In this document: piece by piece, positions 1 through 38,921 of the stretch
Numbering within the stretch: position 1 is the first letter of the stretch
Layout: every line of letters begins with the position of its first letter
Origin: Desulfobacteraceae bacterium
GTDB taxonomy: Bacteria > Desulfobacterota > Desulfobacteria > Desulfobacterales > ETH-SRB1
Assembly: GCA_028571455.1 (NCBI GenBank)
Contig: JAPVVG010000113.1
Location: forward strand, 1 to 38,921
Direction of reading: 5' to 3'
Length of the DNA: 38,921 bases
Position numbers and translations under genes: made by a program
The notes under the pieces: model-generated
The model's input: the letters and a program-made list of their open reading frames with translations, nothing else
The model's database searches: none
What the model was told of the DNA's origin: nothing

Positions 1-332
1 AGCAAATATTTTCTTGCCCAAAACACCTGGCATCTGTCGATGAGCGCCTTAAGTTGAGCAGTCACATGATAAAAAAATATCGGGGTAGCGACCACAATAA
101 CGTCTGCTTTACGCAGCAGGGGATATATTTCATTCTTCATATCGTCATCAATAGGACAAAATCCTTTTTTTAAGCACACAGTATATCCTCTGCAAGGGAT
201 AATCTTTTTTTTGGCCACTTCAATAACATCTGTCTGAGCGCCAAGTTTTTTTGCTTCGCTCATAAAGACAGACAGCAGAAAAGCTGTATTGCCTTTTTCC
301 CGTGGGCTTCCCTGTAAACCTAACACCATCAT
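1..332 (-). CDS. Flavodoxin-fold NADPH-dependent FMN reductase family protein, 3' end outside the window
   Basis: Read on the minus strand from the ATG at 332-330 (a second ATG follows at once), the frame stays open to the window edge for 110 codons. The N-terminus gives GSPREKGNT, the FMN-phosphate-binding loop of the NADPH-dependent FMN reductase / iron-sulfur flavoprotein group. Further on come a cysteine cluster (PCRGYTVCLKKGFC) followed by a DDDM stretch, and then ATPIFFYHVTAQLKALIDR, the usual second flavin-binding strand. In related iron-sulfur flavoproteins such cysteines hold a 4Fe-4S cluster; here only three are visible, with spacing unlike the compact classical motif, so cluster binding is uncertain. 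An AAGGA lies about 11 nt before the start. The likely role is redox transfer by FMN in the cytoplasm, with unknown substrate. The family call is secure and the specific function is not. Confidence 0.8.
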   Translation of the reverse strand, partial: MMVLGLQGSPREKGNTAFLLSVFMSEAKKLGAQTDVIEVAKKKIIPCRGYTVCLKKGFCPIDDDMKNEIYPLLRKADVIVVATPIFFYHVTAQLKALIDRCQVFWARKYL

Positions 333-374
333 GATATAAAAATCCTTGCTTTAAGAGTATATCTTTAATAAAAG

Positions 375-556
375 TAACTACTCGGGTGGATAGGCTGAAG
401 GCTGAAGGCTGTTAGGAAAAAGCGAAAACAGTGCGCATTTTGAAGCTATGTTTGGTGCAAGAATCAGCTGTTTCCGCCAAAGTGCTGCAATCGTGCTCTT
501 CTGACCCCTTCAGCCTTCAGTCTAAACAGCTTCAGCCTGACTACGTGAGTAGTCAC
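375..556. repeat. Imperfect inverted-repeat spacer element
   Basis: The left side (aactactc followed by repeats of ggctgaag) is mirrored on the right by cttcagcc repeats ending in gagtagt. The two ends can pair over roughly 25 nt with mismatches. No ORF with coding character lies inside. This looks like a decayed non-autonomous repeat upstream of the 827 operon. The element class is unknown. Confidence 0.5.
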
Positions 557-589
557 GAATAAAAAAGAAACGATTTTATATATTATATT

Positions 590-804
590 GATAAATTCGT
601 AAAAAGTCAAAAAACCACTTTTTACGAAACCTAACACTTAACACCTAACACTTAACACCTGATGAATTGAAGATTCCCCGCAGCAAGCTGCGGGGAATCT
701 TCGACTGTAAGGAAGTTTGCTGTTTTCAGATTCGCTCGCTAACCCTGCAGCAAGCTGCTGGGAATGCGCTCGCTTTTGCAGTTCAACTGTTTTACGAATT
801 CATC
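590..804. repeat. MITE-like TIR element, copy A (composite)
   Basis: The left end reads gataaattcgtaaaaagtc and the right end reads gttttacgaattcatc, which are inverted copies of one terminal sequence seen at several other places in the window. Inside are a direct repeat of ctaacacttaacac (631-660) and a second internal left-type end at 661 (gatgaattg). This suggests nested or composite insertion. No coding region is visible. It ends just before the ribosome binding site of the gene at 827. Confidence 0.65.
669..702. repeat. Perfect 15-bp hairpin
   Basis: Positions 669-683 (GAAGATTCCCCGCAG) pair perfectly with 688-702 around a CAAG loop. No T-run follows it, so a role as intrinsic terminator is doubtful. 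It is better explained as a palindromic intergenic repeat embedded in the composite element 590-804. Confidence 0.6.
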
Positions 805-826
805 AAACTAAGGATAACCAATTAAA

Positions 827-1150
827 ATGGCGACAGAAAGAGATATTGTGCTTATATATTCGGAGGATACACCGCTTACCTTTGCAAGAATAGAGGAAAT
901 ATCGGCGGATATAAAACCAAACTGGTATCATGTAAAGCTGCTTATTCTCCAGATGCCCCTTCAGCCTGTCACATGGATTTTAAGAGATTCATATATTAAT
1001 GGCGAAGAATTTACAATGGATGGAAGAAAAGTACGTTTGGAGCTGATAGAATGCCCGGAAGTTGCTGAAAAACCTGACATACATGAAGAAAAATCCCAGG
1101 GCTCAAAAAAGGGGAAGGTAATATTGCTGAGAGATCGAAAGAGGGTATGA
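827..1150 (+). CDS. Hypothetical protein, 107 aa, first gene of the DUF1848-dusB operon
   Basis: I do not recognise this family with certainty. The product is small, soluble and mixed in charge, with no signal peptide or membrane segment. The first 70 residues look folded (hydrophobic strands around VLIYSEDTPLTFARIEEI and LILQMPLQPVTWILRDSYI). The last 35 residues are Lys/Glu-rich and end in RDRKRV. An AAGGATAA ribosome binding site sits about 11 nt upstream of the ATG. The stop overlaps the start of the DUF1848 gene (ATGA at 1147-1150), so the two are almost certainly translationally coupled and probably act in the same process. No function is proposed. Confidence 0.7.
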   Translation: MATERDIVLIYSEDTPLTFARIEEISADIKPNWYHVKLLILQMPLQPVTWILRDSYINGEEFTMDGRKVRLELIECPEVAEKPDIHEEKSQGSKKGKVILLRDRKRV

Positions 1151-2040
1151 AGAAAATAGTAATTTCCGCTTCCCGCAGAACAGATATTCCGGCCTTCTAC
1201 ATGCGCTGGTTTATGGAGCAGATTCAAAAGAAATACTTTGAAGTTATAAATCCATACAACAGACATGTATCAGTAACGCCTGCAACGCCCGACACAGTTC
1301 ACACCATTGTATTCTGGTCTAAAAATTTTGGCCCCTTTATAGAAGGCGGATTCGGGGAAAAGCTTCTAAAAATGGGATTTAATCTCTTTTTTAATTTTAC
1401 TATCAATTCGGATTCGCCCATGCTTGAGCCTAATGTGCCGCCTTTAAAGGAACGCCTGAAACAGCTTGACTTTCTTTGCAATAATTTTGGCCCAGAAGGA
1501 ATTAACTGGAGATTTGATCCAATATGTTTTTTCAAAACAGATAAAGAAGGTATAAAGGACAATCTGCGTGATCTCCCGATGATTGCAAAAAAAGCATCAA
1601 AAAGCGGCATAAAAAGATGCATAATAAGCTTTATGGACGATTACCCGAAGATTAGAAGAAGGGTTGCATCAATACCGGGCTTTTCCTTTATCGATCCGCG
1701 TCTTGAAAAGAAAAAAGGAATCATTTTAGAAATTGAAAAGGAGCTTGCAGCAAAAAAGATTAATATATTTACCTGCTGTGAAAAGGAATTGATGGATACT
1801 CTACCGGCAAATTCCGGCATAAGGCCAAGTTCATGCATACCAAACGATCTTCTGGTAAAACTATACGGCGGAAATCTTTCCTTTAGAAAGGACTCCGGCC
1901 AGAGGATAAAACAGGGGTGCAGGTGCATGGTCTCGAATGATATAGGATCATACAACCTTCATCCATGTTATCATAACTGTCTTTTCTGTTATGCAAACCC
2001 GAGTTCAGAAAAGGCGGCTTTACCGGTTTCCGCAAACTGA
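1147..2040 (+). CDS. DUF1848 domain protein with C-terminal radical-SAM-type cysteine motif
   Basis: The N-terminus (VISASRRTDIPAFYMRWFM) is the conserved opening of the DUF1848 family, and the 297-residue length fits it. The middle holds further conserved blocks (FWSKNFGPF, INWRFDPICFF). The C-terminus carries C274-x3-C278-x2-C281 (CYHNCLFCYANP), the spacing used by radical SAM enzymes to bind a 4Fe-4S cluster, preceded by more cysteines (C210, C211, C230, C258, C260). In radical SAM enzymes this motif is normally near the N-terminus; here it is at the far end. The biochemical role of the family is not established. The gene overlaps the upstream gene by 4 nt and is followed after 5 nt by dusB, which hints at, but does not prove, a link with tRNA or other nucleic-acid chemistry. 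Confidence 0.85.
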   Translation: MKKIVISASRRTDIPAFYMRWFMEQIQKKYFEVINPYNRHVSVTPATPDTVHTIVFWSKNFGPFIEGGFGEKLLKMGFNLFFNFTINSDSPMLEPNVPPLKERLKQLDFLCNNFGPEGINWRFDPICFFKTDKEGIKDNLRDLPMIAKKASKSGIKRCIISFMDDYPKIRRRVASIPGFSFIDPRLEKKKGIILEIEKELAAKKINIFTCCEKELMDTLPANSGIRPSSCIPNDLLVKLYGGNLSFRKDSGQRIKQGCRCMVSNDIGSYNLHPCYHNCLFCYANPSSEKAALPVSAN

Positions 2041-2045
2041 CAATA

Positions 2046-3023
2046 ATGAAAATCGGCTCTCTTCCTCTTGATAATATTACAATATTGGCGCCTCTTGCAG
2101 GAATTACAAATCTGCCTTTCAGGATTCTTGCCAAAGAGGCTGGCTGCGCGCTCGTGTGCACCGAAATGATAAGCGCTAACGGACTTGTCCGTGGATCAAA
2201 AAAAACCAAACAAATGCTTTGCAGCCTGCCCCAAGAAAAACCTCTGTCTGTTCAGATATTTGGTTCAGATCCAGACGTAATGGCTGAAGCAGCTCAGATA
2301 GTTGAATCCTCGGGAGCAAATTTGATTGACATCAATTTTGGCTGCTCGGTAAAAAAGGTGGTAAAAACAGGCGCCGGCGTTGCGCTGATGCAAAGACTCG
2401 ATAATGCAGAAGCCATTATCAAGGCTGTCAGAAAAGCCGTCAATATCCCGCTTACAATAAAAATCAGGACAGGATGGGATAAATCGGGCAAACAGGCATT
2501 AAAACTATCCCAACTGGCAGAGGAATGCGGCGTAGACGCAATTGCCGTGCATCCGCGCACAGCCTCCCAGGGATTCAGAGGCAAGGCAGACTGGTCAATA
2601 ATTACAGCAATAAAAGGAGCGGTCGCCATACCTGTTATTGGAAACGGAGATATTGTTACAGCAAAAGACGCTGTAGAAATGCAAAGGATTACCGGCTGCA
2701 ATGCAATTATGATTGGAAGGGCGGCAATCGGGAATCCATGGATTTTCTCCCATGTCCTGGCCATTGTCAAAGGCGATGACGTATCGCCGGTAGATATTGC
2801 GCACCGGTTTGAAGTTATGATAAGATATTACAAAATGTCGATTCAATGTTTCGGAGAAAAAAATGGGTGTAGGATGATGCGCGGCCGTCTTGGCTGGTTT
2901 GTCAAAGGCTTGCGTTTTAGCGGTAAATTTTGTGAATCAATAAAGCAGATTTCGTCTGAAAACGAAACAATAGATTTAATCAAGGCATATATGGTTTTAC
3001 TGCAACAGGAGAAAGAGATATGA
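2046..3023 (+). CDS. dusB: tRNA-dihydrouridine synthase, DusB family
   Basis: This FMN-dependent enzyme reduces specific uridines in the tRNA D-loop to dihydrouridine using NADPH. The protein (325 aa, normal length) shows the Dus order of motifs: APLAGITNLPFR (residues 15-26), TEMISANGL (39-47), DINFGCSVKKV with the catalytic cysteine at C100, IKIRTGWD, AVHPRTASQGFRGKADW, PVIGNGDI and MIGRAAIGNPW. The residue after the catalytic Cys is Ser rather than the frequent Pro. The start lies 5 nt after the DUF1848 stop, and the stop overlaps the next start (ATGA, 3020-3023), so it is the third gene of a coupled four-gene operon. The Dus family is certain. DusB versus another bacterial Dus subfamily is likely but not proven. 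Confidence 0.92.
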   Translation: MKIGSLPLDNITILAPLAGITNLPFRILAKEAGCALVCTEMISANGLVRGSKKTKQMLCSLPQEKPLSVQIFGSDPDVMAEAAQIVESSGANLIDINFGCSVKKVVKTGAGVALMQRLDNAEAIIKAVRKAVNIPLTIKIRTGWDKSGKQALKLSQLAEECGVDAIAVHPRTASQGFRGKADWSIITAIKGAVAIPVIGNGDIVTAKDAVEMQRITGCNAIMIGRAAIGNPWIFSHVLAIVKGDDVSPVDIAHRFEVMIRYYKMSIQCFGEKNGCRMMRGRLGWFVKGLRFSGKFCESIKQISSENETIDLIKAYMVLLQQEKEI

Positions 3024-4027
3024 ATGGATTGCTTTTTATTGATGATGAAGAAGGTGTGCGACGTTCGGTAGTTCGCGCCCTTAAGAAGGAACCTTACAAG
3101 ATCTATACGGAAGATAATGGTGAAAGGGGCATAGAATTTATCAAAAAAAACATTTTTGATATTGCAACCGTAATATCTGATTACAAGATGCCAGGGTTGA
3201 ATGGGCTTGAAACCCTTACCAGCATAGCTTCAATAAACCCGGAGATAACACGTATTATCCTGACCGGCTATGCCACTATGGAAGCAGCGATCATGGCAAC
3301 AAACGATGGAATCGACGGGTTTTTGACAAAGCCTTTTGACAACATTGAACTAAGAGCCAAAATTCGTGATATCTCAATGCGAAAGCGCCTGAAACAGTTT
3401 GTATCCGAACAGGTTTACGAAGAGCTAAAGAGCTCATCAGGGGATCTAAAGCCAACATTCCATGAGGCGTCGATCCTCTTTTCAGATATCCGGGGATTCA
3501 CCAAAACGTCACAGGCGATCTCACCTGAAGCAATTGTTGCCTTTTTGAACAACCGGTATTTTACACCCATGGGAGAAATAGCTTACCGGTTTCAAGGAAC
3601 TGTTGATAAGCATATAGGAGACAGCATTATGGTGATATTCGGCTCGCCTGTAATGCGCAGCGATGATACGGCCAGGGCTGTTAAATCCGCTATTGCAATG
3701 CAAAAAAAAGCAATAGAGATCGACAGGGAGCTTAGTCAAAAAAACGGCTTGAATCTGAAGATAGGAATCGGGATAGCAACAGGCAAGGTTTTTTCCGGAG
3801 TCATGGGTTCATTGAGAAAAAAGGAATTTACCTCGATAGGAATGGCTGTTAATATTGCATCACGACTGCAAAGTATAGCCAAAGAGGGGGAGGTCCTTAT
3901 AGACGAAAGCACATTTCAGAAGATATCTGATCAGAAAATTGATAAGCAGTTTGATGTCGAGCCTCTGCCCCCTGTAAAGGTCAAAGGTATTGACGAGCTT
4001 ATTACGATGTATAGAGTAAATGTTTAA
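3020..4027 (+). CDS. Response regulator with class III adenylate/guanylate cyclase output domain
   Basis: Residues 1-120 form a REC domain with acidic D8/D9, phospho-acceptor D54 (ISDYKMPG), T82 and K104. Residues 145-335 form a class III nucleotide cyclase domain: SILFSDIRGFT with metal ligand D156, KHIGDSIMVIFG with K197 and second metal ligand D201, and GMAVNIASRL with N278 and R282, the transition-state pair. The catalytic set therefore looks complete. The purine-selecting Asp usual in adenylate cyclases (GDxVN) is replaced by Met275, so nucleotide specificity cannot be read from sequence. The protein probably makes cAMP (or cGMP) in the cytoplasm in response to an unidentified histidine kinase. 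It is the last gene of the operon; its stop lies 1 nt from the stop of the convergent lipoprotein gene. Confidence 0.9.
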   Translation: MNGLLFIDDEEGVRRSVVRALKKEPYKIYTEDNGERGIEFIKKNIFDIATVISDYKMPGLNGLETLTSIASINPEITRIILTGYATMEAAIMATNDGIDGFLTKPFDNIELRAKIRDISMRKRLKQFVSEQVYEELKSSSGDLKPTFHEASILFSDIRGFTKTSQAISPEAIVAFLNNRYFTPMGEIAYRFQGTVDKHIGDSIMVIFGSPVMRSDDTARAVKSAIAMQKKAIEIDRELSQKNGLNLKIGIGIATGKVFSGVMGSLRKKEFTSIGMAVNIASRLQSIAKEGEVLIDESTFQKISDQKIDKQFDVEPLPPVKVKGIDELITMYRVNV

Positions 4028-4028
4028 A

Positions 4029-4979
4029 TTATTGTTTTATTCTGACCGAGCTGCCGGTTTTTATTTTGTCTCCTGTGACCAATACAGCTTGGGCCTTGTC
4101 AGGATAAACAGCCGTTATCTTTATCTCGCCGGTTTTAAGCCCTGGCAGAAAAAATCTTTGGCCATCTTTCCCCTGAATTATCTTCCCGCTCTCATAAACT
4201 TCGAGTATATCACCGCGTAAAAGCCCGGCTCTTCTTCCGGCAGAAATTATAATTTTATCATTGGCTATTGAAACAACATATCCTTTCCAGGGCAAAACCC
4301 CGACAGTATCGCAAATCTTTTCGCCCATGGCCTCTGCAATATGCTCCAGGGCATTCTTTAGCGCTGCTGTTTCCTTTACCTTTTTAGCTTTTATTGAAGC
4401 AAACTCTGATTCATCAATCCTGACTTCATAATCAAAACTCTCATCAAGAAGTTTTGCGCCAGTTTCAATATCGTAAACTTCACAACTTATAAGCACACGC
4501 AGAAAATTCCGGTCATCTTTGAACCACAAAAGACCCCGTTTTTCTTTATGTGCTATTATATCTATAAGAGCTCCGGTTATAATTGCATTCAGACCGAGCC
4601 TCCGGCTTGCCTTTGCCAGAGCAAGATTGTCAAGACGGCCTGTTTCCCGCAATAAAGGCCTGGTTAAAAAATCGGGACATCCGGCATCTCCCGGCTTTAT
4701 GAGCAAGATGTTTGAACATGCCCTGTTTATGGTTTCAGCAAGATTTTTCTGAAACAATTCTTCCAGATTCTGATTGGCGCAAAAGGTATAGTTTGCGAAA
4801 AAAGAAATTGCGAACTTTTTTTTCATATCATCTGGAGCAGTTATATCACTGACTATCTTCTTTGTGCTCTTTTTAATAGACGAATATGTGGAGCATCCGG
4901 TAATCATAACTATTGAAAGCAAAAAAAAGATGCTAACAAAAACAACTCGAATATATGCGGCAGTATTATGAATTCTCAT
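4029..4979 (-). CDS. Lipoprotein with FlgT-C-like C-terminal domain
   Basis: The frame extends upstream to 5066, but the start is placed at 4979 because that Met begins a clear lipoprotein signal: MRIHN, then a hydrophobic stretch, then the lipobox I-T-G-C with the lipidated cysteine at C29. The mature protein is about 288 aa. Its central part (residues ~60-200) resembles the nucleotide-free fold of FlgT-middle/CsgG-like proteins (FAISFFANYTF, LGLNAIITGALI, SCEVYDIETGAKL). The last 80 residues (SAGRRAGLLRGDILEVYESG, ending VTGDKIKTGSSVRIK) look like the FlgT C-terminal domain. It is probably anchored to the inner leaflet of the outer membrane. The start overlaps the end of queF by 14 nt, so the two are co-transcribed, although no functional link is obvious. 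Domain naming is from pattern only. Confidence 0.7.
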   Translation of the reverse strand: MRIHNTAAYIRVVFVSIFFLLSIVMITGCSTYSSIKKSTKKIVSDITAPDDMKKKFAISFFANYTFCANQNLEELFQKNLAETINRACSNILLIKPGDAGCPDFLTRPLLRETGRLDNLALAKASRRLGLNAIITGALIDIIAHKEKRGLLWFKDDRNFLRVLISCEVYDIETGAKLLDESFDYEVRIDESEFASIKAKKVKETAALKNALEHIAEAMGEKICDTVGVLPWKGYVVSIANDKIIISAGRRAGLLRGDILEVYESGKIIQGKDGQRFFLPGLKTGEIKITAVYPDKAQAVLVTGDKIKTGSSVRIKQ

Positions 4980-5373
4980 TTTTCCTCTCGTATATTGCGG
5001 TAACCGTGGTAGTAATTCCGCCACGCGCTGTAAAATCTCCTGAAACCTCCATCCTCTTTGGATCAAGCAGGCCGACTAAATCATTTAGAATATGGTTGAC
5101 CAAATGTTCGTAGAAGATACCGACATTCCTGAATTGTAACATATAAAATTTTAGCGATTTTAATTCAACAATCTTTACATTTGGCGTATATTTAATTGTT
5201 ATGCATCCAAAATCCGGAAGGCCGGTCATAGGGCATACCGACGTGAACTCAGGTTGTTTTATTACAATATCAATATCCCTTTGGCCCTTATATTTATACT
5301 CCAGAGCGGTCAGGATGTCTGTTTTCACTATATCCGGCCTGTCTATTTTATAGCTGACCCGTTTTTTCGGCAT
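4966..5373 (-). CDS. queF: NADPH-dependent 7-cyano-7-deazaguanine reductase
   Basis: QueF reduces preQ0 to preQ1 in the queuosine tRNA-modification pathway. The 135-residue protein is of the short single-domain type. It shows FTSVCPMTGLPDFG with the thioimide-forming C47 and the proton donor D54, then the QueF signature around E70 (ELKSLKFYMLQFRN) and GIFYEH with substrate-binding E90. The queF stop lies 14 nt inside the lipoprotein gene. No other queuosine gene is in the window. Together with dusB this makes two tRNA-modification genes within 3 kb, in convergent operons. Confidence 0.95.
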   Translation of the reverse strand: MPKKRVSYKIDRPDIVKTDILTALEYKYKGQRDIDIVIKQPEFTSVCPMTGLPDFGCITIKYTPNVKIVELKSLKFYMLQFRNVGIFYEHLVNHILNDLVGLLDPKRMEVSGDFTARGGITTTVTAIYERKNENS

Positions 5374-5402
5374 ACTTCAAAGACCTCATGGTAATACGAA
5401 AC

Positions 5403-5518
5403 GTGTTAAGTGTTAGGTATTAAGTGTTAGGTATTTGATATGACAATTAAATATTTTATCTTAACACCTAACACTTTACACTTAACACCTGATGAATTCG
5501 TTTTTTTATGAATTCATC
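5403..5518. repeat. AACAC-type direct repeats plus collapsed TIR element, copy B
   Basis: The segment starts with inverted copies of the ctaacacttaac repeat seen at 631-660. At 5481-5500 the same junction as at 651-670 recurs (cttaacacctgatgaatt). Positions 5491-5518 then place a left-type end (gatgaattcg) against a right-type end (atgaattcatc) with only Ts between. This looks like a TIR element whose interior was lost. It lies between the divergent queF (minus) and the small gene at 5655 (plus). Confidence 0.6.
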
Positions 5519-5654
5519 AATATTAATAGAAAATATAATGCCTGGTGTCAATCATACTATGAGACCGGGCATTAAATAGCTTGACACAAATAATCCTTTC
5601 TGTTAACGGGTTAATATTATTGATAAAAAAACTATCAACAAAGGGATATTTAAA

Positions 5655-5831
5655 ATGAGTTCTTCCATTGATGAACAAATTCTAAGGGCGTCCAAGGAAA
5701 TAGTTGTCAAATTCATAGAAGCGGGAAGAATCTCTCCATCCGGCTTTCCTGAACTTTTCAAAACCATTTATTGCGCGATCAAAGAAACCGTTAATGGCCG
5801 GGAAAAAGTGGAAACCGGTAAAGATAAGTAG
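5655..5831 (+). CDS. Small conserved-looking protein, 58 aa
   Basis: The frame runs from the ATG at 5655 to the TAG at 5829. A good ribosome binding site (AAGGGA) lies about 9 nt upstream. The product is MSSSIDEQILRASKEIVVKF at its start, then FIEAGRISPSGFPELFKTIY, with a charged tail. The helical pattern (EIVVKFIEAGRISP, FPELFKTIYCAI) resembles the N-terminal half of MucR/Ros-type regulators, but the zinc-finger part is absent, so I treat this as weak similarity. It stands alone, converging on recD 10 nt downstream. A real gene is likely; function unknown. Confidence 0.6.
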   Translation: MSSSIDEQILRASKEIVVKFIEAGRISPSGFPELFKTIYCAIKETVNGREKVETGKDK

Positions 5832-5841
5832 AGACCTGCCA

Positions 5842-7824
5842 TCACCATGTTAAACCTGATTCCCGTTCAATTTTCCTTTGCAAGGCGGTTTTAAATGCCG
5901 GCTCAATGCCATATAAAATCACCTTTTTTTTTGCTCTGGTAATGCCGGTATATATTATCTCCCGGGTCAACAGTCTGTGCTTTTCATTATCAGGCAGCAC
6001 AACCAGCACATCATCAAATTCAGATCCCTGGCTTTTGTGCACTGTCATGGCAAAGGCGGGCTCCCATGACGGCAACAGATCGATGCCAAAGCTGATAAAG
6101 GAATTGAATCGTTGGAAAAAGGCCCTGTAATCTCCTTTTTTGCTTTTTATTACAACTCCGACATCTCCGTTAAACAACTCTTTTGAATAGTCGTTGCGTG
6201 TTATCATAATGACAGCGCCGGTAAAAATATTCTCTCCTGCCCAGGATGCTGGCTCCAATTCAAAGCCCAGGTATCGATTAATTATACTGTTTATCCATGT
6301 ACAGCCATAAATTCCATTGCGCAGGATTGTTAAAATTCTTCCGCATCCAACCACATGAAAAATCCGGTATAAAATATCCTGCCCTGTTGCAGAGGTCAGG
6401 AGTTCCTCAGACTCCATTTTTCCTGATTCAAATATTAATTCTTTATAACTTATATTATCCCCCTGTATAGGGCTCATGTAATAATCTTGTACCCATGAAT
6501 GCAGATGATGTTTCCATTGATTTAAGCTTGCGCTTTGTACAAATGCCCATTGATCCTCTTTGAGTTGAAGAGCTGAGTTAAACGAAACAGGTTCGTATTC
6601 CGGACACTTTCCCTGATTGATTTGTTTTGCAAGCTTCAGCAGGTTAGCGCCAGATCGATATACATTCTTCAGCAAAACCACTCGATCCGTAAACTCAGTA
6701 GTTTGGTCAGGAATCATTTCCGCAAAAACAGCGCCTGCTTCCACCGAGGGCAGTTGATCTTTATCTCCTAAAAAAATAAGCATGGTCTTTGCGGGATCGA
6801 TTGCCTGTAAAAATTTATCCATCATGACAACGTCGATCATTGATACTTCATCCACAATTATAACTGATGCCGGCAGGGGATTGGTATCCTTGTAATGGAA
6901 ATCATTTTTATAAGCTTTGTATTTTAAAATCTTATGTAATGTGGAACCTTTCAACTGTAACAGCTTAATGTCTTCAGGAGACGGATTTAATATTGTGCTG
7001 ATATTGCCGGACACCGCTTCGGTCATTCTTTGCGCTGCCCTGCCGGTGGGCGCTGCCAGCATAATCTTTTCCGTATCTATCCTTTCCGTATGTATCTGGG
7101 CCCTTACAAGGCAGCGGAGGATATTAACCATAAGAGATGTTTTGCCTGTTCCAGGGCCGCCTGAGATAATCGAAAACTGCGAGCTAAGAGCCAGTTTTAT
7201 CGCATTAATTTGATGCGGATCTTTTTTTATCAAAGCTCCGTTTTTTGAAACACGGAGAGAAAGAGGTTCGGACATTATCTCATTTAAAAGATTTATTTGT
7301 TGATTTTCATTAAGTCTAAGGGCAGATTTTGCCTGCAGGATAGTTTTTATTCGATCTTTTAACCTGTTTTCATGAAAATAAAACTTTTGAAAATATAAAT
7401 ATTTCTTTTCAGCAAACTCATATAAAACAAGGGGTAGATACAAAGAACGATCTTTCGCGATAAGGTTATCATATTTATTGCCGGCAAGATTGGTCAGGAA
7501 TTGATTGGCGATTTCTTCGGCCATAAGTTTTTCCATAAAAATTTGCAGCCTGGATGACAGGCTGTTTTTATCAAGACTTAAACACAGACTTCCTTCCTGC
7601 AATACCGCAAACATAGCCATTAATACCGCAAAAATACAGATATCATCCTGACAACCGCCAAGTTCACGCAAATCCCTGATAGTCATATAATCCAGAAAGG
7701 AAAGCTCATTTGTATAAAAAAAAGGATAGATTGAGCAAAGCTCACCCATATTATGCGTTTCTGTAATATTATATTCCAATATTTGCTGTAAAAGCCGTTG
7801 TCTGTCTGTATTAAGCTGAGTCAT
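5842..7824 (-). CDS. recD: RecBCD enzyme subunit RecD (5'-3' DNA helicase)
   Basis: RecD is the fast SF1B helicase of exodeoxyribonuclease V, which repairs double-strand breaks and degrades foreign linear DNA. The protein has 660 residues, near the usual length. It carries Walker A GGPGTGKT (222-229), Walker B VIIVDEVSMIDVVMM, GDKDQLPSVEAG, a UvrD-C-like block TVHKSQGSEFDDVLVVLP, and the final YTGITRAKKKVILYG. The N-terminal ~170 residues are the RecD-specific region rather than a RecD2 extension, and the neighbouring recB supports the RecBCD assignment. It is separated from recB by 191 nt made mostly of heptamer repeats, so it is probably on the recB transcript. No strong Shine-Dalgarno is seen before the ATG. 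Confidence 0.93.
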   Translation of the reverse strand: MTQLNTDRQRLLQQILEYNITETHNMGELCSIYPFFYTNELSFLDYMTIRDLRELGGCQDDICIFAVLMAMFAVLQEGSLCLSLDKNSLSSRLQIFMEKLMAEEIANQFLTNLAGNKYDNLIAKDRSLYLPLVLYEFAEKKYLYFQKFYFHENRLKDRIKTILQAKSALRLNENQQINLLNEIMSEPLSLRVSKNGALIKKDPHQINAIKLALSSQFSIISGGPGTGKTSLMVNILRCLVRAQIHTERIDTEKIMLAAPTGRAAQRMTEAVSGNISTILNPSPEDIKLLQLKGSTLHKILKYKAYKNDFHYKDTNPLPASVIIVDEVSMIDVVMMDKFLQAIDPAKTMLIFLGDKDQLPSVEAGAVFAEMIPDQTTEFTDRVVLLKNVYRSGANLLKLAKQINQGKCPEYEPVSFNSALQLKEDQWAFVQSASLNQWKHHLHSWVQDYYMSPIQGDNISYKELIFESGKMESEELLTSATGQDILYRIFHVVGCGRILTILRNGIYGCTWINSIINRYLGFELEPASWAGENIFTGAVIMITRNDYSKELFNGDVGVVIKSKKGDYRAFFQRFNSFISFGIDLLPSWEPAFAMTVHKSQGSEFDDVLVVLPDNEKHRLLTREIIYTGITRAKKKVILYGIEPAFKTALQRKIERESGLTW

Positions 7825-7836
7825 TGTTATTTTGGA

Positions 7837-8015
7837 TTGTTGATTGTTGATTTATGATTGTTGATTGATGGAATCGCTTCGCTCTACCTTTTCAATTGAA
7901 AATCATCAATCCTTGCTCTGCTCTCTGACTTCCGACCTCTGATCTCCGACCTCTGACCTCTGACCTCTGACTTCCGACTTCCGACTTCCGACCTCCGACA
8001 TCTATCCTCTATCCT
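7837..8015. repeat. Two heptanucleotide tandem-repeat arrays between recB and recD
   Basis: Positions 7837-7871 hold five 7-bp units of the type TTGTTGA. Positions 7925-8015 hold exactly 13 units of the type CTGACCT/CCGACTT, running straight up to the recB stop codon at 8016-8018. The two arrays fill most of the 191-nt recB-recD gap, which contains no other gene. Such arrays change length by slippage; here that would alter the spacing between co-transcribed genes rather than a reading frame. Confidence 0.85.
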
Positions 8016-11000
8016 CTAATCCGTCAGTATTGCAGCAACTTCTTTTTCCAGCCGGTCTAAATCGCCTAATTTTTCACCAGGAACATAGTAGATTCCGTTT
8101 TCGGTGCCTGGTTCCATCCCTCGTAAATAAAAATAAAATACTCCTCCAAAATCTTTTGCAGGATTAAACCTGATGCCCAGAGTCTGTTTTAACCACCGGA
8201 TAAGGGCTATACTGTATAATTTGTATTGCAGATGATAGTTGGCATGATTCATATTTACTTCCATGGCATCTCGGGAATACCCTTCTTCTATGTAGTTTGA
8301 TTTCCAATCTGCTATATAATACTTGCCGGCATATTTAAAAATCAGGTCTATAAAGCCTTTGATAAAATCGTTTGTTATTTTGCAATCCGGAATTTTTTTA
8401 TTGTGATCAACTGGCAGCGAAAAGGGATAATAGAATTCAATCTCATGCAGCCGATCCTCTTTCCTGAGTCTGCCGAGAACAAATTCATCATCGATAAATC
8501 TGACAGGGGTTATAAGTGTATTTGAAAGCATCCGGCAGATATGCTGCTGCCAGCATTTATCCACCCTGTAAATATCCATTTGCCGCAGGATGATATCCCC
8601 GATTTCAGGATCATCAATTAAACTGCCGCCATTATTTGTTTGACATTTTGCTTTTGCATAAACTGTTTCAAAATCTATAAGCTCTAATATATTGTGGAGC
8701 ATAGAGCCGATCTCAGTGCCGCCGGGCATTTCATCGGGAGTTATGTCAGCAGCAGCTTCAATTTTCTGCGAAGCAAAACTTTCATCATCTTCTTTTGATT
8801 TTTCATGCAAAGTCAGAAAGACGTTTCCTTGCTTTACATTTTCATGGAAGTAAAAACTTTTGTAATTAAGGCTGGAAAAGGATTCCAGTTTTATTTTTTT
8901 GTGAATAAAATTCAAGGTAAAAGGAAAAGGTTTTGCAGCCTCTTTTTTTTCTATTACAGAAAGATGTCTTTGCTCATTCTGCATCATTGAAACCTTTGCC
9001 ATACGCCATTTATCAGGTGAAAGCCACAGAATGTTTTTCTTTTCATCATCTTTGGAAAAAGCATTTGACAGGGCAGGAGAAAGCAGGCTGCACACCGGCC
9101 CTACCCACGGCTGTTTTTTATTATACGGATAATATGGAAGATAAAGTTTGTGCTGAGCCCGGGTGGAAGCAACATAATAAAGACGTTTATCTTCATCAAT
9201 TTTTTCAAGAAAGTGTTCTTCCTTTCCGCTTTGCCTGGAAAGATCAATTATTTTAATTACCTTATGTAAGTTGTTCTTCTCCACGATCTTGTGATATATA
9301 TAACAATTGTCAGAATCAGCAGACCTTTGGGTCAACCCGCCTGCAATAAAAACCACAGGGAATTGAAGCCCCTTGCTGACATGCATGGTCATTATCCGGA
9401 CCTTCTCCTCCTCGGTTTCAATTTGATGAATATCAGCATCCTCATCAGCACTGACAGTATCTTTCCTGTAGCCGTCAAGCATTGACGTTATCTGCCTGAA
9501 ATCCAGATTTTTCAGATAGGCCATTTCTTCAAGATGCTCAAATATCTGCCGGTAATTTGTGTATTTCCTGTCCCAGGAAACCTTTTCCGACTCACGAAAA
9601 AGCAAACCGGAATCATTAATTAATGATTGAAAAAGAACGCTCAAGTTGCGTGACAGCGCATATTCATTCCACTTGAAAAGCAGTTGTTTTAATGGATGCA
9701 AATGAGGCAATTGTTCATAAGCATACAAATCAGCAGATTTAAATTCAAAAAAAGGGGTTAAAAGCGCTTTTTTTACATCAGCGCTGTTGCCGGGATCCAG
9801 GATTGCGCGAAAAACCATACTTAAATAAAGGGCTTCGTCAGACTGGAAAAGACCTGGTTTCTTGTAATATGTATATGGAATTGCAAGGCTTAACAGCTCC
9901 GATTCTATTAAAGGCACATCCGATTTTGCGCGAACGAGAATGCAAATATCGCCAAAACTCAGCTTTTTTTCTTTCTTCACCCCCACCCCGCCCTCCCCCT
10001 TCAAGTGGGAGGGTTTGGGAGGAGGTGTTAACTTGATATTGCCGCAGCCGATCAAATGCCGGATTTCTGCGGCAATAAACTTTGCAAGCTGCAGTTTGGC
10101 AAAGCCGGGAGATGACGCATTGCTGAAATCCACGATGTTTAATGCGCCGCGTCCGGATTCGTCTGAACTCAATAATGTCAGCCTGTCCTTTTTTTCCGGA
10201 AAGCCCGCATCCTGATAACATATATCAAATTTGCCTGCCTGTTTTTCTGGCTTAAACCACTCTTTTCTGCCAAACAGGCTGTTAAATGCATTGATTAGTT
10301 CAGGTTCTGAACGCCAGTTGATATCCAAAATATATAAATTGGCTTTTTGCTGTTTTGATAATTCCTCTATTTCATTTTTTGCATTTAGATAGGCAAAAAC
10401 ATCTGCCCCGCGAAAGGAATAGATAGCCTGTTTTGGATCGCCGATAAGAAAAAGGACGTTGTCTGGATTTATTTCAGAGTCCGGGTTTTGAGTGTCTAAG
10501 AATATTTTTTTAAAAATCTTCCATTGAACAGAATCCGTGTCCTGGAATTCGTCAACAAATGCGACCTTATATTTATTTCTGAGCATTTTGAGTAAAGGGC
10601 CTGAATTGTCATCATACAGAGCCTTTTCAACAAGGTTGATCATATCATCAAAACTGATCCGGCCTTTCTTTGCTTTTGCCTGGCTTACCTCATTTTGAAG
10701 CTGATGGATTGTCTCAACCGCAAGCATTTGCTTTAAATTGGCCGAAGTTTCTTCTATTTTTTCAAGCACGGAAACTATATTTTCCAGATTGGGACAAACT
10801 TCCGAATTCGCCCCTTTTTTTAACCATTTATCAGGGACAAGGCACTGAATCCCCTGCCTTTGGCTTGATTTTACGCCTTGAATTTGAGCAATCAGATTCT
10901 GCAAGCCCGCAATATCAATATTTTTGTCATCAACACTGCTCAGATAATTTTCAAGAGGAATTACTATTTTATTTAATAAAGACTTCTTTGTTGAACCATT

Positions 11001-11699
11001 TATATTTAATTTTTCAAATTGTTCGGAAAAGCATTTCTGTACGCCTGTCAGGGTTTTTAATTCTATAACCAGCTCCTTTATTTCATCTTGAAGCTGTTTA
11101 AAACTTTTGCCTTTAATATCCGGCAAAAGAAGATCGCCGGCATTTTTGCGAAATGTTTTCCCTGCTATTGCAAGCACTGTATTGCTGAACTTACGACTTT
11201 CTTTTTTTGTGCTAAAGCCGGAGCATTGCAGAATTGCAGGCAGATCTTCCCCATATTTTTCAGGCCAGATTTTTCGCATCTGTTCTTTAAGCTTTGCTTC
11301 AAAAACAGGCCGATCATCAATCAGCTCGCTTTTAAAAAGCACGCTGTTTTCAAATGCAAAATCGCTTAAAACGGTCCGGCAAAAACCATGTATGGTAAAG
11401 ATAGATGCTGTATCAAATGTATCTAAGGAATCTCTCAGCCTTTTAATAACCCTGGGATCGTTTGCATCTTTTAATTCCTTTTCAATCTTTTCACGAATGC
11501 GGATCTTTAATTCGCAGGTTGCTTTTTCAGTAAAGGTAACGAGAAGAATGTTTTCCAGGGCAATTTCGCTGTCTTCTTTCAGAAGCCTTACCACCAGATT
11601 TTCAATTATATAAGTTTTGCCGGTGCCTGCCGATGCTTCTATCAGGCCGTGCTTTTTAAGGTCGATCTGCTGGCAGTTATGAACGGTTATTAAAGACAT
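8016..11699 (-). CDS. recB: RecBCD enzyme subunit RecB (3'-5' helicase and nuclease)
   Basis: RecB is the SF1A helicase plus the only nuclease domain of RecBCD. The 1227-residue protein has Walker A EASAGTGKT (21-29), motif Ia VTFTEKAT (54-61), Walker B VDEFQDT (382-388), motif III LIGDPKQAIYSFRGAD (418-433) and MTMHVSKGLQFPVVFIAGG. The C-terminal nuclease has GFIDLIFKYAGKYYIADWKS (catalytic D about 1119, D1131, K1133) and then HLQYKLY. All catalytic blocks are intact. Residues ~557-574 are a Pro/Gly/Lys-rich low-complexity insert derived from a palindromic repeat (see 9979-10030). recB normally directly follows recC; here about 9.9 kb of accessory genes separates them. A sigma70-like promoter pointing at recB lies at 12053-12080, giving a leader of roughly 350 nt. 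Confidence 0.95.
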   Translation of the reverse strand: MSLITVHNCQQIDLKKHGLIEASAGTGKTYIIENLVVRLLKEDSEIALENILLVTFTEKATCELKIRIREKIEKELKDANDPRVIKRLRDSLDTFDTASIFTIHGFCRTVLSDFAFENSVLFKSELIDDRPVFEAKLKEQMRKIWPEKYGEDLPAILQCSGFSTKKESRKFSNTVLAIAGKTFRKNAGDLLLPDIKGKSFKQLQDEIKELVIELKTLTGVQKCFSEQFEKLNINGSTKKSLLNKIVIPLENYLSSVDDKNIDIAGLQNLIAQIQGVKSSQRQGIQCLVPDKWLKKGANSEVCPNLENIVSVLEKIEETSANLKQMLAVETIHQLQNEVSQAKAKKGRISFDDMINLVEKALYDDNSGPLLKMLRNKYKVAFVDEFQDTDSVQWKIFKKIFLDTQNPDSEINPDNVLFLIGDPKQAIYSFRGADVFAYLNAKNEIEELSKQQKANLYILDINWRSEPELINAFNSLFGRKEWFKPEKQAGKFDICYQDAGFPEKKDRLTLLSSDESGRGALNIVDFSNASSPGFAKLQLAKFIAAEIRHLIGCGNIKLTPPPKPSHLKGEGGVGVKKEKKLSFGDICILVRAKSDVPLIESELLSLAIPYTYYKKPGLFQSDEALYLSMVFRAILDPGNSADVKKALLTPFFEFKSADLYAYEQLPHLHPLKQLLFKWNEYALSRNLSVLFQSLINDSGLLFRESEKVSWDRKYTNYRQIFEHLEEMAYLKNLDFRQITSMLDGYRKDTVSADEDADIHQIETEEEKVRIMTMHVSKGLQFPVVFIAGGLTQRSADSDNCYIYHKIVEKNNLHKVIKIIDLSRQSGKEEHFLEKIDEDKRLYYVASTRAQHKLYLPYYPYNKKQPWVGPVCSLLSPALSNAFSKDDEKKNILWLSPDKWRMAKVSMMQNEQRHLSVIEKKEAAKPFPFTLNFIHKKIKLESFSSLNYKSFYFHENVKQGNVFLTLHEKSKEDDESFASQKIEAAADITPDEMPGGTEIGSMLHNILELIDFETVYAKAKCQTNNGGSLIDDPEIGDIILRQMDIYRVDKCWQQHICRMLSNTLITPVRFIDDEFVLGRLRKEDRLHEIEFYYPFSLPVDHNKKIPDCKITNDFIKGFIDLIFKYAGKYYIADWKSNYIEEGYSRDAMEVNMNHANYHLQYKLYSIALIRWLKQTLGIRFNPAKDFGGVFYFYLRGMEPGTENGIYYVPGEKLGDLDRLEKEVAAILTD
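9979..10030. repeat. Palindromic repeat inserted in frame within recB
   Basis: The C-rich left half (caccccca, ccccgccctccccctt) is the inverted match of the G-rich right half (tgggagggtttgggaggagg). In the RecB frame it encodes a segment reading TPPPKPSHLKGEGGVGVKK, unlike the residues around it. It lies between helicase motifs, in a position that keeps the frame open. It resembles intergenic palindromes that spread through genomes and occasionally land inside genes. Confidence 0.7.
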
Positions 11700-11762
11700 T
11701 ATAATACATTAGTTCCTTAAAATATATTTTGAAACGAAAAACCCCCTGAATTACATTATTCC

Positions 11763-11860
11763 TGTCATTGCGAGGAGCGAAGCGACGTGGCAATCTTAAG
11801 TTTTTCTCGTTCCCACGCTCCTGCATTTCTCGTTCCCACGCTCCTGCGTGGGAATGCATA
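11763..11860. repeat. Cluster of short dispersed repeats upstream of recB
   Basis: Positions 11763-11797 hold an imperfect palindrome (gtcattgcgaggagcgaagc and following) of a type common in bacterial intergenic DNA. Positions 11806-11824 and 11829-11860 hold two copies of ctcgttcccacgctcctgc; the second runs on into gtgggaatgcata and forms a hairpin. Further copies of the latter are at 19999-20030 and 27189-27218. No gene is visible between recB and 12234. Confidence 0.7.
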
Positions 11861-11888
11861 CCTGTTTAAAAAAACAGACTCTAATTTT

Positions 11889-12029
11889 GATGAACTCGTA
11901 AAAAGTCTCCTAAACTTGTCATTTCGAGCGAAGCGAAAAATCTTTGGTCTGTAACGCATTGAAAATATAAGATTTCTCCCTGCGGTCGAAATGACATACT
12001 GGCTGAATCTGACTTTTTACGAATTCATC
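11889..12029. repeat. MITE-like TIR element, copy C (complete, 141 bp)
   Basis: The left end gatgaactcgtaaaaagtc (11889-11907) and the right end gactttttacgaattcatc (12011-12029) are inverted with one mismatch over 19 bp. Inside is a second perfect inverted pair, tgtcatttcga against tcgaaatgaca. There is no internal ORF, so any movement would need a transposase in trans. It is the best-preserved copy of the family also seen at 590, 5491, 25892 and 35982. Confidence 0.8.
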
Positions 12030-12032
12030 AAT

Positions 12033-12101
12033 TTTACAATATCAAATTGTATATTATGTGTTTTATGCGTGATTGGTCAAACCAAAAAAATCAGAATTTT
12101 T
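12033..12101 (-). promoter_or_regulatory. 69-bp repeat with sigma70-like promoter facing recB (copy 1)
   Basis: This segment matches 25414-25482 at 64 of 69 positions, in the same orientation. On the minus strand both copies hold TTGACC (plus 12075-12080), a 16-nt spacer and CATAAT (plus 12053-12058), each 5/6 to consensus. The start site would be near 12046, about 350 nt before the recB ATG. The other copy stands about 220 nt before the recC ATG. Promoter activity is inferred from sequence only. Confidence 0.55.
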
Positions 12102-12233
12102 GGCATCTTTCATTTGCCAGTTTGCATTTTTTAAAAATTTTGTATAAAGTCATAAATAAAATTAATCGCTTGTTGCAATAAGTTAAGGATACAACCACAA
12201 ATAATCACGAATCTTATGAGGAGGCCTTAACAG

Positions 12234-12467
12234 ATGATAGAACAAATTACCGCAAATCCCAACATACTTGGTGGCAAGCCTATTATCCGAGGGACACGTA
12301 TCTCCGTAGAATTCATTCTTGATTTATTAGCCTCTGAGGTTTCAGAAAAAGAAATTCTTGAAGACTACCCGCATCTCACAAAAGAAGATATTCATGCTTG
12401 TCTCAGGTATGCTGCTCGTTCCTGTAAAAATGAAATTTATGTTGAGTTAGAACCGGTCGCCGCATGA
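12234..12467 (+). CDS. DUF433 family antitoxin
   Basis: The 77-residue product has the DUF433 core: the opening ITANPNILGGKPIIRGTRIS, then VEFILDLLASEVSEKEILED and YPHLTKEDIHACLRYAA. DUF433 proteins have a winged-helix-like fold and are paired with DUF5615 PIN-like toxins. A strong ribosome binding site (GAGGAGG) lies about 10 nt upstream. The gene overlaps the next one by 4 nt (ATGA, 12464-12467), the usual layout of a toxin-antitoxin operon. It is the first gene of the island between recC and recB. Confidence 0.9.
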   Translation: MIEQITANPNILGGKPIIRGTRISVEFILDLLASEVSEKEILEDYPHLTKEDIHACLRYAARSCKNEIYVELEPVAA

Positions 12468-12706
12468 AACTGCATAGTGTCAAAATTTTCACGGATGAGA
12501 ATATTTCCCCCAAAGTTGTAGAGTTTCTTCGACAATATGGCCTTGATATTCTTGATACAAAGGAACAACAGTGGCATGGGAAAGACGATGAAGATCTCCT
12601 GAACATTGCGTATCAGGAGCAGCGTTTTGTGCTGACCCATGATTCAGATTTTGGCACATTAACCATAAATGAGGGGAAGCCGTATTATGGGCGGTGGATT
12701 TTGTAA
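12464..12706 (+). CDS. DUF5615 PIN-like toxin, C-terminally truncated
   Basis: The product begins VKIFTDENISPKVVEFLRQ with the first acidic residue of the PIN-like site (D11, E12) and contains FVLTHDSDFG with D60 and D62. These are the acidic positions expected of this RNase-like family. It ends after 80 residues at GRWIL, whereas family members usually run on for about 30 more residues after the NEGKPYYG block. No alternative frame after 12706 restores the missing part. The toxin may therefore be inactive. It is coupled to the DUF433 antitoxin. Confidence 0.8.
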   Translation: MKLHSVKIFTDENISPKVVEFLRQYGLDILDTKEQQWHGKDDEDLLNIAYQEQRFVLTHDSDFGTLTINEGKPYYGRWIL

Positions 12707-12922
12707 GGGATGATGTTTGCAATTAAAAGAGGGGTATCTTCTTGTAAATCACTTTGGGGTTGTATCCCCCGCCGCTTGCGGCGTATACTGATTTACCAAT
12801 GGCTGTCCCCATAGTTTTCCTGAAAGAATAGAAACGCGTAATTTCAACCCCTTTTCCGTCCCCCTTTTCACATTGAAACTAACTGCTGGGTTTATGGTTA
12901 AAATAAAGAGTGTATTCTAAAT

Positions 12923-15900
12923 ATGAACATACCTGACAAAATCATAAAATTGATTGAGACTTTCGATTATAATTTAGAAATGTATAAGAAAGTCTCATAT
13001 AATGAAACTCAGGTGCGTCTTGAATTCATAAATCCTTTTTTTGAAGAATTAGGTTGGGATATTACGAATAAACAAGGCCATGCAGAAGCGTACAAAGAAG
13101 TAATTCATGAAGATGGTATAAAGGTAGGTGGTGTTACAAAAGCACCTGATTATTGTTTTCGCATAGGCGGTGTTCGTAAATTCTTTCTGGAAGCAAAAAA
13201 ACCCGCTGTAAATATCAAAGAAGATATACACCCGGCATATCAATTGCGCCGTTATGGATGGAGCGCTAAGCTGCCCTTAAGTATTCTAACAGACTTTGAA
13301 GAATTCGCAGTTTATGACTGCCGTGTAAAACCCGCTAAAACAGATAAGGTATCGCATTCACGTATTCTCTATATGAAATACACTGATTATATAGAGCGTT
13401 GGGATGAACTCGTAAATATTTTTTCTCCTAAAGCCATTTTAAAGGGTTCCTTTAATAAATATGTAAAACTCAAAAAAACTAAAAAAGGTACTGCTGAGGT
13501 TGACAAAGCTTTCTTGCAGGAGATTGAACGCTGGCGTGAACTTTTAGCTCGTAATATTGCTTTGCGGAATCCTGATCTTACTCAGAGAGAACTTAATTTT
13601 GCTGTTCAGCAGACAATTGACAGAGTTGTTTTTCTCCGTATTTGCGAAGATCGAGGCATTGAAGATTATGGCAGATTAATGGCCTTGAAAAACGGAAACA
13701 ATGTTTATAAACGATTATTTCAACTTTTTCGCAAGGCAGATGACAAATATAATTCAGGCTTGTTCCATTTTAAAAAAGAAAAAAATCGTGATAATTTCGA
13801 CAATCTTACCCCAAGCCTGACTATTGATGACAAGACTTTAAAAGACATCTTCAAAAATTTATACTATCCAGACAGTCCCTACGAATTCTCCGTTTTACCT
13901 GCCGATATATTAGGGCAGGTGTATGAACAATTTCTTGGTAAAATCATCCGTCTGACACCGAAACATCAGGCAAAAATAGAGGAAAAACCGGAAGTCCGGA
14001 AAGCAGGAGGGGTTTATTATACCCCGACCTACATTGTGGACTATATCGTAAAAAACACCGTGGGAAGGCTGCTGGAAGGCAAAAAGCCAGGGCCAAGAGG
14101 GGCGTAAGCAACCTGAGAATACTCGATCCAGCCTGCGGATCGGGCTCGTTTCTGATCGGCGCATATCAGTATTTATTGGACTGGCATCGGGATCAATACG
14201 TAAACGATGGGCCGGGAAAATGGGCCAAAGGCAAAACCCCGCGGTTGTATCAATCCCACAAAGGCGAATGGCGGCTCACGACCGACGAACGGAAACGGAT
14301 TCTTTTAAACAATATTTACGGTGTTGATATTGATACGCAAGCCGTTGAAGTAACAAAGTTGTCCCTTTTACTGAAAGTATTGGAAGGTGAAGATGAGCAA
14401 AGCATTGGTAGGCAAATGGCATTGTTCCAAGAGCGTGTTTTGCCTGATTTAGCGAATAATATCAAATGCGGGAATTCACTTATTGGGGCGGATTTTCACG
14501 AGAATCAGCAGATGAGTTTGCTTGATGAAGAAGAAATGTATCGGGTCAATGCTTTTGATTGGGACGCGGAGTTTATGGAAATCATGAAAAGCGGCGGTTT
14601 TGATGCGGTGATCGGAAACCCGCCGTATGTGCGTCAGGAGATGCTCGGAAACTTAAAGCCTTATCTCCAAAATCATTACAGTGTTTATCAGGGTACTGCT
14701 GATTTATATGTGTATTTTATTGAAAAAAGTATCTCGCTGTTACAGTCTGGCGATTTGTTTTCTTTTATCGTTGCAAATAAATGGATGCGAGCCAATTACG
14801 GTAAGCCTTTAAGAAAATGGATGAAGCAGCAGCATATTGTTGAAATTGCCGACTTCGGCGATCTGCCTGTTTTTCAGCAGGCTACAACATACCCTTGTAT
14901 TTTGGTTATAAAAAAATCAGCTTCGTCAAAAACTTTCAAAGTATCTCAAATAAAAAATCTCCATTTCGCAAATCTTTGTGATTATATAAATCAAATCAGC
15001 TATGAAGTTAATCAGACTTCCCTTGATGTCAGCGGCTGGTCGCTTGTAGATAAAAAAACTCAGAAATTGATAGATAAATTGGTTAAAACAGGAGTTTCAC
15101 TGGAGAAATATGTTAAAAATAAAATCTATCGCGGAGTTTTGACAGGATTAAACGAGGCTTTTGTTATTGATGCTTCAATTCGTGACAAGCTGATTGCAGA
15201 AGATTCCAAAAGTGAAGAATTAATAAAACCTTTTCTTTTAGGTAAAGATATTAAAAGGTATCAATTGTCTTCTATCAATCACTATCTGATATTAATTCCA
15301 AAATGTTGGACAAATAAACAAATGAAGGGGGAGAAAGATGCTTGGAAATGGTTAAAAAACAATTATCCGGCCATAACTTCATATCTTGAACCTTTTGCTA
15401 AAAAAGCTCAAAAGCGTTATGACAAAGGAGAATATTGGTGGGAACTTCGGGCATGTAAATATTATGATGAATTTGAAAAACCGAAAATAATGTTGCCGGA
15501 TATTTCACTTCGGGGCAATTTTACATTTGATGCTAAAGGTGAATATTATTGCGTTAATACGGCATATATTATATCTAATTCTGAACTTTACCTGCTTGGA
15601 ATTTTAAATTCATCTCTTATAACCTTTTTTTATAAAAATTTATCTTCATCTTACAGAGGCGGATATTTACGTTTTATATATCAATATCTGGTAAAACTCC
15701 CCATTCACACTATTAATTTCTCCAAACCCGATGAAAAAAAACTTCATGATCAAATGGCAAACCTCGTTGATCAAATGCTGGGCTTGAACAAAAAGCTCTC
15801 TGAAGGCAAAACCCCGCAGGCTAAGGACATGTTACAGCGTCAAATCGAAGCGACAGACAAACAGATAGATCAATTAGTTTATAAACTGTATGATTTAACA

Positions 15901-15936
15901 AACGAAGAAATAAAAATAGTAGAATCGGAAACTTAA
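12923..15936 (+). pseudogene. Eco57I-like type IIG restriction-modification enzyme, frameshifted at about 14095-14107
   Basis: This is one gene in two frames. The first part (12923-14107, 394 aa) has an N-terminal PD-(D/E)xK nuclease (P75-D76, E90-A-K92, then QLRRYGW) and the start of an N6-adenine methylase (GGVYYTPTYIVDYIV), and ends at TAA in a G-run. The second frame continues at once with LRILDPACGSGSF (SAM motif I, 14125-14151), GVDIDTQAVEV, and IGNPPYVRQ with catalytic NPPY (14617-14628). It ends with a target-recognition region and a helical tail (to 15936). Adding one G to the GGGG at about 14095-14098 rejoins the frames. If intact, the protein would be about 1000 aa, methylating and cutting DNA in one chain. 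The break separates motif I from the nuclease half. It may be decay, a slippage switch or a sequencing error. Confidence 0.85.
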
Positions 15937-16025
15937 AAACGCGAACTCGGCGGTGCAGCGGATTTTGAATGCCTCCGTTTCACTCTGGATCTCAAAACCG
16001 CTTATCTCATCTGCTATAGGAAAAT

Positions 16026-16505
16026 ATGAGCATAAATTCTCATACAATGTCCTTTAATGGAAGAATTCTTGAAAGAGGCTTTTGGCTTTATATGTGGGAG
16101 ATACTTTTTGAAGGTAAAAAATATTTTTACGTTGGTCGTACTGGAGATAGTTCTTCTCCAAATGCATCATCTCCATTTAACAGAATTGGGCAACACCTTA
16201 ATTTTCGGCCAAACGCCAAAGGAAATGCTTTGGCAAGACGTTTGAGAGAAGCCAGCATTAATCCAAAAACAAGTAAATTCCGTATGCTTGCTTTGGGGCC
16301 TATTTTCCAAGAGCAAGACTCTTTTGAATCACACAAACCATATAGAGATCAAATGGCAACATTTGAGTATGAAATTGCCTGTTACTTACGCTCACAAGGT
16401 TTTGATGTGTTGGGTATCCATCATAAAGGCGCACCAGTAAAGCAAAAGCTCTTAGATGAAATACGACATAAGGCATTGGAGTTCATAAACAATAACTCCA
16501 GATAA
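16026..16505 (+). CDS. GIY-YIG-like nuclease domain protein, 159 aa
   Basis: The N-terminal half fits a GIY-YIG fold: Y22 in FWLYMWEI, the YFYVGRTG block (Y35-V-G37-R38), FNRIGQHL with R53 and H57, and an acidic residue at E114 or E116 (TFEYEIACY). These match the tyrosine, arginine, histidine and glutamate positions used by such nucleases. A TAGGA ribosome binding site is 7 nt before the ATG. It follows the broken type IIG gene by 90 nt in the same direction. It may be a small nuclease of a restriction system, but the assignment rests on motif spacing only. Confidence 0.6.
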   Translation: MSINSHTMSFNGRILERGFWLYMWEILFEGKKYFYVGRTGDSSSPNASSPFNRIGQHLNFRPNAKGNALARRLREASINPKTSKFRMLALGPIFQEQDSFESHKPYRDQMATFEYEIACYLRSQGFDVLGIHHKGAPVKQKLLDEIRHKALEFINNNSR

Positions 16506-16569
16506 CATCTCACTGGTGTGGGACGGCTCGTAAACTCGCCGCCTCACAGCTCAGCAGTAGCATTCAGAT

Positions 16570-17466
16570 ATGAAAAAACAACACATATACTTCTTTCAAA
16601 CTGAAAGTGGTCCTGTGAAGATAGGAATAACATTTAATGTTGAGAGGAGATTTAAAATTGCTCAGACATTCAATCATGAGAGACTTCAAATAATTGGAAC
16701 GTTTCCTGGAAATAGTAAAATAGAAAAGACTATTCAAGGCATGTTTCGCGAACACCATATGCGAGGAGAATGGTTTAGAGGTGACAAAGAAATTACATCT
16801 ATTGCAAAGGGTATTTATGATTTGGAGTATGAAAAACAAGGTGGAAGATTATACCCCGTTTTATGGCGTGACTATATTAATTCACCAACTGACATTTGCC
16901 CATTTTGTTTTGATAGACATTTTCATGGGGTGTTAGATGGACACAGAGCAACTCATTGCCTAAAAAGGTTTGGTTTTTCAGTCATTCAGTCAAAATCAGG
17001 TGATTGTTTCAGTATAGAAGATGGTTATATAATTCGATCTCGTAGCCAAAGTGAAACAGATTCAACCTTTACGCAACATAGAAGGCCTATCAAAAATAGG
17101 ATTCAACAATACAAACAACTCTTAATGCTAGCGTTCGAGGCAGGCATAGAAGCAGGGCTGTTCAATTTGGATGGTGAAATATTCATAAATGATTCAAACC
17201 GAAATGTAACTTGGCACCATAATGGCAACCACCTGTGCAAAGCCCTATTCTCTAACCTTGGTTATCAGGAAATTGGCATTTCAGCATTGTTGGGTCTGAG
17301 GACCCCAAATCGTAATCCGGTAACTTTCCCCGACTACCGAGACAGCCGGCATTGTCAAGCCTGGATTTCTGGGATTTATAACTTAAAGCTAGGAAAAATA
17401 ATGTTCGACGAGAATTACAACCCTATTGATTTATATGTTTCTAAGTATTCAGAATTACAAATGTAA
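16570..17466 (+). CDS. T5orf172/MUG113-type GIY-YIG protein with Zn-binding CPFC/HC motif
   Basis: Residues 5-70 match the T5orf172/MUG113 branch of GIY-YIG domains: HIYFFQTESGPVKIGIT, R26/R27, E52 and HHMRGEWFR. Residues 110-130 hold C110-PF-C113, H117, H119 and GHRATHC (H125, H129, C130), a likely zinc site of a kind often found in phage-related proteins. The remaining ~165 residues are not recognised. There is no strong ribosome binding site. It may be a nuclease or DNA-binding protein from a mobile element. It is the second GIY-YIG protein in a row and does not resemble the first outside the motif. Confidence 0.65.
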   Translation: MKKQHIYFFQTESGPVKIGITFNVERRFKIAQTFNHERLQIIGTFPGNSKIEKTIQGMFREHHMRGEWFRGDKEITSIAKGIYDLEYEKQGGRLYPVLWRDYINSPTDICPFCFDRHFHGVLDGHRATHCLKRFGFSVIQSKSGDCFSIEDGYIIRSRSQSETDSTFTQHRRPIKNRIQQYKQLLMLAFEAGIEAGLFNLDGEIFINDSNRNVTWHHNGNHLCKALFSNLGYQEIGISALLGLRTPNRNPVTFPDYRDSRHCQAWISGIYNLKLGKIMFDENYNPIDLYVSKYSELQM

Positions 17467-17483
17467 AATATACTAATGAATAA

Positions 17484-17522
17484 GGATAGATCGTGAGAGC
17501 GAAGCGAACCACGATCTTATCC
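17484..17522. terminator. Inverted repeat after the T5orf172 gene
   Basis: GGATAGATCGTG (17484-17495) pairs with CACGATCTTATCC (17510-17522) with one bulge, enclosing a 14-nt loop. No T-run follows, so termination is uncertain. It could equally be a palindromic intergenic repeat. Confidence 0.4.
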
Positions 17523-17613
17523 GGTTCTTCGCAAAAAATCGTTCAACTTAGGTGTCAATCTATCAGAAATTTTGACGAAAACAAGGAAGACAAGGAATTG
17601 AATCAGTCGTTTT

Positions 17614-18657
17614 ATGGAGAGGCTTACAGTGGATAGCAATTTTCCCGAAAAGAACAATTCTCAAATTCTGATCTATCAAACCGAAGGCGGAAAAACGAAA
17701 ATTGAGGTGCGCCTTGAAAACGAAACTGTCTGGCTGACGCAAAAGCTGATGGCAGAACTGTTTCAGACAACAAAACAAAACATAAGCTTTCACATTCAAA
17801 ACATTTATAATGAAAGTGAATTATCACCTGAGGCAACTGTCAAAGAATACTTGACAGTTCAAAAAGAAGGGAATCGGCAAGTCTCCAGGATAGTGGATTT
17901 TTACAATCTGGACATGATCATTTCCGTCGGCTACCGCATCAAATCGCATGTTGCCACCCGCTTTCGTCAATGGGCAACGCAAAGATTGCGGGAATATATT
18001 GTCAAAGGTTTTACTCTGGACGATGAACGTTTGAAAAACCCCGATCTGCCCTTTGATTATTTTGATGAGTTGCTTCGCCGGATTCAGGACATTCGCACTT
18101 CGGAACGGCGTTTTTACCAGAAAATCACCGATATTTACGCCACCAGCATTGATTATGATCCCACAATTGAAATAAGCATAAACTTCTTTAAAACCGTGCA
18201 GAATAAACTCCACTGGGCTATAACCGGTAAAACTGCGGCAGAAATAATCCATGACCGGACGGATTCGACCAAACCGAATATGGGATTAACCAACTGGCGT
18301 GGGGAAAAAGTACGGAAACAGGATGTAACAATTGCAAAAAACTATCTTGATGAAGATGAGTTAGGAGCATTGAACAATCTTGTTGAGCAATATCTTATCT
18401 TTGCCGAGGGCCAGGCAATGCGACGGGTTCCAATGCACATGAATGATTGGATTGAGAAACTAAATGGCTTTCTAAGCCTGAATGACCGGAAAATACTGGA
18501 ACATGCGGGTAAAATATCCCATGAAACGGCAAAAGAACTGGCTGAATCGGAGTATCAAAAGTTCAATCGTAAACGTATCCGATTGAATGACGCACAAGAG
18601 AGCGATTTTGATAGAGCTGTAAAAATGATAGAAACTGAACTTAGGGACATAAATTAA
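17614..18657 (+). CDS. rhuM: RhuM family protein
   Basis: The 347-residue product has the full RhuM signature: YQTEGGKTKIEVRLENETVW, LTQKLMAELFQTTKQNISFH, IVDFYNLDMIISVGYRIKS, ATRFRQWATQRLREYIVKGF. The N-terminal half looks like a helix-turn-helix domain and the C-terminal half is Fic/DOC-like (the family was described as a virulence protein, but its biochemistry is not settled). RhuM genes are typical cargo of mobile islands and defence clusters. It stands alone, 147 nt after the previous gene, with GGAG upstream of the ATG. Confidence 0.85.
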   Translation: MERLTVDSNFPEKNNSQILIYQTEGGKTKIEVRLENETVWLTQKLMAELFQTTKQNISFHIQNIYNESELSPEATVKEYLTVQKEGNRQVSRIVDFYNLDMIISVGYRIKSHVATRFRQWATQRLREYIVKGFTLDDERLKNPDLPFDYFDELLRRIQDIRTSERRFYQKITDIYATSIDYDPTIEISINFFKTVQNKLHWAITGKTAAEIIHDRTDSTKPNMGLTNWRGEKVRKQDVTIAKNYLDEDELGALNNLVEQYLIFAEGQAMRRVPMHMNDWIEKLNGFLSLNDRKILEHAGKISHETAKELAESEYQKFNRKRIRLNDAQESDFDRAVKMIETELRDIN

Positions 18658-18710
18658 ATAAGTAAATTTGAAATCGTTCTTCAAAAATAGGTTCTGCACG
18701 AAAGGGATTC

Positions 18711-19228
18711 ATGCACATCGAAACCGACATCGAGCGAGTGCGCAAGCTTGCTGAGACCAAAGAAGACCAGAATTGGCGCTTCCGGACGTTTCTCAAGGGC
18801 GTCGATCTGTCTGTCAAGGAACTGGACAGCATTGCTCACCGGCACTACAAAGACATCGCCCGGCAGATAGCTGTGGTACCTGCGCGAACTGCTGCAAGGA
18901 AGTCTCACCGAAGCTTTCGGAGGAGGATGTGACGCGGCTGGCGAGTTGCCTCGGGATCTCGCCTTCGGAACTGACCGCCGCGCACCTCCGACCGACCGAA
19001 GACGGCGATGCATACTGCTTCCGGCAGAAGCCGTGCGCCTTCCTCCAGAACAACCGCTGCACGGTCTACGATGCACGTCCTGATGACTGCCGTTCGTTCC
19101 CGCACTTGCACAAGGACGAGTTCGTCTTCAGACTCATCCAGGTGGTGAACAACTGCTCAGTTTGCCCGATCGTCTACAACGTGTTTGAGCGGCTCAAAGA
19201 AGAACTGTGGCACTCTAAGAGGATTTAG
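18711..19228 (+). pseudogene. YkgJ-type zinc/iron-chelating cysteine-cluster protein, frameshifted at 18870
   Basis: The first frame (from ATG 18711) reads MHIETDIERVRKLAETKEDQ up to RHYKDIARQI, then loses homology. The second frame resumes at 18872 with CGTCANCCKEVSP and later CAFLQNNRCTVYDARPDDCR, the two cysteine clusters of the YkgJ family. Only two bases (18870-18871) lie where a codon is needed, so one base is missing. The joined protein would be about 172 aa, normal for the family. Base composition is clearly richer in G and C than the neighbours, a sign of separate origin. A GAAAGGGA site precedes the ATG. The gene is inactive unless the frameshift is a sequencing error. Confidence 0.8.
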
Positions 19229-19323
19229 GGTCAGGCCTTAGAGGCTTCGGAGCCCTTTACATTTACAGATTTGAAATTTTAAAAAATAATCATTCCAATT
19301 TAAGTTCCTTCCACCTTTAACGC

Positions 19324-19358
19324 TTGACGTTAATAACGAACTGCGTTATTATGTTATT
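19324..19358 (+). promoter_or_regulatory. higBA promoter with overlapping operator, predicting a leaderless mRNA
   Basis: A -35 box TTGACG (19324-19329), a 17-nt spacer and a -10 box TATTAT (19347-19352) end 6 nt before the higB ATG at 19359. Transcription would start at or very near that ATG. Between and over the boxes lies an inverted pair AATAACG / CGTTATT, a natural operator for HigA or the HigBA complex. No Shine-Dalgarno precedes higB. Confidence 0.7.
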
Positions 19359-19640
19359 ATGATAAAATCTTTTCGCGACAAAGAAACTGAAAAAATATTT
19401 AACAGACTTTTTTCCAGAAAATTACCGCAGAATATTCAGCATATTGCACGCAGGAAACTGGTAATCTTAGATGCAGCACCTGAACTCAATGCATTACGCA
19501 TTCCACCCGGCAACAAACTGGAAAGTCTAAAACGCGAACGAAAAGACCAGCACAGCATTCGCATTAATGACCAATGGCGGATATGTTTCAATTGGAAAGC
19601 CGGGGATGCGTATCATGTTGAGATTACAGATTATCATTAG
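19359..19640 (+). CDS. higB: HigB-type toxin (RelE superfamily mRNA interferase)
   Basis: The 93-residue product matches the HigB/plasmid-killer group: MIKSFRDKETEKIFN at the start, ARRKLVILDAAPELNALRIP, GNKLESLKRERKDQHSIRIN and QWRICFNWKAGDAYHVEITD at the end. These proteins cut mRNA at the ribosome. Length is normal and the basic/aromatic C-terminus is intact, so the toxin is probably active. Toxin-first order with higA 9 nt downstream is the usual higBA layout. Its promoter suggests a leaderless start. Confidence 0.93.
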   Translation: MIKSFRDKETEKIFNRLFSRKLPQNIQHIARRKLVILDAAPELNALRIPPGNKLESLKRERKDQHSIRINDQWRICFNWKAGDAYHVEITDYH

Positions 19641-19649
19641 GAGACAACT

Positions 19650-19958
19650 ATGACTAATAAAAACCTTCCTCCAATCCATCCTGGCGAGATTCTGTTGGAG
19701 GAATTTTTGAGACCAATGGGTATCAGCCAGTATCGACTGGCCAAGGACATCAGTGTATCGCCAAGACGTATTAATGAAATTGTACATGGGAAAAGAGCCA
19801 TTACCGCAGATACAGCTCTGCGTTTAGGTCGATTTTTTGGTATGTCGCCTCAGTTTTGGTTAAACTTGCAAAATCGATATGATCTTGAAGTAACAGAAGA
19901 TATGCTTGCGGGTCGTCTTGATAAAGAGGTGCACGCTCTAAATTCACACGCGGCTTAA
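19650..19958 (+). CDS. higA: HigA-type antitoxin (XRE helix-turn-helix)
   Basis: The 102-residue product opens with [20 protein letters not shown], followed by a helix-turn-helix ([20 protein letters not shown], residues ~27-46) and [20 protein letters not shown] with [12 protein letters not shown], the standard HigA pattern. It neutralises HigB and represses the operon. A GGAGACA site precedes the ATG. It is followed immediately by a perfect inverted repeat that overlaps the stop codon. Confidence 0.93.
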
Positions 19959-19982
19959 GTACGCACTTCGGGGCGTACTTAA
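19955..19982. terminator. Perfect 10-bp inverted repeat at the higA stop
   Basis: TTAAGTACGC (19955-19964) and GCGTACTTAA (19973-19982) are perfect inverted copies around an 8-nt loop. The left arm includes the higA stop codon. There is no T-run. It is probably a weak terminator or mRNA 3'-end stabiliser, or a trace of an inserted repeat. Confidence 0.5.
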
Positions 19983-19998
19983 CTTATCAACTTATCCC

Positions 19999-20030
19999 CT
20001 CGTTCCCACGCTCCTGCGTTGGAACGCATA
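19999..20030. repeat. Dispersed hairpin repeat (ctcgttcccacgctcctgc type)
   Basis: This is the same sequence as at 11829-11860 and 27189-27218. The hairpin arms are gttcccacgc and gcgttggaac. It sits in the gap between higA and the convergent AAA ATPase gene, which otherwise shows nothing recognisable. Confidence 0.7.
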
Positions 20031-20134
20031 ATTGGTGTCAATTATTTCCCGTCAAGAAATAGGCGTAAATTGAAAAAAACAACTGAGGTTATCTTTTCGC
20101 ATTTTCAGGATTTGCTCAAATGGTCAGGGCTCGC

Positions 20135-21355
20135 TTATGCAAAAAATCTTGAAGCGGAGATCTGGTAAAGACCATCCTCTCTTTTTTCGGCAATATTCTC
20201 CTGTCTGACAACCTGAACAAAAGAAATGCCTCCCAATGTATCTCTGTTTTTGCGATGGTGATAATCTATGGCTGAACGGGAAAGTTTAGCTTCAACCATT
20301 AACCATGGCTCCTTGTTCCGCAGTATCAGGAAATCGGTTTCCCTGCCGTCACGGTCGCGTATGAAATGCAAGTTGAAATTGCCAATTCCTGCATCTGCCC
20401 AGAGTTCCAAAAGCGTTTTAAGCTCAACCGCTACATAGTTTTCAAATTGTGCGGCAGGATCATTTATTCTTGTCCAGTCAAAAAAATACACTTTGTTTTC
20501 CTTGGTCAGGGAGCGGACAATTTTTTTAGAATATGGCGAAATTCTGAATATCAAGTATCCCAGTTCCATAGCCTTCAGATAGTTGGAGACTGTGGCAAAA
20601 CTGCATTTAATATTTGCAGTCAAGGAATTTATAGATAAAGGCGAAGCAATTTTTGAGGGAAGCAGGTACATGAGAGTGGCAATATTTTCAAGCTCCTGAA
20701 TCCTGGTCAAATCCCTCATGTCTTCGCGAATAAGTCTGTCAACATAATCGGTTCGCCACTTGTTGTGAAAACGAACGGAAGTAGAAAGCAGGGGTTCCGG
20801 GAATCCACTAAACCGCAACAATGCGGAAAGCTCTTTTTCTTTATATGTTGGGTGATCCAGTTTTTGCATTATCCAGTCGTCTGCATCCGCCGGAGGTTCA
20901 AGAAAAGATTTGCCTGTTAGTTCTCTTAAAGTAACAGGATTCAGACGAAAGGTAAAATATCTGCCGGCCAGACTGTCGCCGCTTTTACGCATCATGTCAA
21001 GCCTGGCGGATCCGGTAATTATAAAGCCGTTTTCTTCTCCAAATAAATCGAAAAAATCTTTCAGGACATTTTTCCATTCAGGATACTTGTGAATTTCATC
21101 CATACATAGCCATCGCCTTCCATTTGATGGCTTTACATTGTATAATTCTCGAACGAAAAAATGATAGTCATCTATATACCGATCCCTTGTTTTACGGTCA
21201 TCCCAATTATAATAAAGCTTCAGGCAGTTCCGTTTTTTGAGGAATTCCTTTGCAGCAGTAGTCTTTCCGGTCTGTCGAGGACCGATAATAAAACGCATCT
21301 GCCGCCCGAACTCTCTGGAAAAGGCGATTTTGCTGATATGTCGTTTAATCATCAT
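20135..21355 (-). CDS. AAA family ATPase with DUF4143 domain
   Basis: The 406-residue protein shows FIIGPRQTGKTTAAKEFL (Walker A at 25-32), RWLCMDEIHKYPEWKNV (Walker B about 83-88) and FIITGSARLD (sensor). The C-terminal DUF4143 region has GRETDFLILRNKEP followed by VEAKLS, a degenerate PD-(D/E)xK-like core. These proteins are common, poorly characterised ATPases in accessory regions, often in toxin-antitoxin or defence settings. It is the only island gene on the minus strand, the same strand as recC. A 14-bp perfect palindrome (ATCATTTAAATGAT, 21351-21364) covers its start codon, a possible self-regulation site. Confidence 0.88.
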   Translation of the reverse strand: MMIKRHISKIAFSREFGRQMRFIIGPRQTGKTTAAKEFLKKRNCLKLYYNWDDRKTRDRYIDDYHFFVRELYNVKPSNGRRWLCMDEIHKYPEWKNVLKDFFDLFGEENGFIITGSARLDMMRKSGDSLAGRYFTFRLNPVTLRELTGKSFLEPPADADDWIMQKLDHPTYKEKELSALLRFSGFPEPLLSTSVRFHNKWRTDYVDRLIREDMRDLTRIQELENIATLMYLLPSKIASPLSINSLTANIKCSFATVSNYLKAMELGYLIFRISPYSKKIVRSLTKENKVYFFDWTRINDPAAQFENYVAVELKTLLELWADAGIGNFNLHFIRDRDGRETDFLILRNKEPWLMVEAKLSRSAIDYHHRKNRDTLGGISFVQVVRQENIAEKREDGLYQISASRFFA

Positions 21356-21424
21356 TTAAATGATTTATATTATTTCAAGAAAAATATCAAGGCTTTTTTT
21401 GATAGCACTTTAATTTTGCCATGG

Positions 21425-21456
21425 CAAATTTAAATACGTATAAAATATTATCTGTT
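21425..21456. repeat. 32-bp direct repeat flanking recC, copy 1
   Basis: The sequence aaatttaaatacgtataaaa and the following tattatctgtt recur at 25910-25941 with about four mismatches, in the same orientation. One copy lies after the recC stop and the other upstream of recC. It also lies upstream of the AAA ATPase gene. Significance is unknown. Confidence 0.6.
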
Positions 21457-21558
21457 CCGGTTTAAGGCCATGTTTAATCGCTACGAAAAATTTTTTCTTT
21501 ATCTTCGATTACTTCGTGCTTCGTGCTTCGTGGTAAAAACACTGCATGGCATTGGTTT

Positions 21559-24500
21559 CTACCTGCTAATATTGTTGAAAAAAATCTGGAAACGCTGCCT
21601 TGCCTTGTCAAAGGCGTTTGATGGAATTTTTGGTTTAACAAGTTTGATTAGAGCAGCGTCATCATCTAAAAAGGCGTCTGCAAGCTGAATCTGAAAATTT
21701 GCCTTGTCTTCTTCAGTGATTTTATCATCCGCAATTTTATGAGGTTTTACATCTCCTGAAGTTGCGGCTTTAAAAGGAAGCCATTGCAGCTCTTTTCGGC
21801 TGAGATAATCTGCCAGCAATTGCTCCAGGTAATTTATAGAATTCTTTTTGCTGATTTTATATGACCAGGTTTTGATATCTTCTTTATACAGGATGTGAAA
21901 GGTTATGCTGCTGCCGATCCACTCAGAGCTTTCATCGCCTGCAAGACACAACATGTAAAATAAAAGCGGGTGCATAACATATTTATCCGGATCTTTTTTC
22001 GGCCTGTTTTCCGCGCCTGTCAATATCAGAACATGCCACCTGTCATCCATGTCTTTCCACATCCATGGAGTTTGGCCGTGAAGCTCAACTGTGCCGGCAC
22101 CAATTTCACCTGTTGTGTTTGTGCTGCTAACAGTTAAAGCCAAAGGTTTAAAATGCTTGACACAAAGCCTTCCTGCAGAAGGAATATAACCATCGCCCTG
22201 GTCTCCGATAATAACAGCCCTGTAAAGCTTCTTTGCTGACTGCATTTGCTCAAGAACCGGTGACAGGGTTGCGCATCTTATGGACACATCATTTTCAAGC
22301 TCGCTTTTATCCAGCAGCGCAAATATCCCTTCCGGTGTTTTGCTCTGGCGCTGGAAATTATCATAAACATTTTTAAAAAGATCTTCTGATTCCTGTGTCC
22401 TGTCTTTCGAGTGTTGAAAAGAAAATATTGAATCCAGCCATAAAGTTAACGGCTTGATTTTCAAATTATAATCTACCGGAAAATCGGAATAAAAAGGCTC
22501 ATCTTCGCTGAGAACAATCTCCTCAATGCTTTCCCTTTCATCATAGAGCCCTAAATTATGTTTTATGCTCTGTGAAACAGGATCTTCCAGAAACTTTTTC
22601 AACTGTTTTAAGGTGATTTTCTCTTTTATCCGGATTGCCTCATCATCAACTTTAAACTCTTTTGTAAAATCAGGAAAAAATTTTTCTGCCTTTTTAATCT
22701 CTTTTTGCGGGGCTGTTTCATTTACCTGCGCCCATAAATGTTTTTCGCGAAAATACATGATTCTGTCTGCAAGAGAATAATTCACCAAAACATCAGAAAA
22801 ATTATTTACAGCATCTTTATCAAGATATTTATCGCTGCTCCCTTTCAAAGGAATATCAACGATCTTAAACAAAGTTTCTTTTGGGAAAATTGCCTGCTCA
22901 ACATACCTTCGCAACTGATTCAACAGCGAACAGGGCTGAAGAAAGCGGTCCTTTTGCAGATCTTTTGCAATGTAGCTGATATAAAGTTTGTCGCGCGTTG
23001 ACAGCAGCATTTCAAGGAAGATATAACAGTTTCGTTCAGGCAGGCTGATATCGCCAATCCTTCTTTTCAGCAGCCTTAAATCTAATGACGATCTATCTGC
23101 TTTCCCTGGGAAGGCTCCTTCCTCCATCCCAAGGACATAAACGATTTTAAAAGGTATGGGACGCATTGGCTGCAGAGCGGAAATTGTGACCCCTCCGGTT
23201 AAATAATTGCCATAACCGCCTGATATCGAGGATAGATTGGATTTAACAAATTCTTTTATTAGCTCAACATCGAGCTTTAACTTAGTTTTATCTTCACAAA
23301 GAGCATCATAAAATTTCAGATTGTCAAACGCATTAATCAAAGCATGTTGAATAGCTGTTTCTCCTCTTAAATCAGGAGGTATTTCGAGCAGGTCGTCACA
23401 AATCTTCAGAAAACTCTGCTTCCATTTTTCTCCTGATGATTGCATCTTCTTTAAACCGGTTGCGGCAAGATGCAGTTTTTCTATGATCAGGCAGAACTTT
23501 TCCATAAGTTTAACATCGCCGGTTTTTAAATCATAATATGGAACAATCCCCTTAAAGTGTTTAGAAATACCTCTATCCGGTTCATCTGAAGCAGAGAGGA
23601 TTCTTGAGAGACGCAGCCTTTGAAGCCCCTGTTTCCATGTATAATAACCGCTTTCCCTGTATCCCTTTTCCTGTTTTGACTGTTTGTCAAATGTATGAAA
23701 TATGTTTAACGATTCAGCCCAGTCGGCCCATGCTTCTACTTCATCCTGCCCTGTCTTCCATTTATGCATGAAGCAAGGATTTAGGATAAGATCGAAAACC
23801 TCTTTTCGTGAAAATCGTCCTGTGGCAAGGTCCAGAATTCCCAATACAGCCTGTCCGTATATGCTTTCGATCTCAGCGTGGGAATCTACAAGATTATAGG
23901 AAAGAACTTCAGGCCTGCGATTGAAAACAGAGTCAAAAACAGGCTTGTATTTTGATATGTCCGGCACAAGGATAGCAATGTCGGTTAGCTGAAGAGAGTT
24001 GTCCTGATTAAGATTATATAAAATACTGTTATATACTGTTTCAACCTCTCTATATATGCCGGGGCAGGCGATAATTTGCAAAGACCAGTCCTGATTAAAA
24101 TGGTCCTGATTAAAATGGTCCTGATTAAAATGTTTTGGCCCGGCTTTTTCAGAGGGAAGGGTCAGGATATCGCTTTGGATTCTTTGCAGCACCGTTGCCG
24201 GAGTTTTTTCTTTTGCAAAGCAGGCATGAAAATCATAATCTGTCATCTCACACAAAAGGCGGATGCTTTCCCTTCCTGGTTTGCCCCATAACGATAAAAG
24301 CTCATTATCATCCTGGCCAAACAGCTCCCCCTGGTGCAGCTCTGCATGGGTGATTTCAAGTTTTTTTACTCCTTTTCTTTCAATCCATCTTCTTTCCTGA
24401 GGTGTTTTTATATCTTCCCAGAACTCACGGGATGGATTAAATGCGTATATGAATATTTCATAATAATTTTTCAACCGCCCGATAAGCTGCAGATGAAAAG

Positions 24501-25206
24501 GGGAAATCTGGGACAGGCCGAAGAAATGCACAAAATCATTTCCATTTCCGGCAATTGCCTTTTCTTTGCTTTTCCCAACAAGAAGCCTGTCTGCATATTC
24601 CGCCATTGAAAGATAGAGGGCGCCGGTATTATGGAAAAGTTTATTCCGCAATTCATTTACCAGCAAATACAGCTTTTGCTGGCACAGTTCCATACCTTTT
24701 GGCAGGATTTTGTTTTGACGCCATTTCTGAATCATGTCCGAGCGATGAAATTCATATTCTTGAAACAGACGGGCAAATTTTTCTGAAAGCTGCCAGAGTC
24801 TTCCAGCATAATCCGGCCTTTTAATGTTGTCAGGACTGAGGAGATAATGATTTATCGGTTTAAGTTCAATTTTATTTTCATCGAGGTTTTGCAGCGCATA
24901 AAGCAGCAGCATTTGCAAACAGTCATTATCAAGTAGCTTGGGCAGCTTTGGATTTAATTTTTCAGTCTCCAGGTTTGCTAACAAATTCCACAGGCCGGTC
25001 TCTAAAAACTCAAAATCCATATTCATGCAAATAGACCGCTCCCGCGCTAACATAAGCTGCAACCATTTTATAAGATTGGCATTGGGGGCAATTACAAGCG
25101 GGGCTTTAAATACATCTTTCTTATGTTGATTTTCCAGATCAACTATTGACGCAAATTTTTCAGCCAGCTTCTCAAGCCTGTTACTGAAATATAGCTCGAT
25201 CGACAT
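21559..25206 (-). CDS. recC: RecBCD enzyme subunit RecC (Chi recognition)
   Basis: RecC is the inactive helicase-like subunit that splits the DNA strands and reads Chi. The 1215-residue protein shows RecC blocks: YFSNRLEKLAEKFA and PLVIAPNANLIKWLQL near the N-terminus, HFFGLSQISPFHLQLI, VYNSILYNLNQDNSLQLTDI, YNLVDSHAEIESIYG, and PMRPIPFKIVYVLGMEEGAF with P followed by GKADRSSLDL. There is no Walker A, as expected. A CTGGAG site lies about 10 nt before the ATG. A 15-bp unit repeated three times inside the gene gives HFNQD three times (residues ~359-373). recC is separated from recB by the 9.9-kb island; in most genomes the three genes are contiguous. Confidence 0.93.
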   Translation of the reverse strand: MSIELYFSNRLEKLAEKFASIVDLENQHKKDVFKAPLVIAPNANLIKWLQLMLARERSICMNMDFEFLETGLWNLLANLETEKLNPKLPKLLDNDCLQMLLLYALQNLDENKIELKPINHYLLSPDNIKRPDYAGRLWQLSEKFARLFQEYEFHRSDMIQKWRQNKILPKGMELCQQKLYLLVNELRNKLFHNTGALYLSMAEYADRLLVGKSKEKAIAGNGNDFVHFFGLSQISPFHLQLIGRLKNYYEIFIYAFNPSREFWEDIKTPQERRWIERKGVKKLEITHAELHQGELFGQDDNELLSLWGKPGRESIRLLCEMTDYDFHACFAKEKTPATVLQRIQSDILTLPSEKAGPKHFNQDHFNQDHFNQDWSLQIIACPGIYREVETVYNSILYNLNQDNSLQLTDIAILVPDISKYKPVFDSVFNRRPEVLSYNLVDSHAEIESIYGQAVLGILDLATGRFSRKEVFDLILNPCFMHKWKTGQDEVEAWADWAESLNIFHTFDKQSKQEKGYRESGYYTWKQGLQRLRLSRILSASDEPDRGISKHFKGIVPYYDLKTGDVKLMEKFCLIIEKLHLAATGLKKMQSSGEKWKQSFLKICDDLLEIPPDLRGETAIQHALINAFDNLKFYDALCEDKTKLKLDVELIKEFVKSNLSSISGGYGNYLTGGVTISALQPMRPIPFKIVYVLGMEEGAFPGKADRSSLDLRLLKRRIGDISLPERNCYIFLEMLLSTRDKLYISYIAKDLQKDRFLQPCSLLNQLRRYVEQAIFPKETLFKIVDIPLKGSSDKYLDKDAVNNFSDVLVNYSLADRIMYFREKHLWAQVNETAPQKEIKKAEKFFPDFTKEFKVDDEAIRIKEKITLKQLKKFLEDPVSQSIKHNLGLYDERESIEEIVLSEDEPFYSDFPVDYNLKIKPLTLWLDSIFSFQHSKDRTQESEDLFKNVYDNFQRQSKTPEGIFALLDKSELENDVSIRCATLSPVLEQMQSAKKLYRAVIIGDQGDGYIPSAGRLCVKHFKPLALTVSSTNTTGEIGAGTVELHGQTPWMWKDMDDRWHVLILTGAENRPKKDPDKYVMHPLLFYMLCLAGDESSEWIGSSITFHILYKEDIKTWSYKISKKNSINYLEQLLADYLSRKELQWLPFKAATSGDVKPHKIADDKITEEDKANFQIQLADAFLDDDAALIKLVKPKIPSNAFDKARQRFQIFFNNISR
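24088..24132. repeat. 15-bp unit tandemly repeated three times in recC
   Basis: Three perfect copies of gtcctgattaaaatg (plus strand) fill 24088-24132 and encode (HFNQD)x3 in frame. Perfect identity points to recent slippage. Because the unit is a multiple of 3, copy-number changes would lengthen or shorten a loop without breaking RecC. Confidence 0.9.
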
Positions 25207-25413
25207 TATCTATACTCCAGGTTTAAGTTCCGCACCGCACGTCATTCCCGCCCCGCATCAAGTGCAGGATAAACTTCAGCGGGGCACGTAGTGACACGAA
25301 GTGACACGTAGTGAAGCATCAGCGCTAACCGTTAGCGCTATCCAGCATTTACAAGCAGTTGCATTGACGTCGTGTAGTCGTGTATAAACCTAAAATAATA
25401 AAACAAACGCTTA

Positions 25414-25482
25414 TTTACAATATCAAAATGCATATTATGTGTTTCATGCGTGATTGGTCAAACCAAAAACAACAGAATTTTT
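25414..25482 (-). promoter_or_regulatory. 69-bp repeat with sigma70-like promoter facing recC (copy 2)
   Basis: This is the copy of 12033-12101 (five differences). On the minus strand it carries TTGACC (plus 25456-25461), a 16-nt spacer and CATAAT (plus 25434-25439). All promoter-box bases and the spacing are conserved between the copies. The predicted start near 25427 gives recC a leader of about 220 nt. It abuts the IS110 remnant on its upstream side. Confidence 0.55.
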
Positions 25483-25534
25483 TAAGCCGGTTTTAGAATT
25501 TCGATTCGGGCAACAACCCGTCTTGAACCCGATC

Positions 25535-25680
25535 CTGCACCTGACACCTTCTAAAGTTCCTATACAGGCATCATGCTTTGCCTTGCTCACATCCACTCCA
25601 GCTAATAAAAGCCTGCTCTACTGAATATATTCTTTACGTTTTTTCTGATTTCTGCCATAATCTTTTAGGCTCATGAGCAT
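25535..25680 (-). pseudogene. IS110-family transposase N-terminal remnant
   Basis: From the ATG at 25680 (preceded by a strong AAAGGAGGT) the minus strand reads MLMSLKDYGRNQKKRKEYIQ, a TAG at 25618-25620, then in the same frame LLLAGVDVSKAKHDACIGTL. The block GVDVSKAKHDACIG holds the first Asp of the DEDD (RuvC-like) transposase core of IS110 elements. Similarity fades after about 50 codons near 25535, and the rest of the transposase is absent. This is a dead fragment that survived next to the recC promoter repeat. Confidence 0.7.
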
Positions 25681-25891
25681 ACCTCCTTTTTTTATTAGGG
25701 TTAATTTGTTCGGTATCAGAACTATTTCGAAAGGCAAATCTATGACGAAAAACAAAACTGACAATTGAGTTGTTGAGAGAGGAAGCAAAAAGATTTTCTA
25801 AGGTTGAATCACAACATGATGAACCAGCGCTTTTTGGAGTAACTCCGGTTTTTCTACCTGTGCGTTGCACGCAGACAGGCACCGGAGTGAC

Positions 25892-25910
25892 GACTTTTTA
25901 CGAGTTCATC
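25892..25910. repeat. TIR-element right end, copy D (solo arm)
   Basis: gactttttacgagttcatc matches the right end of the 11889-12029 element with one change. No matching left end was found nearby. Just before it stands a palindrome (cctgtgcgttgcacgcag, about 25858-25875), which recurs inverted at about 27030-27055. The 32-bp repeat copy 2 (25910-25941) begins at its edge. Confidence 0.6.
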
Positions 25911-26151
25911 AAATTTAAGTACATATAAAATATTGTCTGTTCTCGTTACGGTAAGTTTGGGTATTTTAGCGATCTTGGCCGCCTTATCAAAGCGCAGGCT
26001 TTCCCACATTAACATCCACAACAAAACGTATTTTTGCAATGGTTCCGGTCTGAGAACAAATGGTCTGGTAACATCAAAGGGTGGAATAATGGAAAGGGGT
26101 GTCAAAATCTGAGCCTGAGGCACTTTAATAATACGAAGTAAAGCGTCAGCG

Positions 26152-26889
26152 CTAACTTTTATCGCTAATTGGGGCTGCTAAGAATAATTCTGGATAATTT
26201 GTAAAGACACCGTCTGCGTCCATTTTTTTGATTTTTAATATTTCATCAATTTTATTTACAGTAAAAACTAATATTTTAAATCCCTTATTATGAGATTGTC
26301 GGATTAATTCTAAAGATAAAATTCTTTTATTAACATTTAAAAATTTCGCAGATAATTCTTCAGCTATTTTGAAGTATGGAACATTGAGGTTATTAAATAA
26401 AACTCCTAAACTAATATTTGGTAATAGTTTTCTGGCAACAGTTAATTGCCGGTACTTAAACGAGGATAGCATAAAATTTTCATATTTCCATCCTTTAAAT
26501 TTAATATAGTCTTCTATTAAATTGCAAACCGGCTCAGCGGTATTATCACCTTTGAGTTCAATATTAAGACAAATATTATCTGTTGTATTATTCTTATCAA
26601 TTGTATCCAATACTTCCTCTAATATCGGAATTTTTTCTCCTTCACCTATATCTATCGAACGTAAAAAATCAAATGTTTGCTTATTTATTTTTACTGAGCC
26701 TTTTGCGGGATGTTTTACTTTATCATCATGTATAACCATAATATGCCCGTCAACATAGTGGACATCTATTTCAATCCATTTTGCCTTAAAATCTAATGCC
26801 TTTTGTATTGAAAGAAGAGTATTTTCAGGCGCAGATCCCATTGCTCCTCTATGCGCTATATATATAAAGTTTGAAAGATTATTACTCAA
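26152..26889 (-). CDS. Glycerophosphodiester phosphodiesterase (GDPD/UgpQ type)
   Basis: GDPD enzymes hydrolyse glycerophosphodiesters to glycerol-3-phosphate and an alcohol. The 245-residue protein has IAHRGAMGSAPENT (catalytic H13, R14 and metal-binding E), WIEIDVHYVDGHIMVIHDD (E40/D42 and catalytic H), LNIELKG, and VFTVNKIDEILKIKKMDADG at the end. The core is complete. There is no signal peptide, so it is cytoplasmic. It stands alone with spacers on both sides and is noticeably more AT-rich than its neighbours, which may indicate acquisition by transfer. Confidence 0.92.
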   Translation of the reverse strand: MSNNLSNFIYIAHRGAMGSAPENTLLSIQKALDFKAKWIEIDVHYVDGHIMVIHDDKVKHPAKGSVKINKQTFDFLRSIDIGEGEKIPILEEVLDTIDKNNTTDNICLNIELKGDNTAEPVCNLIEDYIKFKGWKYENFMLSSFKYRQLTVARKLLPNISLGVLFNNLNVPYFKIAEELSAKFLNVNKRILSLELIRQSHNKGFKILVFTVNKIDEILKIKKMDADGVFTNYPELFLAAPISDKS

Positions 26890-26905
26890 GTTTCGCAGCC
26901 TTAAT

Positions 26906-27095
26906 TTGAGACCTTTGCAAAACGCCCCCTTTTGCCCAATTGAGCGCTGATGGTTAGCGCTATCCTCAAAATACTCAATGTATTCCTGCGGTTAATCCGC
27001 CTCAGGCTGATCGCCTTCCCTGTCTGCGTGCAACGCACAGGCAGGCTTGAACTTGAATCCCGCTTTTAGCAGGAAGCATTTTTCAAAGGTTTCAA
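26906..27095. repeat. MITE-like element of a second TIR family, 190 bp
   Basis: The left end ttgagacctttgcaaaacgc (26906-26925) is the inverted match of the right end gcatttttcaaaggtttcaa (27076-27095), with a few mismatches. The interior contains an agcgct-type palindrome and a hairpin (cctgtctgcgtgcaacgc and the bases after it), but no gene. A solo right end of the same family overlaps the polA stop codon at 32086-32105. Confidence 0.65.
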
Positions 27096-27188
27096 TTTCT
27101 ATTCACCAAAAACATAATATCGTAACAGTCAGTTTAATCAAGTTATTTCTTAGGATCTGCTCTTGACTCTTGCAAGGTAAAATGTTTC

Positions 27189-27218
27189 CTCGTTCCCACG
27201 CTCCTGCGTAGGAACGAG
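27189..27218. repeat. Dispersed hairpin repeat (ctcgttcccacgctcctgc type)
   Basis: This is the third site of this repeat in the window; it forms a hairpin between gttcc and ggaac arms. It lies in the 438-nt gene-free gap between the GDPD and histidine-kinase genes. The remainder of that gap (27096-27188, 27219-27327) shows nothing I can name. Confidence 0.65.
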
Positions 27219-27327
27219 GAACAGATCGGGCTTACCATGTCCGGCAAGAAGGCGCGCATCTTATGTTACCGCTTCCTTCGGTATTGCCCCAGCAGGGCTG
27301 CAGGGAGTATCAACATGTAAAAAATAG

Positions 27328-29421
27328 CTATCTATCTAATGCATGCCTGACAGCCAGTCCGATTTGTTCCAGCATAAAAGGCTTCTTAATATAAGCTCCA
27401 GCACCGAGTCTTTGAGCTTTCGTGACACGTTCTGTTTCGGAAAATCCGCTTGCGATGAGAGCTTTCTGGTGAGGGTGTATTTCAAGGATTCTCCTGTATG
27501 TCTCAAGCCCGTCAATTCCTGGATCCATAATCATATCTAGAAGCAGAAGATCCGCTGAGTTTTCCTTTAAGTATTCAACCGCTTCTTTTCCGCTTGATAC
27601 GGTTGTGACGGTATAACCAAGTCTGCCCAGCATACCGGAAGCGATTTCCCTCTGCTCTTCCACATCATCCACAATTAAAATGGCTTCTCCTTTCCCCATA
27701 TAGTCTTCAATGGATATAAGGGCGTCATCCTTTTTTGACTCTTTCCTGGTTACGGGAAAATATATCGTGATTGTCGTTCCCTTTCCCTCGGCGCTCTGGA
27801 TATCGATATATCCGTTATGATCCTTCACTGTACCCCATACGACCGCCATACCCAGACCCGTTCCGCTTCTTCCCATTACTTTTTTCGTGTAGAAAGGCTC
27901 AAATATTTTTTCTAAGCCCTCTTCTGATATGCCTATTCCTTCGTCAGAAATGGTAAGGGTTACATAATCTCCTTCTTTTACATTGTCATAACCTGTTATT
28001 GGTCTGTCTATATACTGGTTTCTTGTAGATATGATCACCCTCCCTCCGCTGGGCATGGCCTCCGCAGCATTTATTATCAGGTTCATGATTGTTTTGGATA
28101 GGTGAACCGGTGAGCCCATAATATTCAGCAGGTTTTCTTCAAGATTGATCTCGAGCTGCAGATGGGGATGGAATGATTTTATCTTTTCGTGTTCGGGTGT
28201 TTTTAGATAATCGGATATGATGTTGTTCAGGCTTACGACTTCAGTAACAGCGACTCCCCTTCTGGCTAATACCAGAAGATCCTGGACGATGGCCGCTGCT
28301 TTTTCTCCTGATTTCTGGATGGTCAAAATAGGTTTTCTTAAGGGGCTATCCTCCGGAATTTGCATTAATAGCAAATCAGGATAGCTGACAATACCACCCA
28401 ATACGTTGTTAAGGTCGTGTGCCACGCCTCCCGCAAGGGTGCCGATTGCTTCCATTTTTCTGGCTCGCTGGAGTTGGTCTTGAAGCTTCTTTTTTTCCTC
28501 ATTTGCCGCCTTATGATCTGAAAGGTCACGGTTATAGACCACATAACCGACAAAGTTCATATTTTCATCATAAATTGCATTCGCCTTTCTCCATACAGGA
28601 ATAATGGTTCCGTCTTTACTAACAAGTTCTATCTCACTTTCATAATAACCCGTCTTTTTCAAACTGCGAAGCCTTTCTCTAAATGAGGATTCGCTATTAT
28701 CCGAAAAAACCCTTGTTGTGTGATTTCCTATGAGTTCCTCACGTTTATACCCGAGGAGTATTGTTTGTGCTTTATTGCAATCTACAATATTGCCCTCGGC
28801 ATCCAGCACTTCCACTCCGTCAGGTGCCGCCTCAAACAACATTTTATAATTTTCTTTCTTTTGAAGGTTATTGTTGATTTCCCTTATCATGTTGTATAAT
28901 TTATAGTTTTCCAATGCGTTAGAACTGTTAAGCAGAATAATGGAAAGTATTGATAGCGACATGTCGGGAATATTACTGTCTCCTTCTTCCAGTAACCCGA
29001 CGAACATTCCCCTTACTCTGGAACTTGTAGTCATAACATGGAAAATGAATTGGCGTTTGTGTTGTTTGGTTGAAACGATAACAGGTCTTTTTTCTCTCAA
29101 AGCCCAGGCAAATATTCCTTCATCAATAAAAAACCCGACCTCTTTCTCAATATATGATTCGCAGTGCCTGGGTTCTATCTTAGAAATGACAAATTCATTA
29201 TTGTTTTCGTCCACTAAATAAAAAGCCATGGCTTCGAGTCGCATAAGACTGCGTATCCGCGACATTGTTTCGTCTAAAATTATAGAGAAGTCCTGCATCT
29301 TGCTGATACTTGGTTGAAAATCTCCAAGAGAGGCTGCCATTTCCAGGGCATCCAGAGTAAAGCGATTGACGTCTTCCAGATACTGGACCCGCTTTTCAAG
29401 GTATTGAGCGTTTTTTTTCAT
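27328..29421 (-). CDS. GAF-PAS hybrid sensor histidine kinase with C-terminal receiver
   Basis: The frame opens further upstream (to a TTG at 29469), but ATG 29421 is preferred: it has AAAGG 4 nt upstream and lies just after the HDOD stop. ATG 29439 is the alternative. Numbered from 29421, residues 1-180 are a coiled start plus a GAF-like sensor region, ~190-305 a PAS domain (LFEAAPDGVEVLDAEGNIVD), and HisKA has phospho-acceptor H335 (AGGVAHDLNNVLGG). HATPase shows N451, DEGIG (493-497) and GTGLGMAV (520-527). The receiver has phospho-acceptor D629 (LLLLDMIMDP). No membrane segment is visible, so it senses a cytoplasmic signal. It is co-transcribed with the HDOD gene upstream. Confidence 0.92.
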   Translation of the reverse strand: MKKNAQYLEKRVQYLEDVNRFTLDALEMAASLGDFQPSISKMQDFSIILDETMSRIRSLMRLEAMAFYLVDENNNEFVISKIEPRHCESYIEKEVGFFIDEGIFAWALREKRPVIVSTKQHKRQFIFHVMTTSSRVRGMFVGLLEEGDSNIPDMSLSILSIILLNSSNALENYKLYNMIREINNNLQKKENYKMLFEAAPDGVEVLDAEGNIVDCNKAQTILLGYKREELIGNHTTRVFSDNSESSFRERLRSLKKTGYYESEIELVSKDGTIIPVWRKANAIYDENMNFVGYVVYNRDLSDHKAANEEKKKLQDQLQRARKMEAIGTLAGGVAHDLNNVLGGIVSYPDLLLMQIPEDSPLRKPILTIQKSGEKAAAIVQDLLVLARRGVAVTEVVSLNNIISDYLKTPEHEKIKSFHPHLQLEINLEENLLNIMGSPVHLSKTIMNLIINAAEAMPSGGRVIISTRNQYIDRPITGYDNVKEGDYVTLTISDEGIGISEEGLEKIFEPFYTKKVMGRSGTGLGMAVVWGTVKDHNGYIDIQSAEGKGTTITIYFPVTRKESKKDDALISIEDYMGKGEAILIVDDVEEQREIASGMLGRLGYTVTTVSSGKEAVEYLKENSADLLLLDMIMDPGIDGLETYRRILEIHPHQKALIASGFSETERVTKAQRLGAGAYIKKPFMLEQIGLAVRHALDR

Positions 29422-29428
29422 TTTGCCT

Positions 29429-30697
29429 TTAGTTTTCATCCGAACAGAAAAATTTAAATATTTCCTCAATGTGTTGGTCTGCCTGTTTTATCGTCAAGTC
29501 CAGGATATTTGTCGATAGCCCTATACATTCCCAGGCATCCAAATCCAATGGTGAGACAAAGCGCTCCCCGCTTGAACCGATTCCTGTGGCATTTGCCATG
29601 ATATCTGCCAGATGCACAATAGAAGGTTCCAGAGGATACTGAGATTTTTGTGGACTATGATGATACGTAACGGCCTGTTCTATCAAAACAGGCAATTTCC
29701 ACTTTTTTAAAAGCAATCCGCCTATTTTTGCATGGTCAAAATCCAGGTCTTCATATTCTACTCTGTTTAACATGATATTAGTGCGTTTCGCTTTCGCAAG
29801 GACGTATGTAGCGTGATCCGGTGCGTAAGTGTATAAAATCAAACGGCCGATGTCATGAAGTAATCCGGACAGAAACAGACGTTCCGTATTTTGTATACCT
29901 TGATAACTTGCTATAATCCTCGCATTAACACCGCAGGCAATGCTGTGTTTCCAGAATGATTTCATATCAACAATATCAGATGGAACGTCCTTGAACATAT
30001 TGATGACAGTAACTCCGGAGGCCAGAGAGCTCAGCTGCCTTGTTCCGACAATGGTCACTGCGCGAGATATGCTATCGATCTTGGATGGAAACCCGTAAAA
30101 TGCACTGTTAACGATTCTCAAAAGCCGCGCAGAAAGACTGGTATCTTTGCTTATTACCCTGCCAATATCATTAGCTGAGCTGTTAGGCTTGACGATGGTT
30201 TCGTTTATTTTCGAAAATATCATTGGTAGCGTCGGAAGCTTTAAAATATGACGCTGTATGAACTTATTGAAATCGATTTTAGTACTCATCAATTCCGGCA
30301 TCTCATTCGTTTCCGCATCACCTTCAGAACGGTCATCAAATTCTGCATTTTCCCTCGGGTGATCGCTTTGCATTTCCCTTGCCTTTTGCAAAATACACAA
30401 GCGGAAGAGTTCCCGAGTTACTGGATGATCAGTGTTAGAGTGACGAAAACATCCACGAACCATTTTTTCGGCCATTTCTATCGTTGCAGGATCCATCTCG
30501 CTGATGGCATTATCTTCTACATCCTCCGCGATTATTCCTTCAATATTCGCTTCAATCACTCCCCACATTTTGAGCATTTTGATATGTCTTGCTGTCAGGC
30601 TCGCTCCACTTGGCAATAGAAAACGGCCGTTGCGATCTTTTAAGTTTTCAGCTAACATCATCCCCGGTTCTATTTTATTAATTTTAATTAGACACAT
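29429..30697 (-). CDS. HDOD domain signalling protein
   Basis: Residues ~1-60 resemble the small N-terminal domain often preceding HD-GYP/HDOD proteins (IEPGMMLAENLKDRNGRFLL). Residues ~140-345 are an HDOD domain: RHILKLPTLPMIFSKINETI, SLSARLLRIVNSAFYGFPSK, FLSGLLHDIGRLILYTYAP. The HD pair is visible in LLHDIG, but HDOD proteins generally lack hydrolase activity and act as regulatory scaffolds. An AAGGA site lies 13 nt before the ATG. The gene and the kinase form a two-gene operon; about 600 nt of untranslated or intergenic DNA precedes it. Confidence 0.9.
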   Translation of the reverse strand: MCLIKINKIEPGMMLAENLKDRNGRFLLPSGASLTARHIKMLKMWGVIEANIEGIIAEDVEDNAISEMDPATIEMAEKMVRGCFRHSNTDHPVTRELFRLCILQKAREMQSDHPRENAEFDDRSEGDAETNEMPELMSTKIDFNKFIQRHILKLPTLPMIFSKINETIVKPNSSANDIGRVISKDTSLSARLLRIVNSAFYGFPSKIDSISRAVTIVGTRQLSSLASGVTVINMFKDVPSDIVDMKSFWKHSIACGVNARIIASYQGIQNTERLFLSGLLHDIGRLILYTYAPDHATYVLAKAKRTNIMLNRVEYEDLDFDHAKIGGLLLKKWKLPVLIEQAVTYHHSPQKSQYPLEPSIVHLADIMANATGIGSSGERFVSPLDLDAWECIGLSTNILDLTIKQADQHIEEIFKFFCSDEN

Positions 30698-31299
30698 TGT
30701 ATTGCTAAAATATCCTTCACTGCGTATCGTACGGAAATAACGTAAGCGTTCACGGAACGTTGAAATTAGAAATAACTTAAAACATCTTTACTCCCCAACC
30801 CTTTAAACTTCTCATCCTGTTATGAATAAAGCCTAAATATTTTTATCGGCGTTTTTATCAATAAACTTAAGTAGATTTGATCTTCAACAATCCTTTGCCT
30901 GACAATTGTGAAATATTTTTCTAATTCCTGTATTGATCCGGGTTTGTCTTACTGTCATATATTTACATTCAATTGGCTGGCGTTATTTATCTAATTCATC
31001 CCTGGGTAAATCGGGAGACATCCATGATAAGTTTTGTCAAGGGGAAAACGGAGGTTTCCCCTGACCTTCCGGATTGACGGGGAAAATCGGGGGATACCAT
31101 ACTCATTTCTCAAGAACAGATTAGAATTTTTATTTGCAATGCTATAATGCTGGTGAAAAATCAGCGTCTAAATTTTTCAGATAGGGGGAATAGGTGAATT
31201 CAAATTGCAAGTGCACCACATAAAATTATAGTTTGACATGATGTGTATTCTGGTAGTGTGAGGAAGGGTTATGTGGCTTTATCAATAAATTGAAGAGGT
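30698..31299. other. 600-nt gene-free region upstream of the HDOD-kinase operon
   Basis: There is no convincing ORF on either strand. It contains an 8-bp perfect hairpin, AGGGGAAA (31040-31047) with TTTCCCCT (31055-31062) around a 7-nt loop. TTGACA (plus 31235) and a minus-strand TTGACA near the hairpin lack good -10 partners. I could not match known riboswitch signatures such as the c-di-GMP aptamer. It may hold a regulatory leader for the HDOD operon. Confidence 0.4.
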
Positions 31300-31590
31300 T
31301 TAAGGATTGAGATATTTTTTTAGTTCTCGATAGAAATTTTGATGAGAACCAAAGGTATAAAGAATAAGAGAATTTTCTATAATTTCATATGCCAAAAGAA
31401 TTAACGACTGCATGGATTTAAATTTATATACTCGAACCCCGCTCAGATCACCAATTTTCATGGTTCCTATTTCCGGGTCTTGAGTTATTTCACGAACTGC
31501 CTTATCTAAATCTTTAATTTGGTTCTTATGTAGTCTTTTTTTCTGTTTGGCAAACAAAGGGGACTGAATGACTTTATTTATTTCAATCAT
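31300..31590 (-). CDS. RelE/ParE-superfamily toxin
   Basis: The 96-residue product (MIEINKVIQSPLFAKQKKRL, AVREITQDPEIGTMKIGDL, SGVRVYKFKSMQSLILLAYE, NSLILYTFGSHQNFYRELKK) has the RelE/StbE-like fold pattern, with Arg/Lys-rich start and the F-G-x-H-x-N-FY ending typical of this branch. It probably acts as a ribosome-dependent RNase. Its start overlaps the antitoxin stop by 4 nt. Length is normal, so it is likely intact. Confidence 0.85.
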   Translation of the reverse strand: MIEINKVIQSPLFAKQKKRLHKNQIKDLDKAVREITQDPEIGTMKIGDLSGVRVYKFKSMQSLILLAYEIIENSLILYTFGSHQNFYRELKKYLNP

Positions 31591-31814
31591 TCGCCTTCTC
31601 CGAAAACATATGGGGTTCCAAGCCCAGCTTTAATTTGCTCTTTTGCAATGAGAATTTCTTGAATAAATGGCAATGGCAGATCTGGATTTTCTTCAATTAT
31701 TTGACCGATGCTTGCCCAATATTCAATTTGACCGGCAATAGATCGTTTAAATATTTTTGATTTAATTTTGGCTTTTATTAAAAGATCATCTGATATTTTA
31801 ACGGCTGTTGACAT
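31587..31814 (-). CDS. ParD-like antitoxin
   Basis: The 75-residue product matches the ParD_like antitoxin family: STAVKISDDLLIKAKIKSK, RSIAGQIEYWASIGQIIEEN, PDLPLPFIQEILIAKEQIKA. It has a ribbon-helix-helix N-terminus for DNA binding and a C-terminal arm for toxin binding. A GGAG site stands 9 nt before the ATG. An interrupted inverted repeat (ATTGTT ... AACAAT, about 31830-31850) just upstream is a candidate operator. Confidence 0.85.
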   Translation of the reverse strand: MSTAVKISDDLLIKAKIKSKIFKRSIAGQIEYWASIGQIIEENPDLPLPFIQEILIAKEQIKAGLGTPYVFGEGE

Positions 31815-32085
31815 AATTATACTCCATTTTTATTGTTTTTATTAATAACAATATGAACCATAAGACAATATTTTGCAACTATTAATTTCAAATTATTACA
31901 TATTGCTTTTATAAAACAATATACAATCAATAAAGCCACAGAAAGGCTATGGGAGGAAGGCTGGAAAAACGTATATCTGTTTAGAGTTTTTTCAAAACGC
32001 AAGGTTAAATCAAAGCATATCTTTTAAAAAATCAAGGGTTTTATTGAGAATATTACAATCAGGGTCAGGCCGGTATGGAGATTGA
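31815..32085. other. Spacer between polA and the ParD/RelE pair
   Basis: Apart from the operator-like inverted repeat at about 31830-31850, I see no gene or RNA here. The short open frames in this AT-rich stretch have no coding pattern. Confidence 0.5.
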
Positions 32086-32105
32086 ACATTTTTCAAAGGT
32101 CTCAA
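32086..32105. repeat. Solo TIR arm overlapping the polA stop codon
   Basis: acatttttcaaaggtctcaa matches the right end of the 26906-27095 element. The polA stop (TCA on plus, 32102-32104) lies within it. The end of an inserted repeat may have supplied or replaced the polA stop codon. Confidence 0.55.
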
Positions 32106-34783
32106 TGCGCTTCAGCCCAGTTAATGCCGCATGCAACATTCACCTTTAGGGGCACTTTGAGGTCCCAGATCCCTTCCATAATATTTTTGACGAGTTTTTG
32201 AACCAGATCGATTTCATCAGGAGGCGCTTCAAAAACGATTTCATCATGCACTGAAAGGAGCATTGCTGCCTTAAAATTTTTAGCCCTTAATGCAGAATCC
32301 ACATTTATCATCGCCACCTTTATTAAATCTGCGGCTGATCCCTGAATGGGAGTATTGACCGCTGTTCTCTCGGCAAATTCGCGCACGTTTTTGTTGGGGC
32401 TGTTGATATCGGGCAAAAAACGGATGCGGCCTAACAGAGTGGATGTTTTCTTTGTTTTTTTTGCATCTTCTATTGCCCGGTCAATAAATTCCTTAACGCC
32501 TTTGTACCTTGCGAAATAGTTTTCTATATAGGTTGTTGCCATTTTTCGGCTAATGCCGAGCTCTTTGGAAAGACCATAAGAGCTCATGCCGTACACAATG
32601 CCGAAGTTTATAACCTTGGCCTGCTGCCTTAACTCAGGAGTGATAAAAGAAGGAAAAACCTGAAACACTTCGGCTGCCGTGCGAATATGGATATCCTCGT
32701 CGTCCTTGAAAGCCTTTATCAGTATTTGATCATTTGAATAATGTGCCACAATGCGCAGTTCTATCTGCGAGTAATCGGCTGAAAGGATCGACCATCCTTT
32801 TTTAGGGATGAATGCTTTGCGTATTTCCCTGCCGTCATCGGTGCGCACGGGAATGTTTTGAAGATTCGGATCCGAGCTGCTGAGACGGCCTGTGGCTGTA
32901 GTTGTTTGATTGAATGAGGTATGGATACGGCCTGTTTCCGGGTGAATGAGTTCAAGCAGAGCATCGGTATATGTTGATTTTAGCTTGGACAGGCTGCGGT
33001 ATCTTAAAATAATGGCCGGAAGTTCATGCTGTTCTGCAAGGGTCGTTAATACATCGACATCTGTTGAATACCCTGTTTTCTTTTTAGTTTTTTTCTGTAC
33101 CGGCAGTTTGAGTTTCTCAAAAAGAATCCAGCCAAGCTGCTGCGATGAGTTGATATTAAACTCTTCTCCCGCAATGGCAAAAATTCTGCCTTCAAGCCCT
33201 TCAAGCTGGTGTTCAAACGATTTTGAAAGGGAATGAAGCTTTTCTTTGTCAATGCCGATTCCCGTCATCTCCATCTTCATCAAAACAGGAACAAGGGGCA
33301 TCTCCACCTTTTCAAAAAGCTCTTCAAGATGCGCCTCTTTGAGCATCGGCTTCAATACATCGTAAGCCATCAGTGTAATGTCGGCATCTTCACATGCATA
33401 TGAACCGGCCTTTTCTATGGGAACATTGGAAAAGCAGGAGCCTTTTTTGCCTTTGCCGCCTGTAACCTCCTTATATGTAATTGTCCTGTGATCAAGAAAA
33501 TCAAGAGCGATCTGGTCGAGATTATGTGCGCGTTTTGAAGGATTGAGAAGATATGAAGCAAGCATTGTATCAAACATCACTCCGGCAAGGTTTATTCCAT
33601 GACGCGCAAGGACTATCCAGTCATATTTGATGTTCTGGCCGATCTTTTTAATGCCAGGATTTTCAAGAACAGGTTTCAGTAAGTTTAAAACATCTGCAAG
33701 ATCCGGCTGCTCCGGGACACCCGGATAATCATGGCCGCAGGGGATGTAAAACGCTTCATCAGGCCTGCTTGAAAATGACAACCCCACAAGCCTGGCTTGC
33801 ATGGGATTTACAGAGGTGGTCTCGGTGTCAAGGGCAAACAGCCCTGCCCTCTCAAGATTGTTGACAAGATCGGAAATGTCGTCAATGCTGAAAACTGTTT
33901 TGTAATTTTTTTTGGAAAGATCGCTCTTCCGCGGAAACGCCTGCTGCAACTGCCTGAATTCCAAATCTTTAAACAGCCTGGAAAGAATATTATTATCAGG
34001 AGGTTTGGATTTGAACTCTTCCGGATTAAACAATAAAGGCAGGCTTGTATTAATTGTAACAAGCTCTCTGCTCAAAAAGGCCTGGTCTTTGTATTTGACA
34101 AGATTTTCATGCAGCTTTTTCTTTTTTACAGTATCAATCCGTTCATATAAAAACTCCATGCTTTGATATGTTTTAATCAGATCAATAGCGGTTTTTGGGC
34201 CGATACCCGGCACGCCCGGAATGTTATCCGCTGTATCGCCGGACAGGCCCATTATATCAATTATCTGTAGCGGGTCCACTCCAAAGGTTTTCTGTATAGC
34301 CTCCGCATCTATTATCTTATCCTTCATGGGATCCCAGATAGTGGTTTTATCGGTCACAAGCTGCATGAAATCCTTGTCACCTGTAACCATGACCACTGAA
34401 AACCCGGCTTTCTCGGCAACTGTCGAAAGGGTGCCGATGAGATCGTCTGCTTCATATCCGGGCATCTCGATAACCGGCATATTGAATCCCTTTGTTATAT
34501 CCTTTATATATGGAATCTGAATTGACAGGTCATCCGGCATGGGGGGACGGTTAGCCTTGTATTCTTTATATATCTTATGCCTGAAAGTGGGCCCCCTTGC
34601 GTCAAAGAACATTGCCACATATTCCGGCGCACGATCCTCAATCAGCTTTAAAAGTGTCCTGGTAAACCCGAAAGCAGCGTTTGTGGGCAAACCTTTCGAA
34701 TTTGTAAGGCTCTGGATTGCATGATAAGCGCGATAAATATATGCGCTCCCGTCTATCAGGTATAATGTCTTTTCTTTATTCAT
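32102..34783 (-). CDS. polA: DNA polymerase I
   Basis: The 893-residue protein has all three PolA domains. Residues 1-290 are the 5'-3' exonuclease (LIDGSAYIYRAYHA, GYEADDLIGTL, MVTGDKDFMQL, GLSGDTADNIPGVPGIGPKT). Residues 310-490 are the 3'-5' exonuclease with an intact proofreading site (D319-x-E321, D388, D466). Residues 500-893 are the polymerase, with motif A SADYSQIELR (D670), motif B RQQAKVINFGIVYG and motif C VHDEIVFE (D847). It fills gaps in repair and removes Okazaki primers. The gene stands alone. Its 3' end runs into a TIR-type repeat and its 5' flank into another repeat cluster. Confidence 0.97.
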   Translation of the reverse strand: MNKEKTLYLIDGSAYIYRAYHAIQSLTNSKGLPTNAAFGFTRTLLKLIEDRAPEYVAMFFDARGPTFRHKIYKEYKANRPPMPDDLSIQIPYIKDITKGFNMPVIEMPGYEADDLIGTLSTVAEKAGFSVVMVTGDKDFMQLVTDKTTIWDPMKDKIIDAEAIQKTFGVDPLQIIDIMGLSGDTADNIPGVPGIGPKTAIDLIKTYQSMEFLYERIDTVKKKKLHENLVKYKDQAFLSRELVTINTSLPLLFNPEEFKSKPPDNNILSRLFKDLEFRQLQQAFPRKSDLSKKNYKTVFSIDDISDLVNNLERAGLFALDTETTSVNPMQARLVGLSFSSRPDEAFYIPCGHDYPGVPEQPDLADVLNLLKPVLENPGIKKIGQNIKYDWIVLARHGINLAGVMFDTMLASYLLNPSKRAHNLDQIALDFLDHRTITYKEVTGGKGKKGSCFSNVPIEKAGSYACEDADITLMAYDVLKPMLKEAHLEELFEKVEMPLVPVLMKMEMTGIGIDKEKLHSLSKSFEHQLEGLEGRIFAIAGEEFNINSSQQLGWILFEKLKLPVQKKTKKKTGYSTDVDVLTTLAEQHELPAIILRYRSLSKLKSTYTDALLELIHPETGRIHTSFNQTTTATGRLSSSDPNLQNIPVRTDDGREIRKAFIPKKGWSILSADYSQIELRIVAHYSNDQILIKAFKDDEDIHIRTAAEVFQVFPSFITPELRQQAKVINFGIVYGMSSYGLSKELGISRKMATTYIENYFARYKGVKEFIDRAIEDAKKTKKTSTLLGRIRFLPDINSPNKNVREFAERTAVNTPIQGSAADLIKVAMINVDSALRAKNFKAAMLLSVHDEIVFEAPPDEIDLVQKLVKNIMEGIWDLKVPLKVNVACGINWAEAH

Positions 34784-34833
34784 GGCATCTACTTCGGTGT
34801 GTAATTCAAGAGTGTTGGTTGAGCGAACATATT

Positions 34834-34913
34834 AAAATCCCCCTAACCCCCTTTAGAAAAGGGGGAATGGTTGAAAGTCCCCCTTTAGAAAAGGGGAATT
34901 TAGGGGGATTTTT
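34834..34913. repeat. Palindromic repeat upstream of polA
   Basis: The outer arms aaaatccccctaa and ttagggggatttt are inverted copies. Inside are two direct copies of cccctttagaaaagggg-type palindromes. It lies 51 nt upstream of the polA start and is part of a 604-nt gene-free gap (34784-35387). Confidence 0.75.
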
Positions 34914-35019
34914 ACCAACAGCCGTGAATTACACCCTCTACTTCGCATAGCAAAATTGATATCTATTATTGGGAAAATGGCATTGCCGATTAAACAATCT
35001 GCCTGTCAACATATGTAGC

Positions 35020-35158
35020 TCCTCAATAAGTTCTGGTAAATGCTTTGGCAAACGAATTGTCTGGATTCCCGCCTACGCGGGAATGACGGGCGCTTATACT
35101 AAATTGTCATTCCCGCGGAGGCGGGAATCCAAGAGTCGATGCCAGAACTTATTGAGAA
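35020..35158. repeat. MITE-like element of a third TIR family, about 137 bp
   Basis: The ends ctcaataagttctgg (35022-35036) and ccagaacttattgag (35142-35156) are perfect 15-bp inverted repeats. Inside is a second pair of hairpin arms (ggattcccgcctacgcggga and tcattcccgcggaggcggga). No ORF is inside. The rest of the polA-vapB gap (34914-35019, 35159-35340) shows nothing I can name. Confidence 0.75.
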
Positions 35159-35351
35159 GTTACCAACATATTTCATAAGCAAAGAAAAATCCAACATATT
35201 TTAACCTGAATCGAGCGATTTTTGGCTCGATCTGCACTGCTCTCTTGCGCATCAAGGATTAGCGAAGCTCAAAATATTTCTTAATGGCCAAGGCCTGACA
35301 CATATGAGCCGTTCTCTTGGGTTGATCGTTTTATAATGGAAAATTTTAGAA

Positions 35352-35387
35352 TTGACATATATGCATAAATAAGACATATTAATATGT
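35352..35387 (+). promoter_or_regulatory. vapBC promoter and operator, predicting a leaderless mRNA
   Basis: TTGACA (35352-35357), a 17-nt spacer and CATATT (35375-35380) place the transcription start at or next to the vapB ATG (35388). A perfect 14-bp palindrome ACATATTAATATGT (35374-35387) covers the -10 box and touches the ATG, a good VapB operator. No Shine-Dalgarno is present before the ATG. Confidence 0.6.
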
Positions 35388-35585
35388 ATGAGAACAACAT
35401 TAAATATAAATGATGAAATTTTGGGGAAAGCGTCTCGTTTGACAGGAGTGAAGGAAAAGACCGCTCTGGTTCGACTCGGGTTGGAAGCTTTGATTGCCCG
35501 TGAAAGTAGCAAGCGGCTTGCAAAACTGGGTGGTACAGAAAAGGGGCTTCGAGCTATTCCAAGACGGAGATCAGCTAAAATTTAA
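35388..35585 (+). CDS. vapB: VapB-type antitoxin
   Basis: The 65-residue product starts MRTTLNINDEILGKASRLTG and continues VKEKTALVRLGLEALIARES, the ribbon-helix-helix pattern of the VapB antitoxins paired with PIN toxins (DUF2191 type). The basic C-terminal tail (RRRSAKI) is the toxin-binding part. vapC begins 2 nt after its stop. Regulation is probably by binding of VapBC to the palindrome at the promoter. Confidence 0.9.
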   Translation: MRTTLNINDEILGKASRLTGVKEKTALVRLGLEALIARESSKRLAKLGGTEKGLRAIPRRRSAKI

Positions 35586-35587
35586 TC

Positions 35588-35947
35588 ATGATTCTCGTTG
35601 ACACTTCAATCTGGGTTACCCATTTGAGAGAGGGAAGCCGTCACCTTGAAAAACTGCTTCTGGATGCAGAGGTGATGTGTCACTCTTTCATAATTTGCGA
35701 ATTGGCCTGTGGTAATATTAAAAACCGATATGAAATTTTGACCTTACTTCGCTCCCTACCGATGGTCCCAACCATCGATCTTAATGAATTTCTTTTTTAT
35801 ATTGAACAAAAGAAATTGATGGGTATTGGTATCGGTTTCGTTGATGTGCACCTTCTCGCTTCAGCACAATTGTTGGGAATACCACTCTGGACTTCAGATA
35901 AGAGATTAAAATCAGCGGCAAACAAACTTAATATTGCCTACAAGTGA
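35588..35947 (+). CDS. vapC: VapC-type PIN domain ribonuclease toxin
   Basis: The 119-residue product has the four acidic PIN residues: D5 (ILVDTSIWV), E38 (IICELACG), D86 (GFVDVHLLAS) and D104 (WTSDKRL). The length is close to that of other VapC proteins, so the toxin looks active. It probably cleaves tRNA or rRNA when freed from VapB. Confidence 0.92.
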   Translation: MILVDTSIWVTHLREGSRHLEKLLLDAEVMCHSFIICELACGNIKNRYEILTLLRSLPMVPTIDLNEFLFYIEQKKLMGIGIGFVDVHLLASAQLLGIPLWTSDKRLKSAANKLNIAYK

Positions 35948-35981
35948 AAAATCTAAAAAATAAAAATATCATTAAAAAATA

Positions 35982-36114
35982 ACAAGCTCGTAAAAAGTCA
36001 TTTTGTACGTCACTCCAGCGAAAGCGGGAGTCTATAACCGATTGAATTTACTGAATTCCCGCTTTCGCGGGAATGACAATAATCAGGCATTTTCGACTTT
36101 TTACGAATTCATCA
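35982..36114. repeat. MITE-like TIR element, copy E
   Basis: The left end caagctcgtaaaaagtc (35983-35999) and the right end gactttttacgaattcatc (36095-36113) belong to the family seen at 11889-12029. The interior differs: it holds hairpin arms around gaaagcggga and cccgctttcg. The ends are therefore shared among copies and the middle is not. Confidence 0.75.
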
Positions 36115-36155
36115 AAAATAACATAGTTTGAAAGAAAAAGGGTGAGAAAAACAGC

Positions 36156-36671
36156 ATGCTTACGTCACCAAACGAGTTGAAGACACGGCACAGGTTTGCC
36201 GACTACATTTATTGGACACTCTTTTTCGCGATACATTTCATCACAGCGCTCGCGGCCATCTCAAAGCACTCTATTGCGTGGCTGGTCTGCTATGTTGCCG
36301 TTGGAATTTGTCTCGTGCTTCTCATATTGAAATTCTATTGTAGTCACTGCCCACATTACATTCAAGGGAAGAAAAGCATCAAGTGTATGTTTTTTTGGGG
36401 CATTCCAAAAATGTTCAAGCCAAGACCCGGGCCATTGCGGCCATTTGAAAAGGCCATGTCAATTATTTCGCCTGTCATATGGGTATTGTTTCCTCTTTAT
36501 TGGCTTGCTTTGGAGCCGAGCTTTTTGGCGATCTATTTGTTGTCTTTGCTGGTATTAGTGTTAACCATCAGAAGAAATGAATGCGGCCGATGTATCTATT
36601 TCCACTGTCCGATGAACTGTGTGCCAAAAAACATAAGTACGAAACCATCAATTTTGCTGAAGGGATTTTGA
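36156..36671 (+). CDS. Integral membrane protein with two cysteine clusters
   Basis: The 171-residue product has about four hydrophobic helices (residues ~18-36, 41-61, 103-121, 122-138). After helix 2 comes FYCSHCPHY (CxxCxxY), and after helix 4 comes ECGRCIYFHCPMNCVP, with CxxC and CxxxC spacing. Paired cysteine clusters next to membrane helices suggest metal or Fe-S binding or a thiol redox role at the membrane, but I do not recognise the family. An AAGGGTGAG site stands about 11 nt before the ATG. It is 71 nt upstream of the HD-domain gene. Confidence 0.7.
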   Translation: MLTSPNELKTRHRFADYIYWTLFFAIHFITALAAISKHSIAWLVCYVAVGICLVLLILKFYCSHCPHYIQGKKSIKCMFFWGIPKMFKPRPGPLRPFEKAMSIISPVIWVLFPLYWLALEPSFLAIYLLSLLVLVLTIRRNECGRCIYFHCPMNCVPKNISTKPSILLKGF

Positions 36672-36702
36672 TAAGAATTAAGCAGGATGGGTTTTGATGT
36701 TT

Positions 36703-36736
36703 TAATCCTGAACATCCTGTTAATCCTGTCAAAAAA
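36703..36736. repeat. aatcctg repeat tract before the HD-domain gene
   Basis: Repeats of the form atcctgttaatcctgtc stand directly upstream of the HD gene and replace any ribosome binding site. This repeat type is common between bacterial genes. Confidence 0.5.
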
Positions 36737-36742
36737 ATTTCT

Positions 36743-37531
36743 TTGAAAAAAAGTGAACTTATACATTTAAAGAACTGGTTTGCCGATTATGTGTCCGGTT
36801 ATTACACCGCTGATTCAGAATATAACCGCGCTATCAGCTTAAAAGAGGAACATACAAAACGGGTGTGCGACAATATTGTCATGTTAGGCAAATCGCTGGA
36901 CATTTCAGAGCAGGAGATGCTGCTGGCGGAAACAATGGCTTTACTGCATGACATCGGAAGGTTTAAACAATATGCCGTATATGGCACATTCAAAGATATG
37001 GATTCTAAAAACCATGCCACACTGGGATTGCAACAGATAGGGATGCATAAAATTTTGAATGTATTTTCAAAATACGAAAAAAGACTTGTCGCAAAAGCTG
37101 TTGCATATCATAATGTCGCTGTTCTTCCAAAGGCAGAAGATGAAAAAACCCTGTTTTTTATACGGCTTCTTCGAGATGCTGACAAACTTGATATATGGAA
37201 GGTTTTTATTGATTACTACAATGAACGGGAAAAGAATCCAAATCCAACCATCGAACTTGGCCTTCCCGATGAACCTGTATGTTCGCCGCAGGTTTTACAG
37301 ACTTTGAAAGAATGCAAAACAGTAAGAATAAATGATTTGAAAACATTAAACGATTTTAAACTGCTCCTGATAGGCTGGGCATTTGATCTGAATTTTGTCC
37401 CCTCATTCCAGGCCCTTCAAAACCGGAAGTATATAGAGCAGCTTGCGTCAATTCTGCCGCAATCAAAAGAGGTAAAAGAGGCAGTAAAGCAGGCGCATGA
37501 TCATGTGATAAGATGCTCAGGGGAATTTTAA
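36743..37531 (+). CDS. HD domain phosphohydrolase
   Basis: The 262-residue product has the metal-dependent HD pattern: an upstream His in KEEHTKRVCDNI, ALLHDIGRFKQYAVYG (HD at about 68-69), KNHATLG, AVAYHNV, and LLRDADKLDIWKV for the last Asp. It would hydrolyse a nucleotide or similar phosphate compound; the substrate is unknown. The start is TTG at 36743, the only early start in frame, without a Shine-Dalgarno. The adjacent aatcctg repeat may have replaced the original upstream region. It probably forms an operon with the small gene at 37546 and galE. Confidence 0.85.
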   Translation: MKKSELIHLKNWFADYVSGYYTADSEYNRAISLKEEHTKRVCDNIVMLGKSLDISEQEMLLAETMALLHDIGRFKQYAVYGTFKDMDSKNHATLGLQQIGMHKILNVFSKYEKRLVAKAVAYHNVAVLPKAEDEKTLFFIRLLRDADKLDIWKVFIDYYNEREKNPNPTIELGLPDEPVCSPQVLQTLKECKTVRINDLKTLNDFKLLLIGWAFDLNFVPSFQALQNRKYIEQLASILPQSKEVKEAVKQAHDHVIRCSGEF

Positions 37532-37545
37532 TAAGGAGAAAAATA

Positions 37546-37707
37546 ATGAAAGAAACAATTATTTTGCTGGTAATAGCAGGAGCCTGGTTCCTTTTACAGA
37601 TGTATATCCTGCCTAAATTGGGAATTTCCACATGAATGAAAGATGCCTGTCAGTTGACAGACCGCAAGGAAGATACACACGGCAAAAAATCAAAGGGTAA
37701 AAAATAA
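37546..37707 (+). CDS. Small membrane protein with in-frame TGA: candidate selenoprotein, 53 aa
   Basis: A strong AAGGAG site lies 7 nt before ATG 37546. The frame reads MKETIILLVIAGAWFLLQMY and then ILPKLGIST, one membrane helix. TGA follows at 37633-37635, and then MKDACQLTDRKEDTHGKKSK, ending GKK at TAA 37705-37707. If TGA is read as selenocysteine (U30), the motif is U-x4-C35 just after the helix on the probable cytoplasmic side, suggesting thiol/selenol redox or metal handling. A hairpin fitting bacterial SECIS rules starts in the right window (see 37644-37666). Read-through leaves 14 nt to galE and 14 nt to the HD gene; stopping at TGA would leave an 86-nt gap. The alternatives are a genuine 29-residue peptide or a nonsense-mutated gene. 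I have not verified homologues. Confidence 0.5.
37644..37666 (+). promoter_or_regulatory. SECIS-like hairpin downstream of the in-frame TGA
   Basis: CTGTC (37647-37651) pairs with GACAG (37656-37660) around the loop AGTT, which has G at its second position. TGC (37644-37646) can also pair with GCA (37664-37666) across a 3-nt bulge. The loop begins 16 nt after the TGA (37635). Spacing, loop size and loop G agree with known bacterial SECIS elements recognised by SelB. It is short, so chance is possible. Confidence 0.45.
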
Positions 37708-37721
37708 GGATAAAAAATGCT

Positions 37722-38732
37722 ATGGCGCTACTGGTTACAGGAGGAGCCGGCTATATCGGCTCTATTTGTGTTGAAGAGTTTTTGCTTCAGGGGCACAAGG
37801 TGGTAGTAATAGATAATTTGCAGGAAGGACACCGTGAAGCGGTTCTTCCTGAAGCTATCTTCTATGAAGGGAATTTTGGCGATCAATCTTTATTGAAGAC
37901 GATTTTTCAGAAGTACTCTATTGATGCAGTAATCCATTTCGCGGCTGATACCAGGGTAGAATCTTCCATGACTAACCCGGGTCAGTTTTTCAATAATAAC
38001 GTGGTAAACGGGATTATACTTCTTGATGCCATGCGAGAGGCTAACTGCAAGCGTATGATCTTTTCCTCCAGCGCCGCCACTTTTGGCGAGCCTCAGTATA
38101 TCTCTGTGGACGAGAAACATCCTCAGGTGCCGATTAACCCTTACGGAGAATCCAAGCTGATGTTTGAAAAGATTTTAGATTGGTACCATATCGCCTATGG
38201 CCTCAAATTCAATGCCCTGCGATACTTCAATGCTGCCGGGGCAAGTAAAAGGTTTGGTGATGCAAAACGTCACGTAACCCTTCTCATTCCGGTAACCATC
38301 CAGGTTCTGCTTGGGCAGCGTGAAAAGCTGCAAATATTCGGCAACGATTACCCGACAAAAGACGGCACCTGCGTGAGGGACTATATACATGTGCTGGATC
38401 TGGTTCAGGCTCACATCCAGGCGCTTGAAAATCTTGATAAACATCCCAACGGCAAATATAACCTGGGAAATGGACAGGGGTTTTCGAACCTTGAAGTAGT
38501 CAAAACAGTAGAATCCGTGAGCGGCAGAAAAGTTCCTTTCGAATTTGCCCCGCGCAGATCTGGAGATCCGGCAGTTCTTATAGCCTCTTCAGATCTGGCC
38601 CGTCAGGAACTACATTGGAACCCAAAGCATGCAAAACTAAAAGATATCGTCGCCTCAGCCTGGGAATGGCACAGAAACCATCCCAATGGATATAAATTTT
38701 GTGACTATTCAGCCACAGATTCACACAGATGA
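37722..38732 (+). CDS. galE: UDP-glucose 4-epimerase
   Basis: GalE interconverts UDP-glucose and UDP-galactose, supplying cell-surface sugars. The 336-residue protein has the NAD-binding loop GGAGYIG (7-13), D31 at the end of the second strand, FAADTRVESS, the catalytic SSSAATFG (S116-S118), Y141-x3-K145 (NPYGESK), ALRYFNAAGA, and CVRDYIHVLDLVQAH. An AAGGAT site lies about 11 nt before the ATG. The last residues (about CDYSATDSHR) are encoded by a dispersed repeat (38713-38740) and are probably not original. The epimerase family is certain; a paralogue with another sugar cannot be excluded. Confidence 0.94.
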   Translation: MALLVTGGAGYIGSICVEEFLLQGHKVVVIDNLQEGHREAVLPEAIFYEGNFGDQSLLKTIFQKYSIDAVIHFAADTRVESSMTNPGQFFNNNVVNGIILLDAMREANCKRMIFSSSAATFGEPQYISVDEKHPQVPINPYGESKLMFEKILDWYHIAYGLKFNALRYFNAAGASKRFGDAKRHVTLLIPVTIQVLLGQREKLQIFGNDYPTKDGTCVRDYIHVLDLVQAHIQALENLDKHPNGKYNLGNGQGFSNLEVVKTVESVSGRKVPFEFAPRRSGDPAVLIASSDLARQELHWNPKHAKLKDIVASAWEWHRNHPNGYKFCDYSATDSHR

Positions 38733-38740
38733 ACGCAGAT
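38713..38740. repeat. Dispersed repeat overlapping the galE 3' end
   Basis: ccacagattcacacagatga and the following acgcagat form a repeat of a type widespread in bacterial intergenic DNA. The galE stop (38730-38732) falls inside it, so the repeat supplies the last codons and the stop. Confidence 0.6.
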
Positions 38741-38921
38741 AGGTTTAAATACAAAGAAATTCACAGAATATTAAGAATTATAACCCACTTTCCGCACATA
38801 AAAATTTCAATTTTCATGACTTTTTAAAGTGTAACCCATTCAAATTATGGATTTTTTTATTTTACATTTTTTATTTCAGACATACTTAACTGACTCTCGG
38901 GTGCTTTAAGTACGTTTTTTA
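38741..38921. other. AT-rich end of window
   Basis: No gene or RNA is recognisable here. The stretch is AT-rich and ends in ctttaagtacgttttttta-like sequence that resembles a terminator tail, but no clear stem precedes it. Confidence 0.4.

Follow-up and report, generated by a model that had tools for sequence, protein, structure and literature searches.

Small single-pass membrane selenoproteins with selenocysteine (Sec) on a cytosolic basic tail are represented in eukaryotes by SELENOK and SELENOS, to which the protein described here is likened only in the way it may work. Unlike in the present family, Sec in these two proteins is located near the C-terminus, the tails are longer and Gly/Pro-rich or VCP-binding, and the SECIS element is a eukaryotic one in the 3′UTR; no sequence relation is claimed. 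Another likeness is to the SigR-RsrA thiol-stress system, inasmuch as some of the loci described below have genes for an ECF sigma factor and a zf-HC2 anti-sigma factor beside the selenoprotein gene. This link is genomic only, and we know of no selenoprotein that is part of that system. The catalogued prokaryotic selenoprotein families share with the present one a UGA codon with a downstream bacterial SECIS (bSECIS) element, the SelABCD machinery and a Cys near Sec, but they are mostly thioredoxin (Trx)-like and soluble and have Cys homologues. A Sec that is unreplaced by Cys in the known homologues is shared by GrdA (selenoprotein A) and the ExtKL multihaem cytochrome candidate; however, the former is a soluble glycine-reductase subunit and the latter is a secreted multihaem cytochrome, whereas the protein here is a membrane protein of 53 residues. 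The deep-Sep families also differ from the present one. Families without Cys homologues are said to be scarce (PMC1914089).

The family identified in this study is probably a new one, as far as the open-access literature is concerned, consisting of membrane-bound and apparently Sec-only proteins of 45 to 70 residues. For 44 or 52 diverse members, no match above the curated cut-off was found in Pfam and NCBIfam 20.0 (June 2026), where only sub-threshold chance matches were obtained. The 2026 catalogue of prokaryotic selenoproteins, which lists 119 families/subfamilies, has no entry with such a motif, size or topology (PMC13188914, Table 1), and the families of the 2007 survey of the Olavius symbionts appear in that table. 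Searches for selenoproteins rely on homologues with Cys (PMC13188914), and a length limit of 80 residues has been applied even in a relaxed setting (PMC1242214). The family, with fewer than 70 residues and never with Cys as far as searched, would therefore be missed by methods based on Cys homologues or length, which suggests that there may be more tiny selenoproteins behind UGA codons. An annotation profile is now available for this gene, for which the searched family libraries have no entry.

Locus, topology and selenocysteine machinery

The DNA analyzed (the window) is the stretch of 38,921 nucleotides at positions 1 to 38,921 of contig JAPVVG010000113.1 in the assembly of a Desulfobacteraceae bacterium (GCA_028571455.1). 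The original prediction, made from the letters of the window, placed a small membrane selenoprotein gene between an HD-domain gene and galE. The features on which it relied, namely a strong Shine-Dalgarno site, a frame of 29 sense codons, a TGA and 23 further codons up to TAA, a U-x4-C motif and a spacing of 14 nt to the neighbor on each side, were all located exactly as predicted (Table 1). A Shine-Dalgarno-like site was also present upstream of the gene in 148 of 162 family members.

Table 1. Features of the selenoprotein locus, with window positions and the basis of each assignment
Feature	Position	Strand	Basis or remark
Selenoprotein gene	37546-37707	+	53 aa plus TAA (37705-37707), M..WFLLQMYILPKLGIST-U-MKDACQLT..KK with U for TGA (in full, MKETIILLVIAGAWFLLQMYILPKLGISTUMKDACQLTDRKEDTHGKKSKGKK); homologues
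Shine-Dalgarno site AAGGAG	37533-37538	+	7 nt before ATG 37546
Single transmembrane helix, about residues 2-22 (predicted)	37549-37611	+	AlphaFold2; family mean hydropathy 2.41
Membrane-exit motif PKLGIST (family P-[KR]-x-G-x-x-[TSG])	37612-37632	+	Conservation in 52 sequences
UGA read as Sec, residue 30 (inferred)	37633-37635	+	TGA here in every inspected member
Cys35 (TGT), putative partner of Sec30 in U-x4-C	37648-37650	+	Cys after Sec in 155/161
Short Lys-rich tail, predicted cytoplasmic and disordered	37651-37704	+	Positive-inside count; pLDDT
Putative bSECIS hairpin CUGUC-AGUU-GACAG	37647-37660	+	Loop starts 16 nt after UGA
HD-domain protein, upstream	36743-37531	+	PF01966; adjoins the selenoprotein gene in 11 other family loci
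galE, downstream (context only)	37722-38732	+	TIGR01179, 398.7 bits

The peptide had been expected to span the membrane once, and AlphaFold2 indeed predicted a single helix of residues 2-29 with high confidence (pLDDT 94 in residues 1-20), followed by a tail that was disordered in residues 41-53 (pLDDT <50). A Trx fold was absent from this model of one helix and a disordered tail, and the PDB contained no relative. Of 161 sequences, 149 had more positive charges C-terminal to the helix than N-terminal to it (mean, 3.35 vs 1.61); by the positive-inside rule, Sec and the tail rich in Lys would be cytoplasmic. The predicted form is, hence, one helix with the N-terminus outside and the C-terminus inside, with Sec about 7 residues past the membrane on its cytoplasmic side, and the tail is most likely to face the cytoplasm.

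The prediction would have been refuted by the absence of selABCD genes from the source genome, and such absence was not the case. Both selA (610 bits) and selB (E 2.4e-111) were found, and selD was split into two fragments, each at a contig end, with a Sec of its own in the N-terminal fragment (AGSGUASK). No complete tRNA-Sec gene (selC) was found in the source assembly, where the hits of the covariance model were ordinary tRNAs, whereas selC was complete in three relatives in the genus (G009, G013 and G014). When the selC locus of a relative (L222) was aligned, 67 nt were matched where contig C159 ends, and these extend into the tRNA gene as far as its nucleotide 27. The host thus has selC, although truncated by the assembly, and all four genes can be assigned to it. 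The co-occurrence of SelB across genomes was uninformative, with nearly all of those sampled matching SelB or an EF-Tu-like protein.

Distribution of the family and constancy of Sec

A search with the read-through protein gave 14 places in 12 of the 17 genomes of the taxonomic family of the source, every one of which has an in-register TGA followed by conserved sequence. Thus, the sequence after the TGA, for which the absence of homologues had been named as another ground for refutation, is kept in relatives. When the genome contigs of GTDB were scanned, 76 loci were found, nearly all of them labeled as Desulfobacterales or Deltaproteobacteria, and TGA was at the same residue in all 76. It was also in frame at the Sec site in all of the 40 distant loci. 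By a 14-row profile, matches were found in 228 of 291 genomes and 118 of 138 sampled genera of Desulfobacterales, which would place the family among the most widespread selenoproteins that one could find in its phylum. By a 52-row profile, they were found in 172 of 395 genomes and 115 of 245 genera in a sample across the phylum. In well over 150 genomes, TGA was in frame at the same residue with both flanks conserved. Viral contigs contained no relative of the window protein, and plasmids gave no match to it. Three matches on Enterococcus plasmids to a distant member with Cys were antisense in an acetyltransferase gene and were dismissed as chance (E 0.1). Separately, one family member (L072) is on a contig labeled as Candidatus Eisenbacteria, for which transfer, misbinning and mislabeling are all possible.

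No Cys or other sense codon was seen at the Sec site among the members read, which were from the 291 genomes of the order and the 395 of the phylum, the profile searches having covered Desulfobacterota only. The search profiles have Cys at the Sec column, and a Cys form would therefore outscore the TGA form; none appeared. Among the matches listed, all down to about E 1e-12 contain TGA at this site, and the weaker ones, when read singly, either had TGA there or were non-members. Weak matches (E above 1e-3) that lack the motif, such as L202 with its frame of 297 aa, are likewise non-members. The absence of a Cys form accordingly means that none was seen among the matches listed and is not proof that none exists. 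Nevertheless, an unannotated protein that is found in much of a phylum, always with TGA at one site and without any Cys substitute seen, is best understood as a real selenoprotein family, and it is these homologues, rather than the single sequence, that settle the question of chance. Sec seems irreplaceable here, so that the question of why Sec is used rather than Cys could be tested in cultured strains.

Among 52 diverse sequences, P23, G26 and residue 30 were invariant, and W14, L22, T29 and C35 were conserved in at least 90%. A Cys was found downstream of this Sec in 155 of 161 distinct sequences, with a spacing of x4 in 139, x5 in 11 and longer in a few, the range across the family being x4 to x20. 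Four of the six sequences without it belong to a clade with two TGA codons, and the other two (L096 and L191, from one lineage) are without any Cys. In this lineage, which also includes L184, Sec is kept while the partner Cys is absent (GVKTULVPMNRQEA). The two-TGA clade (L190, L192, L194 and L195, near 1501-1700, family f146) reads GLPSU...RPIPTUDGPSC, and its second TGA carries a U-x4-C motif (PTUDGPSC). As judged from these letters, it could possibly encode a microprotein with two Sec residues.

The hairpin behind the UGA codon

A hairpin starting exactly 16 nt after the TGA had been predicted, with a 4-nt loop carrying G at the second position. The loop (AGUU, 37652-37655) was as described, but the distance of 16 nt applies to this loop; the stem of 5 bp (37647-37651 with 37656-37660) starts 11 nt after the TGA. 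In the published bSECIS model, a loop of 3-9 nt with G in its first two positions is on a stem of 4-16 bp at 16-37 nt after UGA, with a free energy of -7.5 kcal/mol or lower (PMC13188914). The window hairpin meets this model in loop size, stem length, G position and distance (4 nt and 5 bp, at 16 nt). Its energy was -6.2 kcal/mol in 30 nt and -7.3 kcal/mol in 39-45 nt, the latter just missing the cut-off, and many relatives were below -7.5 kcal/mol. As a lone sequence, the window was unremarkable, with a z of +0.89 for the fold of 101 nt and with its hairpin equaled by 4.7% of synonymous shuffles. Nothing was found in Rfam at this locus, and, to our knowledge, there is no bacterial SECIS model there.

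The selection on this hairpin was seen in the family. In a shuffle test, in which the protein was fixed and synonymous codons were redrawn from those of the family, the 36 nt that follow the TGA in 142 genes folded more than the shuffles did (mean z, -1.69; t, -20), whereas the mean z of the 36 nt before the TGA, as the upstream control, was only -0.34 in the same number of genes. In an alignment of 47 Desulfobacterales sequences, 29 cells had compensatory changes on both sides of the stem, a number reached by none of 500 shuffles, compared with 3-9 double-sided cells in control alignments that were slid. The base pair 15-28 was held as C-G, U-A and G-C, and the pair 18-25 as U-A or C-G. The loop was AGGU in 68 and AGUU in 14 of 119 sequences, and hairpin sequences differ in distant lineages. 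Within what such comparisons can reveal, they demonstrate that the SECIS hairpin just behind UGA30 has been selected beyond coding need.

The structured RNA downstream of UGA would also suit an alternative in which UGA is a true stop. The product would then be a one-helix microprotein of 29 residues, as expected if no Sec is inserted, with either a regulatory RNA or merely accidental sequence behind it. However, the conservation behind the TGA is at the protein level, involving the Cys, a Q and a V/L-T, in every complete member the frame there stays open for 15 codons or more, and neither TAA nor TAG was in place of TGA in any member read. The true-stop reading is accordingly very improbable. 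An error of sequencing or assembly in a TGY codon for Cys, the usual alternative, could be suspected if the window, from a lone metagenome-assembled genome, were on its own, and a correction of the TGA in a single strain had been foreseen as a refutation. This can be practically dismissed, because TGA is present in independent genomes, including complete chromosomes such as that of Desulfonema magnum (NZ_CP061800; L025). The homologues thus led us to reject the stop-codon, error and misbinning readings. As far as homologous sequences can demonstrate it, the protein is conserved across UGA30 and its decoding is under selection. The selenoprotein interpretation is supported, and it is almost certain that the window gene is translated as such, although no protein-level or 75Se data are available.

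Possible function and gene neighbors

We consider it quite likely that the best explanation overall is a family of single-pass membrane selenoproteins acting as a redox switch or relay, the function being inferred. Sec30 as a selenol and Cys35 as a thiol, the latter predicted to sit on the flexible Lys-rich tail behind Sec, would cycle to a selenenylsulfide and back. By this cycle, the membrane-anchored protein may hand on oxidizing equivalents received from a membrane oxidoreductase, peroxide or a disulfide; its partner, either soluble or in the membrane, could in part of Desulfobacterales be the pair of an ECF sigma factor and a zinc anti-sigma factor in the same operon. The two sequences without any Cys (L096/L184 and L191) weaken this reading. 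The alternative that Sec, with Cys, serves as a ligand of a metal or metalloid, or as a structural or assembly element of a membrane complex such as Fe-S, Mo and cytochrome enzymes, is in keeping with the fact that many Sec residues bind metals (PMC13188914) and with the variable Sec-Cys spacing, which demands little geometry. A HybA/HmcB-type Tat Fe-S protein, a membrane protein of 150-160 aa or a cytochrome c7 was a neighbor in 19 of 149 loci together, including those of very distant lineages, and MobB in 15. Most loci, however, are without such genes, and the alignment has no further conserved ligand (His, Cys or Asp) near Sec, so that we regard this alternative as rather unlikely. Our preference for a redox switch or relay over a metal ligand or complex assembly, inferred from the residue pattern, is one of moderate confidence.

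A co-directional gene was within 150 nt in 109 of 149 loci, and its identity varies. It was an ECF sigma factor gene in 20 loci, with a zf-HC2 anti-sigma factor gene about 565 nt on from it in 17, weakly matching RsrA (TIGR03988, 30 bits, under the cut-off). The HD protein, as in the window, was a neighbor in 12 loci and a 3D-domain protein (3D lipoprotein) in 8, and further neighbors were GltX and EngB. With no single conserved operon partner, an assignment of function from neighbors is weak. That the protein stays constant while its context changes speaks for a general redox role at the membrane and less for a component of any one enzyme. The final 32-47 nt of the selenoprotein gene are shared with the ECF sigma frame, which is read in another frame and whose start codons are unconfirmed, and the arrangement of this overlap followed by zf-HC2 anti-sigma was found in 16 Desulfobacterales loci. 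The loci with the sigma overlap are L028, L031, L032, L046, L067, L078, L082, L083, L094, L103, L108, L110, L111, L115, L116, L119 and others. Translational coupling through the UGA is possible there. It is further conceivable, though doubtful, that the obligate-Sec microprotein doubles as a sensor of selenium and redox state, in which ribosomes would have to pass UGA, with selenium present, to couple into translation of the sigma factor, and the Sec/Cys tail would signal the redox state to the zinc anti-sigma factor.

Elsewhere in the window, 36156-36671 encodes a membrane protein of 171 aa with the Cys-rich motifs CSHCPHY and CGRCIYFHCPMNC, for which no Pfam or NCBIfam match was found. A pair of a VapB antitoxin (PF09957) and a VapC-like toxin with a PIN domain is encoded at 35388-35947. 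Short frames on both strands at about 35040-35180 and 36003-36090 read DSRLRGNDG, PAYAGMTG and FPRRRESK. Judged by eye, this is characteristic of dispersed palindromic repeats of a known type.
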